DNA of 64,000 nt from Chloroflexi bacterium GWB2_49_20 (GTDB taxonomy: Bacteria; Chloroflexota; Anaerolineae; Anaerolineales; Villigracilaceae): assembly GCA_001796335.1 (NCBI GenBank), contig MGMF01000016.1, positions 1-64,000 of the forward strand, in the 5' to 3' direction. Made by a program: the position numbers and the translations under genes. Positions 1 through 64,000 of the stretch are shown here, piece by piece. Numbering within the stretch: the first letter of the stretch is position 1; every line of letters starts with the position of its first letter. The notes beneath the pieces were generated by a model that was not told the origin of the DNA, ran no database searches, and saw nothing but the letters and a program-made list of their open reading frames with translations.

Positions 1-28
1 TTCTGGCTGCACTCAATTTAGTAACCAC
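1..28 (-). CDS. possible gene start running off the left edge
   Basis: On the minus strand a GTG codon at 28-26 follows a very strong Shine-Dalgarno sequence (AGGAGGAGG) with a five-base gap, and the frame stays open for the nine codons inside the window (MVTKLSAAR). The product cannot be recognised from nine residues. The ribosome binding site is the only support. Confidence 0.35.
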
Positions 29-136
29 AATAACCTCCTCCTGAACAAATGATCGGTTTTAGCGATTAAGTAACGGACATCCTTATGTTCATCATCCTGT
101 ACATTGGCGTGTTTTCAGTTGCATGTCTTCCTTGTC

Positions 137-168
137 AAAAAAAATAGAACCTGGGGATAAGCCAGGTT
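137..168 (-). terminator. intrinsic terminator, minus strand
   Basis: A 7-bp perfect stem (AACCTGG/CCAGGTT, 148-154 and 162-168) is followed on the minus strand by a run of eight T at 144-137. It would end transcription arriving from the right on the minus strand, just before the gene start at position 28. Confidence 0.55.
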
Positions 169-742
169 AATATGGAAAGGAATGAAAAGACCGGGAATCA
201 ATCCTGCTAAACTTCGGTAACCTGACAGTTAATTTCGGAATATCCTTCATCAGACCCTTGTTTTTATGTCACCACCTTTCGTTGACTTTACCTCCAGGGT
301 TAGATAAATTATATAATATTGAAGTTTGAAAAACAAGTGGGAATTTACACAAAGTTGAAACCTTTTGCTTTGCTTTCTGAAAAAACCTTCAACCATGATT
401 ATTTTCTTTTTCATTAAAAAGACAATTTCATTTGTACTTGCATTTCCAGTTTTTAGAGCCTTCCGGTTCGACACCAAAAGATTGGATTTCAACATTTAGC
501 CTGGCAAAGCTGCGCGGGTTTTTTTTGAGAGGCGGTATCGCTCCGGCTGCGTCGTATTGCCCTCATCCACCAGCAGAGTGGTGCCGGTGACGACGGAGGA
601 GGTTGCCAACGGCAAGGTCTCAGGCCGCCTGTCGGCTTTGTAAATTTTGGATGATTTTCATTACCCGGTTGTAAATTGATATTATTTACCCTATAATCAT
701 TGATGGATTATTTAAATAGACTGTGAAAAAAGGAGAACAACC
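169..742. other. intergenic, no convincing gene
   Basis: No reading frame here has both a good ribosome binding site and protein-like composition. A 27-codon minus-strand frame near 181-264 ends just before the terminator at 137-168 and may be a gene remnant. The stretch 554-593 is a copy of the 3' end of the SDR gene (listed separately). An AT-rich promoter-like region precedes the gene at 743. Confidence 0.5.
554..593 (-). repeat. partial copy of the SDR gene 3' end
   Basis: These 40 bases match 1729-1768, the end of the SDR gene, at about 37 of 40 positions. On the minus strand they encode VVTGTTLLVDEGNT, against FVTGTTLLVDGGNT in the intact gene. The copy and the intact end have the same orientation and bracket the zinc-ribbon gene at 743-1654. 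Confidence 0.8.
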
Positions 743-1654
743 ATGATCCATTGTCATAAGTGTAAAACGCAAAATCGAGCGGATGCCCAAAAATGCAGCC
801 AGTGCGGGAAGGATCTTTTACCCGGTTCGGGTTTTGGTGAAAGGGCCTCCGGGTTTGGGTGCATGATTGTACTGGCTGCACTCTCCATACCAATCATGTA
901 CTTTTGTTCCCAATCCGCCATCGCGGTCGGAGAAGGAACAGGCTTCAGCACTGCCCTGTTGATTTTGGGACCCATATTTGCTTTGATGTTCCTTCTATTT
1001 GGATTAATCCTTGCATTCCGAAAAGTGCCAATGTATGAGCGTTACCAAAAACGTGCCGAGCGGCATATCCTGCTCGACCCGCAGCAGGCTCTTGTGGATT
1101 TTACACAAGCAATTGCCAACCTGCCTAATAAAACAAGTGCGATCCGCCTCAAGCTCTTGAAACAACGGGCAGAATTATATACACAACAGGAAATGCACAA
1201 TGACGCCCAAACTGACTATAGACAGGCGCTGACCCTGGCGGATGAACTGTATAATACTCAGCCACAAAAGGAAAAATTGCAGTATCTGGAAGAACGCGTT
1301 AATCTGTTGGAGAAATTGGGGCGGCAGGATGAAGCAGACCTGGAAGGACTTAACTATACCTACCTTGCAGAAAAAGCGTTACCGGAAAAAAAGATTGCCA
1401 TGGGTGTTAGAGAGGGAATTGAGCAGGCTAACACCGATTCTAAACGAAATGATATCCATACAAAGCGCAAGGCAATTCTGGATCGAGGCCGGTTCAAAGC
1501 CCTGGGATATTGCCGCAAGTGCAAAACAGCGGTTGAGCTTGATCATACCTTACGCTGCAAAGTAAATGCAATGCACGATAAGGTTAAATCAATCCGGTTT
1601 GTGCGGGTGGAGGAAATGGACAGGGTGAAACAGGAAATTTCAGCCTCGCGATAA
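743..1654 (+). CDS. zinc-ribbon membrane protein with TPR-like region
   Basis: The 303-residue protein opens with a double CxxC zinc ribbon (CHKCKTQ...CSQC, residues 4-21), followed by two hydrophobic segments at about 37-57 and 64-88. A helical TPR-like region (about 105-190) follows, and a second short CxxC motif (CRKCK...LRC) lies near residue 258. This architecture suggests a membrane-anchored adaptor or regulatory protein; no catalytic motif is visible and no specific function can be given. The ATG at 743 has the binding site AAGGAG eight bases upstream. The gene is bracketed by the intact SDR 3' end and a partial copy of it, so it looks like inserted cargo. Confidence 0.8.
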   Translation: MIHCHKCKTQNRADAQKCSQCGKDLLPGSGFGERASGFGCMIVLAALSIPIMYFCSQSAIAVGEGTGFSTALLILGPIFALMFLLFGLILAFRKVPMYERYQKRAERHILLDPQQALVDFTQAIANLPNKTSAIRLKLLKQRAELYTQQEMHNDAQTDYRQALTLADELYNTQPQKEKLQYLEERVNLLEKLGRQDEADLEGLNYTYLAEKALPEKKIAMGVREGIEQANTDSKRNDIHTKRKAILDRGRFKALGYCRKCKTAVELDHTLRCKVNAMHDKVKSIRFVRVEEMDRVKQEISASR

Positions 1655-1718
1655 TTTTGTTTGCAGCATGACAATTGCAACCAATTTACACCAGATTTTG
1701 AATCTCTGGAAAAGCCAT

Positions 1719-2501
1719 CTATTGCGCTGTATTACCCCCATCCACCAGCAGGGTGGTGCCGGTGACGAAAGAAGAGTCGTCGCTGGCCAGGAAAAGCACA
1801 GCCCGCGCGATCTCGTCCGCGCTGGCGAAGCGTTTCATCGGCAGGTACCCGGCTGATTCGCACAAGGCTTCCTCATATGTGACCGCACCCGAACCCTGGA
1901 AATAGCCCTGTTCCAGCCAGCGCTCCACGAAGGTATCTCCCGGGCAAACCGCGTTGACACGGATGCCCTCCTGGGCGTGATCCAGCGCCATGCTTTTGGT
2001 CATCAGCACCACGGCACCCTTGCTGGTGGCATATGCCAGGGCATCTTTGGCACCGACCACACCCCAATCTGAGGCATTGTTGACGATGACACCCTTGCGC
2101 GCCGCGCGCATATGCGGCAGCACCAGACGGCTCATGCGCCAGACCGCAGTCACGTTCAACGCCATCAAGCGCTCCCAGTCGGCCTCACTGGTGGATTCGG
2201 CAGTGCCCTGCATGACCACACCGGCATTATTAAAGAGGATGTCGATCTGACCGAACTGTCGCATGGTCTCGTCCACGACGCGCTGGCAATCTTCCAGCCG
2301 GGAATGGTCCGCCTGAATAAAGACAGCCCGGACTCCCATCTGGCGGGCTTGTTCCGCCACCTCTTCCCCCAGCCCGGCGCGGCGCCCGGTGATGACCAGG
2401 TCTGCTCCCTGGCTGGCAAACAGCAGGGCGGTGGCTTTACCAATGCCGGAGGTGGCGCCGGTCAGGATGGCAACCTGGCCGGATAATTTAGGAGTATTCA
2501 A
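1719..2501 (-). CDS. SDR-family oxidoreductase
   Basis: Short-chain dehydrogenase/reductase of 260 residues, the normal classical SDR length. It carries the NAD(P)-binding glycine motif TGATSGIG (residues 15-22), the NNAG motif (about residue 90), and the catalytic Ser in NNASDWG with the YxxxK pair YATSK (about 157-161). It should oxidise or reduce an alcohol/ketone in the cytoplasm; the substrate is not readable. GRRAG after the second strand hints at NADP preference. The start is TTG at 2501 with AAGGAG upstream; no in-frame ATG lies nearby. Its last 13 codons are partly copied at 554-593. Confidence 0.9.
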   Translation of the reverse strand: MNTPKLSGQVAILTGATSGIGKATALLFASQGADLVITGRRAGLGEEVAEQARQMGVRAVFIQADHSRLEDCQRVVDETMRQFGQIDILFNNAGVVMQGTAESTSEADWERLMALNVTAVWRMSRLVLPHMRAARKGVIVNNASDWGVVGAKDALAYATSKGAVVLMTKSMALDHAQEGIRVNAVCPGDTFVERWLEQGYFQGSGAVTYEEALCESAGYLPMKRFASADEIARAVLFLASDDSSFVTGTTLLVDGGNTAQ

Positions 2502-2686
2502 CCTGCTCCTTAAATTGTTGACCTTTTGGATATGATGACAGGGATATAAGAAATTCTCTTGTTAAACCATTTTACCATTCTCCCCCTGCTGTATCGGCAT
2601 GTTGGCCAGCAATTCTGAGAGAAATGAGTGCTTTGCACCTGGTGCGGAGAAGTCAATAGGAGAATTGCTCCATAATAACAATGCGT

Positions 2687-2917
2687 GTATCTACTCACGT
2701 CCATAATTGCGATTAATTCCACAGTGGCAGAACGCTGCTGTTCAATGCAAAAAAGCTCTATCTTCTGTCTTTGCGAGGAGCACATACGCACTGGCTTATC
2801 GTGTCCTCCCAGCGACGCCGAAGACCCCGATGCTTTTTGGGGTGGCAATCCCCATGCCGGAGAGGAGACTGCCACGCTGCGCTCGCAGTGACAAAATCTG
2901 ATATGGTGAGTAGATAC
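2687..2917 (+). mobile_element. MITE-like element, copy 1 (231 bp)
   Basis: The element is bounded by a perfect 12-bp terminal inverted repeat (GTATCTACTCAC / GTGAGTAGATAC) and flanked by an 8-bp direct target duplication CAATGCGT (2679-2686 and 2918-2925). Copies 2 (5493-5723) and 3 (41861-42091, inverted) are the same length and nearly identical. It encodes no transposase; short open frames crossing it are not credible genes. It lies between the convergent-side ends of the SDR and GNAT-like genes. Confidence 0.92.
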
Positions 2918-2965
2918 CAATGCGTCATGTAAATGCAAAAAGACTTTCGGAATTACAATAGTCTT

Positions 2966-4102
2966 TTATGAATCCACTTCCTTCACATAAAAGCGGTAGC
3001 GCTTGTAGATCTTGGCGCCCATGCGGTGTGCAAGGGGAAAGGTATCGGTGTTGTCTTCGCCGGTCAGGGACAAGTCGGCCCACTTATAGCCTTTGGCAGC
3101 CAGGCGTTGGGCCATTTCGGCGAAGAGCAGCACGCCCACGCCTGTATCCCAGTATTCCGGGGGTACCACGATACTTTTAATGGCGATGCTTTCAGGTTTG
3201 AAGCGCGCATAGCGCAGCAGGCGCAGATAATCCCAGGGGTGGCGCAGGCCGTTCAAATGGATGAAGACCTCGTTCAGGTTGGGGATGCCCGGGAACCAGC
3301 CGACCGCCTGCCCGTCGATCTCGGCGAAGAGCACCAGGTCGGGATCGACCACCTCCAGCATGGGCAGCACCATAGCCTCAATGGAGGCACGCGTATAAGG
3401 TGTGAAGTCCGCCATGTGTGCCAGGCCGCGGTTCTGCAGGTCGAGGATGCGGTTGATCTCCCCTTCGTAATCCTTCAGGTCTGCACTGCGGATGGTAATG
3501 TTCTTGCGCGTGGCGATTTTCTCCGCCAGGCGCAGCATGTGCTGGATCTCCGGCTTGTCCAGGTCCACGTCGATCTCGTAAGCCAGCCCGTCTTCTCCGT
3601 ATTTGCTGAACCCGAAACGCTCAAAAAAACCCGGGTAATAAGCGGGGTTGTGCCCGCAGTAAACCGCGGGCGGGCGGGTGCGGCCTTCTATTAATATACC
3701 GCGTGACTCCTCCCGGTCCAGGTTAAAGGTTCCCAGGATGCGCTTTAACTTATGCTGCCAGGCCCAGTCTTCAGCCCGGGTGAACAGGTCCCGGGCAACG
3801 CTGAAATCTTCCACGCATTCAAAGAATCCGATGCTGCATTCCCCAAATCCATGGGCGCGCGTGGCGGATTGGTCTTCGGCGCACGAAATGGTGCCGACCG
3901 GTTTACCATCCTGCCAGGCCATGAACAATTCAGCATAGCCATCCTGGAAGAATTTGCCGCGTTTGGGGTCGATCAGCTTGCGGCGCTCGGGCAGAAGCGG
4001 CGGCACCCATAGCGGATCCCCCTTGTAGATGCGCCACGGGAAGGTTAGAAAGAGCTCTTTTTCATGGCGGGTGTGGACAGGCTTGATCTCGATCCGGCTC
4101 AC
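2966..4102 (-). CDS. GNAT-like acetyltransferase family protein
   Basis: A 378-residue soluble protein starting MSRIEIKPVHTRHEKELFLTFP, with the FPWRIYKGDPLWVPPLLPE block typical of a large GNAT-like family of unknown substrate. The C-terminal part (about 225-370) carries the acetyltransferase-like fold, including the VLFAEIDGQAVGWF strand pair and a PEYWDTGVGVLLFAEMA acetyl-CoA-loop-like region. Its ATG overlaps the stop of the upstream transporter as ATGA (4099-4102), so the two genes are translationally coupled and probably used together. The substrate is unknown. Confidence 0.75.
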   Translation of the reverse strand: MSRIEIKPVHTRHEKELFLTFPWRIYKGDPLWVPPLLPERRKLIDPKRGKFFQDGYAELFMAWQDGKPVGTISCAEDQSATRAHGFGECSIGFFECVEDFSVARDLFTRAEDWAWQHKLKRILGTFNLDREESRGILIEGRTRPPAVYCGHNPAYYPGFFERFGFSKYGEDGLAYEIDVDLDKPEIQHMLRLAEKIATRKNITIRSADLKDYEGEINRILDLQNRGLAHMADFTPYTRASIEAMVLPMLEVVDPDLVLFAEIDGQAVGWFPGIPNLNEVFIHLNGLRHPWDYLRLLRYARFKPESIAIKSIVVPPEYWDTGVGVLLFAEMAQRLAAKGYKWADLSLTGEDNTDTFPLAHRMGAKIYKRYRFYVKEVDS

Positions 4103-5463
4103 TTGGCCTCCATGCTTTTGGCTTTGCGCCGGGCTTCCAATTCTTTGGCGATTTCAGAGTAGTTTTCGCGCCCAAGTGGATACAAAATGGCGAATAAGAT
4201 GCCCAGACACAGCATAACTGCCGGGATGGGACCTGTCACAATGCGAATGCCGGTGATGGCGCTGGCGGGTTGTGTGGCGCTGCTGGAGATGTATCCGCTG
4301 GCATCCAGCACCAGCAGGGAAAGCGGGATGGCAATGGAAGAAGCGATCTTGGCTGCCAGGGTGATCAGGCTGTAGAACATGCCCTCATGACGCTCGCCGG
4401 TTTTCCACTCCCCCCATTCGATGGCATCCGGCAGGATGGACCAGGGCAGGATGTGGGCAGCCGAAACCCCAATGCCTGCCAGGACGCACAGAAACATGAG
4501 CAGGGCTATGGGGGAACCCGGGCCAAGCGTGATGAGCAAAAGCTGCACCACTGCCCAGAAGGAGATCCCTGCGATGTAAGCGTAGCGTTTGTTCATCTTT
4601 TTTGAGACAAATTCCCACAGCGGCAGGGCAAAGATGGCTACCACGAAGATGGTCCCCATGATCAGGTCAGACTGGGATTCACGCCCAACCACCCACTTTA
4701 TATAGAATAAGAGAATGGTCTGCAGGATATCCATTGAGACCATAGTGAAAAGATAGATGACCAGCCCAAAGACGAAAGGCCTGTTCTTCAAGGCGGCCCG
4801 CATGGATTCGAGGATGCCCGGTTGTTTCAACTGGCTGAACTCGGCGCGCTCGCGCGTTCCAAAAAAGACCAGCAGCAGGGGGATGGCGGACGCCAATCCA
4901 AAAGTGGCGCCCATCAGCAGGATCCGCCCGGCATTCTCAGGCCGGAAGCCCTGCACGATGATGAGCGGCAGGGTAAAAGCCAGCAAGCCTCCCAGGATTG
5001 AAAAGAACATGCGCGTGGTGGTGAGCGAGGTGCGTTCATCATAATCCGAGGTCAATTCGGGGGTCAGGGCAAAGTAAGGCATGTAGACGAACGTGGCGGC
5101 GACGTCAAAGGCCATGTAGGCTGCTGCATAGTAAACTGCCAGGGCAACCTGGCTCTGGAAAGGGGGATGCCACCATAGCAGGACATAGACCAGGGCGAAG
5201 GGGATGGCACCAAACAAAAGGAATGGCCGCCTGCGCCCCCAGCGCGTACGCGTGCGGTCGGAAATGTAACCGATGATGGGGTCGTTGATGTAATCGGAGG
5301 TGCGCCCGATAAAGATGGCTGCCGCAGCTACCGCAGGAGTCAGCCCGACCACATCGGTTAAAAAGATGGCGAAATAGGCGGCAATGATGGTGTAGGTCAG
5401 GCTGAAGCCAACATCCCCTACTCCGTACATCCATTTATCCCGGCGGGTCAACTTCTTTTGCAT
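4099..5463 (-). CDS. GPH/MelB-type MFS sugar symporter
   Basis: A 454-residue membrane protein with about twelve transmembrane segments and the glycoside-pentoside-hexuronide symporter signature: YGVGDVGFSLTY at the N-terminus, then GRTSDYINDPIIGYISDRTRTRWGRRRPFLL with the conserved aspartates and RWGRRRP loop. Such proteins import sugars or sugar acids with a cation; the substrate is not readable. The ATG at 5463 has AGGAG upstream. A MITE (5493-5723) has inserted directly upstream, so the native promoter has probably been displaced or replaced. It is coupled to the downstream GNAT-like gene. Confidence 0.9.
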   Translation of the reverse strand: MQKKLTRRDKWMYGVGDVGFSLTYTIIAAYFAIFLTDVVGLTPAVAAAAIFIGRTSDYINDPIIGYISDRTRTRWGRRRPFLLFGAIPFALVYVLLWWHPPFQSQVALAVYYAAAYMAFDVAATFVYMPYFALTPELTSDYDERTSLTTTRMFFSILGGLLAFTLPLIIVQGFRPENAGRILLMGATFGLASAIPLLLVFFGTRERAEFSQLKQPGILESMRAALKNRPFVFGLVIYLFTMVSMDILQTILLFYIKWVVGRESQSDLIMGTIFVVAIFALPLWEFVSKKMNKRYAYIAGISFWAVVQLLLITLGPGSPIALLMFLCVLAGIGVSAAHILPWSILPDAIEWGEWKTGERHEGMFYSLITLAAKIASSIAIPLSLLVLDASGYISSSATQPASAITGIRIVTGPIPAVMLCLGILFAILYPLGRENYSEIAKELEARRKAKSMEAK

Positions 5464-5492
5464 GTTGGCGGCTCCTGTAATGAAGATTTATG

Positions 5493-5723
5493 GTATCTAC
5501 TCACGTCCATAATTGCGATTAATTCCACAGTGGCAGAACGCTGCTGTTCAATGCAAAAAAGCTCTATCTTCTGTCTTTGCGAGGAGCACATACGCACTGG
5601 CTTATCGTGTCCTTCCAGCGACGCCGGAGACTCCGATGCTTTTTGGGGTGGCAATCCCCATGCCGGAGAGGAGACTGCCACGCTGCGCTCGCAGTGACAA
5701 AATCTGATATGGTGAGTAGATAC
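5493..5723 (+). mobile_element. MITE-like element, copy 2 (231 bp)
   Basis: Same orientation and length as copy 1, with the same 12-bp terminal inverted repeat. The perfect 8-bp target duplication GATTTATG lies at 5485-5492 and 5724-5731. The different duplication from copy 1 shows an independent insertion. It sits 29 bp upstream of the symporter start codon. Confidence 0.92.
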
Positions 5724-5834
5724 GATTTATGTTATTAAACCCGCCGGAGAGGCCGGGTTGCGCTGAGTTTTCAGGGCTCTTCCCGATAATTTGGAGGCAT
5801 GTTTCCCCTTCTTAAAGAAGATATTTTTATGGAT

Positions 5835-6680
5835 CTACAGGGAGATGAAAACCAGTGCGACCAGTGCGCACAGGATGCCGATCATTTGCGAGGGAGTGAT
5901 TTTTTCTTTTAAGACCACACGGGCCAATGCCACGGTCGAACCAGGGTAGAGCGAACTGACGACCGCGGCCATGTCCAGGCGGCCTAATTGAGAGGCAAGT
6001 ATATAAAACACATTGCCGGCTGTGTCGAGCAGGCTGATCAGACCGATGTTCATCCAGTGTTTACGATCAGGCAGCCAGGACTGGCGCCTCAGGGTTGTGT
6101 ACAGCAGAAGGCTGGGGATCGAACCGAGGCGGGTGGCCACCACCGGCCAGATGACCGCATGGTCGCTGGCTTGGTGCATGCCCACAAAGAACAAGCCAAA
6201 AAAGATGCCGGATAGAACCGGCAGGCGCAGTTTTGCGAGGAAGTTCGCCAGGCTGATCTTTCCGCTTTGCGCGATCAACCAGATGGCCACCAGCGCCAGG
6301 GCAAAACCGGTCAGCATATACACACCGGGCAGGCCTTCTGTCCAGAGCCCCACCAGGACAGGAATGGCTGCCGCCACCAGGGCGGAGACCGGTGAAGCCA
6401 GGCTCATCTGGCCTTCGGCCAGGGAGCGGTACAGCAAAATCAATCCGGCTCCACCTGCCACTCCGGAGAAGATGGCGAAAATCCAATCACGTGCAGGCGG
6501 CAGGGCTTCCCCAAGCAGAAGTGCGATCGGAACCAGCAAAATCAGGCTGCCGATATACCCGAGGATGACAATGCCAACGCTGCTGGTACGTTTGGCCACC
6601 AGGCCTCCGGTGAAATCGGCTGCGCCATAGGTCAGCGCCGAAACCAGGCCAAACAGGATGGGGATGGATACAAGTCCCAT
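5835..6680 (-). CDS. EamA/DMT-superfamily transporter
   Basis: A 281-residue protein with about ten hydrophobic segments arranged as two EamA repeats (roughly 5-135 and 150-280), the standard drug/metabolite transporter size. GAADFTGGLVAK near the N-terminus and SSLYPGSTVALARVVLKEKITPSQ near the C-terminus are typical of the family. It should export or exchange a small metabolite across the inner membrane; the substrate is unknown. The start codon overlaps the stop of the CitE-like lyase gene (TAATG at 6678-6682), so both are read from one message and the transporter may handle a related acid. Confidence 0.85.
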   Translation of the reverse strand: MGLVSIPILFGLVSALTYGAADFTGGLVAKRTSSVGIVILGYIGSLILLVPIALLLGEALPPARDWIFAIFSGVAGGAGLILLYRSLAEGQMSLASPVSALVAAAIPVLVGLWTEGLPGVYMLTGFALALVAIWLIAQSGKISLANFLAKLRLPVLSGIFFGLFFVGMHQASDHAVIWPVVATRLGSIPSLLLYTTLRRQSWLPDRKHWMNIGLISLLDTAGNVFYILASQLGRLDMAAVVSSLYPGSTVALARVVLKEKITPSQMIGILCALVALVFISL

Positions 6681-7555
6681 TAGAGCTTCTTTTTGGCCGC
6701 ATTGGCGCGCAGGAGCACTGCCCGGGCAGCTTTCACCAGAGGCATGTCGATCATCTTATTCCCATCCAGCGCATACGCGCCTTTGCCCTCCTTAAGGCTG
6801 GCTTCAAAAGAAGCCACGATGCGTTGGGCATGTTCGATGGCAGCCTGGTCCGGGCTGAAGGCCTCCTGGACAGGAGCCACCTGGTTGGGATGGATGACCT
6901 GTTTGCCGCTGTAGCCCAGTTGTGCCCCAAAGCGTGACTCCGCACGCAGCTTTTCGATGTCTTTAAAGTCAATGCTGACCATATCGATGGCCTGCAAGCC
7001 ATAGGCGGCCGCGGCGATGACGACAGCACTGCGGGCGTGGAAGACCTCCCAGGCTTCGGGGGTGCGCATGGCGCCGATATCCGCAGCGAAATCCTCGGCG
7101 CCGAAGATGATGGCATCCAGGCGTGGCTGTGAAGCGATCTCATTTAGGTTGAGAATGCCGCGGGCGGTCTCCACATCCACGATCAGACGGATGGAATGGA
7201 GCGGCCAGCCATGTGCCAGTTCAACGGATTCGATCTGTTCGTTGACCCAGGCCACCTGCCTGGCGTTTTCCACTTTTGGGATGACGATCCCATCCGGGTG
7301 GGCAGGCAGCACGGCAGCCAGCTCATCCGCCTCCAGCCCCGAGCCGACCGGGTTGATGCGCACCAGTTTCTCGGATTGCCCAAAATCCAGTTCTTGCAGG
7401 GCGGCAACGATGCAGGCAAGAGCCTCCGGTTTGCGGCTGGGTGCCACCCCGTCCTCCATGTCCATGCAAATGCAGTCCACGTTCAGGGTCAGGGCTTTTT
7501 CAATTTTGTGGCGATCGTCGCCGGGTACGTACAGAAGGGTTCGTCTTGAGTGCAT
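6680..7555 (-). CDS. CitE-like HpcH/HpaI-family CoA-ester lyase
   Basis: The protein starting MHSRRTLLYVPGDDRHKIEKAL has 291 residues and belongs to the HpcH/HpaI aldolase, citrate lyase beta-like family. RTLLYVPGDD, DMEDGVAPSRK, LVRINP, IVIPKVENARQV and IIFGAEDFAADIGAMR are the family blocks; the Glu and Asp of VDVETARG and GAEDFAADIG bind the divalent metal. The likely reaction is cleavage or hydrolysis of a malyl-CoA- or citramalyl-CoA-like ester. The start at 7555 is chosen over an upstream ATG at 7630 because GGAG lies six bases before it and the family begins there. It is coupled to the EamA transporter. Confidence 0.88.
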   Translation of the reverse strand: MHSRRTLLYVPGDDRHKIEKALTLNVDCICMDMEDGVAPSRKPEALACIVAALQELDFGQSEKLVRINPVGSGLEADELAAVLPAHPDGIVIPKVENARQVAWVNEQIESVELAHGWPLHSIRLIVDVETARGILNLNEIASQPRLDAIIFGAEDFAADIGAMRTPEAWEVFHARSAVVIAAAAYGLQAIDMVSIDFKDIEKLRAESRFGAQLGYSGKQVIHPNQVAPVQEAFSPDQAAIEHAQRIVASFEASLKEGKGAYALDGNKMIDMPLVKAARAVLLRANAAKKKL

Positions 7556-7873
7556 GCATTCTCCAGGTTGGGGATGGTGTTTGGTTTCCCAGAATCTTAC
7601 CCTAAAAAGAGCTTTTTGGCATGACTGCAAACAATCATAAATTCTTCCAGTGGTCAGGTTGCTGCGTTATCAGAAGAGGTTTGCCAGGGTCTAAACCCTC
7701 TCAGATCTGCTTATATTAGGCAGTTTTGGTTTTTTCATGTAAAATACCAGCATAGAATCAGCAAGGGTATCCTCTCAATCAATAGGGGTGGTTGCGGGAA
7801 GTGTCACTGCCTGCCCTTACCCCTGTGTTTATTGGATCGATACACCAAAAATCTTCCAAAGGAGAGAGAATAG
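7556..7873. other. divergent intergenic region
   Basis: About 318 bp separates the minus-strand lyase gene from the plus-strand thiolase gene and must hold both promoters. It is AT-rich around 7709-7760. A strong binding site AAGGAGAG precedes the thiolase ATG. No gene or clear operator palindrome is visible. Confidence 0.5.
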
Positions 7874-9238
7874 ATGAGACCTGTCTATGCCATATCGGGA
7901 GGTGTTTCCAAGTTTGCCAAAGCCCGCCCCGATAAGACCTTCCAGGCGATCGTCAAAGAGGCGTACGATTACGCCATTCAAGACATCGGGCTGGATTTTC
8001 CTACTTTTACCAGGTTGGTCGACGGATCGGTGGCTTCATACTTTTCGGACCACTTCTCCCGCCAATTGATGGCCGGGATCATGGCTCATGATTATCTTGG
8101 CTTATGCCCCAAACCCAGTCATCGTGTGGAAGGCGGCGGTGCAACCGGAGGGATTTGCTTCCAGGAAGCCTGGAAATCGGTCGCCAGCGGACACATGGAT
8201 ATTTGCGTGGCCTATGGCTTTGAAACCATGAGCCACGTGGAAACCTGGAAAGGCAATGAATTTATTGCCCTGGCTTCGGATATTTCGGTGGATTACCCGG
8301 TGGGAGGTTTTTACTCCGGCTATTATGCCATGATGGTGACCCGTCACATGAAGGAATTCGGCACCACGGTTGAACAGTTGGCTCATGTCAGTGTAAAAAA
8401 CCACCTGAATGCATACCATAACCCCTATGCCCAGAAACGCAATCGCCTTACCATCCAGGATGTGCGCAATGCCCCCATGGTGGCCTGGCCGTTGACCCGC
8501 CTGGACATCTGCGTGATGTCGGACGGCGCGGCTGCTTCCATCCTGGTTTCGGAAGAAGGTTTGCGCAAGCTGGAAGCCAGTGGCGCCAGGATCGCCCGTC
8601 CGCTGGTGAAAGTAACGGGTATCGGGCGTGGTACGGATGCCATGCGCATGTCCGACCGGCCTCACTTGGATTACGATAACTTCATGGAGAATTACGCCAC
8701 CCAGGACGAGAAGAATTCTGACGAGACGCGCAGCTATTACAAGAAATTATGGGATCGTGGCACGCGCTATCCGGGCGTGCACTCCTTCCGCGCCGGGCGC
8801 ACCGCCGGTAACATGGCTTACAAGCATGCCGGTATCCATGACCCGTTGAAAGAACTCGATTTCGTAGAGCTGCACGATGCCTATACTTCCAGCGAGATCC
8901 AGACCTATGAAGATATGGGTCTGTGCCGCTACGGAGAAGGCGGTCAATTTGCTGCTTCAGGTAAAGCCTTCATGCCGGGCATTGAGTACAACCTGGATCT
9001 GAAGGATAAACCTGTCTGTCCGGTCAACCCCTCCGGCGGCCTGATCGCCTGCGGACATCCCGTGGGGGCCACCGGCCTGATGCAGGCTGTCTTTGCCACC
9101 TGGCAGTTGCAAAACAGCATCCATAAACACTTTGGGGACGATGCCCTGCAGGTAAAGAATGCCAGGCGCGGTGCCATTCACTCGCATGCAGGCACCGGTA
9201 CATACGTTTCCATTTCCGTTCTGGAACGCGAAGGTTAG
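7874..9238 (+). CDS. thiolase-like protein lacking the usual catalytic cysteine
   Basis: A 454-residue protein of the SCP2/acetyl-CoA acetyltransferase-like thiolase family. Recognisable blocks are RVEGGGATGGICFQEAW (83-100), VAYGFETMSHV, DGAAASILVSEEG, FVELHDAYTSSE, and NPSGGLIACGHPVGATG. Canonical thiolases have VENACASG where this protein has VEGGGATG, so the nucleophilic Cys appears to be Gly (about residue 89). The C-terminal motif reads HSHAGTGTYV, also without Cys. The OB-fold partner starts ten bases downstream; such pairs act as complexes in acyl-CoA degradation or synthesis. The protein may be an acyl-CoA-binding subunit rather than a working thiolase. Confidence 0.85.
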   Translation: MRPVYAISGGVSKFAKARPDKTFQAIVKEAYDYAIQDIGLDFPTFTRLVDGSVASYFSDHFSRQLMAGIMAHDYLGLCPKPSHRVEGGGATGGICFQEAWKSVASGHMDICVAYGFETMSHVETWKGNEFIALASDISVDYPVGGFYSGYYAMMVTRHMKEFGTTVEQLAHVSVKNHLNAYHNPYAQKRNRLTIQDVRNAPMVAWPLTRLDICVMSDGAAASILVSEEGLRKLEASGARIARPLVKVTGIGRGTDAMRMSDRPHLDYDNFMENYATQDEKNSDETRSYYKKLWDRGTRYPGVHSFRAGRTAGNMAYKHAGIHDPLKELDFVELHDAYTSSEIQTYEDMGLCRYGEGGQFAASGKAFMPGIEYNLDLKDKPVCPVNPSGGLIACGHPVGATGLMQAVFATWQLQNSIHKHFGDDALQVKNARRGAIHSHAGTGTYVSISVLEREG

Positions 9239-9248
9239 GAGGATAAAA

Positions 9249-9800
9249 ATGGCTACTTTACCAGAGCGACGCGAAGAGACCCTGGGCGGCTATATCGTCC
9301 ATGGCGTACCGTTCCCGGTCAATACCGACCCGGAATCACTGGCTTTTCTCAAGAAGATGGCTCCCATCCAGATCGAGCAGCCTTACAGCATCACGTACCT
9401 GCACTCCTACGGGCAGGATAGCCCCTGGTTTGCCGGATTGGCAAACAAAAAGCTGCTGGCCAGCCAGGACGCAGAATCCGGATACACCTATGCCAGCCCG
9501 CGCGGCCACGATATGTATTCGGGCAAAGAGACCAACTGGATCGACATTACCGACCGCCCGGCCAAAGTGCATGCCTTCACTGTCTGCCATTTTGGCTCGG
9601 AGGAATTCCTGCCCGAGACCCCCTTTGTACTGGCGCTGGTCGAAATCGAAGGAGTGAATACCCTGATGTTGACCCGCCTGATGGGCCTGGATCCCCAGGC
9701 AGCCACCCTGGACTGGATCGGTATGAATGTCCGCCCCCACTTCCTGCGCAATAGCAAGCTTAAACCAACGGATGTGTACTTCACTCCATCCGAGAGTTAA
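9249..9800 (+). CDS. DUF35-like OB-fold partner without zinc-ribbon cysteines
   Basis: A 183-residue protein located directly behind the thiolase-like gene, where DUF35 (rubredoxin-like zinc ribbon plus OB-fold) acyl-CoA-binding partners normally lie. The pattern W-F-A-G-L-A-N-K-K-L-L followed by YTYASPRGH and WIDITDRPAKVHAFTVCHFG resembles the DUF35 layout, but the CxxC...CxxC positions are occupied by SQDAESG and HDMYSG, so no zinc site remains. The ATG at 9249 has AGGAGG upstream; an in-frame start at 9159 lies inside the thiolase gene and is rejected. It probably forms a complex with the thiolase-like protein. Confidence 0.75.
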   Translation: MATLPERREETLGGYIVHGVPFPVNTDPESLAFLKKMAPIQIEQPYSITYLHSYGQDSPWFAGLANKKLLASQDAESGYTYASPRGHDMYSGKETNWIDITDRPAKVHAFTVCHFGSEEFLPETPFVLALVEIEGVNTLMLTRLMGLDPQAATLDWIGMNVRPHFLRNSKLKPTDVYFTPSES

Positions 9801-9827
9801 GACCCCACAGGTCTATTAATTTTCAAT

Positions 9828-9877
9828 AAAGGATGCGGTGGTGTTGCTTACCCACTGCATCCTTTATTTGTTATTTT
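9828..9877 (+). terminator. intrinsic terminator after the thiolase/OB-fold operon
   Basis: A 14-bp stem with one G-T wobble (AAAGGATGCGGTGG, 9828-9841, pairing with 9852-9865) closes a loop of about ten bases and is followed by a T-rich tract. It lies 28 bp after the OB-fold gene. Confidence 0.85.
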
Positions 9878-9900
9878 CCACTTCCCGAAAACAATGACAG

Positions 9901-10164
9901 GTGGAAGGAAAACAAGCGAAGTCTTTGGTACTTCGTGCTATACTTGGCAAAATGGCTGCTGAAAGCTCACTTCCAAAACTCGATAAAACCGCCTTTTCTG
10001 TTACCTCGCTGGAGAAAAACGACGAAGACGAAAAGGCTTACTGGCTTTCCAAAACACCCTGTGAAAGATTGGACGCCGTTGAGACCATGCGGCAAATCGT
10101 CTATGGCTACGATCCGACTACCACAAGACTTCAAAGAGTTTTTGAAATTACTCAAAGAGCATGA
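9901..10164 (+). CDS. small partner of the nucleotidyltransferase (putative antitoxin)
   Basis: An 87-residue protein whose C-terminal part, YWLSKTPCERLDAVETMRQ then YGYDPTTTRLQRVFEI, matches the small gene usually found before DUF6036/AbiEii-like nucleotidyltransferases. It overlaps the next gene by 62 bp in another frame. The annotated start is GTG at 9901; the ATG at 9952 is an equally plausible start. From context it is likely the regulatory or antitoxin half of a toxin-antitoxin-like pair. It has no known catalytic motif. Confidence 0.65.
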   Translation: MEGKQAKSLVLRAILGKMAAESSLPKLDKTAFSVTSLEKNDEDEKAYWLSKTPCERLDAVETMRQIVYGYDPTTTRLQRVFEITQRA

Positions 10165-10552
10165 TGTCCGCTATCTGCTGATTGGGGGATATGCAGTCGG
10201 CTTCCACGGATACCCGCGTGCCACCGCGGACATGAATATTTGGGTGGAAATTGATCCTGAAAATGCAAATAAAATCGTTGCTGTGCTAAAAAAGTTTGGC
10301 TTTAACTTGCCCGAACTTTCCCCGCAATTATTTCTACAAGAAAAACAAATCATTCGCATGGGCGTTCCTCCTGTGAAATTGGAAATATGCACTTCCATTT
10401 CGGGTGTTGAGTTCGAGGCATGCTATGAAAAACACATTGTAGCTGAGTTGGACGGTGTGGAAGTGAACCTGATCGGTTTGAACGATCTTAAAGTCAACAA
10501 AAGAGCCAGTGGAAGGTCAAAGGACCTTACAGACCTTGAGTATTTACCGTAA
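10103..10552 (+). CDS. DUF6036/AbiEii-like nucleotidyltransferase
   Basis: A 149-residue protein beginning MATIRLPQDFKEFLKLLKEH. It has the nucleotidyltransferase core LIGGYAVGFHGYPRATADMNIWV (residues 23-45), then PVKLEICTSISGVEF with a possible third acidic ligand, and ends with the family tail VNKRASGRSKDLTDLEYL. The metal site reads D-M-N rather than D-x-D, so the second Asp may be replaced by Asn and activity is uncertain. The ATG at 10103 lies inside the preceding gene and is chosen because the family starts there. Relatives act as toxins that modify tRNA or proteins. Confidence 0.8.
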   Translation: MATIRLPQDFKEFLKLLKEHDVRYLLIGGYAVGFHGYPRATADMNIWVEIDPENANKIVAVLKKFGFNLPELSPQLFLQEKQIIRMGVPPVKLEICTSISGVEFEACYEKHIVAELDGVEVNLIGLNDLKVNKRASGRSKDLTDLEYLP

Positions 10553-10628
10553 TCTGGTTGGGATATTTCGTTTTTGGAAAAACTTGATCCTCCACAGCAA
10601 TAATCTCGTTAAACTCCCCATTTAAGAC

Positions 10629-10642
10629 TATACTAGGCTGCA
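10629..10642 (+). promoter_or_regulatory. -10 box directly before a leaderless start
   Basis: TATACT at 10629-10634 ends seven bases before the lipoprotein ATG at 10642, and no Shine-Dalgarno sequence lies between. Transcription would start at or next to the ATG, giving a leaderless message. The -35 region is weak. Confidence 0.5.
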
Positions 10643-11574
10643 TGCAAAAAGGTTCTATTACCCTCTTACTGGCAATATTGCTGGCGGGTTGTTCGCCCAC
10701 TGCCAGCCCGGTGGTCACTCCATCTGCCTCCCCTGCTGTCCAAACATCTACTCCAGTGGCCTCCGTTACTCCCAGGCTGGAAACGCCTGCTGCACCTGCC
10801 ACCCTGCTGCCTGGCACGCCCAGTGTTACCCCGCTGCCGTCAACCACCGACCTTGACCCGTCGGATTGGAAATCCTGGCCAGTGCTGCCGGTAGTCACCA
10901 ACAACATCCGCACGATCTACCTGCGAGGTCAGCAATTGGGCAACGACCCGCACGCCTTTTCCGTTTTTGGGGATTGCCAGAGCCAACCGGAAGCTTTCCT
11001 GGGTGTCTATGAGACCGACCCTGCCCGCCAGCAGGCCTTACCGCTTGAGTTCCAGGAGATGCTGGTGTATTTCGCCGATTCATTCAACCGCGTCAGCCCC
11101 ACCATCAAGGACGGTACCACCGCGGGCGGGCTGCTATCCCCTCTCTGGCATAACGGTGCGTTTGGCTGCGGTGTCACCGAGACGCCCGTGGATTGCGAAC
11201 TGAGGCTGCATAAGCCTTCTTTTGTGTTCATCAATGTTGGCACACATTGGGTGGTGCGCAACCAGGAATACCTGCGCACCATCAGCACCGGATTGATCGA
11301 GCGCGGTGTGGTGCCGATATTGGTGACCAAAGCCGATGAGCGCGAACAGGGTGACAAAACCAATACCGACCTGGCCATACTGGCCGTGGAATTAAATATA
11401 CCCCTGTGGAATTTCTATGCCTCGGTAACCGACCTGCCCGACCTGGGGTTGTATGCCAAGCCGGGACAGGGTGGCCTGGGCAATGTCTACCTGGGTGACG
11501 AAGCCAGCGAGCGCTACCGCCTGGGTGGCTTGTCAGCCCTGTATGTCGTCTGGCAGGCGGCAATCAAACAATAA
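10642..11574 (+). CDS. SGNH-hydrolase-like lipoprotein
   Basis: A 310-residue protein with a lipoprotein signal peptide (MQKGSITLLLAILLAGCS; lipidated Cys about 17) and a low-complexity Ser/Thr/Pro linker to about residue 75, so it is anchored outside the cytoplasmic membrane. The rest resembles the SGNH/GDSL fold: VFGDCQSQPEAFLG (block I, with Cys where Ser is usual), TAGGLLSP, FVFINVGTHW (block III, Gly but no Asn) and a C-terminal YRLGGLSAL segment. The substitution of Ser by Cys in block I leaves hydrolase activity in doubt. It may bind or process cell-wall or extracellular carbohydrate esters. Followed by a phosphatase nine bases later. Confidence 0.75.
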   Translation: MQKGSITLLLAILLAGCSPTASPVVTPSASPAVQTSTPVASVTPRLETPAAPATLLPGTPSVTPLPSTTDLDPSDWKSWPVLPVVTNNIRTIYLRGQQLGNDPHAFSVFGDCQSQPEAFLGVYETDPARQQALPLEFQEMLVYFADSFNRVSPTIKDGTTAGGLLSPLWHNGAFGCGVTETPVDCELRLHKPSFVFINVGTHWVVRNQEYLRTISTGLIERGVVPILVTKADEREQGDKTNTDLAILAVELNIPLWNFYASVTDLPDLGLYAKPGQGGLGNVYLGDEASERYRLGGLSALYVVWQAAIKQ

Positions 11575-11583
11575 GGAATTGTC

Positions 11584-12027
11584 GTGGATTATTCAAATAT
11601 CACCGAAGAGTTATTGGTTGGCACCACGCCAACCGTGACGGATTATGACCTTCTGCGCAGCCTGGGAGTGGGGCTGGTCATCAATATGCGTTTTGAGAGG
11701 CGTCCATATCCGGACCTGCACGAGCCTCCGCTCAAATTCCTGTGGCTGCCCACCGTCGATTGGCCGCTTTTACCGATCCCCATTGGCATGCTCAGGCGCG
11801 GCGCCCAACTTGCGCTTGAGACCATCCAGGCCGGTAAGCGGGTATTCACCCACTGCGCGGGTGGACGTCATCGCGGCGTGGCAATGGGGGCAGCTGTGCT
11901 GGTCGCCCGGGGCTATGCTGCTGAAGAAGCCATGCGCCTGATCGCCTCCCGGAGAAAGGTGGCTGACCCGCAGGCTTTCTATATCCGCAGCCGCATCCTG
12001 CGCTTTGCACAGCAGTGGCAGGCCTGA
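11584..12027 (+). CDS. dual-specificity-like protein tyrosine phosphatase
   Basis: A 147-residue protein with the Cys-based phosphatase signature HCAGGRHRG (HCxxGxxR, residues 96-103), preceded by an upstream LGVGLVINMRFE segment and followed by helices typical of the dual-specificity fold. It should hydrolyse phosphate esters on proteins or small molecules in the cytoplasm. The start is GTG at 11584 with AAGGAA upstream, nine bases after the lipoprotein gene, suggesting one transcript. Confidence 0.85.
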   Translation: MDYSNITEELLVGTTPTVTDYDLLRSLGVGLVINMRFERRPYPDLHEPPLKFLWLPTVDWPLLPIPIGMLRRGAQLALETIQAGKRVFTHCAGGRHRGVAMGAAVLVARGYAAEEAMRLIASRRKVADPQAFYIRSRILRFAQQWQA

Positions 12028-12141
12028 CTCCTGTTATCGCGAGGAGCATGTTCTAAGCGACGTGGCGATCTCTTCGAGCGTTCGCGTAGCATACCCACGG
12101 GGTAGGCAATCTCATATATTTCAAGACCTGGAGGCGCTTCC

Positions 12142-13812
12142 ATGAGCACACCTTCCACCGCATTAAGCCAGCTTTTTGAGGATCACTGGCAGGCCTGGAT
12201 GCAGTATGACCCGCTCTTTGCCAGTATGTGCGGCGACAATCGTTATGATGATCGCCTGCCATCCTCCAGTGATGCCAGCTTTGCTGATTGGCGGGGACAG
12301 TTGCAGGCTTTTCGCCAGCGCCAGGATGCCATCCCATGCGATGCGCTTTCACCCGCCGACCAATTGAATTATGATATTTTTGCCCGCCTGTTGGATGGGG
12401 AGATCGATGAACTCGGGCACCATTACTACCGCCTGCCCATCTCGCGCACAGCCGGATTCCACATGTCTCTGCCCGACCTGCCCTTGCTTATGTCCATGAC
12501 GAACCAGCGCGACTATGAAAACTACATCAGCCGCCTGAAGGCCGTGCATGCTTACTTTGCGGACAATATCGAGCTGATGCGCCTGGGGATGAGCAGCGGC
12601 TATCTGCCTGCGCTTGTTACCCTGGAAGGCATTGAAGCGGGACTCGAGCCACACATCCTGGAGGACCCGACACACAGTATTTTCTTCAAGCCTTTTGAAC
12701 AATTTCCATCCGGGGTTGGAGAGTCACAGCGGGAACGCCTGGCCCGATCCGCGCAGGAAGCCATCCGCACTTCGGTCATACCTGCTTACCGGGAGCTTTT
12801 GAAATTTGTACAGGAGGAATACCGCCCGGCCGCCCGCCCCGGCATTGCAGCCTGTGAACTGCCGCGCGGCCACGCTTTCTACCTGAGCCGCATCCGTTAT
12901 TTCACCAGCCTCGAGCTGACCCCCGACCAGGTGCATGCCACCGGTCAGGGGGAGGTGAGGCGCATCCGCACAGAGATGCAGTCTGTTGTCCAGAAAAGCG
13001 GCTTCAAGGGTGATTTTAAGGGATACATCGAATATTTGCGTAGCGAGCCGCGCTTCTATGCCAGCACACCCGAGGCCTTGCTTAAAGAAACCGCCCTGGT
13101 ACTCAAACGCATTGATGGGGAGCTGCCGCGTCTGTCGTATGGCATCCGCACCATTCCCGATTTCAGCGCCCCGGGCAATACCACGGCCTATTATATGCCG
13201 GGTTCCGGGGATGGCACGCGCGCCGGTTATTATTATGTCAATACCTATGACCTCAAGAGCCGCCCTTTTTACGAGATCGAAGCCCTTTCGCTGCACGAAG
13301 CCGTGCCCGGTCACCATCTGCAGATCGCCTTGCAGCAGGAGCTGACCGGCCTGCCCAGTTTCCGCCGCTTCAGCGGATTTACCTCTTTTGTGGAAGGCTG
13401 GGCACTTTACTCCGAACGCCTGGGGCTGGAGATGGGCTTTTACCAGGATCCCGCCAGCGATTTTGGGCGCCTGAGTTATGAAATGTGGCGCGCCTGCCGC
13501 CTGGTGGTGGATACCGGCATGCATGCCCTGGGCTGGAGCCGCCAGCAGGCCATTGATTTTATGCTTGAAAACACTTCCTCCACCGAGTTGAACATCATCA
13601 ATGAGGTTGACCGCTACATCGCCTGGCCCGGTCAGGCCCTGGCTTACAAGATCGGTGAACTCAAGATCCGTGAGCTGCGTGCTTACGCCGAGAGCCGACT
13701 GGGGGAGCGCTTTAACCTGCGCGAATTCCACGATGTCATCCTGCTGGCTGGAGCCGTCCCCCTGGATGTGCTCGAGCAGCGCGTGCGGGAGTGGGTAGTG
13801 GGGCAGGCATGA
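12142..13812 (+). CDS. DUF885-family peptidase-like protein
   Basis: A 556-residue DUF885 protein, the normal family length. The diagnostic LHEAVPGHHLQ zinc-binding helix lies at about residues 384-394, with GWALYSERLGLEMG downstream supplying further ligands, and GQALAYKIGELKIRELR near the C-terminus. These features place it with gluzincin-type metallopeptidases, though few members have been characterised. No signal peptide is visible, so it is probably cytoplasmic. The ATG at 12142 has GGAGG eight bases upstream. Confidence 0.9.
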   Translation: MSTPSTALSQLFEDHWQAWMQYDPLFASMCGDNRYDDRLPSSSDASFADWRGQLQAFRQRQDAIPCDALSPADQLNYDIFARLLDGEIDELGHHYYRLPISRTAGFHMSLPDLPLLMSMTNQRDYENYISRLKAVHAYFADNIELMRLGMSSGYLPALVTLEGIEAGLEPHILEDPTHSIFFKPFEQFPSGVGESQRERLARSAQEAIRTSVIPAYRELLKFVQEEYRPAARPGIAACELPRGHAFYLSRIRYFTSLELTPDQVHATGQGEVRRIRTEMQSVVQKSGFKGDFKGYIEYLRSEPRFYASTPEALLKETALVLKRIDGELPRLSYGIRTIPDFSAPGNTTAYYMPGSGDGTRAGYYYVNTYDLKSRPFYEIEALSLHEAVPGHHLQIALQQELTGLPSFRRFSGFTSFVEGWALYSERLGLEMGFYQDPASDFGRLSYEMWRACRLVVDTGMHALGWSRQQAIDFMLENTSSTELNIINEVDRYIAWPGQALAYKIGELKIRELRAYAESRLGERFNLREFHDVILLAGAVPLDVLEQRVREWVVGQA

Positions 13813-13835
13813 TATTTGTCGGTAGTTTTGTCAGC

Positions 13836-13894
13836 GTAGGGGCAGGTCTTCTCGTTTGATATGGTTCCTTTCCAATGAGAAGACCCGCCCCTAC
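13836..13894. repeat. 18-bp-stem inverted repeat after the DUF885 gene
   Basis: GTAGGGGCAGGTCTTCTC (13836-13853) pairs with 13877-13894 with one mismatch across a 23-base loop. It could act as a bidirectional transcription-end hairpin, but there is no T-run, and similar GGGGCAGGTCTTC palindromes are dispersed repeats in Chloroflexota-like genomes. Confidence 0.7.
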
Positions 13895-13907
13895 ATCAAC
13901 CCAGCCA

Positions 13908-13922
13908 CGTGGTAGAATCAAA
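13908..13922 (+). repeat. copy of the pdxS promoter core (left side of island)
   Basis: The 15 bases CGTGGTAGAATCAAA here are identical to 17800-17814, where TAGAAT is the probable -10 box of pdxS. The two copies lie at the two ends of the restriction-modification island. Fifteen bases is short, so chance promoter similarity is possible. Confidence 0.45.
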
Positions 13923-13936
13923 GAATAAGCAAAAAG

Positions 13937-14000
13937 CAGGTTGCCCGCCGAAGGTCTCCGCCGAAATCCCCTGAAAGGGAAAGGAGGCAGGGTAAAACCC
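13937..14000 (+). repeat. dispersed repeat, inverted copy at 46440-46515
   Basis: The stretch containing GCCGAAGGTCTCCGCCGAA and CCCTGAAAGGGAAAGGAGGCAGG matches the reverse complement of 46440-46515 with few differences. It carries no credible gene and marks the left part of the restriction-modification island. Confidence 0.6.
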
Positions 14001-14009
14001 AACAATCAG

Positions 14010-14083
14010 TTGGATCTAAGCCTGGATACCCCTGTCGGGGCACATGTACGCTTGGTCGCTGGTTCGAATCCTACCAAGCACAC
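14010..14083 (+). repeat. tRNA-like repeat, left copy
   Basis: About 56 bases (14010-14065) match 17487-17542 at roughly 50 positions, ending in GGTCGCTGGTTC. The next bases (GAATCC) complete a T-loop-like GGTTCGAATCC, but the 5-bp T stem does not pair properly here and no full cloverleaf can be drawn. It looks like a tRNA fragment or decayed attachment site rather than a working tRNA gene. Confidence 0.55.
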
Positions 14084-14233
14084 CTTTTTTTCTAAATTAT
14101 TCTATACAAATTTAAATACCCGTAGTTCTTGTTACCCCACTTATCCAGGACAAGTGCAACCTTCGTACTGAGATATAATAACAACATATCTAAACACATA
14201 ATCAATATCTCATTACCTAGTTTAAGGCGATAT

Positions 14234-15115
14234 ATGGCTAATCAACCTCTTGCTGAAGTCTTCGGATACCCTATCGATAATTTTTCCGAAGAAGCTAAAC
14301 GTCATAGACGTTTAAAACTATGCCCATTCAATAACAAAGTTCCATCCTGTACAAAAGATAAAGCTAATTCTCCTTTAGGCGTTTGTACAGTATTTGATAA
14401 AGACGAGGAAGCAATCACGTGCCCTATTCGCTTTAGGCAGAACTGGACTATTGCAGAAAATGCATGCCAGTTTTTTTTCCCCGAAGGTACACATTGGACT
14501 TCTCTAACCGAGGTACGGCTAAATGAGGGTAATGGTAAATCGGCCGGAAATATTGATGTTGTATGTGTTTCTTATGATGAGTCTGGGCACGTCCTTGACT
14601 TTGGTGCTCTTGAAGTTCAGGCAGTTTATATTTCTGGAAATATTAGAAATCCATTTGAATATTACTTAGCCGACCCTACTACTAGAAGCAACTTTGATTG
14701 GCGTAGAAAGCCACTTTACCCAAACCCAGATTATCTTTCTTCTTCCCGCAAACGTTTAATTCCTCAATTGATTTACAAAGGCGGCATTCTAAACGCATGG
14801 GGTAAAAAAACAGCAGTAGCTTTACATAAAAATTTTTACAACACACTTCCAATTTTACCTGAAGTAAATCGAGAGGATTCAAATTTAGCGTGGTTAATTT
14901 ATGATCTAGTATATAATGTTGAACAAAAAAAATATTCTCTTGAGCTAGAACGTACCATTTATACTCAATTTCAACCTGCACTCGATAAAGTAACTACACC
15001 CGAACCGGGATCAATGGACGATTTTATAGAGATCCTACAAGATAAGCTTGATGAAAAAAATGAAGACGGCAACCCTCCTGATGCTCCTACATTAACAGAT
15101 GTAATAAATATATAA
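14234..15115 (+). CDS. NotI-like type II restriction endonuclease
   Basis: A 293-residue protein beginning MANQPLAEVFGYPIDNFSEE. Four cysteines at residues 30, 39, 51 and 63 (CPF...SC...GVC...CPIRF) match the spacing of the iron-binding Cys4 site of NotI, and the FGYPI opening resembles NotI's FGHRV. The catalytic PD-(D/E)XK-like residues appear as D108 (AGNIDVV) and E127-V-Q129 (GALEVQ). It should cut unmodified foreign DNA; its site cannot be read from sequence. The methylase follows after one base. The gene is AT-rich, unlike its surroundings, indicating transfer. The ATG at 14234 is preferred over an upstream in-frame start that would add a nonhomologous extension. Confidence 0.82.
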   Translation: MANQPLAEVFGYPIDNFSEEAKRHRRLKLCPFNNKVPSCTKDKANSPLGVCTVFDKDEEAITCPIRFRQNWTIAENACQFFFPEGTHWTSLTEVRLNEGNGKSAGNIDVVCVSYDESGHVLDFGALEVQAVYISGNIRNPFEYYLADPTTRSNFDWRRKPLYPNPDYLSSSRKRLIPQLIYKGGILNAWGKKTAVALHKNFYNTLPILPEVNREDSNLAWLIYDLVYNVEQKKYSLELERTIYTQFQPALDKVTTPEPGSMDDFIEILQDKLDEKNEDGNPPDAPTLTDVINI

Positions 15116-15116
15116 A

Positions 15117-15980
15117 ATGAATCAATTATCTTTTTTTGATAGTGTACCAACAACAAAACCTGTAAATGTAGCCTCTGTACCACAGAGAAGTCCATTTCGT
15201 TATCCCGGTGGAAAAACATGGCTTATACCATTTATACGGAAATGGATGTCTTCTTATGATAATAAAGCAATAAATTTTTATGAACCGTTTGTTGGAGGCG
15301 GTATTGTAGGTCTCACAATTGCTTTTGAACAATTAGCTAAAGATATCACGTTAGTAGAACTTGATGTTGATGTAGCTTCTGTTTGGAAAACCATTTTATC
15401 CAATGATTATAAATGGCTAGCCAATAAAATTGTTAATTTTGACTTGACCCAACAATCTGCTGAAAGAGAACTAAATACAATAGCAACTTCCACAAGAGAT
15501 CAAGCTTTTCAAACAATTCTTAGAAATCGTATTAGCCACGGTGGCATCCTTGCACCTGGCGCCGGTAATTTAAAGTATGGCGAAGGCGGCAAAGGCATAT
15601 TATCTCGATGGTATCCATATACATTATTTAAGAGAATATATGCTATTGGAGAAATACAAGATCGAATCCGTTTCATTGAAGGAGATGGATTAGACTTTAT
15701 TAGATTACATTTGAATCAGTCAAATGCAGTTTTTTTCATTGACCCTCCATACACGGCAGGTGGCAAAAAAGCTGGTTCTCGTCTTTATACCCATTATCTA
15801 ATTGACCATGAAGAATTGTTTAACCTGGCGAGTCAAATAAAAGGTGATTTCCTTATGACCTATGACAATTCTAATGAAGTTTATGAACTTGCTAAACGCT
15901 ATAATTTCAATATACGCATGATAGCTATGAACAACACCCACCACGCCCAAATGACAGAGCTATTAATCAGCAATCATTAA
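15117..15980 (+). CDS. Dam-family (D12 class) DNA adenine methyltransferase
   Basis: A 287-residue N6-adenine methyltransferase. The AdoMet motif FRYPGGK lies at residues 27-33 and the catalytic DPPY motif at about 208-211 (FFIDPPYTAGGKK). The fold order (FxGGK before DPPY) is the alpha/Dam class. It starts one base after the NotI-like gene stop and should protect the host site. A Dam-class enzyme implies adenine methylation, so the recognition site must contain A, unlike the GCGGCCGC site of NotI itself. AT-rich like its partner. Confidence 0.9.
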   Translation: MNQLSFFDSVPTTKPVNVASVPQRSPFRYPGGKTWLIPFIRKWMSSYDNKAINFYEPFVGGGIVGLTIAFEQLAKDITLVELDVDVASVWKTILSNDYKWLANKIVNFDLTQQSAERELNTIATSTRDQAFQTILRNRISHGGILAPGAGNLKYGEGGKGILSRWYPYTLFKRIYAIGEIQDRIRFIEGDGLDFIRLHLNQSNAVFFIDPPYTAGGKKAGSRLYTHYLIDHEELFNLASQIKGDFLMTYDNSNEVYELAKRYNFNIRMIAMNNTHHAQMTELLISNH

Positions 15981-16293
15981 AATTGCTAATATATATCCCT
16001 ATAACAATTTTTTTGGCTTAAATAGAGCCATAATACTCTAGATTAAAATAAGTTATTCGCAAAATATACCTCTACAGGAATTGAACCCTTAACCGCTAGG
16101 TTAACAACCCTCCACACACCGAAAGCGCAGGTTATTGCCTTGGATTAGGATTGGCACTATACTACTAATAATTCGCTTCCTAATGCCTATATTAATTCCA
16201 GTGATTAGACAGCAACGACCCATAAGCTAATGAGACACCAACCGTCGGCTGAGCACCTAGTTAGACCTTTCAATGGAGTGAGATTGAATAATT
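15981..16293. other. intergenic with tRNA-3'-end-like remnant
   Basis: No gene is visible. At 16076-16112 the minus strand reads TAACCTAGCGGTTAAGGG followed by TTCAATTCC, a T-arm-like sequence that recurs in varied form at 17402-17440 and 17584-17620. The stem pairs poorly, so it is a degenerate fragment. The rest is AT-rich with no clear terminator for the methylase. Confidence 0.5.
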
Positions 16294-17232
16294 ATGAGGA
16301 GCAGCAAAGTGATTCCACAAAAATTTAAAGCTGGATTTTTGTCTTTCCTTGGGGTTTTTCCCATTCTGGCGACTGTCATATTCGCCGCATATGTATTGGT
16401 CATGAAGGATTGGAAAGAATTCGACGAAAAAATAATTCTAAAGTGGCTCTTGGTTGTTGTTGGATTGCTAGCTACCTCTGAGCTAGTTGAACGTTTTCAA
16501 ATACTGAGCAAAATCGAGCGAACCACTGAGGAAACGTGTGATAAAGCTGGTGAAACACACAATCAAATAACCAATCTGCAAGACCTATTGTATCAAGGTT
16601 ATCAAATTGTACCAGGAGTGGTAGGTCCCATAGTAATAAGTCATGTTAATGGCGAGAAGGTAACTCGTCATCTGATAGAGAATTATACCGATAGGCTTTC
16701 AAAGAAAAAGGATGTCGGCTCTAAGCAATATCCAGTCCAATACTATATAAATTTTAAACGTTGCGATATAGAAGGCGAGCTCACAGAGTTGGCTCTTGTA
16801 ATAGCGAATATGATCAAAAATGAAAAGTGCTCCTTCACTAAAATTGCCGTTCCTGACACTGGTATTCGCTTTGGTGCTAAAGTTGCATCTCTATTTCAAA
16901 AACCCTACCTTCAAGTTGCCGGAAGCCATATACCTCACTACGATTTTATTGGTCAACCTCCTTCTACAAGAGATGAAATCATCATTATTTCTGATGTTAC
17001 TTTGACTGGGTATTCTTCTCTGGAACTACCTATTGAAAAGATTAGAAATTGTGGTGGTAAAGTGAAGCATGCCTTTGTACTAGTGGAAAGGACAGATCTT
17101 TATTTAGGTGGTACAAAAGGACCTAGAGATTCTTTGAAGGATTTGGGAGTAAATTTACACTCCTGCCTACAATTCTCAGATGACGAGCTAAAATCAATAT
17201 TTGAATCACGTAATGCTTCTAGGCAACTCTAG
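16294..17232 (+). CDS. membrane-anchored phosphoribosyltransferase-like protein
   Basis: A 312-residue protein with two N-terminal transmembrane segments (about 13-35 and 48-65) and a cytoplasmic domain. The PRPP-binding loop of type I phosphoribosyltransferases is clear as IIIISDVTLTGYSS (about 229-242), preceded by DTGIRFGAKVASLF. The enzyme fold suggests transfer of, or binding to, PRPP or a nucleotide. Membrane anchoring is unusual for this family. It lies in the restriction-modification island, is AT-rich, and may be a further defence or regulatory component; no known named system was recognised. Confidence 0.65.
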   Translation: MRSSKVIPQKFKAGFLSFLGVFPILATVIFAAYVLVMKDWKEFDEKIILKWLLVVVGLLATSELVERFQILSKIERTTEETCDKAGETHNQITNLQDLLYQGYQIVPGVVGPIVISHVNGEKVTRHLIENYTDRLSKKKDVGSKQYPVQYYINFKRCDIEGELTELALVIANMIKNEKCSFTKIAVPDTGIRFGAKVASLFQKPYLQVAGSHIPHYDFIGQPPSTRDEIIIISDVTLTGYSSLELPIEKIRNCGGKVKHAFVLVERTDLYLGGTKGPRDSLKDLGVNLHSCLQFSDDELKSIFESRNASRQL

Positions 17233-17799
17233 GAACCATGCTAAGCTAGGTTCTGTAACAAGGGCTGGCTAGCGCCGGTTGCCCTTGACCGCCTTTGGCA
17301 TGGGTATTCCGTGTCAAATCCTTAAAATCTAGTGCAAGCATGATTTTAACATCTTGCCACATCAGCATTAGTGTAGCCAATCCGTTGATGATAAAATGGC
17401 GACATAAAATGTATGTCTGTAGGAATTGAACCTCTAACCGCTAGGTTTACAGCTGGTATCCAAAATAAGTTGAAATTGTAGCCCAACTGGATTTGAGCCT
17501 GAATACCCCTGTCGGGGCATATGTACGCTGGGTCGCTGGTTCCCCCTTCGGGGACGCACGCGGCGAATCCAGCCGGGCCTATATTGTATGTCTACAGGCC
17601 TTGAACCTTCAACTGCCAGGTGCGAGGTAAGTGCCCCACGGGGGTATCAAGGCCTCGGCGAGGAGCCTGCAAGTTTTTAGAAAAGTGCACTTTTTACTGT
17701 GCGCTTTTCTATATTAAAACAAGCATATCCGGCTAAGTGAGGCCGCTTCTCCTTCCAGCGTTCTTTGTAATATAAGTTCTTAAGAAATCCCTTCGTCAG
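17233..17799. other. intergenic with several tRNA-like remnants
   Basis: No gene is visible. The stretch holds two T-arm-like remnants on the minus strand (17402-17440 and 17584-17620) and the right copy of the tRNA-like repeat (17487-17580). It forms the right edge of the AT-rich island. Confidence 0.5.
17487..17580 (+). repeat. tRNA-like repeat, right copy with interrupted T-arm
   Basis: Bases 17487-17542 match the left copy at 14010-14065. After GGTCGCTGGTTC a short GC hairpin (CCCCTTCGGGG) and adjacent bases, about 21 in all, intervene before CGAATCCAGCCGGGCCT. Removing them restores a perfect T-arm: stem GCTGG/CCAGC with loop TTCGAAT. So this copy is a tRNA 3' end disrupted inside the T-loop. 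No full cloverleaf was found upstream. Confidence 0.6.
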
Positions 17800-17845
17800 C
17801 GTGGTAGAATCAAATTGCACATAAAAATAATCAGGAGAAAGTATT
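17800..17845 (+). promoter_or_regulatory. pdxS promoter region and ribosome binding site
   Basis: TAGAAT at 17805-17810 is a plausible -10 box and AGGAGA at 17832-17837 is the ribosome binding site, eight bases before the pdxS ATG. The core 17800-17814 is repeated at 13908-13922. Confidence 0.5.
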
Positions 17846-18733
17846 ATGGAACAACAAACAGGTACATTTGCCGTCAAAAAAGGGCTGGCACAGATGCTTA
17901 AAGGTGGCGTGATCATGGATGTGGTCACTGCAGAGCACGCCAAAATCGCTGAAGACGCTGGCGCCTGCGCTGTCATGGCGCTGGAGCGCGTTCCGGCTGA
18001 TATCCGTGTCCAGGGTGGGGTGGCGCGCATGTCTGACCCCGAATTGATCTTGAAGATCATGGATACCGTCAGCATCCCGGTCATGGCCAAGTGCCGCATC
18101 GGGCATTTTGTGGAAGCCCAGATCCTCGAGTCGCTGGGCGTGGATTACATTGACGAATCCGAGGTGCTTACCCCGGCGGACGAAGCCTTCCATATTTACA
18201 AGCACGACTTCAAAGTGCCATTTGTGTGCGGCTGCCGCAACCTGGGTGAAGCCCTGCGCCGCATCGGTGAGGGCGCGGCCATGATCCGCACCAAAGGTGA
18301 GGCTGGCACGGGGGATGTGGTCGAAGCCGTGCGGCACGCCCGCACTGTCTTCGGTGAGATCCGCCGCCTGCAAAATATGCCCGACGAAGAATTGATGACC
18401 TTTGCAAAGGAGATCGGGGCTCCCTACGAACTGGTGAAGGAAGTCAAGGAACTCGGCCATCTGCCGGTGGTGAACTTTGCCGCAGGTGGGATCGCCACCC
18501 CCGCAGACGCCGCCCTGATGATGCAGTTGGGTGTGGACGGTGTCTTTGTGGGCTCAGGCATCTTCAAGTCGGGTGACCCGGCCAAGCGTGCCACCGCCAT
18601 TGTAAAAGCCACCACACACTACCGGGATGCCTCCATCCTGGCCGAGGTCAGCCGCAATTTGGGTGAACCCATGGTCGGTTTGAACGTCTCAAGCATGCCC
18701 GAGTCCGACAAGATGGCCGGCCGCGGCTGGTAG
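17846..18733 (+). CDS. pdxS: pyridoxal 5'-phosphate synthase lyase subunit PdxS
   Basis: A 295-residue PdxS, the family's usual length. It forms the dodecameric core of the deoxyxylulose-phosphate-independent vitamin B6 pathway, condensing ribose 5-phosphate, glyceraldehyde 3-phosphate and ammonia to pyridoxal phosphate in the cytoplasm. Family blocks are [44 protein letters not shown], the phosphate loop [14 protein letters not shown], and [20 protein letters not shown]. The conserved Lys in MAKCRIGH forms substrate adducts. It is followed after eight bases by its glutaminase partner pdxT. Confidence 0.98.
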
Positions 18734-18741
18734 TTCAGCGT

Positions 18742-19323
18742 ATGAAAATAGGTGTCCTGGCTCTGCAGGGCGACTTTGCAGAACACATTCGGATGCTTAA
18801 GCAACTGGATGTGGAAACCGTGGAAGTGCGCCTGCCAAACCAGCTGACCGGGTTGGATGGTTTGATCCTGCCTGGTGGAGAATCCACCACCATCGGCAAG
18901 CTATGTGTGGATTATGGTCTCCTGCAGCCGCTTCAGCAGTTCGGCCAGGGGCATGCCATGTGGGGCACCTGTGCAGGCGCCATCCTGCTCTCCAGGGATG
19001 CGTCGCGCTCCCAGCCGCTGCTGGGTCTGATGGATATCCGTGTGGCGCGTAATGCCTTTGGGCGCCAGGTGGACTCATTTGAAGCCGACCTGGATATCGA
19101 ACCGCTTAAACAGGCGACAAATACCCGGGCGCCCTACCATGCCTTTTTCATTCGTGCCCCCATCATCGAAGCGGTTGAAGGAACTGCACAGGTGTTGGCA
19201 ACTCTTCCGGATGGGCGTATTGTCGCAGCCGGACAGGGAAAATTGCTGGCCACCTCCTTCCATCCGGAACTGACTGCTGACACACGCTTTCACGAGTATT
19301 TTCTATCACTCATCGACTCATAG
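18742..19323 (+). CDS. pdxT: pyridoxal 5'-phosphate synthase glutaminase subunit PdxT
   Basis: A 193-residue class I glutamine amidotransferase. It hydrolyses glutamine and channels ammonia to PdxS. LQGDFAEH at the N-terminus, LPGGESTT (about 46-53), the nucleophile in GTCAGAILL (Cys near residue 76) and the His-Glu pair in SFHPELT (about 172-178) make up the triad region. It lies eight bases after pdxS and five bases before the next gene, so it sits within an operon. Confidence 0.97.
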   Translation: MKIGVLALQGDFAEHIRMLKQLDVETVEVRLPNQLTGLDGLILPGGESTTIGKLCVDYGLLQPLQQFGQGHAMWGTCAGAILLSRDASRSQPLLGLMDIRVARNAFGRQVDSFEADLDIEPLKQATNTRAPYHAFFIRAPIIEAVEGTAQVLATLPDGRIVAAGQGKLLATSFHPELTADTRFHEYFLSLIDS

Positions 19324-19328
19324 GAAAA

Positions 19329-20258
19329 ATGCCTGTCCGTCTGCTCGACTTTCTGGACCTGCCTAATTTATATAAATACCGTCACCGGGTGATACCACTG
19401 GACAGTGCGCGGGCTGCGACGCGCGGCAACCTCATGGGGTTAAATGCCATGCTCTCGTACCTGAATCCCCGCCGGGAGATCTCCACGGCCATCCATCAAC
19501 AGGATGACGGTATCCTGCTGGGTCAGGTCACACATTCCAGTGGATCTCCGCATGCCAACCTGGCATTTTTGGCACCGGATGAAAGCACCGAACTGGCTCA
19601 AGCTGCCCTGTTGGATTTTCTATCCGTGCAGGCGGGCGAATGGGGCTGCCTGTATCTTTTGGCCGAGGTGGATGAATGCTCTCCCGCCTTCAAAGCCCTG
19701 CGCCAGGCTGGTTTTTCCATGTATGCCTGGCAGAGGGTTTGGAAAATGAATGACCTGCTTGAACCCGGTGGGGAAAACCTGTGGAAGGGATCGGATGAGA
19801 CCGATCTGATAGCCATTCAAAGCCTGTACGCCCAGATCGTACCTGCCATGCTTCAGCCAGTGGAACCCCTGCCGCGCCATCCTGAAGGGCTGGTCTGCCG
19901 GCAGGCTGGCGATCTCCAGGCTTACATCAGCCTGATATACGGCCCGGCTGGCATCTGGGTCCAACCGCTGATCCACCCGGATGCGACCTGCCTGCCGGAA
20001 CGGATGACCGCCCTGCTGACTTCCATTCCCAACCGTCGTAATCGCCCGGTATATGTGTGCGTGCGCTCCTACCAGGCCTGGCTGGAAAGTATGCTGGAAG
20101 AACTGGGGGCTTCGGCTGGAGAACGCCAGGCAGTCATGATCAGGCACCTGGCTGTCCGCAAGTGGGTGGAAGAAGCCCTGCCCGCCAAAAAAGCGGAACC
20201 TGCCTGGGCAAATCCTGCCACACCGGTGGTGCGCATTAATCATACAGATAGTGAGTGA
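19329..20258 (+). CDS. GNAT-like protein of unknown function
   Basis: A 309-residue soluble protein with no motif I can name confidently. The N-terminal half contains strands and helices resembling a GNAT fold (LAFLAPDESTELAQAALLDFLSVQAGEWGCLYLLAEVDECSPAFKALRQAGF), and the C-terminal half repeats a similar pattern ending in a GERQAVMIRHLAVRKW segment, so it may be a double-GNAT protein. It begins five bases after pdxT, so it is probably cotranscribed with the pyridoxal phosphate genes. Confidence 0.65.
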   Translation: MPVRLLDFLDLPNLYKYRHRVIPLDSARAATRGNLMGLNAMLSYLNPRREISTAIHQQDDGILLGQVTHSSGSPHANLAFLAPDESTELAQAALLDFLSVQAGEWGCLYLLAEVDECSPAFKALRQAGFSMYAWQRVWKMNDLLEPGGENLWKGSDETDLIAIQSLYAQIVPAMLQPVEPLPRHPEGLVCRQAGDLQAYISLIYGPAGIWVQPLIHPDATCLPERMTALLTSIPNRRNRPVYVCVRSYQAWLESMLEELGASAGERQAVMIRHLAVRKWVEEALPAKKAEPAWANPATPVVRINHTDSE

Positions 20259-20331
20259 CTTCTCAAAAAAGTGGGGAACATTCCCCTGCTTATTGAGAGG
20301 ATAAAAATATAGGATAGTGAAGTAGAAAAAA

Positions 20332-21975
20332 ATGACACAATTACGAATTACGGATGATCTGGATGCCCTGCTGGGCGTACTCCCGCCTGCAATTGCATCC
20401 GCTGTAAAAAAAGAAAATAACAGCGATAACCTGCTGGAGGTCGTTTTGGACCTGGGACGGGTGCCCACCGCCCGTTTTGTTGACCACGAGACCCTCCTGA
20501 GCGAGATGGAGATCACCCGCCAGGAGCTGGATTTTGTGGTGGAACATATTGGCGATATTGATGCGGACAATCGTGCCGGACTGGAACGCACCCTGCATCG
20601 CATCTCTGCCATCCGCAACCGGCGTGGTCATATCGTGGGACTTACCTGCCGGGTAGGGCGTGCGGTGTATGGCACCATCGACATCCTGCAGGATATCATC
20701 GAGTCGGGCAAGAGCATCCTGATACTGGGCCGCCCGGCAATTGGCAAGACCACCCTCTTGCGCGAGGCTGCCCGCATCCTGGCTGAAACCCGGCGTGTCA
20801 TCATCGTGGATACTTCCAACGAGATCGGCGGCGATGGGGATGTGCCGCATCCAGCCGTGGGCAAGGCGCGCCGCATGCAGGTGCGTGAGCCCATGCTGCA
20901 GCATGAAGTCATGATCGAAGCGGTGGAGAATCATAACCCCGAGGTCATCGTCATTGATGAGATCGGCCGCGAACTGGAAGCCGCCGCCGCCCGCACCATC
21001 GCAGAGCGCGGTGTGCAATTGATCGGTACAGCTCACGGCAATACCATTGACAACCTGATGCTCAACCCGACCCTGTCTGACCTGATCGGTGGTATTGAGG
21101 CGGTCACGCTTTCGGATGAGGAAGCCCGGCGGCGCGGCACCCAGAAGACCGTGCTCGAACGGCGTGCCCCTGCCACCTTTGATGTGCTGGTGGAGATCCA
21201 GACGCGTGACCGCCTGGCTGTACACCTGGACATCTCCGAATCGGTCGACTCGCTGCTGCGCGGTTACCCGCTGCCTCCCGAGATCCGCTCACGGGATGCC
21301 AAAGGCAACATCCAGATCGAAAAAACGCCGGTTAATGCCCGGAGTGCTTCAGAATTTCGCATTGAGAATAACAACACCTTCCGGCGTCCCAGCGTGGTGG
21401 AGATGCATCCATCCATCCGCCCCGAACCCCGCCGGGAGAATGACGCCTTTCCAATATCCGAAGCGAGTGATTTCACCCCTCAGTACCCTGAATCCCACCG
21501 CGTTTCTGTCAAAACCGTACGCATCTACCCTTATGGTGTGGCCCGCAACCGTCTGCTGCAGGCGGCCAAGCGCCTGGGCGTGCCAGCCCAGGTGGCAACC
21601 GACGCCAACAATGCCGAGGTACTGGTAACCCTGAAATCCCATTACCGCAACCGCCAGCAGACCGTCATGGATGCCGAGCACCGCGGTGTGCCGATCTATG
21701 TTTTGCGGGCCAACACCGTCAACCAGATGGAGCAGTTCCTGGGTAACCTGTTCAACCTGTCGGAGCTTCAGCCGCCAGTGGATGAGATGGAGGATATCCA
21801 GGTCCAGACCCAGGCTGCCATTGCCGCCGTGTTGAACGGTGAACGCTGGGTGGACCTGGAGCCCGGCTCCTCCACAGTGCGGCGACTTCAGCACGACATG
21901 GCGCGCCAGGCTGAACTGGTCTCGCACTCCTACGGCAAGGAACCACGCCGCCGGGTCAGGATCTTTCGCGAATGA
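20332..21975 (+). CDS. R3H-domain AAA-type ATPase (SpoIIIAA/Ycf45-like)
   Basis: A 547-residue protein. The central ATPase region has Walker A GRPAIGKTT (about 131-139), VIIVDTSNEIGGDGDVPHP, and Walker B VIVIDEIGRE (about 204-213), as in SpoIIIAA- and Ycf45-type ATPases. The C-terminus holds an R3H single-stranded nucleic-acid-binding motif (RRLQHDMARQAEL...SYGKEPRRRVRIF, about 516-546). A tail between them, VKTVRIYPYGVARNRLLQAAKRLG, is a typical linker of this family. It presumably binds RNA or DNA using ATP; the cell role is unclear. It overlaps tmk by four bases (ATGA), so the two are coupled. Confidence 0.9.
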   Translation: MTQLRITDDLDALLGVLPPAIASAVKKENNSDNLLEVVLDLGRVPTARFVDHETLLSEMEITRQELDFVVEHIGDIDADNRAGLERTLHRISAIRNRRGHIVGLTCRVGRAVYGTIDILQDIIESGKSILILGRPAIGKTTLLREAARILAETRRVIIVDTSNEIGGDGDVPHPAVGKARRMQVREPMLQHEVMIEAVENHNPEVIVIDEIGRELEAAAARTIAERGVQLIGTAHGNTIDNLMLNPTLSDLIGGIEAVTLSDEEARRRGTQKTVLERRAPATFDVLVEIQTRDRLAVHLDISESVDSLLRGYPLPPEIRSRDAKGNIQIEKTPVNARSASEFRIENNNTFRRPSVVEMHPSIRPEPRRENDAFPISEASDFTPQYPESHRVSVKTVRIYPYGVARNRLLQAAKRLGVPAQVATDANNAEVLVTLKSHYRNRQQTVMDAEHRGVPIYVLRANTVNQMEQFLGNLFNLSELQPPVDEMEDIQVQTQAAIAAVLNGERWVDLEPGSSTVRRLQHDMARQAELVSHSYGKEPRRRVRIFRE

Positions 21976-22610
21976 AGAAGGGCATGTTCATCACCCTGGA
22001 AGGCCCGGAAGGCTCCGGTAAGACCTCCCACATGGAGCCGCTGACCAAATGGCTGGAAAGCCAGGGCTGGCCGGTGCTGTGCACGCGCGAGCCCGGGGGA
22101 ACCCCCATCAGCGAGCAGATCCGGACGGTGATCCATGACCTGAAGAACCAGGAGATGCATCCGCACACCGAAACCCTGCTCTACCAGGCAGCCCGCGCCC
22201 AGATCGTGGAACAGGTCATCCGTCCCAAACTGGCGCAGGGAGTGATCGTGCTGTGCGACCGTTATGCCGATTCGACCCTGGCTTACCAGGGCTATGGGCA
22301 CCAGCAAAACCTGGATGAAGTGCGTGCCCTCATCCGTTATGCCACCGGGGGACTGCAGCCTGACCTGACCCTGCTGTTGGACGTGGATGTGGAGATCGGC
22401 TTGAAGCGCAGCTCCCAGCGCCGCTCGAAAGGCGGCGAATGGAACCGGCTGGACGCCTATGAGTTGGAATTCCACCAGCGCGTGCGCCAGGGGTACCTGG
22501 AATTGGTCAAAGCCGAGCCCGAACGCTGGGTGGTGGTGGACGCCGCCAGGCGCTGGCAGGAAGTGCAGTCCGCCCTGCGCCAGGTCATTGGGGACCGATT
22601 GAATACGTAA
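21972..22610 (+). CDS. tmk: thymidylate kinase
   Basis: A 212-residue dTMP kinase, which phosphorylates dTMP to dTDP for DNA synthesis. The P-loop GPEGSGKTS (about 10-18), TREPGGTPISEQIR, the DRYADSTLAYQG motif (about 96-107) and a lid with RSSQRRSKGGEWNRLD are present. The start overlaps the R3H ATPase stop as ATGA at 21972-21975. Confidence 0.97.
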   Translation: MKKGMFITLEGPEGSGKTSHMEPLTKWLESQGWPVLCTREPGGTPISEQIRTVIHDLKNQEMHPHTETLLYQAARAQIVEQVIRPKLAQGVIVLCDRYADSTLAYQGYGHQQNLDEVRALIRYATGGLQPDLTLLLDVDVEIGLKRSSQRRSKGGEWNRLDAYELEFHQRVRQGYLELVKAEPERWVVVDAARRWQEVQSALRQVIGDRLNT

Positions 22611-22656
22611 TGTGATCTTTCTGAAAAACGACTTTACCACGATCCCCAAAAGTCTT

Positions 22657-22716
22657 TACCACAAAGCACCAAGTCACCAAGAAAAACCATTAAAAAAATC
22701 TTCGTGTCGTGGTAAA
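22657..22716. repeat. dispersed palindromic repeat unit, degenerate
   Basis: TACCACAAAGCACCAAGTC at the left and TTCGTGTCGTGGTAA at the right form the two arms of the ACCAC...GTGGT palindrome family that is tandem around the GxxExxY gene at 37 kb. This copy is shorter and degenerate and separates tmk from the convergent fmdB gene. Confidence 0.6.
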
Positions 22717-22741
22717 TGTTTTTTTATACCCACCTGCCGCC

Positions 22742-23140
22742 CTAAAAATCCATATCCCCGCTTCCCATTCCACCCATGCCATCGCCTCCCAGGTCGGGCA
22801 GGGCGCTTTCGATCTCCTCCGGGCTCTGGCCTGATTCCAAGCGGTCGACCACGTCATCGAATTCGGGGGGCAGATCCTCACCCATCTCGCGCCCCATCTT
22901 GCGCATCATCTGCCCCATTGCTTTGGGGTCATCTTCCAGCCCGGCCAGTGCAGACGGGTCGGCCAGGTTCTCCATACGGCTTTCGTCGGATTTTGCCACG
23001 CGCACGCGCGGCACCCGCCGGCGCACATTGGTACTCTGGCAGTGGGCGCAGGCTACCGGTTTGGTGCCGTACTCGGCATAGGTGAAGAAAACGTCAAAGC
23101 GTTTCTGGCAATCCAGGCAGACATAATCGTACAGGGGCAT
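22742..23140 (-). CDS. FmdB-family zinc-ribbon regulator-like protein
   Basis: A 132-residue protein with the FmdB zinc ribbon MPLYDYVCLDCQKRFDVFF, with CxxC pairs at residues 8-11 and near 31-34 (CAHC), followed by an acidic, flexible tail ending GGMGSGDMDF. FmdB-family proteins are small putative regulators or folding factors; function is uncertain. The 5' end of this gene, with promoter and ribosome binding site, has been copied at 23893-23970, 24315-24349 and 25090-25133, and the sequence immediately upstream of the intact start no longer matches the copies, so its native promoter appears to have been separated from it. Confidence 0.88.
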   Translation of the reverse strand: MPLYDYVCLDCQKRFDVFFTYAEYGTKPVACAHCQSTNVRRRVPRVRVAKSDESRMENLADPSALAGLEDDPKAMGQMMRKMGREMGEDLPPEFDDVVDRLESGQSPEEIESALPDLGGDGMGGMGSGDMDF

Positions 23141-23155
23141 GGCTTCTCCAGGGGA
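23081..23155 (-). repeat. fmdB 5' end, intact copy (A)
   Basis: This is the start region of the intact fmdB gene including its ribosome binding site GGAGAAG. It is the reference for three partial copies further right. Identity with copy B (23893-23952) is nearly complete apart from a 12-base deletion in B. Confidence 0.85.
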
Positions 23156-23208
23156 TAAGATTATCCGGTTGAATGAGGGTGCTGCAATTCTTTCATCTCC
23201 CGGTCAGA

Positions 23209-23490
23209 TCAAGCCAGAGAGATATGTAAACGTTTGCCCAGAGCATGCGCGGCGCGATCCAAAGTCTGGAGGGTAACAGCCCGGTTGGCGGGGTCCAGTA
23301 AACGATCCAAAGCGGCCCGGCTGGTACTCATGCGCCGCGACATCTCGGTCTTGGAGAGATTCTGTTCGCTCATCATTTGCTCAACCTGAAAAGCGATCAC
23401 TCGTTTGACCGCTACAGCCTGAGTGTCGGCGAGAATACCTTCCTCTTCCAGGAAATCATCGAAATCACTGCCAATGTGTTTGTCACTCAT
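23209..23490 (-). CDS. HigA-like XRE antitoxin
   Basis: A 93-residue protein with an HTH of the XRE type in its C-terminal half (EQNLSKTEMSRRMSTSRAALDRLLDP, about 41-66, then ALGKRLHISL). The acidic N-terminal segment SDFDDFLEEEGI may wrap the toxin. It overlaps the toxin gene by eight bases and is read after it, the toxin-first order of HigBA. It should bind the toxin and repress the operon. Confidence 0.85.
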   Translation of the reverse strand: MSDKHIGSDFDDFLEEEGILADTQAVAVKRVIAFQVEQMMSEQNLSKTEMSRRMSTSRAALDRLLDPANRAVTLQTLDRAAHALGKRLHISLA

Positions 23491-23854
23491 TTTTGCCTCG
23501 TAATTGCGCCAGCCTTTGGCGGGCCAGGCTTAGATCATCCTGCGGGGTCTTGTCACTTTTCTTGATGAAACCATGCAATAAAACCATTTTGTCATCTTGT
23601 ATTGTGAAAAGAACGCGGGCGATCCGGTGGACCAATCTGGAACGGACTTCCCAAAGCCCAGGCTCCAGTTTGCGAACGATTGGCATTCCCACAGGCCAGC
23701 CGAACTGTACGGTTTTGATGTCTTCACCGATGATACGCTTTTCGTCCACCGCCAGGGATTTAAGCCATTCGCGTACAGGCTCGCTGCCCCGTTCGCTCCG
23801 AAAGAAGACAACTTTCAGACGAAGTTCACTGTCATCCGGTATGGATTGTACCAT
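23483..23854 (-). CDS. HigB/phage Gp49-like RelE-type toxin
   Basis: A 123-residue RelE/HigB-superfamily toxin, probably a ribosome-dependent mRNA nuclease. Typical blocks are SEPVREWLKSLAVDEKRIIGEDI, GMPIVRKLEPGLWEVRSRL, IARVLFTIQDDKMVLLHGFIKKSDKTP, and the basic tail. A promoter-like TTGACA (23874-23869) and TACAAT (23850-23845, spacing 18) run into the first codons on the minus strand, so the true start may lie slightly downstream of 23854. The pair lies between copies A and B of the fmdB 5' end. Confidence 0.88.
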   Translation of the reverse strand: MVQSIPDDSELRLKVVFFRSERGSEPVREWLKSLAVDEKRIIGEDIKTVQFGWPVGMPIVRKLEPGLWEVRSRLVHRIARVLFTIQDDKMVLLHGFIKKSDKTPQDDLSLARQRLAQLRGKNE

Positions 23855-23892
23855 TTTTGATACGCTGTTGTCAATGGATTTTACTTTGCAAA

Positions 23893-23970
23893 GGTGAAGA
23901 AAACGTCAAAGCGTTTCTGGCAATCCAGGCACAGGGGCATGGCTTCTCCAGGGGAGGGTGGGTTTATGGT
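23893..23970 (-). repeat. partial copy of the fmdB 5' end (B)
   Basis: On the minus strand this encodes MPLCLDCQKRFDVFF, the fmdB start with an in-frame loss of four codons (YDYV), and it keeps the GGAGAAGCC ribosome binding site and upstream bases. Beyond the start its upstream sequence resembles copies C and D, not the present upstream of fmdB. It is followed on the left by ACCTTTGCAAAG, the end of homology. Confidence 0.88.
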
Positions 23971-24070
23971 CCGCCGGTATTATAATCAATTTTAGGAACC
24001 CGGTGATGGGTCGTATCTTTTCTTAACTCAAAATTTCATATTCAACCACCACACGAAAGGATGGAAAATC

Positions 24071-24271
24071 ATGAAGGTCTTCTTGAATAGCATGGCTGTT
24101 TTTTTGATCCTGGCAGGTGGAGTCTGGTTCTTGCAAGGCATCAATGTCTTACCCGGCAGCTTTATGACGGGTCACATGGAGTGGTCGTACTATGGTGGTT
24201 TGGCGATCGTTGCAGGTATTGCGTTGCTTGTGTTTGCCAAACGCCTGAAAGCTTCCCCGCCTAAAAAATGA
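24071..24271 (+). CDS. small two-helix membrane protein
   Basis: A 66-residue protein with two hydrophobic helices (about 6-26 and 40-58) separated by the conserved-looking loop INVLPGSFMTGHMEW, and a basic C-terminal tail. Small proteins of this type are widespread and uncharacterised. A purine-rich AAAGGATGG lies nine bases before the ATG. The gene sits alone between copies B and C of the fmdB 5' end. Confidence 0.7.
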   Translation: MKVFLNSMAVFLILAGGVWFLQGINVLPGSFMTGHMEWSYYGGLAIVAGIALLVFAKRLKASPPKK

Positions 24272-24314
24272 AATTGACCATTCGGGAAAGGGTTTGCTGG
24301 TAAGGCTAATATCC

Positions 24315-24349
24315 GGGGCATGGCTTCTCCAGGGGAGGGTGAGTTTATG
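24315..24349 (-). repeat. partial copy of the fmdB 5' end (C)
   Basis: The stretch has the fmdB ATG, RBS and upstream bases (GGGGCATGGCTTCTCC then AGGGGAGGGTGAGTTTATG on the plus strand) but only about two coding triplets. It matches copy B closely over about 33 bases. Confidence 0.8.
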
Positions 24350-24442
24350 CTTAACTGGCATTGGAACCCAACTTTGGAGGTATTTTCCAATATCCGCGCT
24401 CGTTATTTGCCGGCATGTCCGTTTAAACCATCAAAATGTGCT

Positions 24443-24455
24443 TATAATAAGGTCA
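24443..24455 (+). promoter_or_regulatory. -10 box directly before a leaderless start
   Basis: TATAAT at 24443-24448 ends six bases before the ATG at 24455, with no Shine-Dalgarno between. This implies a leaderless message for the MntA-like gene. The -35 region is not obvious. Confidence 0.6.
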
Positions 24456-24751
24456 TGAACGATTTACGTGTCCCACACAAGCAGATTGATCAATTTTGCC
24501 AGCGTTACCAGGTGCGCCGACTGGCGCTTTTCGGTTCCATGACACGGGGCCAGGTGCGACCGGATAGCGACGTGGATGTTTTGGTGCTCTTCAAACCGGG
24601 TGTCAGGGTGGGATTCCTCACGCTTGGGCAGATGCAGCGGGAGCTGGCCGTGATCTTCAAACGCCCCGTGGACCTGGTGCCGCAGGATGGGTTGAAACCG
24701 GTCATTCGTGACAGCGTTCTGGAAGAAGCCCGGGAGTTATATGCGGCCTGA
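24455..24751 (+). CDS. MntA-like nucleotidyltransferase antitoxin
   Basis: A 98-residue minimal nucleotidyltransferase. The signature GSMTRGQVRPDSDVDVLV (G27-S28, S38-D39-x-D41) gives the catalytic site, and VDLVPQDGLKP carries the third acidic residue. Together with the next gene it forms a MntA/HepT pair, in which MntA adds AMP to HepT and so blocks the toxin. It overlaps the HEPN gene by 11 bases. An in-frame start at 24320 would run through the repeat and is rejected in favour of the ATG at 24455. Confidence 0.88.
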   Translation: MNDLRVPHKQIDQFCQRYQVRRLALFGSMTRGQVRPDSDVDVLVLFKPGVRVGFLTLGQMQRELAVIFKRPVDLVPQDGLKPVIRDSVLEEARELYAA

Positions 24752-25079
24752 AAAACTTTATCTTACGGATATTATTGAAGCCGCCGATGCAATTGACCGG
24801 TTCGTTTCTGATATCCCGTTTGAAAGTTTGATTGAGGATGAGATGCGGCAGGCCGCAATTTTGCAGAAACTGATCGTGATAGGCGAAGCCGCTTCCCGCC
24901 TGTCAGACGCGTTCCGGCAGGAGCATGGCCATATTCCCTGGCAAGACATCATCGGATTTAGAAATTTTGCCATCCATGAATATTTTTCAGTGTATTGGGA
25001 AATCGTTTGGACGACAGCCACGCAGGATGTGCCATCGCTGAGAGATCAAGTGGCTGAAATTCTGCCGCTGGTTTCTTAG
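24741..25079 (+). CDS. HepT-like HEPN-domain toxin (DUF86)
   Basis: A 112-residue HEPN protein. The RX4H RNase motif reads RNFAIHEYF near residue 73, with ILQKLIVIGEAASRLS as the typical helix before it, and LRDQVAEILP at the C-terminus. HepT toxins are ribonucleases or tRNA nucleases silenced by MntA. The ATG at 24741 lies inside the MntA-like gene, so translation is coupled. Confidence 0.9.
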   Translation: MRPEKLYLTDIIEAADAIDRFVSDIPFESLIEDEMRQAAILQKLIVIGEAASRLSDAFRQEHGHIPWQDIIGFRNFAIHEYFSVYWEIVWTTATQDVPSLRDQVAEILPLVS

Positions 25080-25386
25080 CAGGCAGTTTCGTACAGGGGC
25101 ATGACTTCTCCAGGGGGAGGGTGAGTTTATGGTTGGCTGGGATTATTACCACTTTTAGGAATGCATGACCGATGAGGTAGATGGCAGGCTGATTTGCGTC
25201 AAGTTGGAGGAGACCTTCGCAAAACAGCGTCGCCTTGCCACCCAATGCGGTAAGATCGAGGCGGGCACAACAGGCTCTTTGGCGTTGATCTTTTATGCTT
25301 TGATGGTGAAAACGGCATCTTCTTTTCTTGATGCAACCCGCTGAATGACCTGTCCCGCATCCTGCTTTTTTGGGTACAATGTATTT
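25080..25386. other. intergenic between HepT-like gene and PEP-binding gene
   Basis: It contains the last fmdB-start copy (25090-25133) and then about 240 bp with no good frame. Around 25149-25160 a TTACCACTTTTAGGAA stretch resembles the sequence after copy B (ATAATCAATTTTAGGAA), so homology extends about 30 bases beyond the start codon region. Confidence 0.5.
25090..25133 (-). repeat. partial copy of the fmdB 5' end (D)
   Basis: On the minus strand it reads RBS GGAGAAG, then ATG CCC CTG TAC GA, that is the first fmdB codons, and then diverges. The start-proximal upstream sequence continues to match copies B and C. This may be the original promoter position of fmdB, now about 2 kb from the intact gene. 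Confidence 0.82.
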
Positions 25387-25387
25387 A
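25375..25387 (+). promoter_or_regulatory. -10 box directly before a leaderless start
   Basis: TACAAT at 25375-25380 ends six bases before the ATG at 25387. No Shine-Dalgarno is present, suggesting leaderless translation. Confidence 0.5.
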
Positions 25388-27708
25388 TGACGAGAGCCTC
25401 CCAAAATTCCAACCTGGTATCCAACATCCATCTGACCCTCATCCAGTACCCCATATTGAGCGGGAGAATCCGCGCCCATATGCGCCAGGAGCTTTTTGGC
25501 CGGGGTATCATCAAGGTGGAGGCATTTGAAACCGAAGCCCGCCAGAAAGCGCTGCTTTCACAGGAGCGTGAGGGCTTGAATGATCCCTATGCACAGGAAG
25601 CCTCGGAAGTGTGGGAGTTGCGCCTGGGACGCATTCGGGATGCAATGACCGACTTTTATTTTGCATACAACCTGCCCTTCGAATTGTTCGAAGATATCAT
25701 CCGGCATGAGATCGTTGAACGTACAGGTGAACAGCCTGACCTGGCTGCCTTCAATCCCGAACTGGCTCCCCAGGACATGCTCTTTGAACAGGCCAAAGCC
25801 ATAGAACAGATGAGTGCGGAGGACCGTCCGCACTGGGAGGCGCGCCTGCAGGAGATCAAAGTGGTGCTGATCCGCACCATGATCAGCGACCAGCTGGCCT
25901 ACATCAAGATCGCCAAGAAGTGGTTCAAGGTCAGCGACCTGGAAGAGATCCGCAGGCGCAAGCTTGGGCAGGGCAAGATTGGCGGAAAATCCGCCGGAAT
26001 GCTGCTGGCTGCCCGCATCCTGAGCGAGGTGGGCGACGAATCGTTAAAAGCCAGCATAAAGATCCCGGTATCCTATTACCTGGGAGCGGATGTTTTCAAT
26101 ACATTCATGTCCTCCAATGGCTTGATGCCCTGGGGGGATCAAAAATACAAACATGAAGAACAGATGCGCAGCGAGTATCCCCAGATCCAGGCTGAATTCC
26201 AGGCCGGGAAACTTCCGGACGAGATCATCGCCTCCCTGCAGGAGATATTGAACCAGGCCGGGTCACAGCCGCTGATCGTGCGCTCTTCCAGCTTGCTGGA
26301 GGATAGCTTCGGTACCAGTTTTGCGGGTAAATATGACAGCTTCTTCTGCCCCAACCAGGGCACACCCCAAGAGAACTTGAACGCCCTTACGCAAGCCATT
26401 GCCATGGTATATGCCAGCGAGTTAAACCCGGGAGCCCTGTTGTACCGTGTTCAAAAAGGCCTGGTGGACTACGATGAACGCATTGCCGTGCTGATCCAGT
26501 TCGTGGAAGGGCAGCGCCTGGGCAGGTATTACCTGCCTCAAGGGGCGGGGGTGGCCTTCAGCCGCAACCTGTTCCGCTGGTCACCGCAGATCCGGCCGGA
26601 AGCCGGGTTTGTGCGCCTGGTGTGGGGTTTGGGAACCCGGGCAGTGGACCAGGTGGGCGATGACTACCCGCGCCTGATCGCCCTCAGCCACCCGGAGCTG
26701 CACCCGGCTGATTCAAGTCGCGCCATTCAACATTACTCGCAGCGGTACGTCGACCTGATCGACCTGGAAGATAATCAATTCAAGACATTAACCATAAAAG
26801 ATATCATAAATACCCACATTCCCACCCTGCGCTACATGGCACAGGTCGAGGAGGATGGATATCTCAGCCCGGTACGCAGCAACCTGGTGGAAACAGAGCA
26901 ACTGGTGATCACTTTTGATGGGCTTCTGCGGCGCACCCCATTTGCCGCACGCATGCGCAATATGCTGTCCATCCTTGAAGAACATTACGGTTCACCGGTG
27001 GATACCGAATTTGCGCTTGAGATCACCGGGCTGCAGAACCCGCAGCCGGAGCTAAAGATCACGCTGCTGCAATGTCGTCCGCAAAGCCACCTCACCTCTG
27101 ACAGCGAAGTAAAGCTGCCAGGCGAGCTTCCCCTGGAAAACGTACTATTTTCCACCCCGCGCATGGTACCGCGTGGACGGGTGGATGGCATCCAGTACGT
27201 GCTGTTCGTACCCCCCGAGGGCTATTTCAGTCTGGGCAGCAGCGCCGCAAGAATTAAACTGGAACGCGCCATTGGAAAATTGAACGCCGCCCTGCATGGA
27301 CAGGTATTCATCAGCGTGGGACCGGGACGCTGGGGCACTTCCACGCCTGACCTGGGTGTGCACATCAGCTACGGGGATATCTATAACACGCGCGCCCTGG
27401 TGGAACTGGCAGGTCAGGGCATCGGCTCGGCACCCGAGCCTTCTTTTGGTACGCACTTTTTCCAGGACCTGATGGAAGCCCAGATCTATCCGCTGGGGGT
27501 GTACCTGGATGATGAAGATGTGATCTTTAACCGGGATTTCTTCTACAAGACCCCCAACCGCCTGTCAAAATGGATCAAAGCAGATGCGTCACTGAAAAAA
27601 TGCCTGCGCCTGATCCGGGTCAGTGATTTCAAGCCCGGGCAGCATGCCTGCCTGGTCATGAACGACGACCTGGGCAAAGCGGTGGCTTTTTTGGAAGCGG
27701 ATGGGTGA
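25387..27708 (+). CDS. PEP/pyruvate-binding domain protein (PPDK/PEP synthase-like)
   Basis: A 773-residue protein with the nucleotide/pyruvate-binding domain of PEP synthases: KIGGKSAGMLLAARIL (about 198-213), VRSSSLLEDSFGTSFAGKYDSFF (about 299-321), and GVAFSRNLFRWSP. A later GPGRWGTSTPDLGVHISYGDIYNTRALVEL block belongs to the large family of such proteins. The mobile phosphohistidine and PEP-utiliser C-terminal domains of PEP synthase are missing, so it is not a complete PEP synthase; phosphotransfer or energy sensing is possible. The ATG at 25387 is preferred over an in-frame 25345 start. Its last 38 codons are copied twice downstream. Confidence 0.85.
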   Translation: MTRASQNSNLVSNIHLTLIQYPILSGRIRAHMRQELFGRGIIKVEAFETEARQKALLSQEREGLNDPYAQEASEVWELRLGRIRDAMTDFYFAYNLPFELFEDIIRHEIVERTGEQPDLAAFNPELAPQDMLFEQAKAIEQMSAEDRPHWEARLQEIKVVLIRTMISDQLAYIKIAKKWFKVSDLEEIRRRKLGQGKIGGKSAGMLLAARILSEVGDESLKASIKIPVSYYLGADVFNTFMSSNGLMPWGDQKYKHEEQMRSEYPQIQAEFQAGKLPDEIIASLQEILNQAGSQPLIVRSSSLLEDSFGTSFAGKYDSFFCPNQGTPQENLNALTQAIAMVYASELNPGALLYRVQKGLVDYDERIAVLIQFVEGQRLGRYYLPQGAGVAFSRNLFRWSPQIRPEAGFVRLVWGLGTRAVDQVGDDYPRLIALSHPELHPADSSRAIQHYSQRYVDLIDLEDNQFKTLTIKDIINTHIPTLRYMAQVEEDGYLSPVRSNLVETEQLVITFDGLLRRTPFAARMRNMLSILEEHYGSPVDTEFALEITGLQNPQPELKITLLQCRPQSHLTSDSEVKLPGELPLENVLFSTPRMVPRGRVDGIQYVLFVPPEGYFSLGSSAARIKLERAIGKLNAALHGQVFISVGPGRWGTSTPDLGVHISYGDIYNTRALVELAGQGIGSAPEPSFGTHFFQDLMEAQIYPLGVYLDDEDVIFNRDFFYKTPNRLSKWIKADASLKKCLRLIRVSDFKPGQHACLVMNDDLGKAVAFLEADG

Positions 27709-27845
27709 CCTCCCGGCCTCCTTGTTGTGTTGGGGTCTTGTTGTGTTGGGGTCTCCTGACCCCAACACGCAATTGACCGAAGATCCCATGAGGGGAGACC
27801 TTCGGTCACAACCTGGGGCGGGGTCAGGAGACCCTCGCCCAGCAG
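27592..27845 (+). repeat. PEP-binding gene 3' end plus palindromic tail (copy 1, intact gene)
   Basis: This is the 3' end of the intact gene and about 137 bp beyond its stop, where a GTTGTGTTGGGGTC...GACCCCAACAC palindrome and a second GGGTCTCC/GGAGACC palindrome lie, ending in CCCAGCAG. The same arrangement occurs at 28611-28788 and 30728-30965. Here a 16-base piece of the tail is duplicated in tandem. Confidence 0.9.
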
Positions 27846-27918
27846 CCTTCAGCGGGATCAGAGACACACGCTGGGCAGAGACAAGGATTCGCAAAGTAAC
27901 CGGAGTGCAGAAAAGTTG

Positions 27919-27931
27919 TATAATTAACCCA
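27919..27931 (+). promoter_or_regulatory. consensus -10 box directly before a leaderless start
   Basis: A perfect TATAAT at 27919-27924 ends six bases before the ATG at 27931, with TTG at 27916-27918. No ribosome binding site is present, so the message is probably leaderless. Confidence 0.6.
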
Positions 27932-28221
27932 TGAAACGTGATGCGATCATCTCCCTTATACGAAAGAACCAGACCCAATTGAAGGATCTGGGTGTGAGGT
28001 CATTATCCATTTTTGGGTCGGTGGCACGCGGTGAAGAAACTCAGATGAGTGATTTGGATGTACTCGTGGAATTTGAAGGCCAACCCACCTTCGATGGGTT
28101 TATGGATACAAAAATTTATCTGGAAGATCTGCTTGGGCGGAAAGTTGACCTGGTGATGCCCCAAGCCATAAAACCGCAGATAAAACCCCATATCTTGCAG
28201 GATATGATCCATGTCACGTGA
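27931..28221 (+). CDS. MntA-like nucleotidyltransferase antitoxin (second pair)
   Basis: A 96-residue minimal nucleotidyltransferase with GSVARGEETQMSDLDVLV (GSxxRG...SDxD) near residues 29-46 and KVDLVMPQAIKP carrying the third acidic position. It pairs with the overlapping HEPN gene as an AMP-transferring antitoxin. It lies between two copies of the PEP-binding gene 3' end, as its relative at 24.5 kb lies between copies of the fmdB 5' end. Confidence 0.9.
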   Translation: MKRDAIISLIRKNQTQLKDLGVRSLSIFGSVARGEETQMSDLDVLVEFEGQPTFDGFMDTKIYLEDLLGRKVDLVMPQAIKPQIKPHILQDMIHVT

Positions 28222-28555
28222 CATAAGTTTATACTTTGATGATATTGCAATCTGCTGTGAAAAGGTTCTGCGCTTTGCAGATGGGTTGACTTTTGAGCAG
28301 TTCAAGAAAAACGAACTTATTTACGATGCTGTCTTGCGAAACCTTGAAATTATCGGTGAAGCCTCCAAACACGTCCCAGAGGATATACAGGAAAAATTTC
28401 CTCAAATTGAATGGCGTAAGATCGCCGGTTTTCGTGACATTGTCGCACACGAATATTTTGGGGTCACGGATGAAATTGTGTGGGATATTGTAGAAAATAA
28501 AATTGCAAAATTATTGGAACAAGTACAACTGATCCGAAATTCAAAATTTTTTTAA
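28211..28555 (+). CDS. HepT-like HEPN-domain toxin (second pair)
   Basis: A 114-residue DUF86 HEPN protein. The RX4H motif is in RDIVAHEYFG (about residue 75), after NLEIIGEASKHVPEDI. It overlaps the MntA-like gene by 11 bases with coupled translation. It should be a ribonuclease toxin kept inactive by its partner. Base composition is more AT-rich than the flanking genes. Confidence 0.9.
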   Translation: MSRDISLYFDDIAICCEKVLRFADGLTFEQFKKNELIYDAVLRNLEIIGEASKHVPEDIQEKFPQIEWRKIAGFRDIVAHEYFGVTDEIVWDIVENKIAKLLEQVQLIRNSKFF

Positions 28556-28864
28556 TCTCAGCTCATTAAGGAGCGGGCATAGTATGGTATTGGAAGACCT
28601 GTGCCTGAGCCTTGTGATGAATGATGACCTGGGCAAAGCGGTGGCTTTTTTGGAAGCAGATGAGTGACCCCCTCCCGGCCCTGTTGTGTTGGGGTCAGGA
28701 GACCCCAACACGCAATTGACCGAAGGCCTCAAGAAGGGAGACCTGCGGTCACAACCTGGGGCGGGGTCAGGAGACCCTTGCCCAGCAGCGCCGAAGGCGG
28801 AGGGGGTCAGCAAATGCGGGCAGCCTGAACGGTCTTGATCGGGTAAAACAGGGCCTCGACCCGC
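28556..28864. other. intergenic holding copy 2 of the gene-end repeat
   Basis: The stretch is filled by repeat copy 2 (28611-28788) and short spacers. No gene is visible. Confidence 0.6.
28611..28788 (+). repeat. partial copy of PEP-binding gene 3' end plus tail (copy 2)
   Basis: It encodes the last 18 codons of the gene (LVMNDDLGKAVAFLEADE then stop) followed by the same palindromic tail ending CCCAGCAG. Compared with copy 1 it differs at mostly synonymous positions and lacks the tandem duplication in the tail. Confidence 0.88.
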
Positions 28865-29137
28865 TCAAATCCCGGCGCTGCTCAGAGATTCGAGCAGCTT
28901 GGAAATCAGCGTGGTCAGGCCAGGGTTGGTAACCTCGAAATGAGTAAGTGAGCCTTCCAGGTTCTGAACAAAGCTGGGCTGTAACTCCACGGGATCTTCC
29001 TCCGAACGCAAGAGCAAGGCGCGGATATCCCCCTCCAGGTCACGCAGCAACTCGCCATCTTTTTCGTCAACCGTGCGGATGTTATTGATCTCATCGTGAA
29101 GTTCTTGGAGAAGTTTACGATGTTCTTGTGTGTCCAT
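28865..29137 (-). CDS. DUF4404-family small protein
   Basis: A 90-residue helical protein of the DUF4404 type: HRKLLQELHDEINN, ELLRDLEGDIRALL, and the C-terminal NPGLTTLISKLLESLSSAGI match the family layout. It is soluble and probably oligomeric; function is not known. The ATG at 29137 has AAGGAGG nine bases upstream. Confidence 0.75.
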   Translation of the reverse strand: MDTQEHRKLLQELHDEINNIRTVDEKDGELLRDLEGDIRALLLRSEEDPVELQPSFVQNLEGSLTHFEVTNPGLTTLISKLLESLSSAGI

Positions 29138-29257
29138 GTGGGTCTGCCTCCTTATCGAAGTCGATGATTTATTTTAGCATTAAAATTGAATGGGAAGGGT
29201 AGACTCGCCTGGAACGCGGGGTCACAGATCCTGGTTTGCCGGAGAAGAGGGGACGGA

Positions 29258-30514
29258 TCAATACAGTTTTTGCACCTCGGGGGTTTTCATTAAAACCAGC
29301 CGCGAAAGGACCAGGGAGCAGACCGCGAACAAGGTCATGGCGATCCCCAACCCCAGTTTTTCACCGAGGAAGCCGATGAGTAAGTTCCCGAATGGAGAAA
29401 ATCCAAAGAAGGTGATGGTGTAAAGCCCCATGACCCGGCCTCGGAATGCATCCTCCACGCGGGTTTGCAGAAGGGTATTGATGGTGGTGAACTGCACCAT
29501 GAAACCGATGCCCAGGCCAAAAGCCAGTAGAAGAGAAATTGGGACCCAGGGTGTGAAGGAAAAAGCGATCAGGATCAGCGGAAAAGCGATATTGGTTAAT
29601 ACCAGCAATTGTCCGCGCTTGCCGTTGCTGACCCGGTGCGCCAGCAAAAATGCCCCGCTGACCGCTCCCAATCCAGTGGCGGCATTCACCCACCCATATA
29701 TCATGGCTCCCTGATGAAGCGTTTTCTCCACAAACGCCGGCAACATGGTGGAATAAGAAATGCCAAATATGCTGAAAACCAGCGAGAGCAGGATCAAGGC
29801 CGAGATTTCGCGATTGTGTCCCGCGTACTGCACACCACTGACCAATTGTTTCCAGGGCGAAGCCAGGTTTTGGAATGCCTGGCGCAACGGCAATTTCATC
29901 AGCCCCAATCCGGCAATGACCGCTAAATAAGAAATCCCGTTCAGGGTGAAACACCAGGCCGGGCCGATAATTGCAAGGAGAAGCCCGGCGATCGCCGGGC
30001 CGATGACACGCGCACCGTTGAACATCATCGAGGTCAGGGCTATGGCATTGGGCATGTCATCCTTCCCAACCATTTCCGGGATAAATGCCTGGCGGGCGGG
30101 GGCATCAAAGGCGTTGACCACCCCCAGCAAGCCAGCCAGCACGATCACATGCCATTCCTTGACAACATTTGCGAATGTCAATCCGGCCAGGATAAATGCC
30201 AGCAGCATGGCGCCTGCCTGGGTCAGTATAAGCAGGTTACGGCGGGAGACGCGGTCCACGATCACACCGCCCCACGGAGATATCAACAAAATTGGGATGG
30301 CGGATGCAAAAGCGACCATCCCCAATGCCAATTCTGAGTGACCGATCTGATAAACCACCCAGCCCTGGGCGATGATCTGCATCCATGTGCCGATGTTGGA
30401 GATCAATTGGCCGCCTAAATATAATTGAAAATTACGATGGCGCAGGGCAGAAAAAGTCGAGTTGGAGGGCGGAGCGATCTGCTGGATCGGTTGCTTAACG
30501 ATGGGTTCTTCCAT
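29258..30514 (-). CDS. MFS exporter (MFS_3/EntS-like)
   Basis: A 418-residue major facilitator protein with about twelve membrane segments: NFQLYLGGQLISNIGTWMQ at the N-terminus, ISPWGGVIVDRVSRRNLL as the loop-2/3 motif, and GGRV-like ...AFRGRVMGLYTI further on. These features are typical of EntS-like efflux pumps. The likely role is drug or siderophore export. It lies downstream of a broken marR-like gene in the same orientation; loss of that repressor could make the pump constitutive. Confidence 0.9.
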   Translation of the reverse strand: MEEPIVKQPIQQIAPPSNSTFSALRHRNFQLYLGGQLISNIGTWMQIIAQGWVVYQIGHSELALGMVAFASAIPILLISPWGGVIVDRVSRRNLLILTQAGAMLLAFILAGLTFANVVKEWHVIVLAGLLGVVNAFDAPARQAFIPEMVGKDDMPNAIALTSMMFNGARVIGPAIAGLLLAIIGPAWCFTLNGISYLAVIAGLGLMKLPLRQAFQNLASPWKQLVSGVQYAGHNREISALILLSLVFSIFGISYSTMLPAFVEKTLHQGAMIYGWVNAATGLGAVSGAFLLAHRVSNGKRGQLLVLTNIAFPLILIAFSFTPWVPISLLLAFGLGIGFMVQFTTINTLLQTRVEDAFRGRVMGLYTITFFGFSPFGNLLIGFLGEKLGLGIAMTLFAVCSLVLSRLVLMKTPEVQKLY

Positions 30515-30605
30515 AATCCAAATAAACTCCTAAAATTATTCCTATCTTTTCAATAATTCGGAAGAAGGTTCCCCCCTTTTTTGAGAAGTTACAATGATTC
30601 TTTTG

Positions 30606-31097
30606 TCAATCCTGTTGACCTTGAGGGACAAAAATCTGGCGAAAAAGTTTCATGGTCCGGCAGATCGTTTCCAGTTCAGCGTTGGAAAGGCGCCCCAAAT
30701 TCCCGGCTAAATTAGCCTGATGTGACCCTGAAAAAATGCCTGCGCCTGATCCGGGTGAGTGATTTCAAGCCCGGGCAGCATGCCTGCCTGGTCATGAACG
30801 ACGACCAGGGCAAGGCGGTGGCGTTCTTGGAAGCGGATGAGTGACCCTCTCCCGGCCTTGTTGTGTTGGGGTCTCCTGACCCCAACACGCAATTGACCGA
30901 AGGTCTCATGAGGGGAGACCTGCGGTCACAACCTGGGGCGGGGTCAGGAGACCCTCGCCCAGCAGTCTCAAGGTTCGAAACTGGGGTATCGAGATATCAG
31001 AACCGCGATTGCGGCGCATTTCCACCCGGATCGCTTGCATTATTTGCGGGACAATGTCTACGATTTCGCGTGTACAGGTATTGAGCAGTTCAGCCAT
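30606..31097 (-). pseudogene. MarR-family repressor broken by a repeat
   Basis: The N-terminal part ([18 protein letters not shown]...[12 protein letters not shown], 31097 to about 30966) and a C-terminal part (NLGRLSNAELETICRTMK, ending with TGA at 30608-30606) of a MarR regulator are separated by repeat copy 3 (30728-30965) on the other strand. About 60-70 residues, including the winged helix, are missing, so the gene is replaced in part rather than merely interrupted. It precedes the MFS exporter and probably once controlled it. Confidence 0.85.
30728..30965 (+). repeat. partial copy of PEP-binding gene 3' end plus tail (copy 3)
   Basis: It encodes LKKCLRLIRVSDFKPG...FLEADE and stop, then the palindromic tail ending CCCAGCAG, as in copies 1 and 2. 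Against copy 1 it has several third-position changes, so it is not a recent duplicate. It lies inside the marR-like gene. Confidence 0.9.
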
Positions 31098-31305
31098 ATT
31101 TACTTAGCCTTTCTAACGATTAGAAGCTGACATTATATACCAAAAGTTGGGGGTGTGTAACAATCTATCATTCCTAATTTAACTTGAGGGGCGCAACTAT
31201 AAAAGATTGTTGTGCCATTGGCGTTATTCACACTCCCGTATTTTTGTTAAAACATGGTAACTATATACATAACGCACAAGGATGTTTTTGTCTCGCCAAA
31301 TGGGA

Positions 31306-31318
31306 TAAAATGGGGGTA
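31306..31318 (+). promoter_or_regulatory. -10-like box directly before a leaderless start
   Basis: TAAAAT at 31306-31311 ends six bases before the ATG at 31318. The intervening GGGGGT is not well placed as a Shine-Dalgarno sequence, so a leaderless start is possible. Confidence 0.4.
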
Positions 31319-32247
31319 TGGGAAAAAAAACCTATCAAGAATATTGGAAAATGGTTCGGACAAATTCCAGAGAAAAGGCAACAAAGAAACTTGGAATTCG
31401 GGGACGCTTTCTTATGCTCGCAATTTCCTCTGTTGCCGTTGGGATTGCATCATTTTTCTTCGGCGGTAATTTAATGAAAAATATTGTTGTCGGTATTGTT
31501 ACTGCATTTATTTTGGTTTTAATCTGGATTGGAATTTTTATTTATTATAAAGTTAATGAATCTGTTGTTATTTATAACAATCAAGTTTTAGAACTAAATA
31601 AATTAAACGAAAAGTTAAACCCACCGGTAGAAATTATGATTACTCTTTCTGAAGATGGAGAATTTGAATACAAAGATGAAAATATGTACAAAGTAGCAAG
31701 AATGAAAATTTTCAATAATACAGAAACAGAAATAACCAAATGCTATATGACTCTTCAAAGCGCAGAAGATGTTTTTGTTGACACCCGTGGAGAAATAGGA
31801 AAAATTATATTAATTCCGTCGCTGGGGAATTTCCATAAACCAGACAGAATAAGATGGAATGAAACCAAATATATGAACGAACAATGTGAAATAGAAATCC
31901 CTAAAAAAGATGCTAGATATATCGATTTAGCAGATACATTTGGAACATTCCATTACAATCTTTGTAACGGAGATGTTGAAGCAAATTGGATGAGCGGGTC
32001 TGTACTTCACACATTTAAAATAAGAATTGATTATTCCAGTGGAACAAATTCAAAATTTATAAATTTTGATGGATATATATATGCTGCTAATCATCAAGAA
32101 AAGCGAGAGGCATTTATAAAAAACGGGAGAATTAAAGAGCAATTTGAAATACAGAAAGATCAAATACCATATTTAAAGATGATATTTAAACAAGGAGATT
32201 GGATGGACAATATGAAAGTCAAAGATTATCTTAAGATAAATTCATAA
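31318..32247 (+). CDS. AT-rich orphan membrane protein
   Basis: A 309-residue protein with two adjacent hydrophobic helices (about 28-49 and 55-77), a short coiled segment (VVIYNNQVLELNKLNEKLN), and a soluble C-terminal domain of about 200 residues rich in strands and Lys/Asn. No family was recognised. Its strong AT bias against the GC-rich neighbours indicates recent acquisition. It may be a standalone defence or membrane-stress gene, but there is no motif to support that. Confidence 0.7.
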   Translation: MGKKTYQEYWKMVRTNSREKATKKLGIRGRFLMLAISSVAVGIASFFFGGNLMKNIVVGIVTAFILVLIWIGIFIYYKVNESVVIYNNQVLELNKLNEKLNPPVEIMITLSEDGEFEYKDENMYKVARMKIFNNTETEITKCYMTLQSAEDVFVDTRGEIGKIILIPSLGNFHKPDRIRWNETKYMNEQCEIEIPKKDARYIDLADTFGTFHYNLCNGDVEANWMSGSVLHTFKIRIDYSSGTNSKFINFDGYIYAANHQEKREAFIKNGRIKEQFEIQKDQIPYLKMIFKQGDWMDNMKVKDYLKINS

Positions 32248-32570
32248 ATTAGGTGCTTGACAAATGAACTAAATTTCTCACTAATCGCAAAACAATATTC
32301 TGATGAAAACTAACTAAGCCTACAAATTTTTGGAAGGTATTCGTTGGGAAACAGGGATTGTTTGCCCTCATTGCTTCATCTGCATTGCAGACCCGCAGTG
32401 AAAGGGCCGGATACGCTCGCCGGGCAGGCAACTTGCCTGGGTCAAAAAAACGAAGATTCAAAGTTGGCTATTCTTTGGATCTTCGCCTATAGGGTACGGA
32501 TCTTACTTGATGGTAGACATGCCCCTGCCGGGAAATGGGGCAGGGGAAATAATTAATCTACGCGCAATCA
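32248..32570. other. intergenic, no gene seen
   Basis: The first part is AT-rich continuation of the orphan-gene island. Near the end, CCCCTGCC...GGGCAGGGG (about 32522-32547) forms a hairpin that could end transcription of the minus-strand DUF4177-like gene, but it has no T-run. Confidence 0.5.
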
Positions 32571-32783
32571 TCAGGGCATCGAACGCCTGCGCCGGGCGGT
32601 GGCGGTCAGGGGACGCTTGGCCACAATGGTGACCTTGGAACTTTGGGAAGGTGTGTAGACGCTGACCGCCTCCCAACCCTGCTCACCCCACTCGTTCAAT
32701 GTAGCCAAAATTTGTTCATCCTTCGTCCCGAATACATTCCCGATGGTCAGTACCTGGTATTCCCAAAGTGTATTTTCAGTCAT
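32571..32783 (-). CDS. DUF4177-like small protein
   Basis: A 70-residue protein of the DUF4177 kind: WEYQVL at the start, then LNEWGEQGWEAVSV and a KVTIVAKRP strand. These small proteins are widespread and uncharacterised. The ATG at 32783 has GGAG seven bases upstream (GGAGATAAAATG). Confidence 0.8.
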   Translation of the reverse strand: MTENTLWEYQVLTIGNVFGTKDEQILATLNEWGEQGWEAVSVYTPSQSSKVTIVAKRPLTATARRRRSMP

Positions 32784-32821
32784 TTTATCTCCAAAGTTTC
32801 ACGTGAAACATAAATAAAAAT

Positions 32822-32944
32822 TAACCACGAAGACACGATCCCGGAAAAAGAGGCCGGGACTTAGGCACAAAGAAAAATATAAGAAGTTGTTCTTCTTGGT
32901 GCCTTCGTGCCCCTCCATGTTTAAGGGAGGTGTGGCTTTGTGGT
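32822..32944. repeat. palindromic repeat unit with nested insertions in both arms
   Basis: Left arm AACCACGAAGACAC and right arm GTGTGGCTTTGTGGTT enclose the family centre. The left arm holds the nested palindrome CCCGGAAAAAGAGGCCGGG and the right arm holds CCTCCATGTTTAAGGGAGG, as in the units at 37615-37737 and 52372-52496. Confidence 0.8.
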
Positions 32945-32962
32945 AAAAAATGTAACCACAAG

Positions 32963-33724
32963 TCAAAGTTCCTGGCGGCGGAAGACCAGCACAGCAGCCA
33001 GCAGGCAGACGACGATCAAGCCCAGGCTGACCCACAGGGCCGGCCAGGCGGTCTTGTCCACTCCAAGAGCCAGCGCCGCACCCCATGCGAACAGGCGCCC
33101 GGGCAGGTACTCGGCCAGGCGGGGAAATGCACCCAAACCGGCCAGCAGGATCAGCCCGCCAAAGGCCAGTCCGCCCGCACCCGACTGGCTGCGCACCAGT
33201 GTACTGCACAGCAGGGTCATGGCAACATACACCATGAAGACCACCAGCATCAGGCCATTCAGCAGCAGGAAAGGGACCCAGGGCAAAGGCTCGAAGAGCA
33301 GATAGGTGTAATACCAGCAACCCAGGGCAGCCAGCAGCAGGCTGCCAGCAAAAGTGACCTTGAGCGCGCCAAACTTGGCCAGGATGAATGTTCCACGTGA
33401 AACAGGGCGGGTCAGGATCAGGGCGGCCGTGCCGCGCTCTTTTTCCTGGGCGACACTGCCCATGCTCATCAGCAGGGCCAGCAGGATGCCGAACTGGCTC
33501 ATGTTCTTGACATACTGGGATATGGCATCCGCCACGCTGGGAGTGGGGATAAAATCTGTCAGACCCGCCGGTAATCCCGGCACGGCTGCCAGCATCTCGG
33601 GCGTAAATTTGGCCAGCAGCGGGGAGGTCAGCCCAAACAGGAACAAGACAGCCGCCACGATCAGCACTTTGTAGGTACGCCATTGTTCGAGCATTTCTTT
33701 GCGAAATACAACCCAGATATTCAT
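32963..33724 (-). CDS. ABC-2 type transporter permease
   Basis: A 253-residue membrane protein with six hydrophobic segments, starting MNIWVVFRKEMLEQWRTYK, with SVAQEKERGTAALILTRPVSRGTFILAKF, the NosY/ABC-2 permease signature. The start overlaps the ATP-binding gene stop as ATGA (33721-33724), so the pair forms a coupled exporter. It may also move natural or membrane compounds under the control of the GntR-slipin operon. Confidence 0.9.
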   Translation of the reverse strand: MNIWVVFRKEMLEQWRTYKVLIVAAVLFLFGLTSPLLAKFTPEMLAAVPGLPAGLTDFIPTPSVADAISQYVKNMSQFGILLALLMSMGSVAQEKERGTAALILTRPVSRGTFILAKFGALKVTFAGSLLLAALGCWYYTYLLFEPLPWVPFLLLNGLMLVVFMVYVAMTLLCSTLVRSQSGAGGLAFGGLILLAGLGAFPRLAEYLPGRLFAWGAALALGVDKTAWPALWVSLGLIVVCLLAAVLVFRRQEL

Positions 33725-34656
33725 TTCAATCCCTCCCCGCCAACCAGGCGCAGGAAAACATCCTCCAGCGAAGGCTTGAGCTCTTCATAGCGGTTCAACA
33801 CCAGGCCGGCTTGCAGCAGGCTGGGCAGCAGTTCACGCTTAGCCAGGGACACATCCTTTACCACAACGCGTGCCGTGGCAGCCTTAAATTCGACGGAAGC
33901 AACCCAGGGCAGGGTGCGGCCGGTCTCCGCCCAGGCTTGCAGACCATACACATCCTCCGCCTCGACCTCAAAAACCGGGGTGGCGACCTGCTCAAGCAGT
34001 TCCTGCCGCGCTGCCTGGACAATGAGCCTGCCGCGTGCCATGATCCCGATCACATCACACACGCGCTCCACATCCGCCAGGATATGGGTGGACATGAGCA
34101 CGGTGCACTGGCCGTGCAGGCTCCCGATCAGGTCGAGCACTTCCTTGCGTCCGGCCGGGTCCAGCGCGCTGGCAGGTTCATCCAGGAACAGCACCTCGGG
34201 TTGATTGACCAGGGCGGCTGCGAAACCCAGGCGCTGGCGCATGCCGCGTGAGAAGCCTCCTATGCGGCGCCTGCCAGAATCGCCCAGTTTAACCAGATCC
34301 AGCAATTCTTTCACTCTGGCCGACCTTATTTTTGCCTGAAGCCCGTACAATCGCCCCAGGTAATCCAGGAATTCCAGCGGGGTCATCCAGGGATAGAAGG
34401 CCGGCTCTTCGGGCAGGTAGCCGATGCGGCGCGACAGGTCGTGACCATCTGTGGCCAGGTCCACCCCGGCCACCCAGGCCTGCCCGGAGGTCGGGCGCGC
34501 CAACCCGGTCAGGATGCGCATGGTGGTGGTTTTGCCTGCTCCGTTGGGGCCCAGGAAGCCGAACACGCTGCCAGCCTCCACGTGCAGGTTCAACCCATCC
34601 AGGGCGTGCACCGGTCCGTATGTTTTTACCAAACTTTCAACACGAATGCTGCTCAT
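33721..34656 (-). CDS. ABC transporter ATP-binding protein
   Basis: A 311-residue ATPase. Walker A GPNGAGKTT (about 37-45), the Q-loop near YLPEEPAFY, the signature FSRGMRQRLG (about 139) and Walker B VLFLDEPASALDP (about 162) are all present. The C-terminal 90 residues are a CcmA/NosF-like extension. It powers the permease downstream. It starts 14 bases after the PLDc_N gene, so the operon is continuous. Confidence 0.94.
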   Translation of the reverse strand: MSSIRVESLVKTYGPVHALDGLNLHVEAGSVFGFLGPNGAGKTTTMRILTGLARPTSGQAWVAGVDLATDGHDLSRRIGYLPEEPAFYPWMTPLEFLDYLGRLYGLQAKIRSARVKELLDLVKLGDSGRRRIGGFSRGMRQRLGFAAALVNQPEVLFLDEPASALDPAGRKEVLDLIGSLHGQCTVLMSTHILADVERVCDVIGIMARGRLIVQAARQELLEQVATPVFEVEAEDVYGLQAWAETGRTLPWVASVEFKAATARVVVKDVSLAKRELLPSLLQAGLVLNRYEELKPSLEDVFLRLVGGEGLK

Positions 34657-34670
34657 GGGGTTCTCCGCTT

Positions 34671-34871
34671 TCAGTTCTCATCCACGCGGCCAAATATAAA
34701 GTAAACGATCGGGCCAAGAAGTTCCCCAAATAGGATGATCAGCGCCCAAACCCACTTGGGACCACGCGTCTTTTCCCGGCGTGCCAGGTCAACCAGTGCC
34801 ACGATCATCAGGAGTAGTTGAACGACCAGGATCGGGATCAAGTAAGGGAGATATTGGATCAATTTTTCCAT
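34671..34871 (-). CDS. PLDc_N-domain small membrane protein
   Basis: A 66-residue protein with two hydrophobic helices and the PLDc_N pattern (LIPILVVQLLLMIVALVDLARR then KWVWALIILFGELLGPIVYFIFGR). The family marks phospholipase/nuclease N-termini and lone membrane proteins of unknown role, often with ABC exporters. It lies immediately upstream of the ATPase. Confidence 0.85.
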   Translation of the reverse strand: MEKLIQYLPYLIPILVVQLLLMIVALVDLARREKTRGPKWVWALIILFGELLGPIVYFIFGRVDEN

Positions 34872-35053
34872 GAAAACCTCTTATTTTTAATGATTACAGG
34901 TTATGACCTTGCTGAAAAAAAGCTTTACCACGACCCCCAAAAAGCGGGGACACGAGTTACCCCCCCCTTTTTTTTTGAACGGGGGGTGGTGAAAGGGGCT
35001 TTTTTCACTGGACTCAGATTTTTGAATTATGAAAGTCCTTATACAAGTGTCAT
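34872..35053. repeat. hairpin-rich spacer between slipin and PLDc_N genes
   Basis: At 34959-34988 seven C, then nine T, then GAACGGGGGGT form a C-tract/G-tract hairpin. Nearby CGACCCCCAAAAAGCGGGGACACGAG resembles the insertion in the palindrome at 44368 (CTCCCAAAAAATGGGGACATGAG). No gene is visible; this may attenuate readthrough within the operon. Confidence 0.5.
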
Positions 35054-36004
35054 TCATTCCTTGTCGATCTTATGAGTATGCTGCTCGGCCAGCGAGACCA
35101 TGCCGCTCAGGCCACCCAGGTTCATGGTATCAACTGCGCTGCTGGGTACGATCACCAGGGCGCCTTTTTCCTTGAGACCTTCGAACAGCATGTTCATGGC
35201 TCGCAGGTGCAGGGCAACTGGATTATTGATGTAAGCTTTGGAGGCTTCGGAAAAGGAATGGGCGATCTGCATCTCGGATTCGCCCAAAATGACGCGCGCC
35301 TGGCGTTCCCGTTCAGCCTGGGCCTGGCGGCTCATGGCATCTTCCAGGTCGGGTGGGATGACCACGTCCCGGATCTCCACTGACTGAACGGTGATACCCC
35401 AGGGGGTGGTGCGTTCATCGATGATCTTTTGCAGATCGGCATCCATTTTGCTGCGCCCGGTCAGGATGTCAGCCAGGTACATCTGTCCCAGGATCTCGCG
35501 CAGGGCGGTCTGAGAAGCCCAGGAGATGGCGGCGCGATAATCTTCCACTTCCAAAACAGCCTTTTCCGCATCCCACACCACCCAGAACAGGACGGCATCC
35601 ACATCCACCGGCACGGTATCTTTGGTCAGGGTTTTCTCAGCCGAGAAGGGCGTGACCATGACACGATGGTCGATCCAGTTGGCCAGGGTATCCACGACCG
35701 GGACCAGCCAGAAGACGCCCGGTCCAAACAGGCCGCGCAGTTTGCCGAAGCGCAGCACGATGCCTTTTTCCCAGGGGGAGGCGATCTTGAGACTGAACAG
35801 GAAGAATATGCCGATCAGGGTGGCGCCTATGATAAAGACCGGTGCCCAAAATTCCGGCCAGCCCCTGGAAGTTGTGACGATGGCACCCACACCTCCGAGG
35901 ATCATGAACAGGACGAAGATTGCACCGGCCACACCGGGGATGTGCAGGTCCGGCTGTTTGCTCTGGCTTTTTGACAACAGGTTTTTCAGGTTCAAGGTAG
36001 TCAT
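35054..36004 (-). CDS. slipin/SPFH-domain membrane protein
   Basis: A 316-residue SPFH (stomatin/prohibitin) protein. Two hydrophobic segments (about 25-50 and 53-75) precede the SPFH domain, with GIVLRFGKLRGLFGPGVFWLVPVVD, ASWASQTALREILGQMYLADIL, and VEIRDVVIPPDLEDAMSRQAQAERERQARVI marking the family. Slipins organise membrane microdomains and regulate membrane proteins. The ATG at 36004 with GAGG upstream is chosen over an in-frame ATG at 36073 in the GntR gene. Next to it lie the GntR regulator and ABC genes. Confidence 0.9.
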   Translation of the reverse strand: MTTLNLKNLLSKSQSKQPDLHIPGVAGAIFVLFMILGGVGAIVTTSRGWPEFWAPVFIIGATLIGIFFLFSLKIASPWEKGIVLRFGKLRGLFGPGVFWLVPVVDTLANWIDHRVMVTPFSAEKTLTKDTVPVDVDAVLFWVVWDAEKAVLEVEDYRAAISWASQTALREILGQMYLADILTGRSKMDADLQKIIDERTTPWGITVQSVEIRDVVIPPDLEDAMSRQAQAERERQARVILGESEMQIAHSFSEASKAYINNPVALHLRAMNMLFEGLKEKGALVIVPSSAVDTMNLGGLSGMVSLAEQHTHKIDKE

Positions 36005-36014
36005 TCTATTTTCC

Positions 36015-36437
36015 TCAACTTTGCTTATCATTTTCAGGATTGTCCAGGCTGCCGGTCTGTTTCCAGTGGTCAACCTGTTCTTGCAGGAGTTTCAATATTT
36101 CTTCTGGTGCAGCTCCCAGGCGGGAGGCATCCAGCAGGTGCTGGTGCACCAGGCTGCGCAATGACTTGCGGCGCAGTTCGTCCGTTACCTCCGGTGGGGG
36201 CAGCGACAGGATGTAGGTGCCGCGTCCCTGCTGGGTGGAAATGATACCGGCTTCGTCCAGTAAGCGGTAGGCGCGCGCGATCGTGTTGAAATTGACGCGC
36301 AGGTCCAGCGCCAGGCTGCGCACGGTGGGTAGCTGGTCGCCGGGTTCCAGGTCGCCGCGCAGCACCATGTGGCGGATGTGTTCCACCACCTGTACGTAGA
36401 TCGGTATTCCGGAGCGAAAGTCAAGTTCAAAATTCAT
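36015..36437 (-). CDS. GntR-family regulator (YtrA type)
   Basis: A 140-residue repressor of the short YtrA subfamily, with an N-terminal winged HTH (IPIYVQVVEHIRHMVLRGDLEPGDQLPTVRSLALDLRVNFNTIARAYRLLDEAGIISTQQGRGTYIL, about 10-77) and a short C-terminal dimerisation tail. YtrA-type regulators control neighbouring ABC transporter operons in response to cell-envelope stress. It is the first gene of the operon GntR-slipin-PLDc_N-ABC and is preceded by an eight-base tandem repeat array that probably forms its operator/promoter. Confidence 0.92.
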   Translation of the reverse strand: MNFELDFRSGIPIYVQVVEHIRHMVLRGDLEPGDQLPTVRSLALDLRVNFNTIARAYRLLDEAGIISTQQGRGTYILSLPPPEVTDELRRKSLRSLVHQHLLDASRLGAAPEEILKLLQEQVDHWKQTGSLDNPENDKQS

Positions 36438-36440
36438 GAT

Positions 36441-36487
36441 ATTGTATCATTGTAGTATTGTATGATTGTATCATTGTACCAATTGTA
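36441..36487 (-). promoter_or_regulatory. six-unit 8-bp tandem array upstream of the GntR gene
   Basis: On the plus strand ATTGTA occurs at 36441, 36449, 36457, 36465, 36473 and 36482, that is, at steps of 8, 8, 8, 8 and 9 bases, just upstream of the regulator's start. On the coding strand each is TACAAT, a good -10 hexamer. This is either a multi-site operator for the GntR protein or a promoter whose strength may vary with copy number. Confidence 0.7.
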
Positions 36488-36562
36488 TAATCATTCATCT
36501 GCCCTGTCAAGAGGCAAAGGGCTATTAAATTGCTTAAAATTGAATGCGATATAATGGAAAAC

Positions 36563-36942
36563 TATAACCCTTTGCTGTCTTCGTGCCCCCCCATGTTTAA
36601 GGGAGGTGTGACCTGGTGATAAAAGGTATGATAACCACTAAGGCACCAAGCCACGAAGAAAAACAAATGAGAGGTTGTTCTGCTTGGTGTCTTTGTGACC
36701 TGGTGGTAAAAAAATGTAACCACTAAGGCACGAAGAAAAATAAATAAGTTTTTTCTCTTAGTGTCTTTGTGACCTGGTGGTAAAAAAATGTAACCACTAA
36801 GGCACGAAGAAAAATAAATAAGTTTTTCTCTTGGTGTCTTTGTGACTTGGTGGTAAAAGGTATGACAACCACGAAGGCACCAAGCCACGAAGAAAAACAA
36901 ATAAGAGGTTGTTCTACTTGGTGTCTTTGTGACTTGGTGGTA
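36563..36942. repeat. left palindromic-repeat array
   Basis: The array consists of a partial right arm (36563-36630) that starts with CTATAACCC resembling the GxxExxY gene end, and units at 36633-36708, 36718-36781, 36792-36853 and 36868-36942. Each unit has a left arm like AACCACTAAGGCACCAAGCC and a right arm like TGTCTTTGTGACCTGGTGGT. Units are separated by short AT-rich spacers (AAAAGGTATGAT). Confidence 0.88.
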
Positions 36943-36952
36943 AAAGTATGAT

Positions 36953-37441
36953 AACCACGAAGGCACGATCCCGGAAAAAGAGGCCGGGACTTAGGCACGA
37001 AGATTCAATTAAGGAGACCAATGCTCCATGCCCCTATTTCCGAAAAAGAAGAACAAATAGCCCAAAAAATAATAGATTCTGCATTTACTGTTCATAGTAC
37101 ACTTGGCCCCGGATTATTGGAAAATATTTATGAAGTCTGTCTCTGTTATGAATTGACGAAACGCGGATTACCCAACAGGCGGCAGGTAGTTTTGCCAATC
37201 CAATATGATGGGATTTCATTTGATGAGGGTTTGCGGTTGGATGTTTTGGTGGATGAACTGGTCATCTGTGAATTAAAGGCAGTGGAGATCATGCATCCTG
37301 TTTTTACAGCTCAACTTCTTACCCAGTTAAAGCTAACTCATAAACGCCTGGGATTCCTGATCAATTTCAATGTCCCGTTGATCAAGAATGGCATTAAGCG
37401 GATTGTCCTATAACCCCTTGAAGTCTTTGTGACCTGGTGGT
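36953..37441 (+). mobile_element. candidate autonomous element: palindrome arms around a GxxExxY gene
   Basis: Left arm 36953-37004 (AACCACGAAGGCAC, with the nested CCCGG...CCGGG insertion, ending GGCACGAAG) and right arm 37417-37441 (TTGAAGTCTTTGTGACCTGGTGGT) are the two halves of the repeat unit. Between them lies one gene, the GxxExxY gene, with its own RBS. The neighbouring gene-less palindromes would then be short derivatives of this unit. That the gene moves the repeats is inference. Confidence 0.6.
37021..37413 (+). CDS. GxxExxY protein (PD-(D/E)XK-like fold)
   Basis: A 130-residue protein of the GxxExxY family. The naming motif is at 31-37 (GLLENIY), and a PD-(D/E)XK-like triad is visible as D74 (LRLDVLV) and E84-L-K86 (ICELKAVE). 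QLLTQLKLTHKRLGFLINFNVPLIKNGI is the family C-terminal half. The enzyme activity has not been shown to my knowledge; the fold suggests a nuclease. The ATG at 37021 follows TTAAGGAGACCA and the gene ends just before the right arm of a repeat unit. Its neighbours are the repeats themselves. Confidence 0.9.
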   Translation: MLHAPISEKEEQIAQKIIDSAFTVHSTLGPGLLENIYEVCLCYELTKRGLPNRRQVVLPIQYDGISFDEGLRLDVLVDELVICELKAVEIMHPVFTAQLLTQLKLTHKRLGFLINFNVPLIKNGIKRIVL

Positions 37442-37452
37442 AAAAGGTATGA

Positions 37453-37737
37453 TAACCACTAAGGCACCAAGCCACGAAGAAAAACAAATAAGAGGTTGTT
37501 CTGCTTGGTGTCTCTGTGACCTGGTGGTAAAAAAATGTAACCACTAAGGCACGAAGAAAAATAAATAAGTTTTTTCTCTTAGTGTCTTTGTGACTTGGTG
37601 GTAAAAGGTATGATAACCACGAAGGCACGATCCCGGAAAAAGAGGCCGGGACTTAGCCACGAAGAAAAACAAATAAGAGGTTGTTCTGCTTGGTGTCTTC
37701 GTGCCCCCATGTTTAAGGGAGGTGTGACCTGGTGGTA
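37453..37737. repeat. right palindromic-repeat array
   Basis: Three units at 37453-37528, 37539-37601 and 37615-37737. The last has nested insertions in both arms (CCCGG...CCGGG on the left, CCCCCATGTTTAAGGGAGG on the right) like those at 32822 and 52372. It runs to 28 bases before the next gene start. Confidence 0.85.
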
Positions 37738-37764
37738 AATAAATTGTTTCGAAAGAGAATATTT

Positions 37765-39165
37765 ATGACCGATCCCGCATACACCGATTTCATTCACGCC
37801 TACCCGGGCTACGAAAACACCCACAGCCTGGACGACCTGCGCCTGCGGGATTATGCCCGCCTGGAATCCAGCGGGCAGATCTATCTCGATTACACCGGCG
37901 CAGGCCTGTATGCTGAATCCCAGGTGCATGCCCATCACAAACTGCTGGATGAGCATGTCTTCGGCAACCCGCATTCAGGCAATCCCACCTCGCTGGCAGC
38001 CACGCACCTGGTGGAGTCAGCCCGGGAAACCATCCTGAAATTCTTCAATGCCGACCCGCAGGAATACCTGGTCATCCTCACCGCCAATGCCAGCGCAGCG
38101 CTTAAATTGATCGGGGAATCCTACCCATTTGACAAGGACTGTCATTACCTGCTGACCTTTGACAATCACAACTCGGTCAACGGCATACGTGAATTCGCCC
38201 ACCGGGGCGGGGCGCAGGTCACCTACATCCCGTTATCCCTGCCGGACATGCGCGTCCAGGAGGATCACCTGCAGGCCGGGTTGGACCTGGCACAGGCTGG
38301 CTGCCACAACCTGTTTGCCTACCCGGCTCAATCCAATTTCTCGGGCGTGCAGCACCCGCTGACCTGGATCGAGCGCGCCCAGTCCCAGGGTTGGGATGTG
38401 CTGCTGGATGCGGCCGCGTTTGCCCCCACCAACCGCCTGGACCTGGGCACGTGGAAGCCGGATTTCGTGCCGATCTCCTTCTATAAGATATTTGGCTACC
38501 CCACCGGCCTGGGAGCCCTGATCGCCCGCCGCCAGTCCCTGGCCAGGCTGCACCGCCCCTGGTTTGCCGGGGGAACCATCACGGTGGCCTCGGTGCAGGG
38601 TGACAAGTATTACCTGGCCGAAGGTGCAGCCGCTTTTGAAGATGGTACAGTGGATTATCTTAACATTCCGGCCGTTGAGATCGGGCTCAGGCACATCGAA
38701 TCGATCGGCATCAAGACCATCCATGAGCGCGTCACCTGCCTGACAGGCTGGCTGCTGGATAATCTCAAGCAAATGCGGTATTCCAATGGCGAAGCATTGG
38801 TGCGCATCTACGGACCCACCGGCATCGGGCAGCGCGGCGGGTCAGTGGCCCTCAATTTCTTCAATCAACTTGGGATGCCCATTGACCATCTCGCCATCGA
38901 AGAAGCCGCCAGCCGGGTCAACATCTCGCTGCGCACCGGTTGTTTTTGCAACCCCGGCGCGGGGGAGGTCGCCCTGGGCATCTCTTCAATGGAGCTGGCC
39001 GCCTGCTTCACCCAGCCAAGTCACGAACAACGCCTGAGTTATGATGACTTCCGCCTGTGCATCGACGGCAAAGCTTCCGGCGCGGTGCGCATATCGGTCG
39101 GGCTGGTCAGCAATTTTGAAGATGTACAGGCTTTGCTTAAATTTGCAAGGAGTTTACTGAATTGA
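37765..39165 (+). CDS. class V aminotransferase / cysteine desulfurase-like
   Basis: A 466-residue PLP enzyme. It has LDYTGAGLYAESQVHAH near residues 37-53, HSGNPTSLAATHLVE, an NASAALKLIGESYPF segment, FDNHNSVNGIREFAHRGG, and the cofactor-binding Lys in SFYKIFGYPTGLGALIARR (about 235-253). The CFCNPGAGE region (about 393-401) resembles the sulfur-acceptor Cys region of molybdenum-cofactor sulfurase-like proteins. It would strip sulfur from cysteine for a cofactor; the acceptor is unknown. The ATG at 37765 is chosen over an upstream start inside the repeat. It overlaps the methyltransferase start by one base. Confidence 0.88.
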   Translation: MTDPAYTDFIHAYPGYENTHSLDDLRLRDYARLESSGQIYLDYTGAGLYAESQVHAHHKLLDEHVFGNPHSGNPTSLAATHLVESARETILKFFNADPQEYLVILTANASAALKLIGESYPFDKDCHYLLTFDNHNSVNGIREFAHRGGAQVTYIPLSLPDMRVQEDHLQAGLDLAQAGCHNLFAYPAQSNFSGVQHPLTWIERAQSQGWDVLLDAAAFAPTNRLDLGTWKPDFVPISFYKIFGYPTGLGALIARRQSLARLHRPWFAGGTITVASVQGDKYYLAEGAAAFEDGTVDYLNIPAVEIGLRHIESIGIKTIHERVTCLTGWLLDNLKQMRYSNGEALVRIYGPTGIGQRGGSVALNFFNQLGMPIDHLAIEEAASRVNISLRTGCFCNPGAGEVALGISSMELAACFTQPSHEQRLSYDDFRLCIDGKASGAVRISVGLVSNFEDVQALLKFARSLLN

Positions 39166-39782
39166 TGATCGACTTTAACGAACGTGCCAGGGATTGGGAC
39201 AGTGATCCCGCCAAAGTGGAGCGCGCCCGCCTGGTGGCGGGGGCCATGCACAGCCAGGTGACTTTTACCCCGCAAATGAGCGCCCTGGAATACGGCTGCG
39301 GCACCGGTCTGCTCAGTTTTGCCCTGCAGGACAGCCTGGGGCAGATCTGCCTGGCAGACAGTTCGCCCGGCATGCTGGCGGTGCTCGCGCAGAAAATCTC
39401 CCTCGGCGGATTGGATAATATGACCGCGCGCCTGCTGGATCTGGTCATTGACCCCCTGCCGCAGGAACGCTACGACTTGATCTATAGCCTCATGACCCTG
39501 CATCATGTGGCGGATACCGATGTGATCTTGCAAAGGTTTCATGCGCTCCTGAAACAGAACGGGGTCGTGTGCATCGCCGACCTGGACCAGGAAGATGGCA
39601 GCTTCCACGGCGCAGATTTTGAAGGTCACAAGGGCTTTAACCGGCAGGCCTTGCAGCAGGCCCTGCAGAAAACCGGCTTCCAGAATATCCGCTTTCAGAC
39701 GGTGACCCGGGTGACCCGGCAAGTGGACGGGCAGCCAAAGGATTTCCCCGTCTTTTTATGCTGCGCGGATAAAGTTGGGTAA
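39165..39782 (+). CDS. class I SAM-dependent methyltransferase
   Basis: A 205-residue methyltransferase with the AdoMet motif LEYGCGTGLLSFAL (about 41-54), the acidic LADSSPGMLAVLAQ strand, and the post-motif YDLIYSLMTLHHVAD (about 102-116). The substrate is unknown. The start ATG at 39165 shares one base with the stop of the aminotransferase (TGATG), with AAGGAG at 39147-39152, so the pair is coupled. Confidence 0.92.
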   Translation: MIDFNERARDWDSDPAKVERARLVAGAMHSQVTFTPQMSALEYGCGTGLLSFALQDSLGQICLADSSPGMLAVLAQKISLGGLDNMTARLLDLVIDPLPQERYDLIYSLMTLHHVADTDVILQRFHALLKQNGVVCIADLDQEDGSFHGADFEGHKGFNRQALQQALQKTGFQNIRFQTVTRVTRQVDGQPKDFPVFLCCADKVG

Positions 39783-39798
39783 ATCCTATTGACCTCTT

Positions 39799-39863
39799 CA
39801 AACCTGACAGGTTTCAGCGCGGCCCGCGTCAAACGCAAGTCTATGGAAACCTGTCAGGTCTTC
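39799..39863. repeat. AACCTGACAGGTT palindrome pair, short copy
   Basis: AAACCTGACAGGTTT at 39801-39815 and GAAACCTGTCAGGTCTT at 39846-39862 enclose about 30 bases. It belongs to the same family as the 102-bp elements at 42326-42427 and 62947-63048. Confidence 0.7.
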
Positions 39864-39895
39864 AATCAAAACGGGGAATCGATGCAAGAAAAAAC

Positions 39896-39924
39896 TTGAC
39901 TAATAACATATCATATGATATATA
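39896..39924 (+). promoter_or_regulatory. promoter with a 14-bp palindromic operator
   Basis: TTGACT (39896-39901), a 17-base spacer and TATATA (39919-39924) form the promoter. The perfect 14-bp palindrome ATATCATATGATAT (39908-39921) lies in the spacer and overlaps the -10 box. It is well placed for autorepression of the toxin-antitoxin operon by the HTH antitoxin. Confidence 0.7.
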
Positions 39925-39994
39925 TTTAAATAATATGTATCAATTAGTTAGATTAGAGATTGGAGTAAAATTGAGATCGTAATCAGGAGCTAAA

Positions 39995-40351
39995 TTGGAT
40001 GTCGACCAAGAAAAAGTAGCACAATTTCTCAGGGAGTTTAAAGCGCTGATCAGCACAGGCCGCGATTTTGATTTTATTGGGCGTCCAGAAAACAATTCCG
40101 TTTTTATAAACCTGGGTTTGACTTGGAGGAATTTTATACGAGAGTTGCTAGGATTGTCGGTTGTGGATTACTGCTCTGGCCCGGAAAATGATCGTGATAG
40201 ACCAGGAGTTGTTTGGTTATTCGGTAAGGAAATTTATGGTCATGATATTTACATAAAGCTCAAAATATATGATTTAGGTTCACAAAGAAAAGCAAAATGT
40301 ATTTCTTTCCATGAAGCTAATCATCCAATAAGATATCCTTTTCGAAAATAA
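39995..40351 (+). CDS. MqsR-like type II toxin
   Basis: A 118-residue protein of the MqsR-like/RelE-fold family. The C-terminal half carries VDYCSGPENDRDRPGVVWLFGKEI, IYIKLKIYD, and the typical tail KCISFHEANHPIRYPFR. It probably cleaves mRNA. The start is TTG at 39995, preceded by AGGAGC with a seven-base gap. The antitoxin gene follows after 56 bases with its own RBS. Confidence 0.8.
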   Translation: MDVDQEKVAQFLREFKALISTGRDFDFIGRPENNSVFINLGLTWRNFIRELLGLSVVDYCSGPENDRDRPGVVWLFGKEIYGHDIYIKLKIYDLGSQRKAKCISFHEANHPIRYPFRK

Positions 40352-40407
40352 AACATCAATAAAAACCATCTTCAAAATAAGCATAATAATGCTTGAAGGA
40401 GACTGCA

Positions 40408-41412
40408 ATGAAAGGCATTTGCCCCAATTGCGAAAAAGAAACTGAACTAGACTTTGTCAACATTATTGATGAAGTAATAGTTCGGGGAGAAGCTATCCCT
40501 GTTAATGTAGAATATTTTAGATGCAAGGAATGTGGGAGCGAATTTAGAGATCCGCGTTCAAAAATTGATCCTCTCGATACTGCCTATAAAGAATTTAGGC
40601 AACGACACGGTATGCTTCAACCCGAAAAAATCAAAGAACTTAGAGAAAAATATGGTCTTACCCAACTTGAGATGACCAATCTATTGGGCTGGGGTGGAGC
40701 TACGCTAAGTCGTTATGAAAATGGAGCTTTGCAAGACGAAGCTCATGAAACAATCTTGCGTCTTATTCAAGACCCCCACAATTTGCTTGAACTCATCGAA
40801 CAAAAATCTGGCGTCCTTGATGAAAGGAAAAAAGAACGTACAATCGCAAGTATAAAAGAGATATCGAAGGGCCGGGAGAAATCATTTTCCACCATTTACG
40901 AAACTCTTTATGGATCCTATGAAGCTGATAAACTCAGTGGTTACAAACCTTTGGATGTCGCTAAATTATTCAACTCCATGATCTTTTTCTGTAAAGATGT
41001 TGAAATTCCGAAGACCAAACTCAACAAGTTGATGTTTTACGCCGATTTTAAACATTTCAAGGATTATGCACTTTCAATAACTGGCGTCCAATATGCACAT
41101 CTTCCATTTGGACCAGCGCCAGATCGCTACCAATTGTTCGTTGCGGCTTTACATGATGAAGAGAAGTCTGTTTCAATAACAGAGTATCTATTTCCAAATG
41201 GCAATACCGGAGAATATTTGCTGGCAATAAAAGAACCTTTATTAAACATGTTTTCAACAACCGAGCTAAAAATATTAGCCATAATTAAAGAGTATTTCAC
41301 TGAATTTAATGCAACTAAAATAAGCGAACTTTCTCACCAAGAAAAAGGATACGTGGACACTCGCGATGGTGAGTTAATTTCTTATGATTATGCACAATAC
41401 CTGAGCATATAG
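40408..41412 (+). CDS. MqsA-like antitoxin with HTH and Panacea (DUF4065) domain
   Basis: A 334-residue antitoxin. Residues 1-44 hold a MqsA/YgiT-type zinc finger (CPNCEKE...CKECGSEF), then an XRE HTH (about 69-100, KYGLTQLEMTNLLGWGGATLSRYENG), and the C-terminal half carries the Panacea/DUF4065 block (LNKLMFYADFKHFKDY...YAHLPFGPAPDRYQLF). Panacea domains are known neutralisers of many toxin types. It likely represses the operon through the palindrome at 39908. The ATG at 40408 has AAGGAG upstream and is preferred over a TTG at 40393. Confidence 0.9.
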   Translation: MKGICPNCEKETELDFVNIIDEVIVRGEAIPVNVEYFRCKECGSEFRDPRSKIDPLDTAYKEFRQRHGMLQPEKIKELREKYGLTQLEMTNLLGWGGATLSRYENGALQDEAHETILRLIQDPHNLLELIEQKSGVLDERKKERTIASIKEISKGREKSFSTIYETLYGSYEADKLSGYKPLDVAKLFNSMIFFCKDVEIPKTKLNKLMFYADFKHFKDYALSITGVQYAHLPFGPAPDRYQLFVAALHDEEKSVSITEYLFPNGNTGEYLLAIKEPLLNMFSTTELKILAIIKEYFTEFNATKISELSHQEKGYVDTRDGELISYDYAQYLSI

Positions 41413-41570
41413 AAGGTAATGATTAACCGTATTTTTAAAACCAGTAAAATCACATCCCCCTATAGCAAACTCTATGCCAGAAAACCGCAAGATCTTTTTT
41501 GGCGCTCCCGTCTCCCCTTACTCCTGCCCCGCCAAAAGCATGCGGGATCTAAGGCGGGCAACCTACCCAC

Positions 41571-41795
41571 TTATTTCTGTTTAGCGTTGATCTCTGCCAG
41601 CACTTTTACTACCATTTCTTCGGTAATCCCAAACTGTTTGGCTTGTGGCATGGCAAGGAGAGCTTGTAAGGTCTTTCCTTTTACCAATGCGAGCATAGGA
41701 TTCTTGGAGACGCCTGGAGCATATTTTTCTAAAATTTTTACCGCCTGGGGGTCTTTTAAAATAAGACCAACTTTTGTAGCTAATGTGAATGCCAT
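41571..41795 (-). CDS. small helical protein of unknown function
   Basis: A 74-residue protein beginning MAFTLATKVGLILKDPQAVKIL, probably four short helices. The segment LEKYAPGVSKNPMLALVKGKTLQALLAMP resembles a small helical domain found at the tail of some carbohydrate enzymes, but I do not recognise a function. The ATG at 41795 has AGGAG seven bases upstream; an in-frame ATG at 41840 lacks one. A MITE copy lies 66 bp upstream of it. Confidence 0.65.
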   Translation of the reverse strand: MAFTLATKVGLILKDPQAVKILEKYAPGVSKNPMLALVKGKTLQALLAMPQAKQFGITEEMVVKVLAEINAKQK

Positions 41796-41860
41796 TTTAT
41801 TCTCCTTGATCTGATAAATTTCCAACCTCATCAAAACCATTTATTATATTAACATAATTC

Positions 41861-42091
41861 GTATCTACTCACCATATCAGATTTTGTCACTGCGAGCGCA
41901 GCGTGGCAGTCTCCTCTCCGGCATGGGGATTGCCACCCCAAAAAGCATCGGGGTCTTCGGCGTCGCTGGGAGGACACGATAAGCCAGTGCGTATGTGCTC
42001 CTCGCAAAGACAGAAGATAGAGCTTTTTTGCATTGAACAGCAGCGTTCTGCCACTGTGGAATTAATCGCAATTATGGACGTGAGTAGATAC
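41861..42091 (-). mobile_element. MITE-like element, copy 3 (231 bp, inverted)
   Basis: It has the same 231 bp and 12-bp terminal inverted repeat as copies 1 and 2, in the opposite orientation. The flanks CATAATTC (41853-41860) and CATAATTA (42092-42099) match at seven of eight bases, a decayed 8-bp target duplication. Its body is nearly identical to copy 1. Confidence 0.9.
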
Positions 42092-42472
42092 CATAATTAT
42101 TATAAGGCACTTCTGGCAGTGAGTTTCCCGCCAAGTAATTGAACCCTGTGCAGGTTGGGTTGAGCGAAACCCCCTCCGCCTAACGCCACCTTCGCGAAGC
42201 ATACCCGAGGGGTGCCCCCAAATCCTGATTTTCGGATTTGGGGGAGGCTGGGTGGGGGTCAACCCAAATGCTGGGTTTCATCCTACATGCCCTACGGGCG
42301 GGTACGATGCCGCGGAAATGACGCCTTCAAACCTGACAGGTTTCATCGTGACCTGAGACATTCGAAAGATTGCGTGTCCAAGTCAACTTGGTTGATCAGG
42401 CTTCCATGAAAACCTGTCAGGTTTTTAATGTTGGGTTTCAAAACCTTTTCTACGGGTGGTACAATTTCTTCC
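42092..42472. other. repeat-filled intergenic region before the ABC exporter
   Basis: It holds a palindrome CCCCCAAATCC...GGATTTGGGGG (about 42214-42243, related to 57494-57530) and the 102-bp element at 42326-42427. No gene is visible. Confidence 0.55.
42326..42427. mobile_element. 102-bp element bounded by an AACCTGACAGGTT-type palindrome
   Basis: The ends are TTCAAACCTGACAGGTTT and AAAACCTGTCAGGTTTTTAA, each a palindrome. The inside is about 60 bases that match the copy at 62947-63048 with moderate divergence (GTTGATCA, CGTGACCTG). It has no gene. No clear target duplication is visible. Confidence 0.65.
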
Positions 42473-42473
42473 A
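42460..42473 (+). promoter_or_regulatory. -10 box directly before a leaderless start
   Basis: TACAAT at 42460-42465 ends seven bases before the ATG of the ABC exporter gene (42473), with TTCAAA at about 42437 as a possible -35. No Shine-Dalgarno is present. Confidence 0.5.
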
Positions 42474-44236
42474 TGACCATCCCTGCCGAACTTGCTGAAT
42501 TCACCCTGGCGCGCCGTTACAAGGCAGACCGGCGCGGCCCGGTGCGCTGGGTCTGGTCGCATGTAACCCGCCACGGCTGGCTGGTGTTGATCCTGCTGGT
42601 GGGAGCCATTGGCAACGCCGCCCTGGCTGCGCTGGTACCCGTCCTGACCGGACAGGCCTTTAACGATATGCTGGCGGTGCCGGCCCGCACCCGTGTGCTG
42701 CTGCCCCTGGCTTTGATTTTGGGAGGCTCCCAGATCGTGCGGGGAATCCTGCAATTTGGGCGCAACTTCGGGGCTGAATTGCTGGCCCAGCGCATCGAAC
42801 GCGAGATCCGGGATGAACTTTACCTGTCGCTGCTGGGCAAGAGCATGACGTTTCACAACATCCAGCCGGTGGGGGATACGATGGCGCGCGCCACCAACGA
42901 TGTGCGTGAGATCAACTTCATGTTCAGCCCGGGCATCAATCTCGTGGTCGGTTCGCTGACCTTCCTGGTGATGCCTTTCATTTTTGCGCCCCGCTACCAC
43001 CCGGCGCTCTTATTGACACCCATCCTATTCTCGATCGCCTACTTCATTGCTTTATGGCAATACCTGCATTCCCTCACGCCGGTGACCAATGCGGTCAGGG
43101 ATGCCTTTGGGGTCATGAACTCCCGCCTGGCCGAAGCCCTGGATGGGATCGAGACCGTTAAAAGCGCCTCCCAGGAAGAGGCTGAAGTCAAACGCTTTAA
43201 TCTTAATGCGAGTAGTTTTCGAAATGCCTTTGTGCGCCAGGGGGACCTGGAAGCCCGCTTCCTGCCCAATCTTCTGCTTGGGATCGCCCTGGCAGGCGGC
43301 CTGCTGCATGCCTTGCTGCTCTTCCGCCAGGGTCTGCTGGATACAGGCGGTGTGGTGGCGTACTTTGGTTTGCTGATGATGCTGGATTTTCCCACCTTTG
43401 CCTCCACTTTTGCCTACACCCAGGTTTCTTCAGGCATTGCCGGGTCGCGCCGGGTGCTGGAGCTGATGAACCGGGAGAATGACCTCGATCAGAATAGGGT
43501 CGGCACAAGCATGGATGTCAAAGGTCAGATCGAATTCCGCGGGGTGGGTTTTGCCTATCTTGATAAAGAACCCATCTTGAATGACATCAACTTTACGGTC
43601 AAACCCGGGCAGACGGTTGCCATTGTGGGGCAGACGGGTGCAGGCAAGACCTCGCTGGTCAAGCTCATCAACCGCACCTATGATGCCAGCCGCGGGCAGG
43701 TGCTGGTGGATGGCGTCAATGTACGCGCCTGGAACCTGGCCTCCCTGCGTCAACAAATCTCGATCATCGAGCAGGATATTTTCCTGTTCTCGCGCTCGAT
43801 CTCCGAAAACATCGCCTTTGGCAAGCCGCAGGCTACTCACGCAGAGATCGAAACCGCCGCCAAAGCTGCGCAGGCGCATGATTTCATCCTGGAATTCGAG
43901 AATGGATACGATACGGTCATCGGGGAACGCGGCGTGACCCTGTCGGGTGGACAACGCCAACGGCTGGCGCTGGCGCGCGCCTTCCTGACCGATCCGCGCA
44001 TCCTGGTGCTGGACGATTCGACCAGCGCCATTGACAGCGCCACGGAAGATCTGATCCAGCGCGCCATTGCCAACGCCGCCAAAGGCCGCACCACCCTGCT
44101 GATCACACACCGCCTGTCACAGATCCGCTGGGCGGACCTGATCATCGTACTGCGCAAAGGCAGGATCGCTGCCATCGGCAACCATGAGCAGCTGATGCAA
44201 AGCTCCGCAGCCTACCGGCGCATCTTCTCTGAATAA
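42473..44236 (+). CDS. ABC exporter half, degenerate ATP site
   Basis: A 587-residue exporter half-transporter with six transmembrane helices (residues about 30-320) and an ABC domain: Walker A GQTGAGKTS (about 385), the signature LSGGQRQRLALARA (about 489), and Walker B ILVLDDSTSAID (about 512). The residue after the Walker B Asp is D, not the catalytic E, a mark of the non-canonical half of heterodimeric exporters. Its partner follows about 340 bases later. It likely exports drugs, lipids or peptides. Confidence 0.93.
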   Translation: MTIPAELAEFTLARRYKADRRGPVRWVWSHVTRHGWLVLILLVGAIGNAALAALVPVLTGQAFNDMLAVPARTRVLLPLALILGGSQIVRGILQFGRNFGAELLAQRIEREIRDELYLSLLGKSMTFHNIQPVGDTMARATNDVREINFMFSPGINLVVGSLTFLVMPFIFAPRYHPALLLTPILFSIAYFIALWQYLHSLTPVTNAVRDAFGVMNSRLAEALDGIETVKSASQEEAEVKRFNLNASSFRNAFVRQGDLEARFLPNLLLGIALAGGLLHALLLFRQGLLDTGGVVAYFGLLMMLDFPTFASTFAYTQVSSGIAGSRRVLELMNRENDLDQNRVGTSMDVKGQIEFRGVGFAYLDKEPILNDINFTVKPGQTVAIVGQTGAGKTSLVKLINRTYDASRGQVLVDGVNVRAWNLASLRQQISIIEQDIFLFSRSISENIAFGKPQATHAEIETAAKAAQAHDFILEFENGYDTVIGERGVTLSGGQRQRLALARAFLTDPRILVLDDSTSAIDSATEDLIQRAIANAAKGRTTLLITHRLSQIRWADLIIVLRKGRIAAIGNHEQLMQSSAAYRRIFSE

Positions 44237-44244
44237 TGGTAACT

Positions 44245-44543
44245 CCTTTGTGACCTGGAGGTAAAAGGTATGATAACCACTAAGGCACCAAGTCACGAAG
44301 AAAAACAAATAAGAGGCTGTACTGCTTGGTGTCTTCGTGCCCTGGTGGTAAAAAACTGCAACCACTATCTCCCAAAAAATGGGGACATGAGGCGCCACCC
44401 AAAAGTGACTGGGCATGAGACACGAAGAATTATTAATGGCTTTTCCTTAGTGTCTTAGTGACTTAGTGGTTAAAATGATGTAACCACAAAGACACCAAGC
44501 CACGAAGAAACATAAAAGTTTTTATCTTGGTGACTTGGTGGTA
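44245..44543. repeat. palindromic repeats between the two ABC halves
   Basis: Units lie at 44275-44348, 44360-44471 (with an extra insertion CTCCCAAAAAATGGGGACATGAGG in its left arm) and 44482-44543, plus a partial right arm at 44245-44263. They are the same family as those around the GxxExxY gene. Confidence 0.85.
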
Positions 44544-44577
44544 AAAAAGATAAAAAAGTAACACTGTGGAGTAATCA

Positions 44578-46380
44578 ATGGGTTTTTTCTTCTCCAGCCT
44601 TAATAACGAAAAATATGACCGCCAGTATTCAGACAAACAACTGCTGGCCAGGATATCCGCTTATTTTAAGCCTCAAACAAAACGCCTGGCAGTCATACTC
44701 GCGCTGATCCTGATCCTGTCTGTGATCGGCGCGGCCCAGCCCGTCATCGTCAGCCGGGGGGTGGACCTGCTGAAAAGCCAGCCGAATGTCAACGCCATCC
44801 TGCTCATCAGCGCGGCCATCTTCGTGATCGGGGTGGCCAACTGGCTGCTGAGTTGGGTGCGCCGCAGCCTGGTGGCACGTGCAGTTGGAGATGTCATCCT
44901 GAAAGTTCGCACCCAGGCCTTTCGGGCTGCCACCGCCCATGACCTTTCCTTCTACGATCAGTATGCCTCCGGGCGCATTGTTTCACGCATCACCTCCGAT
45001 ACGAATGAATTTGGACAACTGGTCAGCATCATCACCGATGTGGGCTCGCAGATGATCCGGGCAGTCCTGCTGGGTGTTGTCCTGGTGCGCACCGAGTGGC
45101 ATCTTTCCTTGATCCTTTTCTCCTTCCTGCCGTTCCTGTTTTTGCTGGCGCTGGGCTACCGGAGCATTGCGCGCAACGTGACCCGGCGCGGCATGCAGGC
45201 TATGGCGGATGTCAATTCTGCCATCAAGGAAACGGTCAGCGGGATTTCCATCGCCAAGAATTTCAGGCAGGAACACAGCGTCTTTGAGACTTTTGATACC
45301 GCCAACCAGACCTCCTACCGGGTGAACGTCCGGCGCGGCTTTGTGTTGTCGCTGGTCTTCCCGACGCTGAATGCCCTGGGAGGCATTTTCACGGCCATTT
45401 TGGTGTACACAGGTGGCTTGAGTGTGGCCCAGGGAGTGGTATCTGCCGGGGCCTGGTACCTGTTCATCCTGAGCCTGGAAAGCTTCATGTTCCCGGTCAT
45501 GAGCCTGTCGGCCTTTTGGGCGCAGATCCAGTCGGGGCTGTCGTCCGCCGAGCGCGTTTTCGCCCTGATCGATGCCGACCCCAATGTCATCCAGACCGCC
45601 AACCTGCAAGTCCCCAGGCTTAAAGGGGAGATCACATTTAATAAGCTGGGATTTCGTTACACGGATAACGAGCCCATCCTGACCGACTTCAGTCTGCATA
45701 TCCGCCCGGGGGAAAACCTGGCCATCGTCGGGCATACCGGCGCCGGCAAATCATCCCTGGCCAGACTGATCGCCCGCTTTTATGAATTTCAGAGCGGGGG
45801 ACTGCTTCTGGATGGACTGGATATCCGCACGTTTGACCTGGGGGCATACCGCCGCCAGCTGGGCATCGTATCCCAGGCGCCGTTCCTTTTCTCCGGGAGT
45901 GTGGCTGAGAATATTCGCTACGCCGTACCCGGCGCAACGGATGAAGAGATGCTGACCCTGGCGAAGCGTATTGGGGAGGGCGAGTGGCTGGAGACGCTGC
46001 CGGACGGCTTGAACAGCCAGGTGGGTGAGCGCGGCGGGCGGTTGTCGATGGGGCAGCGCCAGCTAGTGGCGCTGATGCGCGTCCTGGTGCAGAAACCGGC
46101 CATCTTTATTTTGGATGAAGCCACTGCCAGTATTGACCCCTTTACCGAGTGGCAGATCCAGCAGGCGCTCAACCTGATCCTGCAGGATACCACCAGCCTG
46201 CTGATCGCGCACCGCCTCTCCACGGTCAAGGCCGCCGACCGGATCGTGGTCATGCAGAACGGTGCCATCATCGAAGAAGGCAGCCATGCCGGGCTGCTCC
46301 AACACAACGGGCATTACTCCATGCTTTACAACACCTATTTCCGGCATCAATCCCTGGATTACAAGCCGCCGGACAGTTAG
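44578..46380 (+). CDS. ABC exporter half, canonical ATP site
   Basis: A 600-residue exporter half with about six membrane helices and an ABC domain: Walker A GHTGAGKSS (about 388), the signature LSMGQRQLVALMRV (about 491), and Walker B IFILDEATASID (about 513) with the catalytic E. It is the partner of the preceding gene; the two form one heterodimeric efflux pump. Its last 18 codons are partly copied at 49741-49797, with the HD-GYP gene between. Confidence 0.93.
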   Translation: MGFFFSSLNNEKYDRQYSDKQLLARISAYFKPQTKRLAVILALILILSVIGAAQPVIVSRGVDLLKSQPNVNAILLISAAIFVIGVANWLLSWVRRSLVARAVGDVILKVRTQAFRAATAHDLSFYDQYASGRIVSRITSDTNEFGQLVSIITDVGSQMIRAVLLGVVLVRTEWHLSLILFSFLPFLFLLALGYRSIARNVTRRGMQAMADVNSAIKETVSGISIAKNFRQEHSVFETFDTANQTSYRVNVRRGFVLSLVFPTLNALGGIFTAILVYTGGLSVAQGVVSAGAWYLFILSLESFMFPVMSLSAFWAQIQSGLSSAERVFALIDADPNVIQTANLQVPRLKGEITFNKLGFRYTDNEPILTDFSLHIRPGENLAIVGHTGAGKSSLARLIARFYEFQSGGLLLDGLDIRTFDLGAYRRQLGIVSQAPFLFSGSVAENIRYAVPGATDEEMLTLAKRIGEGEWLETLPDGLNSQVGERGGRLSMGQRQLVALMRVLVQKPAIFILDEATASIDPFTEWQIQQALNLILQDTTSLLIAHRLSTVKAADRIVVMQNGAIIEEGSHAGLLQHNGHYSMLYNTYFRHQSLDYKPPDS

Positions 46381-46393
46381 CCCGAAGGTTGGG
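46324..46393 (+). repeat. ABC gene 3' end, intact copy
   Basis: This is the end of the second ABC gene and 13 bases beyond its stop. It matches 49741-49810 at 66 of 70 bases in the same orientation. Confidence 0.92.
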
Positions 46394-46439
46394 TATCGCT
46401 GTTGGGTATCGCTGTGCTGTAAGATGGCTTTGCCAGTTT

Positions 46440-46510
46440 CAGACCCGCTCCCCCTGCCTCCTTTCCCTTTCAGGGGACTTCGGCGGAGACCTGCGGCGGG
46501 CAACCTGCCA
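46440..46510 (-). repeat. dispersed repeat, inverted copy of 13937-14000
   Basis: The stretch CCTGCCTCCTTTCCCTTTCAGG and TTCGGCGGAGACC matches the reverse complement of the left repeat of the restriction-modification island. It lies between the ABC gene end and a broken gene fragment. Confidence 0.55.
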
Positions 46511-46684
46511 CTATGCTGCGATCATGTTAACGAACGACTCGAGATTGCCGAGCAGGTCGTCGTAAAAAATCACATCAACCTTTATCAAACCATCATTAGC
46601 ATACGAAAATCGTTTTCCATATTCTTCGGTCTCAATTGTTTCCGTGTTCCCCGCAATAATAGAACCGTATTGTGCAAGCCCTGT
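46511..46684 (-). pseudogene. protein C-terminal fragment, possibly Shedu/DUF4263-like
   Basis: On the minus strand, directly after the HD-GYP stop codon and in the same frame, 57 codons remain open (TGLAQYGSIIAGNTE to NMIAA, stop at 46513-46511). KVDVIFYDDLLGNLESFV resembles the YDDLL region near the C-terminus of Shedu (DUF4263) nucleases. No start codon or RBS is present. The identification is tentative; it is most simply a truncated gene end. Confidence 0.4.
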
Positions 46685-49255
46685 CTATTCCCTGCCGATT
46701 TCGCCCAGAAATATATTGACCACGCGCGGATCGAAATGCGTTCCAGCCAGCGCGCGAATATGCTCCAACGTTTTTTCTTTTGACCACGCCGCGCGGTACG
46801 GACGATCCGACGTAAGCGCGTCGTATACATCTACCACCGCAAAGAGCCGCGCCGCCAGCGGAATCTGTTCGCCTTTGAGTCCGCGTGGATAGCCGGTGCC
46901 GTCCCATTTTTCGTGATGGCAGTACGGAATATCCAACGCTGGTTTCAAGTACGCAATCGGCGCGAGCATATCGTAGGCGAATTGCGGATGTTTTTTCATC
47001 TTCTCCCATTCTTTATCCGTCAGTTTCCCGGGTTTCAAGAGTACTCCATCCGGCACGCCCATCTTGCCGATGTCATGCAGGAGCGAGCCGCGACGGATGT
47101 GAACGATCTCCACTTCGCTGATGCCCATCGCCAGCGCCAAGCGTTTGGACATCTCCACGACACGCAAGGTATGCCCCTCGGTTTCTTTGTCGCGCAGGTC
47201 AAGGGCGTGTGACCAGCCCTCAATGGTGGCGTCGTAGGCAAGAGACAGATCCGTGATTGAACGTTGCAGGTTATCAAAGAGTTGGGCATTATCCAGAGCA
47301 ATGGCGGCTTGCTGAGTCAGCATTTCAAAAAACTCCATCCAATCTTCGTCCGTTTCGCGGTGGGCACGCGTGAAGATTTCCAGCACACCCTGGATTTTTC
47401 CTTTGGCGATGAGCGGCGCGGCGTGATAGCAGGTGAAATCTTCTCCTGCCAGCACATCTGCGCGGGTAAAGTCGGTTTCCGTATCAAGAACATTATGAAT
47501 GTGGACGATGTGTCGCTCAAGCGCGACGCGCCCGGCGAGCCCCTCGCCCAATTGCATGCGACAGTGTTCGATGGCTTTGCCGCGAAAGCCGTACCCGGCG
47601 CCATAGGCAAGCGTTTGCGTGTGCGGGCCGAGCAAAAACACGGCGACAGCGTCCACGCCCAATTGAGCCGCTACCTGTTGCACGATCACGTTCAGGGTTA
47701 ACCGCAGGTCAATACTCCCGACGATGGCGCTATCAATGGCGCGCAGCGCGGCGAGGTGTTGCAGCTGAGTTTGAATGCGTTCTTCCGCCTGCTTGCGCTC
47801 GGTGATGTCCTGAAACGCGCCGTTGAGAAGAACAGTCTTATTGTCGCGGCGCACGGCTGCCCCCTGGGCGCGCACCTCAATGTGCCGACCCTTCGCGGTA
47901 ATCAACTGAAGCTCAAAATCCCACGGCGTGCCTGAGTCGATGCCAGCCTGCACTGCGGCGGAGATGACCGGTTGTGACTCCGGCGCGTAGAAATTGATCG
48001 CCTCGGTGACATTCAGCCGGGTGGCGGGATCGACTTCATGGATGCGATAGACCTCTTCCGTCCAGAAAAGAGTCTGCGTTTCCAGATTCAATTCCCAGCC
48101 TCCAACCTGTGCCATCTGTCCGGTGAGATTGAGCAGGTCGAGCGAATGACGCAGCGCCTCTTCCGCATACTTGCGCCCGGCTTCGCGCTGTTGCAGCGAG
48201 GCTGCCATATCATCGAAGGCGCGCGCCAATTGGCTCAGTTCGCTCACGCCGCCCTGCACACTCGTGCGCGTGCTCAAGTCGCCGGCAGCCAGACGTTGGG
48301 TGGCGTTGACCAGGACATTAACACGCCGCAACAGGAAGACATCACTGCTGATCCACAGCATTGTCAACATGAGCGCAGATATGACGATCAAACCAATCAC
48401 TATGATGTTTATCACGCGATCTGCTTCTGCAAAAGCTAACGCGCTGGGAATGCCGATGGCCAGATATGCGGAGGGATCGCTCACGCTGCCAAGCGGGTGA
48501 AAGGCGTACAAACGCTCGATGCCGTCCATGCCCAACGCTTGAGTCGTGCCATCGCCTTTGTGGTACAAAATTTCCTTGACAATCGGTGCTTCGGTAAACT
48601 TTTTGCCGACATAATTTTGGTGGTCGGGATAGCGCGTCAGTATCGTGCCGTTGCGGTCAATCACGGTCAGCGAGGATCCGGTCGGCAGTTCCACGTGTTC
48701 TGCGAGTTGGCTCATCCATTCCAAATCCAGCCCGGCAACCAGAATCCCTTTGAGTTGACCCGCGTTATCCAAGACCGGATAAGCCAAAGTGATAATTGCT
48801 TTGCCAAGTTCTCTGGCGATGAGATATTCGCTAATGGAAAGGTCGCGCGTTTGCAGGGCGCTCTGAAAATACGTTCGGTCAGCAAGGTTCACGGCTTGAG
48901 TGCGCGGCAATCCGCTGCAAACCACGTCGCCGTTTGGCATAGCAACGACAAAGTTCGAGTAAGATGGGGAATGGGTTAACAACTCAGCCAGAAAGGCGTC
49001 GCAATTACCCGATTGAGTGTCTCGAACAACCGGCATCAGGGAAAGAGCGGTCAGCGTCTGCCGCGCGCCCTCAATGAGCGCGTCCTGATTGCTTGCGGCA
49101 AGATGCACGAGTCGAAACGCTTCGCTTGTCGCATTCTTGGCGGCTTGTTCGTGCAACTGCGCACCGATGAACAGCACCAGCCCGAGCGCGGGCAGTAACG
49201 CGAAGAGGACAATCAGGATCAAGCGAAAACGGAGACTGGAGAGAAATCGGGACAT
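46685..49255 (-). CDS. Cache-HAMP-PAS-GAF sensor with HD-GYP domain
   Basis: An 856-residue protein with membrane helices at about 10-30 and 279-300, an extracellular Cache-type sensor between them, a HAMP segment (about 310-360), a PAS-like domain (about 390-500), and a GAF domain (about 500-640). The HD-GYP domain follows: GHTLRVVEMS, SLLHDIGKMGVPD, and HHEKWDGTGYPRGLKGEQIPLAARLFAVVDVYDAL. It should degrade cyclic di-GMP in response to a signal. The gene lies between the ABC 3' end and its copy, so it is a cargo gene. Confidence 0.92.
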   Translation of the reverse strand: MSRFLSSLRFRLILIVLFALLPALGLVLFIGAQLHEQAAKNATSEAFRLVHLAASNQDALIEGARQTLTALSLMPVVRDTQSGNCDAFLAELLTHSPSYSNFVVAMPNGDVVCSGLPRTQAVNLADRTYFQSALQTRDLSISEYLIARELGKAIITLAYPVLDNAGQLKGILVAGLDLEWMSQLAEHVELPTGSSLTVIDRNGTILTRYPDHQNYVGKKFTEAPIVKEILYHKGDGTTQALGMDGIERLYAFHPLGSVSDPSAYLAIGIPSALAFAEADRVINIIVIGLIVISALMLTMLWISSDVFLLRRVNVLVNATQRLAAGDLSTRTSVQGGVSELSQLARAFDDMAASLQQREAGRKYAEEALRHSLDLLNLTGQMAQVGGWELNLETQTLFWTEEVYRIHEVDPATRLNVTEAINFYAPESQPVISAAVQAGIDSGTPWDFELQLITAKGRHIEVRAQGAAVRRDNKTVLLNGAFQDITERKQAEERIQTQLQHLAALRAIDSAIVGSIDLRLTLNVIVQQVAAQLGVDAVAVFLLGPHTQTLAYGAGYGFRGKAIEHCRMQLGEGLAGRVALERHIVHIHNVLDTETDFTRADVLAGEDFTCYHAAPLIAKGKIQGVLEIFTRAHRETDEDWMEFFEMLTQQAAIALDNAQLFDNLQRSITDLSLAYDATIEGWSHALDLRDKETEGHTLRVVEMSKRLALAMGISEVEIVHIRRGSLLHDIGKMGVPDGVLLKPGKLTDKEWEKMKKHPQFAYDMLAPIAYLKPALDIPYCHHEKWDGTGYPRGLKGEQIPLAARLFAVVDVYDALTSDRPYRAAWSKEKTLEHIRALAGTHFDPRVVNIFLGEIGRE

Positions 49256-50055
49256 GAATATATTCCTTCATCGCCATCTGTTGTGTGGGCAGGACAGGCA
49301 GCGTTAATCCGATATGGAAACGCGGAGTTCTCTATACCAGCAGTGAGTGCGCACCAGAATCGAGCGGGAGATACGGATGATGCCTCGTGGATTATCCGGG
49401 AACGAAAACGAGAGAAGAACGTGCCGAGGCAAACAGATCGTCTGCCTATTTCGTGTAGTTCGGGGGGGGAGGTAACAGCAATGTAACTGCGCGTTCGTAC
49501 TTTTTCCAAACGCGAGTCGCCAGGATGAACGGTAGTTTTCTCGGGACTGGGGACGGCAAGTTGAAGAGTTACGGAATTACCTCCTCGAAAAATAAAGACA
49601 ACGCGAAAATCGTGGACTTTAATAATATCACAAAGTTCATCCCGGTTGGATTGAGGTCACAAGAAAGTGCATTCTATCACAATTCGAATAGAGCGTTAAT
49701 GAGGGATCAATCTCCATGCGCTTTCGCAACCAATTCCACGCTTTACAACCCCTATTTCCGGCATCAATCCCTGGATTACAAGCCGCCGGCAAGTTAGCCC
49801 GAATGTTGGGTTTCACCCTGCCTCCTTCACCCTCGGGTACTTCGCGCGGTGTTGGTTAGGATATTTCTTTGCGCCACTGTACCGATCTTGATCCAATAGG
49901 AAGTACCATTCGTTCATAAACGATGGGGGTTGTTCATGGGGGGGTTGTAATTATTTCAAGAGTTGCTATAATATCTTCAGGCGTACGAGCCGGATCGTTT
50001 TCTATCAACCAGCTTTCACCCCCACAGAACGGGATCTATCGCAGAAGGTGACAAC
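49256..50055. other. intergenic, holds the copied ABC 3' end
   Basis: About 800 bp with no credible gene. An open frame at 49525-49797 ends in the duplicated ABC tail but its earlier part has no start support or protein-like pattern. The ABC 3' copy occupies 49741-49810. Confidence 0.55.
49741..49810 (+). repeat. partial copy of the ABC exporter gene 3' end
   Basis: It encodes LYNPYFRHQSLDYKPPAS and stop, against LYNTYFRHQSLDYKPPDS in the intact gene, and continues with CCCGAATGTTGGG. Together with 46324-46393 it brackets about 3.35 kb with the HD-GYP gene and the broken fragment. Confidence 0.92.
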
Positions 50056-50385
50056 TTGAAAAAATCTTTTGGTTCTTCCAAGACTAATCGCTCGATCAGC
50101 AAACCTTCCTTTTCCAGCTCCAAAGGGGTGGGAAAGATCGGCGGCGGCATGAAAAAACCCTTTTTCCAATCATCGAAAGGAAGCTTTGGCAACAAAGAGT
50201 CCTTTAAGGGCACACCTGACAGCCTCAAGGAGGGATCTTCCATGTTCCCCGAAAAAAGGAGGAGTAACCGGGCAGTTTCCCTGATCAGCCTGCTGGTGCT
50301 CTTTGTTTGCTGCCTGGTGGTTTTATGCATTGGCGGGGTGTATCTTTTCAGCCAGGGTTTGATCTCCATTCCGTCTTTTGGGTAG
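50056..50385 (+). CDS. small basic membrane protein
   Basis: A 109-residue protein with a low-complexity Ser/Lys/Gly/Phe-rich N-terminal region (residues 1-70), a single hydrophobic helix (about 76-98), and a short end. The start is a TTG at 50056 with AGAAGG upstream. No family was recognised; it may be an anchored envelope or stress protein. Its conservation was not testable here. Confidence 0.5.
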   Translation: MKKSFGSSKTNRSISKPSFSSSKGVGKIGGGMKKPFFQSSKGSFGNKESFKGTPDSLKEGSSMFPEKRRSNRAVSLISLLVLFVCCLVVLCIGGVYLFSQGLISIPSFG

Positions 50386-50850
50386 CAGTGTGGCTGTCTG
50401 AACAGGGGAGATAAAAGAGGGTGGGTATAAGAGATCCAATAAGCTGGAAAATGGATTTTTTTTATTAGCCTGCACAACCTTCTGATCTCATTTGTTTGAA
50501 TATGAACTATAGGTTCGTTGATGTGTATGCCTGCCTGTGCGGATATGACAAATATCTATGCTAATGAAACATTAATTTTAAAAGCCTTGTCAAAAAAACA
50601 AATAGTATGGCATAATATGAATGCCCGTCGCTTGGATGCCCCCCTCATCCAGGTGGCGGGCAATTTGTTTTGAAAAGACCTGACAGGTTTCCTAACCTGT
50701 CAGGTCTGCTCAAATGTAGTAAAATTAAAGTACACTGATTGGCAGCGCATGCCTGTGAGTCTCCGGGTTTTTTGTGAACGCGGTTGGGAGTATTTACAAG
50801 AGGCGCCCATAAGGTTTGACAGGTTCGCTTTTATTGAGAGGAGAATTGAC
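50386..50850. other. intergenic with repeats, no gene seen
   Basis: It includes a CCTGACAGGTTT/AACCTGTCAGG palindrome at 50676-50707 and a GC-rich CCCGTC...GGCGGGC inverted repeat near 50624-50661. No gene was found. The promoter of the following small gene must lie near its end. Confidence 0.5.
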
Positions 50851-50967
50851 ATGCCAGATAAAGGAAGTAAGGATAAAGGCCGTAAGGAAAAAAAGAAAAA
50901 ACCTCTGCATGATGCCAAAGAAAAGAGGAAGTTAAAGAAAGAGAAGAAGATTACCACGCCGATATAG
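50851..50967 (+). CDS. very small lysine-rich protein
   Basis: A 38-residue protein rich in Lys and Asp/Glu (MPDKGSKDKGRKEKKKKPLHDAKEK...), with a clear binding site GAGAGGAG eight bases upstream. Small basic proteins of this pattern occur in many related genomes. It may bind nucleic acid, but function is unknown. The terminator at 51007 follows it. Confidence 0.6.
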   Translation: MPDKGSKDKGRKEKKKKPLHDAKEKRKLKKEKKITTPI

Positions 50968-51006
50968 ATCCTGCAGTCGGGATCATTGATGACAATTGAA
51001 TAATTG

Positions 51007-51043
51007 AAAGAGACCGCTGAATTGAAGGCGGTCTCTTTTTGTT
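51007..51043 (+). terminator. strong intrinsic terminator
   Basis: AAGAGACCGCT...AGGCGGTCTCTT pairs as about eleven bases of stem with a short loop and is followed by five T and further T-rich sequence. It ends the small lysine-rich gene, and is also in a position to end the convergent VapC gene's neighbour transcription. Confidence 0.9.
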
Positions 51044-51064
51044 TGTGCCAGGGGTTATGACCGG

Positions 51065-51499
51065 CTATTTCCCTTTAAATGGATTAAATACTTTCACCCA
51101 CGCATAATCTTGTCCTTCAGATAGATCTTCCGACCAGAGCAGGCTGCAGCCACTCTGGCGGGCAGATTGCAGGATCATGGCGTCCCAAAAGGAAATCTGG
51201 CAGCGCTGGTGCAGTTCAACAGCAGCAACCACATCCATGACTCCGGGGCGATGAACCTTCCAATCCGAAAAATCCCGGATGACCTGGGTGGCATGTTCGG
51301 GTGAAAGTGGAAAATTGGATTTGCGGGTGACGTTGACAAAGAATTCCTGTAGCACCTGGATGCTCAGGCAGCCCAGCCCCGTATCCCATAGCGAAAGAAG
51401 CAAAGCTTTGGCTTTTTCGTGTTTCTCTCCCTGCGACAGATCATAAGCATAAACCAGGATGTTCGTGTCCACAAACTGAAGTTCGGGATCAGCGGTCAT
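51065..51499 (-). CDS. VapC-like PIN-domain toxin
   Basis: A 144-residue PIN ribonuclease. Conserved acidic residues are seen in FVDTNILVYAYD (about 9-20), VLQEFFVN (about 49-56), and FWDAMILQSARQSGCSLLWSEDLS (about 103-126). It is expected to cleave tRNA or rRNA. It overlaps the antitoxin gene by 11 bases. Confidence 0.92.
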   Translation of the reverse strand: MTADPELQFVDTNILVYAYDLSQGEKHEKAKALLLSLWDTGLGCLSIQVLQEFFVNVTRKSNFPLSPEHATQVIRDFSDWKVHRPGVMDVVAAVELHQRCQISFWDAMILQSARQSGCSLLWSEDLSEGQDYAWVKVFNPFKGK

Positions 51500-51725
51500 G
51501 AAGGTCGTCCCGGCTGGCAGTTTTGCGGAAACCCAGGTTGAAGCCTATTTCCAGTAATGCCCTCTGGCGTTTGTGTGCCGCATCGTACTCGGTCTCTTCC
51601 TCCAGCATTTTCTCGGCTGCGCGGGTCAACAAGCGCGAGACGGACGACTGCCGCTTAGCGGCCAACAGCTTGATCTTTCTAAGGACGGTTTTGGGTAAGG
51701 AAAGGGTTATGTTCTGGTTTTGCAT
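51489..51725 (-). CDS. ribbon-helix-helix antitoxin (VapB-like)
   Basis: A 78-residue protein starting MQNQNITLSLPKTVLRKIKLLAAKRQSSVSRLLTRAAEKML, a CopG-type ribbon-helix-helix, with an acidic tail that would cover the PIN active site. The ATG at 51725 has GGAGG seven bases upstream and is chosen over an upstream in-frame start at 51806. Confidence 0.85.
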   Translation of the reverse strand: MQNQNITLSLPKTVLRKIKLLAAKRQSSVSRLLTRAAEKMLEEETEYDAAHKRQRALLEIGFNLGFRKTASRDDLHDR

Positions 51726-51799
51726 GGGAACCTCCACGAAATTAAGTGTATCACGTAATTTCGTGGATTGCAATCCGCTCTCGCAAGAGATCTGAGGGT

Positions 51800-51836
51800 T
51801 TGACAAACCGGCTTTTATTGGCTATGCTTGGGTGCA
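51800..51836 (+). promoter_or_regulatory. sigma-70-like promoter for a leaderless GNAT gene
   Basis: TTGACA (51800-51805), a 17-base spacer, and TATGCT (51823-51828) lie just before the ATG at 51836, with seven bases between the -10 box and the ATG. The transcription start would fall at the ATG. This is the clearest case of the leaderless pattern in the window because both boxes are near consensus. Confidence 0.75.
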
Positions 51837-52336
51837 TGCAAACCAACCCGATCAGCATTCGCCGTTTTGAAGAGCAGGATTGGCCGCAGGTGTGGGGCGT
51901 GCTGGAGCCGGTCTTCCGGCAGGGGCAGACCTACTCCTTCCCGTCCGAGATCAACGCGTCCGAGGCGCACAAGGCCTGGGTGGAGATTCCCCTGTGCACG
52001 TATGTGGCCGAGATGGACGGGCAGGTGGTGGGAACGTATTACATAAAACCCAACCAGCCCGGGCAGGGAGGGCACGTCTGCAACTGCGGCTACGTGGTGG
52101 CGACCACCCGGCGCGGGCGGGGCATTGCAGCCGGCATGTGCAGGCACTCCCTGGCGGAGGCGCGCACACAGGGTTTCAAGGCCATGCAGTACAACCTGGT
52201 GGTCTCCAGCAATGAGGATGCTGTTCACCTGTGGAAAAAAATGGGCTTTGAGGTGGCGGGCCGGCTGCCCAAAGCTTTCAAGCACCCGCAATTGGGCTAT
52301 GTGGATGCGCTGGTGATGTACCAGTGGCTGGGGTAG
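51836..52336 (+). CDS. GNAT-family N-acetyltransferase
   Basis: A 166-residue acetyltransferase. ISIRRFEEQDWPQVW at the start, the acetyl-CoA-binding loop VVATTRRGRGIAAGMC (about 85-100, R/QxxGxG/A), and FKAMQYNLVVSSNEDAVHLWKKMGFEVAGRLPKAF at the end are the family blocks. It transfers an acetyl group from acetyl-CoA to an amine; substrate unknown. The start follows the promoter at 51800 without an RBS. Confidence 0.93.
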   Translation: MQTNPISIRRFEEQDWPQVWGVLEPVFRQGQTYSFPSEINASEAHKAWVEIPLCTYVAEMDGQVVGTYYIKPNQPGQGGHVCNCGYVVATTRRGRGIAAGMCRHSLAEARTQGFKAMQYNLVVSSNEDAVHLWKKMGFEVAGRLPKAFKHPQLGYVDALVMYQWLG

Positions 52337-52371
52337 TAAACGCTGCTATTTGGTTGCATGCAAAAAAACAT

Positions 52372-52496
52372 TCACCACAAAGGCACCATCCCGGAAAAAG
52401 AGGCCGGGACTTAGTCACGAAGAAAAACAAATAAGAAGTTGTTCTGCTTGGTGTCTTCGTGCCCCCCATGTTTAAGGGAGGTGTGACTTTGTGGTA
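52372..52496. repeat. palindromic repeat unit with nested insertions in both arms
   Basis: It has left arm TTCACCACAAAGGCACC, centre AAAAACAAATAAGAAGTTGTTCT, and right arm TGTGACTTTGTGGT. Both the CCCGGAAAAAGAGGCCGGG and the CCCCATGTTTAAGGGAGG insertions are present, as in the units at 32822 and 37615. Confidence 0.85.
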
Positions 52497-52587
52497 AAAA
52501 ACTGCAACCACAAGACACAAAGGGGTTTTAAGGGAAACCTGCATGTTAAAGACCTGATAGGTTTCCGTAGAAGCCTGATCAACTCGC

Positions 52588-52795
52588 TCAACCCAACAAC
52601 CGATCCAGGTTCTCCCGGGTCAATAAGACGCTTTCATGCCGGGAAAACAGGAAGGGTTCCACATCTGCAACAGCCTGATCCCAGGCAATCCTGCTCAGGT
52701 GAGTATGCAAAATTGACCGCCAGGTATCCAGGGTCAGGTGCGGCCCAGTTTCCAAGCTTTGTACAAGCGCGTTTCCCTTGTCAGTCGCCAAACAG
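52588..52795 (-). pseudogene. C-terminal fragment, possibly an AbiEii-type nucleotidyltransferase partner
   Basis: On the minus strand, after the coiled-coil gene's stop in another frame, 67 codons are open from a TTG (LATDKGNALVQ) to the stop. WRSILHTHLSRIAWDQAVADVEPFLFSRHESVLLTRENLDRLL resembles the C-terminal region of AbiEii-like nucleotidyltransferases. No full catalytic domain precedes it, so it is probably a remnant, though a short coupled gene cannot be excluded. Confidence 0.4.
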
Positions 52796-53404
52796 CGCTG
52801 CTTCAATTTCAAGCAGATCTTTGGTGAACAGTTCCAGGTCAATTTTTACGGTTTCGGTATCTCTTTCCAGGCCTGTAATGATCAGGTTAAGTCGTTGAGG
52901 CATGCTTTCAGCCAGGTTTGCGTCGAACTCAGTAATGATCGGAATTAGATTTTTAAGTCGATCCTGGGTATTGACCAGGGCAGCTTTAGCTGCCTCCACA
53001 TCGTCCAGGAAGAGCGCCATGCGCGCGTTGTTCACATCCACCAGCACTTGTAATAGTTTCAAATGCGCTGTAGCCGTCTCAGCTTCACCTTGCAAGGCCT
53101 TCTTCTCGCCTTCAAGCGCAGCGATTTTTTTGTTGGCTGCCTGAACTTCAATATTCAGCCTCTCGGTATCAACGATGGCCTCAGACAAAGGCTTATAGCG
53201 CAGGTAATGATAGGTCACTATCCCTGCCAGGAATGCAAGTGCAAGTACAACCAGCCAGATGAGCAGCTTGCGAAAGAAGCGTTGCAGGCGGCCAGGCTGC
53301 GGTTTTGAGGCATCAGCAAACTCAGATGAGGCGGGTGCTTGAGATCCGTTAATGGTTTCGGAGGTTTGCCCCTTTTCCTGGTTATCAGCATTCTTCTGGT
53401 TCAT
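52781..53404 (-). CDS. single-pass coiled-coil membrane protein
   Basis: A 207-residue protein with an N-terminal hydrophilic region of about 40 residues, one transmembrane helix (about 47-68), and a long coiled-coil-like region (about 78-200) rich in Ala, Glu, Leu and Lys. The binding site AAAGGATAAG lies before the ATG at 53404. It may be an envelope tether; no family was recognised. Confidence 0.7.
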   Translation of the reverse strand: MNQKNADNQEKGQTSETINGSQAPASSEFADASKPQPGRLQRFFRKLLIWLVVLALAFLAGIVTYHYLRYKPLSEAIVDTERLNIEVQAANKKIAALEGEKKALQGEAETATAHLKLLQVLVDVNNARMALFLDDVEAAKAALVNTQDRLKNLIPIITEFDANLAESMPQRLNLIITGLERDTETVKIDLELFTKDLLEIEAALFGD

Positions 53405-53595
53405 GGCTTATCCTTTCAGTGGCATTATGGCAATTTTACATCCTGCATAGGGAACAGCATGATGTGATCATGAGTTGCTCTCATTATCGCGCCATTTCTC
53501 GAAAATTGCACAGCCTACCTGCGGAGATCGCGCAGCACCCGCCGCAGGTCTCAAAAGGGGAAAGGGGGCTGGAGCCGGGGGCGGTCAGCCCTGAA

Positions 53596-53979
53596 TTATC
53601 CCTTGACGTAGGACAATTTTTCGCAGATGAGGCCGTTCTTCACCTGGAAAATATCCACTCCCCGGACGTGGCCCTTTTTTCCCGCCTCATCTTCCCAGTC
53701 ATACCTCCAGCGCATAATGCAGCGCAACCCCAGGCCAAAGATCTCCTCGATCTGGATGTGGGCCTGGGGCGACTGGCGGAAGAAGTCCTGCCAGAAGCGG
53801 GTCACGGCTGCCCGGCCTGAGTACACGGTGCCGTCCGGGGCTGGATGCGTGTTTTCGAAGATACAATCCTCGCTCATAAGCTGCAGCATGCCTGCGACAT
53901 CCTGACGGTTGAAGGCCTCATTGAACGCAAGGACGACGCGCACTGCTGATTCCAGGCGGGACATGCGGATTGGACTCAT
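53596..53979 (-). CDS. NTF2-like (SnoaL-type) protein
   Basis: A 127-residue protein of the NTF2/SnoaL fold: AFNEAFNRQDVAGMLQLMSEDCIFEN at residues 18-43, VTRFWQDFF, and DIFQVKNGLICEKLSYVKG at the end. Members are enzymes or binding proteins for small molecules. It has a strong RBS (AGGAGG) before the ATG. The substrate is unknown. Confidence 0.85.
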   Translation of the reverse strand: MSPIRMSRLESAVRVVLAFNEAFNRQDVAGMLQLMSEDCIFENTHPAPDGTVYSGRAAVTRFWQDFFRQSPQAHIQIEEIFGLGLRCIMRWRYDWEDEAGKKGHVRGVDIFQVKNGLICEKLSYVKG

Positions 53980-53996
53980 TTGGATATCACCTCCTT

Positions 53997-54040
53997 TATT
54001 AAAAATCCATCACCTTATCCAGCCCGCGCTGGACACTCAT
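53997..54040 (-). repeat. partial copy of the dapB 3' end
   Basis: On the minus strand this encodes MSVQRGLDKVMDF and stop, against VGVKRGLDKVMSF at the end of dapB (55797-55840). It is in the same orientation and separated from it by 1.7 kb. Identity is about 34 of 43. Confidence 0.8.
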
Positions 54041-54047
54041 TAAGCTG

Positions 54048-54674
54048 TCAACTCTTGCTTACAATATAGTTAACAAACGTTCCTCCTGCTAAAACCTGCT
54101 GCTTTTCCACTTTCAGGTGATGTTGATTTATCAGCGCGGAAAGCCCACCCATTGCCAAGAAATCCCGATGATTTCTGAAGTGTTCCCGACCCGCAGCTAA
54201 TTCCGAGAAAAAGATGATGAGTTTGGAAACCCACCCCTGTAATGGTTGGTAAGGGCCTGTATGAAAGTCGATCAACAGGATACGGCCGTCATTTTTTAGA
54301 ACCCGCATTATCTCTTTCAAAACTGCTGAGCGAGTTGCTGAGGACATTTCGTGTAATGACAGCATGGAAATGACCAGATCAAACTTGTCATCTTCATAAG
54401 GCATGTCCGTCGCGTCACCCAGATCGAGTTGGGTCGAATCGCCCAGGCGTTTTCGTGCAACATTCAACATGGATGGTGATAAATCCAGTCCGTACAGATT
54501 GCACTTGTAGCGTTGGTACAGTTCGAGATGCGAGCCTGTACCACAGCCTACATCAAGAATACTCATCCCTTTGATTGGACGAAACATTCTGATCCCGACC
54601 AGTTTAAAGCCCATATTCATCGAATCAAAAAAACGATCATAGATTCTCGAAATGTTGCGATAAGGGTCTTTCAT
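54048..54674 (-). CDS. class I SAM-dependent methyltransferase
   Basis: A 208-residue methyltransferase with the AdoMet motif ILDVGCGTGSHLEL (about 39-52), YGLDLSPSMLNVARKR, and the YDDKFDLVISMLSLHEMS segment. Residues about 125-145 (LKEIMRVLKNDGRILLIDF) are typical. The substrate is unknown. Its start is three bases after the hydrolase stop, so both are on one transcript. Confidence 0.93.
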   Translation of the reverse strand: MKDPYRNISRIYDRFFDSMNMGFKLVGIRMFRPIKGMSILDVGCGTGSHLELYQRYKCNLYGLDLSPSMLNVARKRLGDSTQLDLGDATDMPYEDDKFDLVISMLSLHEMSSATRSAVLKEIMRVLKNDGRILLIDFHTGPYQPLQGWVSKLIIFFSELAAGREHFRNHRDFLAMGGLSALINQHHLKVEKQQVLAGGTFVNYIVSKS

Positions 54675-54677
54675 TGT

Positions 54678-55484
54678 TTAACCTGCCTGACTTTTGAGAA
54701 AAGCCTCCATTGCAGCAGTCACCGCTTCCGGCTCTTCGAGTGTTGACGTATGCCCTGCCCCGGGGATAATGACCAGTTGTGAGTTTGGAATACCCGCGTG
54801 CATCTGTTCAGCCTTCCGGGGAACCGTAGCCACATCCTGGTCTCCGACGATGATCAGGGTGGGAGTCTTGATCTGGCCGAGTTGTTCAGTGACCCCCTGG
54901 CGGGTGATCACACCTGACACGGCACGTGTGATCCCGACGCGATCATTGGCAACCATACGTTGTTTCCACTCTTGCTTGAGGCTGGCCCGCCCTGGATCGT
55001 TCAGGAATTTTTGTCCGAACATGATCTGCATGACACGATCAGCTACGAGTTGCAGTCCTATCCAACGGGCTACAATGTTCAGCATCCGGTAGCTGCGTGC
55101 GGTTTCCATCGATTCAGGATCAGATGAACTTTCGATGAGCGTGAGAGACTTGAGCAGGTCGGGTCGGCGGATTCCCAGGCGCAGACCAACAAAACCGCCC
55201 ATTGAAAGCCCTACAAAATGACAGGGAGCGCAGTCGAGTGCCTCGATTAGCGCAATGGAGTCTTTATAAAGACTTTCAATATCATATCCTGACTGAGTGA
55301 CCTCACTCTGTCCCTGGCCACGATGGTCGTAGGTGATACAGCGAAAACGGTCTTTCAACGCAGTGACCTGATCCTTGAACATGGCGCCACTCCATAATAA
55401 TCCATGTGAAAAGACCAGGGTTTCAGCGCCACTTCCGTGTTCTTCGTAATAAATGCTGGCTCCATTAATTTTCAGGTTTGGCAT
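54678..55484 (-). CDS. alpha/beta hydrolase
   Basis: A 268-residue hydrolase of the alpha/beta fold. FSHGLLWSGAMF supplies the oxyanion region, GLSMGGFVGLRLG (about 93-105) the nucleophile elbow GxSxG, VVDQ-like DQDVATVP the acid, and PGAGHTSTLE the catalytic His. It would cleave an ester or amide; the substrate is unknown. It lies upstream of the methyltransferase. The pair is bracketed by dapB 3' ends. Confidence 0.93.
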   Translation of the reverse strand: MPNLKINGASIYYEEHGSGAETLVFSHGLLWSGAMFKDQVTALKDRFRCITYDHRGQGQSEVTQSGYDIESLYKDSIALIEALDCAPCHFVGLSMGGFVGLRLGIRRPDLLKSLTLIESSSDPESMETARSYRMLNIVARWIGLQLVADRVMQIMFGQKFLNDPGRASLKQEWKQRMVANDRVGITRAVSGVITRQGVTEQLGQIKTPTLIIVGDQDVATVPRKAEQMHAGIPNSQLVIIPGAGHTSTLEEPEAVTAAMEAFLKSQAG

Positions 55485-55796
55485 GATCGCTCTCCTTTAT
55501 CCAAATGTGCCGAACAATTTGGGTCACCAGCCCCCTGTAGTTTGCCGGGTTGCTCTTATTATCGCGCCATTTCTCATAAAACGCGCATTGTATCGCTGAG
55601 CGAAGCAGAGGGACCCGGAGCGCAGCTTTGTAGAGGCAGCTCTCAGATCTGCCCATACCTGTCATTTGGATGCATGCAAAAAAAGATTTACCACGATCCC
55701 AAAGTGATTGGACATGAGACACAAAGACACACAGCCCACCTTCATAAAACCTGTCAGGTTTGGTGAATACCCGGCCAATGCACCGCTCCTGGGCGA
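55485..55796. other. repeat-rich intergenic region
   Basis: It contains TTATTATCGCGCCATTTCTCA (also at 53485, 62450 and 62928 in varied form), a truncated palindromic repeat (55681-55735) and an AAACCTGTCAGGTTT palindrome near 55747. No gene is visible. Confidence 0.5.
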
Positions 55797-56600
55797 TTAA
55801 AAACTCATCACCTTATCCAGGCCGCGCTTGACGCCCACAAATGTGGAAACTTTACGAATGGCCAGGAGCGCCCCGTTGACATAGGGCTCTGCGCTTGAGC
55901 CTGACTCGTGCCGCAAAATTAACTTCTGGTCGGACATTCCAAAAATTGCATCCAGCGAAATGACATATCCTGGCAGCCGCACAGAATGGACCTGGGAACC
56001 ATTCAACCGGGCTCCCCGACTCTCTTTTGGACCTTCGATCAAATCCAGCGGAACATCGAGTTGTGACTCCTGTATTTTTGAAAGGCGGTTTGCCAGTTCG
56101 CGTGCGGTTCCACTGGGAGCATCTTTTTTTTCGGAATGAGCGTAGTCAATGATCTCCCAGTGGGAAATATATTTAGCCGCCATCTCGGCAAATTTTTGAA
56201 GCAGTACTGCGGTGATGGCGAAGTTTCCTACAGCCAGAACCCCGCGCCTGGCTTCCTGGGCAACAGCATGGATCTCCCGGTAGTCGTCCTCGCTTAGCCC
56301 GGAGGTGCCGACGACAACGTGAGCGCCACTCCTGAGCGCGGACAGAATATGGAACTTTGCAATATCCGGTTTGGTGTACTCCACAAAAACATCCGGCCTG
56401 GTTTTGAGCGCGTCTGCCGCAGTTGCGAAAACAGGCGTAGTGAGCCCTTTAATATCGATCACATCCCCAAGAACTCGCCCGGCATGGCTGCGGGAAATGG
56501 CGGCGACAAGGTCAAGATCGGGAGATGCAAATATGCCCCGGGAAAGCGCAGAACCTGCCCACCCTGCCGCACCCGCCAAACAGATCCGAATGTTCGTCAT
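55797..56600 (-). CDS. dapB: 4-hydroxy-tetrahydrodipicolinate reductase
   Basis: A 267-residue DapB-like reductase of lysine/diaminopimelate synthesis, using NAD(P)H. The N-terminal CLAGAAGWAGSAL (about 6-18) is the dinucleotide site; VEYTKPD, VVGTSG and AVGNFAITAVLL mark the domain junction; HSEKKDAPSGTA (about 155-166) is the diagnostic substrate motif. The ATG at 56600 has AGGAG seven bases upstream and replaces an upstream in-frame ATG at 56642. Its last 13 codons are copied at 53997-54040. Confidence 0.9.
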   Translation of the reverse strand: MTNIRICLAGAAGWAGSALSRGIFASPDLDLVAAISRSHAGRVLGDVIDIKGLTTPVFATAADALKTRPDVFVEYTKPDIAKFHILSALRSGAHVVVGTSGLSEDDYREIHAVAQEARRGVLAVGNFAITAVLLQKFAEMAAKYISHWEIIDYAHSEKKDAPSGTARELANRLSKIQESQLDVPLDLIEGPKESRGARLNGSQVHSVRLPGYVISLDAIFGMSDQKLILRHESGSSAEPYVNGALLAIRKVSTFVGVKRGLDKVMSF

Positions 56601-56748
56601 GTACTCTCCTTTGTTGATATTGCGGACGGATGAGCTGTCCAACGGTTTGCGATAATCCTGCCTGTCCTGATTTCTTTTGTCAGGGCATGCTTTTAGCGGG
56701 AGATCAGCCTATTGCCAGGGGTGCTACGCGATCGGCAGGTTGGCAGGG
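56601..56748. repeat. dispersed repeat containing a GTCAGGGCA hairpin
   Basis: AACGGTTTGCG (56641-56651) followed by TGCCTGTCCTGAtttcttttGTCAGGGCATGC forms a hairpin near 56660-56690. A longer relative lies at 62348-62413 and a short one at 59884-59912. Confidence 0.55.
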
Positions 56749-57291
56749 TCAGTTGCCATTTGTGATCAAAGGGGCTTGAGCAAAGCCAATATTCTGCAAT
56801 ACAATCGCAATCACAATTAAAACAATAACAAAAATTAATATTTGAACAAAGAGACGACCAAAATTTGATTGTGTCAAGCCGTGTCCAAGTACCCCACCCC
56901 CAATCCCAAGCTCGATGGCTTGTCCCAAAAACCAGGCTATTAAAAGGGTGGGGGGAATTGTTGCAATTGAGAAAAGACCTATGGAAAACGCTCCCCAGGT
57001 TAGAACACCAACCTGAAACCCAAAGATGGCTCCCTGTTTCCATCCTTGAAGTTTGAGTTTGAGCATAAGCCAAAGAAGGAAAATAACAAATATCAGAAAT
57101 GATAGGTATCCGATGGGAATATATGCAAAGGCACGGTCTAAGGGAAGCAAGAAAGGACTTGGTTGTGAATATACTCGCGAGAGTAATCCTGCGTGTAAAA
57201 AGAAATCAAACCCCAGCATAGATAACCATGACAAAAGGGTGAGTTTTATGTAAAAACCAATGGAAGGGAGAGGGTGATTAGTTGTATCCAT
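56749..57291 (-). CDS. multi-helix membrane protein
   Basis: A 180-residue protein with about five hydrophobic segments (roughly 12-35, 52-72, 82-105, 112-130, 145-168). The loops are short and it has no obvious charged or catalytic motif. No family was recognised. Its start codon at 57291 lacks a strong Shine-Dalgarno sequence. Confidence 0.7.
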   Translation of the reverse strand: MDTTNHPLPSIGFYIKLTLLSWLSMLGFDFFLHAGLLSRVYSQPSPFLLPLDRAFAYIPIGYLSFLIFVIFLLWLMLKLKLQGWKQGAIFGFQVGVLTWGAFSIGLFSIATIPPTLLIAWFLGQAIELGIGGGVLGHGLTQSNFGRLFVQILIFVIVLIVIAIVLQNIGFAQAPLITNGN

Positions 57292-57623
57292 ATTTCTTAA
57301 ATTTATCTACCTCATTCTTTCATCCCTAATCTTTTGGCAACTCACTATGGTTTCACCCACCCTTTGGCGGGTTAGTGGACTTATGGGTGGTCTCCAGGCC
57401 GCCTGAAATCAATCGTCTAAATGGAGTTAACGCCTGCCTTCATTTTACATACACCTCGGGGAAAATGCAATTTCAAAACGCCCCACCCCAACCCTCCCCA
57501 AATCCTAAAACAAGGATTTGGAGAGGGGGTTTTGATAAAAACCTGTCAGGTCTTTGGGCGTGGGCAACTTGCCTATTTGGGAAGACATTATGACTGCCAA
57601 AATGGTCATTTAGCCAAGTAAAC
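57292..57623. other. intergenic with a strong palindrome, no gene
   Basis: CCCTCCCCAAATCC and GGATTTGGAGAGGGG (57494-57529) form a hairpin followed by TTTTGA, which could terminate plus-strand transcription; the same palindrome occurs at about 42214-42243. An AAAACCTGTCAGGT remnant follows at 57538. Confidence 0.6.
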
Positions 57624-57652
57624 TTGACAAATTTTTGAGTGTATGCTATCCT
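57624..57652 (+). promoter_or_regulatory. promoter of the XRE/membrane pair
   Basis: TTGACA at 57624-57629 and TATCCT at 57647-57652 are separated by a perfect 17-base spacer. A purine-rich AGAGGA precedes the XRE start. Confidence 0.65.
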
Positions 57653-57672
57653 ATAACCAGAGGATGGAAGAT

Positions 57673-57891
57673 ATGGACAAAATTACCCTTAAAAATCGTC
57701 TGAAAGTTGCTCGTGCTGAAAAAAACTTTTCTCAAGAAGAACTAGCCAATCTTGTTGGGGTAACAAGACAAACGATTAGTTCAATTGAAACCGGGCAATA
57801 TTGCCCTTCGGCTCTTTTGGCATTCCAACTGGCAAAAAAACTCGAAAAACCAGTTGAAGAACTATTTTTTCTAAAAGGAGATGAAAAATGA
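57673..57891 (+). CDS. XRE-family regulator
   Basis: A 72-residue compact HTH protein beginning MDKITLKNRLKVARAEKNFSQEELANLVGVTRQTISSIETGQY, a textbook XRE/Cro-like fold, with a short C-terminal segment (KKLEKPVEELFF). It overlaps the membrane gene by four bases (ATGA). The start at 57673 with AGAGGA upstream is chosen over an ATG at 57664. Confidence 0.9.
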   Translation: MDKITLKNRLKVARAEKNFSQEELANLVGVTRQTISSIETGQYCPSALLAFQLAKKLEKPVEELFFLKGDEK

Positions 57892-58181
57892 ACAACCAAT
57901 TTGATTCTCGTGATGAGCGCACTACTGTAGTTGAAAATGCAAGTTACCGTATTGCCTACCTTGTGATGTCATTTGGTCTATTAGGCAGTGTAGCATACCG
58001 AAGTTTTGTTCTGCAGCAAAGTAGTTGGGATTTACTGGCATTGGTAATTCTGGGAGGGGTGACAGCAACTATCTATCAAGGAACTAACAAAGTGCTTTCA
58101 CGTCACTGGATTATGACAACTGGTGTAACTTTAGTTATTGCCGGACTCCTTGCAGTTGCCTTTGTAATTATATTCCGTTAG
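57888..58181 (+). CDS. small multi-helix membrane protein paired with XRE
   Basis: A 97-residue protein with three hydrophobic helices (about 25-43, 48-65, 75-96). It overlaps the XRE gene stop (ATGA at 57888-57891). Small membrane proteins coupled to XRE regulators are common and uncharacterised. The terminator at 58213 follows. Confidence 0.75.
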   Translation: MNNQFDSRDERTTVVENASYRIAYLVMSFGLLGSVAYRSFVLQQSSWDLLALVILGGVTATIYQGTNKVLSRHWIMTTGVTLVIAGLLAVAFVIIFR

Positions 58182-58212
58182 GCACATCGTCTTTTACCTG
58201 TAAGAGGCTTAT

Positions 58213-58249
58213 ATGACCCACATCTTGATTGAAGCGGGTCATTATTTTT
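58213..58249 (+). terminator. intrinsic terminator of the XRE/membrane pair
   Basis: ATGACCC (58213-58219) pairs with GGGTCAT (58236-58242) around a 16-base loop, followed by TATTTTTG. Confidence 0.7.
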
Positions 58250-58279
58250 GCAAGAGGTTACCCAACCTACCAGCTGGCC

Positions 58280-59197
58280 TTATTTCCCTAAAGCAGGAAT
58301 GGCTTCCAGGGCAATCTTCTCGAGCAGATCCTGGTTGGTGATGGCTTGATCTTTCCAACTGTTGACACCAAATGCGCTGATAAAACAGAAATCATTGATA
58401 CCAGCTTCCGTGTAACGTCCAACGGCATCGTAAAATGCCTCCATCGAGCGGAACAGACCGTCTGAAGTCCATCCGAAGATGAAGGTTCGTCCGATGTGGA
58501 CCGGGTCACGTCCGACCTCGAGCGCGAACTCGCACAGCATTTCACAACGCTGGCGGGTCATATCACTGCTTTGTTTGGGTGTTAAGTCCTTGCCCGGGTA
58601 ATAACTGTTCCAGGCATCCCCATGCCTGGCAGCCAGGCGCAAAGCCCTGGGTCCGTGGGCTGCCACATTGAATACAGGCCGGGGTTGTGAAATAAACAGC
58701 GGGCGCAAGTGTGCTTCCTGGATGTTATAGTATTTTCCGGGGTAGGTGGTTACTTCTTCTTTCAACATTCGGTCGATGATCTCCACGAATTCCCCGTAGC
58801 GTTCGGAGCGCTCACGTGGTGCCCAATCTGGAACGCCGGTCATTGTGTGGCAGCTCCTGGCTCCGGCTGAACCCACGCCCAGCTCCAGCCGGCCTCCTGA
58901 GATATGATCCAGAGTAAAGGCCATGCGTGCCAGGAGCGCCGGGTTGCGCAGGGTCATGCTGGCCACCAGCATGCCGAGCGAGATCCGATCCGTTTGGGTT
59001 GCCAGGGCAGTCAATACACTCCAGCAATCATACCAATCCATCACTTTGTCGTGCGGATTAACAAAATGGTCTGGCACCCAGAGCTTATCGAAACCCAGAG
59101 ATTCAATCAATCTTCCGTGTTCAATGAGCTGTTTCCAGGGGGGGACCGGTCCAATACTGATCCCGAATGTGGGCTTGCCGTCATTTTTTATGTTCAA
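58280..59197 (-). CDS. LLM-class flavin-dependent oxidoreductase
   Basis: A 305-residue protein of the luciferase-like monooxygenase/F420-dependent family. FGISIGPVPPWKQLIEHGRLIESLGFDKLWVPDHFV at the N-terminus, GMLVASMTLRNPALLARMAFTLDHISGGRLELGVGSAG (about 75-112), and PRPVFNVAAHGPRALRLAARHGDAWN are the family blocks. It probably reduces or oxidises a small substrate with F420 or flavin. The start is TTG at 59197 with AAGGAGGG five bases before it. Confidence 0.9.
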   Translation of the reverse strand: MNIKNDGKPTFGISIGPVPPWKQLIEHGRLIESLGFDKLWVPDHFVNPHDKVMDWYDCWSVLTALATQTDRISLGMLVASMTLRNPALLARMAFTLDHISGGRLELGVGSAGARSCHTMTGVPDWAPRERSERYGEFVEIIDRMLKEEVTTYPGKYYNIQEAHLRPLFISQPRPVFNVAAHGPRALRLAARHGDAWNSYYPGKDLTPKQSSDMTRQRCEMLCEFALEVGRDPVHIGRTFIFGWTSDGLFRSMEAFYDAVGRYTEAGINDFCFISAFGVNSWKDQAITNQDLLEKIALEAIPALGK

Positions 59198-59417
59198 GGA
59201 ATCCCTCCTTCTGGTTGAGCAAGACTTGCGATAACCATCCAACTTTGAATATTTGGCAGGAGATCCGGAAATATCAAAACGCTTGCCAGGAACGGTTCAG
59301 CGCGTTGCTGCTGTGGGCCAAGCTCACAGTCGTTGGATCAAGATTGTGGAAGGTTGGCAACCTGCGCAGAATCATATAACTGTGAAGTGCGCTGTGTCAG
59401 GCAGCTGCTTCACGGAT
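59198..59417. other. intergenic, no gene seen
   Basis: No credible frame lies between the TTG start at 59197 and the following gene end. The sequence has no clear terminator. Confidence 0.4.
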
Positions 59418-59840
59418 TCACGTTGACCGGCGACGGCTGCGAATGAACAGGACAACTGAACCGACTGCGCCAACGATGAAGGCTGCAGGGCAGATCAGCG
59501 TGGCGAGAAAAAAGGCCGCGACGGCGAGGCCCTGCATCAGAATCTGGAGCGCACCCGTGGTTGCCGAATTGTGGGCGACAGCCGCGAAAACGTTGTTCAG
59601 AAGGACGAAGAGAGCAAGACCGAGTAGCGACGCGTAGAGGAGGAACCTGAACTGCCTTGCGGTTCGCCAGGGATGGACGATTGCAAGGACAAAGGCAGTA
59701 GCTGCAAGAAAGGCTAACAGTATGCCGGGTGGATTATCGTTGATACCTACAGCGGCAGCGGCAATTACCGACAAGCCACAGATCGCCAGGAGCATAAGCG
59801 TCTTGATTCTGTTGCGAGGTGTTGAAAAAGCATCCATCAT
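59418..59840 (-). CDS. small four-helix membrane protein
   Basis: A 140-residue protein with four hydrophobic helices (about 13-33, 39-55, 66-87, 98-131) and a C-terminal RSRRR tail. No family was recognised. The gene follows a minus-strand order with no close partner. Confidence 0.65.
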   Translation of the reverse strand: MMDAFSTPRNRIKTLMLLAICGLSVIAAAAVGINDNPPGILLAFLAATAFVLAIVHPWRTARQFRFLLYASLLGLALFVLLNNVFAAVAHNSATTGALQILMQGLAVAAFFLATLICPAAFIVGAVGSVVLFIRSRRRST

Positions 59841-59916
59841 GACAGTCTCCTTTTTTGATAGTGGATTTCGTCTATGGCTGCCTGACGGTTTGCGTACGTC
59901 CCGCCTGTTGGGCGGT

Positions 59917-59938
59917 CTTTGGATAATAAAACATGATT
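59917..59938 (+). repeat. 22-bp direct repeat, left copy
   Basis: The 22 bases starting CTTTGGATAATAAAACATG are identical to 60402-60423. The two copies bracket the small gene at 59954-60292. Nearby AACGGTTTGCG-like sequence (59884) belongs to the repeat family at 56641 and 62348. Confidence 0.9.
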
Positions 59939-59953
59939 TTTGGAGGGGCTTCC

Positions 59954-60292
59954 TTACTCCATCCTATTAAAGGGCACAACCGTTGACTTTCTTCTCGACT
60001 TTGATTTATCTTCAATCAATGAGAAGGTCAAAGTCTTGCCTCTAAAACTCCACTTGTACCTGCCAATCCCTGACTCGGGATCGGCGTAAAGCCCTGCTTC
60101 GTCAAGTACTTCAAACACATCTCCTATTATTTTGTATGTTGAAGTGACAATAACCTCCCCATCAAGGGTTATCGTCAATCTGCCTTGCCCATCGAATTCG
60201 ACTACAGGTGAAACGTCACCTACCGTGTATGTAAAAATGCCTTTAGGAAAATTTGGCTCTGATTTATTGAGTGGTACAGGTTGTTCTGTCAT
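59954..60292 (-). CDS. small beta-rich protein, unknown
   Basis: A 112-residue protein with alternating strand-like segments (VVEFDGQGRLTITLDGEVIVTSTYKIIGDVFEVLDEAGLYADPE...YKWSFRGKTLTFSLIED), suggesting a compact beta-barrel such as a lipocalin-like or DUF fold. There is no signal peptide and no motif. It is bracketed by the 22-bp direct repeats, so it may be inserted. Confidence 0.6.
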   Translation of the reverse strand: MTEQPVPLNKSEPNFPKGIFTYTVGDVSPVVEFDGQGRLTITLDGEVIVTSTYKIIGDVFEVLDEAGLYADPESGIGRYKWSFRGKTLTFSLIEDKSKSRRKSTVVPFNRME

Positions 60293-60401
60293 TATAGGGT
60301 CCTTCCTATTGAACCATTGGAAAGTATTTCCGAATGGTTGGTTTTATCGGAAAGTGTGGGCGAATGCCTGCAATTATCCGGTACACGTGGTATCGGGTGA
60401 C

Positions 60402-60423
60402 CTTTGGATAATAAAACATGATT
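60402..60423 (+). repeat. 22-bp direct repeat, right copy
   Basis: Identical to 59917-59938 and in the same orientation. It lies 110 bases after the start of the small beta-rich gene on the minus strand. Confidence 0.9.
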
Positions 60424-60437
60424 GTGTGGGTTAGATT

Positions 60438-60504
60438 GGGAAGACGTATCCTGGACGACCTTCTGTGTGGAGTAGTAAATCATCCATCCAGGATATGTCT
60501 TCCC
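60438..60504. terminator. 18-bp-stem hairpin at a transcription end
   Basis: GGGAAGACGTATCCTGGA (60438-60455) pairs with 60487-60504 with one mismatch across 31 bases, followed on the plus strand by TTTCTTT. It can act as a terminator on the plus strand and may stop the minus-strand DUF4345-like gene, which ends at 60539. Confidence 0.6.
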
Positions 60505-60538
60505 TTTCTTTAGCGGGTTGTCTTGCCTATGGCGCTGG

Positions 60539-60922
60539 TTAAGTACTTGCTGATTTCCCAAACTGGAAATATCCGAAACCTGCCGCAAGCAGGAAATAGA
60601 TGACCACAGTGGACCAGACCAGGCTATTCCCGACCCCATATAATGCATCAAATACTGAGGCGATGAATCCGGTGGCACTCATAATGAACCCGCCCATGAT
60701 GATCGCCTTCATAGCTTCGTCCTTTGGCATGACATTTCTGGCAAACCAAAGGATGGCCGCAATCCCGAGGAAGGCTGAGCCCAGATACCTCGCAAGATAC
60801 TGTCCGGAAACATCAAGAGCCACACCGTACATGGACATGGTTTGGACTGGCATCAAGATGAAAGCTAATCCGAAGAGTAATCCCACCACAGCAGAAATCG
60901 ACATGAATGTTCCAAGTTTCAT
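60539..60922 (-). CDS. DUF4345-like small membrane protein
   Basis: A 127-residue protein starting MKLGTFMSISAVVGLLFG with four hydrophobic helices; the pattern (SMYGVALDVSGQYLARYLGSAFLGIAAILWFARN) resembles the DUF4345 family of unknown function. The ATG at 60922 has AAGGAG nine bases upstream and is preferred over an in-frame ATG at 60979. Confidence 0.7.
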   Translation of the reverse strand: MKLGTFMSISAVVGLLFGLAFILMPVQTMSMYGVALDVSGQYLARYLGSAFLGIAAILWFARNVMPKDEAMKAIIMGGFIMSATGFIASVFDALYGVGNSLVWSTVVIYFLLAAGFGYFQFGKSAST

Positions 60923-61022
60923 TTGGTTTTCTCCTTTTGAATGAGAAGCTAATGTTTTGAAAAAATTTTTTTCAAACAAACCTGATTATTATCAATAACT
61001 TCCTCCTTTCCGTCGGGTTGGG

Positions 61023-61139
61023 CTAGCCAGTCACACCTGCAGATTTGTGGAAATGAACAATAATCCACCCGGCTTTTTGCTTCTCCAGGATCCAGGTGCA
61101 GCGCACAGGTGTCTCATTTTCGAAATTCATCCTGGTCAT
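61023..61139 (-). pseudogene. 3' fragment of an NTF2-like gene
   Basis: The minus strand encodes MTRMNFENETPVRCTWILEKQ...IIVHFHKSAGVTG with a TAG stop. GWIIVHFHKSA is typical of the C-terminal strand of SnoaL/DUF4440-like NTF2 proteins. The N-terminal domain is missing. It is a remnant unless translated alone. Confidence 0.55.
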
Positions 61140-61749
61140 CTTTCTAATCCTTTCTTTGAGAAAAACCAGAAAACCACTTCATTTTCACTGAAGGTTGTCA
61201 TTATTATTAATCCCCTGCAGATAATGATTATCGGTCAATTTTCAAACAAAAGGCTCTGATATTATTCTCCAGCAAAATGTCATGATCATTTCGCATTTAT
61301 GCCACGATAGATCAATCACCACCCTATGATCCGCTCTCCAGGATCCACAATGCGCTTACATCATTTCTCCTTCTATTTCATTAAGTATAAGAAATTAATT
61401 ACATCTTTTCAATATTGGGAAAAATTTCACAAAGTATATAAACCAAACCCCCAGGATATACCTTAACCGCTATTTGAATGTCAATCGGCAAATGGGCTGA
61501 AGCAATGTTGGGTTTCACCCTGTTGGGGTCTTTTGCGTTTTGGTGGGGGCAGGATGGGGAGATTGATGGATGCGCTCTACCCAACCTTGCTGGCAGGCGG
61601 CGAGATAAAAGCCTGAGAGCATATAAACGCCTAAGGTGGAGAAATTACTTGTAAGTCGCACAGACTCCCACCAGTCAGGTGCACGCTGTATTGGGCGGCA
61701 CTTTGTGTGGCGAGTGCAAATATCATAACAAATTTGGTTGTTGTTCTTG
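61140..61749. other. intergenic with repeats, no gene seen
   Basis: The 46-bp direct repeat at 61542-61587 lies here, with a poor copy of a GTTGGGTTTCACCC repeat just before it. An open minus-strand frame at 61515-61757 covers it but has no start support. Confidence 0.5.
61542..61587 (+). repeat. 46-bp direct repeat, left copy
   Basis: The bases from GGTGGGGGCAGGATGGGGAG to CTACCCAACCT are identical to 63601-63646 (46 of 46). Both copies are in the same orientation and bracket a 2.0-kb segment with three small genes. Confidence 0.92.
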
Positions 61750-62247
61750 TCATACAATTTTCAAGAGCACAAAAATAAGCATTATCAACCAAAAAATGAA
61801 GACGCACACATATAGCAACACGAACATGACCGAATGTGAGAATATGAATTTCTTTTCCCTCTTTGCTGAACCTTTCAACGGTTTGCTTAAGAACCGAGGA
61901 ACAATCTGCGCGTGCATCAAGATGGAGAATAATCCTTGTTCTTCATTAAGACCAAGGATTTTTTCAAGTGCATACCCCCCCTTCAAAAGTTCATTTAAGA
62001 GTTGATACGTGCGGATTTCCAGCATTCCACAGATGAATGTTAGAACAACACCAAGTATTGATATTAATATCTTAGAAAACATGAGGGAGCCTGTCTGGAA
62101 TAAAGCACTGGCTAGAAACCCGTCTGCAGCAATAGAGAGACCAGCCACGGTAAAACGTATTTGTACCAAGTTATTGTGGTAATCTACAATTCCATTGTAG
62201 CCTGTACTCAAATTTTCACATTTGATTGTTGGGTTACTATTTTCCAT
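61750..62247 (-). CDS. membrane protein of unknown function
   Basis: A 165-residue protein (from MENSNPTIK) with a possible amphipathic N-terminus, two hydrophobic helices (about 35-75) and a strong C-terminal pair (about 135-165). AT-rich, unlike the neighbours. The start at 62247 is chosen with GGAGG eleven bases upstream, an unusually long gap, so 62265 is also possible. No family was recognised. Confidence 0.6.
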   Translation of the reverse strand: MENSNPTIKCENLSTGYNGIVDYHNNLVQIRFTVAGLSIAADGFLASALFQTGSLMFSKILISILGVVLTFICGMLEIRTYQLLNELLKGGYALEKILGLNEEQGLFSILMHAQIVPRFLSKPLKGSAKREKKFIFSHSVMFVLLYVCVFIFWLIMLIFVLLKIV

Positions 62248-62347
62248 GGTGTTGTTATCCTCCATGATTCTGTTCAACTCTGAAAACGTAATAATTACTC
62301 AGCCTCTTTTTAGAGCAACGATCTGTTCCTAAAAACCATTTTCTATT

Positions 62348-62413
62348 GGAACCGCCTAACGGTTTGCGTACGATCCCGCCTGTCCTGACTTTTTTGTCAG
62401 GGCAGGCTTTCTG
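62348..62413 (+). repeat. dispersed repeat with a GTCAGGGCAG hairpin
   Basis: AACGGTTTGCG, then CCCGCCTGTCCTGACTTTTTTGTCAGGGCAGGC forms an 11-12 bp hairpin. A close relative is at 56641-56690 and a short one at 59884-59912. Confidence 0.6.
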
Positions 62414-62555
62414 CGGGGTGGCAGCGGGCGGCGGGACTGGCAAGGCTGCTCATATTATCGCGCCGATTCTTCAGACCTGACAGGTTTTTTTGGGAAATTT
62501 TTTACAGGTGGATTGTTTTGCCTTCAGGTTCAACCTCATCCTTGTGATTACTGCC

Positions 62556-62858
62556 TTAAGGATCCTGTTTTATTATTCTCATTTCAGAATGACCACAATT
62601 TGGGCATCTGCCTTCTCTAATGTCAGTTCCTTCCCTGCTTGCACCAGCAACAGCCACTCCGCCAAACATGCTGCCGGGACCAAATAAATAAAGCTGGCTA
62701 AGAGCTTCTTGTGTGAATGGAACTCCACACTTGGCACAGCTTGCTTTAAATCTACCATAAAGAGCATCTATTTCAGATGTATTGGTTGCTTTGGAAGAAC
62801 GCACCAGCTCAGTAAAACAGTTTCCCCATGTGTTCATCGGAATTATCACTTCTGTCAT
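62556..62858 (-). CDS. small zinc-ribbon protein
   Basis: A 100-residue protein with CAKC near residues 41-44 and CPNC near residues 85-88, the two CxxC pairs of a treble-clef zinc ribbon. The linker has the phrase QEALSQLYLFGPGSMFGG. No family was recognised. A GC-rich RBS (GGAGG) precedes the ATG. Confidence 0.65.
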   Translation of the reverse strand: MTEVIIPMNTWGNCFTELVRSSKATNTSEIDALYGRFKASCAKCGVPFTQEALSQLYLFGPGSMFGGVAVAGASREGTDIREGRCPNCGHSEMRIIKQDP

Positions 62859-63266
62859 GAGTGCGCCTCCTGAGTGCTATTAAATTGCATCTTCGATAAC
62901 GGACTGTGGATGGTCTCCAGGCTGCTCATATTATCGCGCCGATGCTTCAGACCTGACAGGTTTCATCGTGACCTGGATCAATTATAAGTCCGCGCATCCA
63001 AGTCTAGCCGGTTGATCACACCTCTACGGAAACCTGTCAGGTTTTTCAAGTCCCGCATGTTTTAAGCGGGGTGGTGGCTGGGTGCAGGTAACCGCGATCC
63101 ATTCGTCGCTCATTTTTTATTTCTTTGGCTCGGCTGTCGCAGAGTTATACCGAACCAATTTATCCCAATCAATTTCGCCATTATCTTTACAGAAGATATT
63201 CGCAAATTCTTTGGTGAATTTATTGATCATTTGCGAATACGATATTACAAAATTATTTATCATCAC
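62859..63266. other. intergenic with repeats, no gene seen
   Basis: It contains the CTCATATTATCGCGCC repeat (62927-62942) and the 102-bp element (62947-63048). A plus-strand frame at 63082-63384 is a shadow of the small minus-strand gene at 63267-63446. Confidence 0.5.
62947..63048. mobile_element. 102-bp element bounded by an AACCTGACAGGTT-type palindrome, copy 2
   Basis: It has ends TCAGACCTGACAGGTTTCATC and AAACCTGTCAGGTTTTTCA, and its inside matches 42326-42427. Both copies are the same length (102 bp). Confidence 0.7.
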
Positions 63267-63446
63267 TCAAATCAATTTTTCAATTATGGAGTTGAGAATT
63301 GCATCATACCAATTGATTTTTTCACCGATCAAATCCTTTACTTTTTCGATTTCAGCATCTGATAATTCTCTATCCATTTCCTGAAAAGCAATTGTTTGAA
63401 TATCTTCAATGTTCAATGAATAAACAATTTCGTTTTTATCTTTCAT
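63267..63446 (-). CDS. small helical protein before a TdeIII-like restriction gene
   Basis: A 59-residue protein (MKDKNEIVYSLNIEDIQTIA...AILNSIIEKLI) with a strong binding site GGAGGAGT directly upstream of the ATG at 63446. It is AT-rich and acidic. Its role is unknown; its position next to a restriction gene suggests a small accessory or control protein. The open frame is convincing because of the RBS and clean end. Confidence 0.6.
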   Translation of the reverse strand: MKDKNEIVYSLNIEDIQTIAFQEMDRELSDAEIEKVKDLIGEKINWYDAILNSIIEKLI

Positions 63447-63600
63447 ACTCCTCCAAAATCAGTAAGTAAGTAGTTGGGTTGAGGGGCGGTTTATTGGGCA
63501 TATTGACGAACAATCAATTGCCCCGCGAAGTACCCGTCCGTAGGAGACCTGTAGGGTGTAGGGTGAAACCCAACTTCCTGAAGCAATGTTGGGTCGCTTC

Positions 63601-63646
63601 GGTGGGGGCAGGATGGGGAGATTGATGGATGCGCTCTACCCAACCT
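63601..63646 (+). repeat. 46-bp direct repeat, right copy
   Basis: Identical to 61542-61587. It lies just upstream on the plus strand of the TdeIII-like gene's 3' end (63668). Confidence 0.92.
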
Positions 63647-63667
63647 ACCAACACTAGACGCAGGTTT

Positions 63668-64000
63668 TTATGCCTTAAATGTGGAGAAGTAAGAATCGAT
63701 TTCCGGGCGCAATTCGATTCCAACTCTTTCAAAACAATTGAGCAGTTCGTTATAAGCTCCTTGTCCACCCAGGAAATCCCAAAACTCTTCAGCTACTTTC
63801 AACTCTTCTTTTAAATCCAACATACCTTTCATTGTCCATCGCTGATAGGGTTCAGGCTCATAGGGATTGTATGGAATTGCTATGCAAGACTTGACATCCG
63901 CTCTGGGATCTTGTGCCAATTTTATTGCCACCCACTCCAACATAGTTCTTTTGAAATCTTTAAAGTTGCTAATATTTGGTTTAACCGTTTTTAGGTCAAA
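63668..64000 (-). CDS. TdeIII-like type II restriction endonuclease, 3' part
   Basis: The frame is open from the window edge and covers about the last 110 residues. CIAIPYNPYEPEPYQRWTMKGMLDLKEE, EEFWDFLGGQGAYNELLNCFERVGIELRPEID and YFSTF match the C-terminal part of TdeIII-family type II restriction endonucleases. The catalytic N-terminal part and any methylase lie outside the window. AT-rich. Confidence 0.85.
   Translation of the reverse strand, partial: FDLKTVKPNISNFKDFKRTMLEWVAIKLAQDPRADVKSCIAIPYNPYEPEPYQRWTMKGMLDLKEELKVAEEFWDFLGGQGAYNELLNCFERVGIELRPEIDSYFSTFKA

Follow-up and report, generated by a model that had tools for sequence, protein, structure and literature searches.

Small polypeptides encoded by restriction-modification (R-M) systems include the PvuIIW-type nuclease-inhibiting peptide. 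Controller (C) proteins are likewise small and are encoded by a third gene in type II R-M systems. Our search of the literature on small R-M proteins returned no paper naming PvuIIW and nothing that we recognized as the family of the 59-aa protein described below; no literature was found on TdeIII. Among dispersed repeats, the closest described relatives of the element found here are the GTAG-tagged REP elements, which are 20 to 40 bp long, reach a high copy number, and are reported in Chloroflexi among other phyla (PMC3733652).

We analyzed the first 64,000 nucleotides of contig MGMF01000016.1 of Chloroflexi bacterium GWB2_49_20 (the window). Taken as a whole, the locus at its right-hand end is quite probably best explained by dispersed repeats, a patchwork of two systems, and a small gene from a family linked to restriction endonucleases (REases).

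An earlier note on this DNA had recognized a TdeIII-like gene at the window edge and had proposed looking for its methylase beyond 64 kb. Both are borne out, the endonuclease by a match to Pfam PF09520 (9.8e-90, residues 14-247) and the adjacent methyltransferase (MTase) by one to PDLC03249 (5.3e-232, residues 2-524), and the intact TdeIII pair lies at contig positions 63668-66039. The downstream small gene is, judged by its sequence surroundings, a derivative of an HNH-type operon, because DNA homology to the HNH-type locus L042 (88%, 212 nt) begins at the stop of the lost HNH gene, four bases before that codon, and because an EcoO109I remnant follows. On window coordinates the L042 homology ends at 63465, the edge of the repeat. 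The leader of the small gene is common to the HNH-type relatives L042 and L043, and the remnant is identical at 36 of 44 residues to the EcoO109I tail in L045; a 49-aa open reading frame (ORF) considered as a separate gene was rejected because it is this remnant. The small protein of the window clusters with three members from HNH loci (98/81, 96/90, and 89/95) in a tree of 31 rows that is otherwise mostly poorly resolved (4 of 28 inner branches starred).

On the basis of these observations, the locus is probably a patchwork of the intact TdeIII MTase-endonuclease pair and a decayed HNH/EcoO109I-type operon of which just the tail is left: the HNH gene has been lost down to its stop, the small gene is open with its leader, and the EcoO109I gene is reduced to its last ~44 codons. 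The head-to-head repeat pair (63462-63648) fills the seam between the two systems, and the seam may have arisen by repeat insertion or by recombination at repeats. The tree of TdeIII endonucleases does not date the patchwork, because the window enzyme falls in a group of 10 rows, some from loci that have the small gene and some from loci that lack it. TdeIII does not need the small gene, since the gene is absent within ~1.5 kb of the 20 further TdeIII loci inspected in the same phylum (15 genomes besides that of the window).

Table. Features of the right-hand end of the window (window coordinates unless stated otherwise)
Feature	Coordinates	Strand	Remarks
REP-like element copy A	61499..61587	-	holds 61542-61587; its inner part exceeds that of copy B by 22 bp; lacks the GTAG tag (GCAAG instead)
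175-aa ORF	61750..62277	-	two strongly hydrophobic stretches; no family match above cut-off
Second dispersed repeat family	62443..62487	+	palindrome AAACCTGACAGGTTT; unrelated to REP-like element
100-aa ORF	62556..62858	-	two CxxC pairs, zinc-ribbon-like; all Pfam matches below cut-off
EcoO109I-family REase C-terminal remnant	63117..63266	-	~44 residues
59-aa acidic small protein gene	63267..63446	-	family linked to restriction endonucleases
Leader of small gene	63447..63465	-	stop TGA of lost HNH gene (63459-63461) and TTTTGGAGGAGT
Third element-like stretch	63462..63577	+	adjoins copy B in opposite orientation; GTAAGTAAGTAGTTGGGTT...GTGAAACCCAAC
REP-like element copy B	63580..63648	-	holds 63601-63646; GTAG tag
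TdeIII-family type II restriction endonuclease	63668..64000, on to contig 64459	-	263 aa

The 59-aa gene indeed has the strong ribosome-binding site (RBS) ascribed to it earlier, with GGAGGAGT directly before its ATG. Sequence comparisons point to a member of an unnamed family linked to REases in several phyla, with Y9, D15, and W46 among its conserved residues. Pfam, NCBIfam, PHROGs, and PADLOC yielded no match to it above cut-off, and searches of viral contigs, plasmids, and phages retrieved no relative, with two-row or single-sequence queries that could miss distant ones. The family is predominantly acidic (pI below 6 in 26 of 28 aligned members, median 4.55, a figure that stands by itself with no control set). 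The fold model has three helices at middling confidence (pLDDT 75.8, pTM 0.49); Foldseek with this model gave no convincing PDB match (best E 2.0), and in a search by sequence among solved structures the best E was 0.075. The best VIA fold rows, for a histone in a FACT complex (Z 3.9, rmsd 5.6) and a bacterial histone (Z 3.3), were rejected as too weak.

The association of the small gene with restriction genes is demonstrable from gene order. A same-strand TdeIII, HNH, or EcoO109I REase homologue or a cognate MTase adjoins it in 26 of 32 loci, and in 6 of the 32 no TdeIII, HNH, or EcoO109I gene is nearby. The small gene mostly lies directly 3' of the nuclease, a nuclease or nuclease piece being upstream in 23 of the 26 linked loci, and in most loci it overlaps that upstream nuclease or is separated from it by at most 18 bases. 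A test set beforehand asked for at least three-quarters of the loci in a held-out phylum to lie beside TdeIII, HNH, or EcoO109I genes or their MTases. The result fell below this threshold, at 4/12 (5/12 if the distant MTase match of L170 is admitted), and came to 7/12 once the criterion was widened afterwards to any restriction endonuclease. Two marginal hits, L158 (E 1.8e-4, in a frame of 437 aa) and L159 (E 4e-4, in one of 447 aa), were scored as misses. Nucleases beside the small gene belong to at least five Pfam families (HNH_2, TdeIII, PDDEXK_4, Mrr, and MjaI). In the MjaI case a methyltransferase stands between the nuclease and the small gene, and EcoO109I operons are also linked. EcoO109I is not exclusive to HNH operons, since L168 combines TdeIII, the small gene, and an EcoO109I piece. 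Among the 12 loci with a full-length HNH ORF, 8 have at most a short MTase stub, although MTases could lie elsewhere in those genomes; types L116, L120, and L125 pair HNH and small gene with no MTase at the locus.

We tentatively propose, with low confidence, that the small protein, acidic and helical, would be coproduced with the nuclease as a partner that binds it and either restrains it or helps to assemble it; we count the acidity (26/28) and the MTase-poor HNH loci (8/12) as hints of a restrainer. More doubtful is the general form of the idea, in which an undescribed family of small acidic proteins found in several phyla would partner REases from all these Pfam families (at least five) and hold them back, so that HNH-type nucleases, for example, could survive where the MTase of the locus is lost. 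A plausible, if somewhat improbable, alternative holds that the 59-aa gene of the window is nothing but a leftover from a dead operon that chance has preserved. In its favor, HNH has been lost and EcoO109I deleted, the frame ends a few residues short of that in the closest relative, L042, and in L043, L046, L047, and L166, too, the small gene is open while the nuclease next to it is broken or absent. However, the frame itself is open and its RBS intact, the window protein retains all 13 columns that are invariant in the first 14 sequences, and its comparison with L042 gives a dN/dS of ~0.2 (dN 0.087, dS 0.416), though the L042 lineage alone could explain that value.

We consider it unlikely that the small protein controls transcription of the nuclease in the manner of a C protein. 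Such a role would suit a small protein that is helical in its model, encoded co-directionally, and linked to several kinds of R-M systems, but no helix-turn-helix (HTH) family in Pfam, NCBIfam, or PADLOC matches the 59-aa protein, the nuclease is upstream in most linked loci, the acidity is unusual for a DNA-binding protein, and the fold search gave no clear PDB match. That it is instead a subunit or effector required for cleavage, for example through oligomerization, rather than a restrainer, strikes us as improbable too: the tight coupling to the upstream nuclease agrees with this, but the protein accompanies nucleases of several Pfam families, and the 20 other TdeIII loci inspected in the phylum do without it. 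The gene has no match above cut-off in the four protein-family libraries searched, yet it is restriction-linked in several phyla. A general nuclease partner, if true, would go some way toward accounting for the transfer of restriction genes among hosts and for their survival after MTase loss, and it makes a testable candidate for protein-level control of restriction.

The perfect 46-bp repeat reported earlier is real, with exact same-strand copies at both positions (Table), the right copy lying 21 bases from the TdeIII stop codon. It is not due to chance, because the longest exact direct repeat in 20 simulated order-1 Markov windows was 14 to 18 bp. The window nevertheless holds 26 such exact runs of 30 bp or more, this pair included, and the pair is not exceptional here, as 8 other runs are of 46 bp or more. 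"Perfect" fits only part of the element, because the homology extends past 46 bp: both copies start CTGAAGCAATGTTGGGT, then differ in length by 22 bp, then enter the identical part. The next-best match in the same genome is 27 bp at 89%. No match was found in 60 related genomes, none of the same genus, no exact 32-mer of it occurs in a genome contig collection that may omit this genome's own records, and no further close copy occurs from 64 kb to the contig end at 66820.

We found that the 46-bp repeat makes up most of a dispersed REP-like element of ~65-95 bp with the ends GTTGGGT...ACCCAACAT. Copy B is identical to a copy on contig C22 (position 9776) at 54 of 71 columns, a value that none of 300 shuffles equaled. 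The similarity of the 63462-63577 stretch to copy B was matched by 29 of 300 shuffles, and this stretch is assigned to the family, provisionally, by its ends only. In the genome, GGTTGGGTWGAGCG occurs exactly at 6 sites and with one mismatch at 13 (reversed control, 5), and at 9 of these 19, both window copies among them, the partner end (at most 2 mismatches) follows 46-81 nt downstream; as one end pattern was used, nine is a lower bound on the copy number. Copy B, the 63462-63577 stretch, and 5 of 7 other aligned copies carry a GTAG beside the palindrome; copy A and the copies on C15 and C25 have none. The hairpins are modest (z -1.6 to -2.2). Mobilization by a RAYT was rejected, as neither of the two Y1_Tnp genes of the genome (RAYT candidates) is seen flanked by the element: GTTGGGT/ACCCAAC is absent from 6 kb around one and from 1.9 kb on the one readable side of the other, which sits close to a contig end.

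Taken by themselves, the repeats are ordinary. Perfect identity had been taken earlier as the mark of one recent event, an interpretation said to fail should the repeat be a common dispersed unit, and this is largely what it is. Recent local copying of the element itself is possible, because the two window copies resemble each other far more than they resemble the remaining ones. That the repeats bracket a mobile or composite element (61542-63646), recently inserted beside the TdeIII system, is very unlikely and was dropped as the main reading: near-identical direct copies do lie just 2 kb apart, and neither the genome nor 60 relatives contain a third copy of comparable similarity, but the box occurs a single time, at full length, in its own genome, the four of its ORFs that were scanned lack a transposase or recombinase match above cut-off (the 100-aa ORF has only sub-cut-off transposase zinc ribbon matches, E 0.05-0.06), inspection by eye shows no target duplication beyond 61499 and 63648, further element copies occur singly elsewhere, and the box contains the small gene and the EcoO109I remnant, parts of an R-M operon whose continuation would have crossed copy B. 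The box is AT rich as described (GC 0.423 versus 0.512 for the window), but 10 of 124 equal-sized windows are lower still. Of its other contents, the 175-aa ORF probably encodes a membrane protein, no R-M link was found for the 100-aa ORF, and the second repeat family has a further copy at 62919-63046.

Compared with known systems, the 59-aa family differs from R-M C proteins in being acidic, mostly 3' of the nuclease, and lacking an HTH family match, and resembles the PvuIIW-type peptide, by description, as a small R-M-encoded polypeptide proposed to act as a restrainer. Like the GTAG REPs, the element here is dispersed, has, in most aligned copies, GTAG before an imperfect palindrome, and lies 3' of genes and forms a head-to-head pair; unlike them, it is longer and of low copy number, copy A lacks the GTAG, and no Y1 transposase gene is seen flanked by it (PMC3733652). 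The TdeIII MTase and endonuclease genes are adjacent with one overlapping base, as in the close-packed L052, L053, L115, and L117, whereas the downstream small gene is, in contrast to other TdeIII systems, of the HNH-operon type and 221 bp away, most of this distance being repeat. With the HNH_2 operons that contain an EcoO109I REase or piece of it (L042, L044, L045, L049, L050, and L121), the window shares the same small gene and EcoO109I C terminus; unlike them, it has lost the HNH gene and most of EcoO109I.

At the window's right edge is a seam where an intact R-M system adjoins a decayed one. The restriction gene that the earlier note called TdeIII-like is a TdeIII-family endonuclease, and a search beyond 64 kb for the methylase, as that note had advised, recovered a methyltransferase gene. 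A CCTCCCCCAAATC stretch lies near the DUF559 nuclease-like gene at the contig end and recurs in element neighborhoods elsewhere.

Features at the right end of the window and in its continuation on contig MGMF01000016.1 (contig C16, locus L009)
Feature	Coordinates	Description	Match
REP-like element, copy A	61499-61587 (-)	holds one 46-bp repeat	
Small gene	63267-63446 (-)	59 aa	
Third element-like stretch	63462-63577	head to head with copy B, abutting; ends in common with the element	
REP-like element, copy B	63580-63648 (-)	holds one 46-bp repeat	
TdeIII-family endonuclease	63668-64459	263 aa; partial within the window	Pfam, 9.8e-90
Methyltransferase	64459-66039	526 aa; upstream of the endonuclease, one-base overlap	PADLOC PDLC03249, 5.3e-232
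DUF559 nuclease-like gene	66504-66818 (L009:8504-8818)	truncated at contig end, 66820	

The 59-residue gene of the earlier note is indeed present, and together with the 49-aa ORF behind it probably represents the tail of an HNH/EcoO109I-type operon lying beside the intact TdeIII pair. Sequence comparisons point to this. The window matches the HNH locus L042 at the DNA level (88% over 212 nt) from 4 bases before the HNH stop codon, from which the leader runs TGA-TTTTGGAGGAGT-ATG, the repeat array occupying the other side of the point where this homology starts. The small gene is directly followed by ~44 residues from the C terminus of an EcoO109I-family nuclease, and 36 of the 44 are identical to those in the EcoO109I-carrying locus L045. 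The small protein itself is 83 to 84% identical to its L042 counterpart and 73% to that of a second HNH locus, L043, versus 40 to 48% for TdeIII-adjacent members (L051 to L053); in a tree that is mostly open elsewhere, it groups with the HNH-locus members (98/81 with L042, 96/90 on adding L043, and 89/95 on adding L036). One locus, L168, combines TdeIII and the small gene with an EcoO109I piece, which counts against a strict HNH/EcoO109I-operon reading. Insertion of the repeats, or recombination at them, would be the simplest account of how the seam formed.

Of what lies here, the R-M-linked family of small proteins most merits further work. Its window member matches nothing above cutoff in Pfam, NCBIfam, PHROGs, or PADLOC. 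Another genus of the same taxonomic family carries a homologue 12 bp downstream of an HNH nuclease gene, and a two-row alignment search of the genome-contig database yielded 13 more, one of them broken (L054). The homologue records name Chloroflexota, Thermodesulfobacteriota, Bacteroidota, Nitrospirota, Pseudomonadota, and other phyla. With a 14-row profile, 3 of 400 genomes were positive in the window's phylum (including its own genome and the HNH-linked one from the other genus), as were 17 of 395 in the phylum to which a Chitinophagales query genome belongs, that query among them. At 26 of 32 small-gene loci, the same strand carries a homologue or piece of a TdeIII, HNH, or EcoO109I endonuclease, or a matching methyltransferase. 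The nuclease or its piece is upstream in 23 of these 26, at 221 bp in the window and from overlap to 87 bp in the other 22; L119 has the small gene between methyltransferase and nuclease, L047 only an EcoO109I piece downstream, and L127 only a methyltransferase piece upstream. Downstream in L127 (5519-7336) lies a SIR2-like TPR gene, possibly a defense gene, and L126 carries two family members, of which one immediately precedes a 309-aa gene and the other overlaps the end of a TdeIII-like nuclease. None of 20 other TdeIII loci examined in the window's phylum has the small gene within about 1.5 kb.

Six loci (L054, L107, L114, L122, L123, and L124) show no such link. In L114, L122, and L123, the small gene is flanked by what we take to be queC-like and queF-like genes, a gap that holds it with or without a 309-aa gene; in L117 and L118, what is presumably the same gap contains a complete TdeIII R-M system. 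The gap is possibly an R-M insertion site. A neighbor gene in L123 weakly matches a type II endonuclease (7e-5).

We fixed beforehand the prediction that at least three-quarters of new matches in a held-out phylum, that of Desulfonema magnum, would lie beside TdeIII, HNH, or EcoO109I nucleases or their methyltransferases. Twelve new genomes were positive (13 of 395 when the query genome is counted), from which 10 loci were examined, and the prediction failed: the count was 4 of 12 (L164, L165, L166, and L168), or 5 if a distant methyltransferase match of L170 is admitted. Widening the class to any restriction endonuclease, post hoc and with the data already seen, gives 7 of 12, with PDDEXK_4 nucleases in L161 and L164, an Mrr nuclease in L163 (3.1e-37), and MjaI in L170 (2.3e-46), where the methyltransferase separates MjaI from the small gene; L162, L167, L169, L158, and L159 fall outside this class.

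The small protein is acidic, with a pI of 4.3, and 26 of 28 aligned members are below 6 (a count made with no control set); Y9, D15, and W46 are invariant across the 28 sequences. Its structure model has three helices (pLDDT 75.8, pTM 0.49), and a fold search against the PDB gave no convincing match. Gene order and coupling argue that it acts on or with the nuclease, and the varying nuclease kinds argue against a role in sequence recognition. A full-length HNH ORF is present at 12 loci, and at 8 of these the methyltransferase is absent or only a 5' stub (L036, L042, L045, L048, L112, L116, L120, and L125; stubs in L042, L045, and L112); about three-quarters of it is present in L044, its match continues past a stop codon in L050, and it looks full in L049 and L121. 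A protein that binds the nuclease and holds cleavage in check would fit, since a methyltransferase-free locus would otherwise pay the cost of a free active nuclease. A methyltransferase encoded elsewhere in the genome, or a modification-dependent nuclease, would explain these loci too, and restraint by nuclease binding is a proposal that we favor with low confidence.

The two copies of the 46-bp direct repeat, at 61542-61587 and 63601-63646, match perfectly, and this is not due to chance, because 20 Markov windows reach only 14 to 18 bp. The window has 26 exact direct-repeat runs of at least 30 bp, this one included, and 8 others measure at least 46 bp; long ones, up to 121 bp, occur at 2687/5493, 27622-31000, and 36588-37700. 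We found no additional close copy in the genome or among 60 relatives, and the genome-contig database yielded no exact 32-mer of the repeat. Homology between copies A and B exceeds 46 bp: both start with CTGAAGCAATGTTGGGT and continue into a stretch that has 22 extra bp in copy A, and the identical part that follows ends in ACCCAACCT. The opposite strand of copy B is GTAGGTTGGGTAGAGCG...ACCCAACATT. A genome search with the pattern GGTTGGGTWGAGCG gave 6 exact sites and 13 with one mismatch, versus 5 for the reversed control, and at 9 of the 19, both window copies included, the partner end AAACCCAACA (at most two mismatches) follows 46 to 81 nt downstream, a spacing taken without a control. Copy B aligns with copies on contigs C22 (54 of 71 columns identical) and C7 (52 of 70) better than any of 300 shuffles; its weaker likeness to the C25 copy was matched by 6 of 300, and that to the third stretch by 29 of 300. 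A second dispersed family (~100 bp, palindromic ends AAACCTGACAGGTTT) occurs at 62443-62487 and 62919-63046 and elsewhere, with copies in C12, C15, C16, and C25 at 77 to 91% identity.

The 46-bp repeats are real, ordinary, and REP-like, and the reading that they bound a mobile box is not supported. GTAG-tagged repeats are reported from Chloroflexi too (PMC3733652). The window element differs from them in size, in copy number, and in having no associated RAYT, and because of these disagreements we call it REP-like and not a REP. Its layout resembles theirs in the GTAG tag of most copies, the imperfect palindrome, the position of both window copies 3' of genes, and the presence of a pair in opposite orientation.
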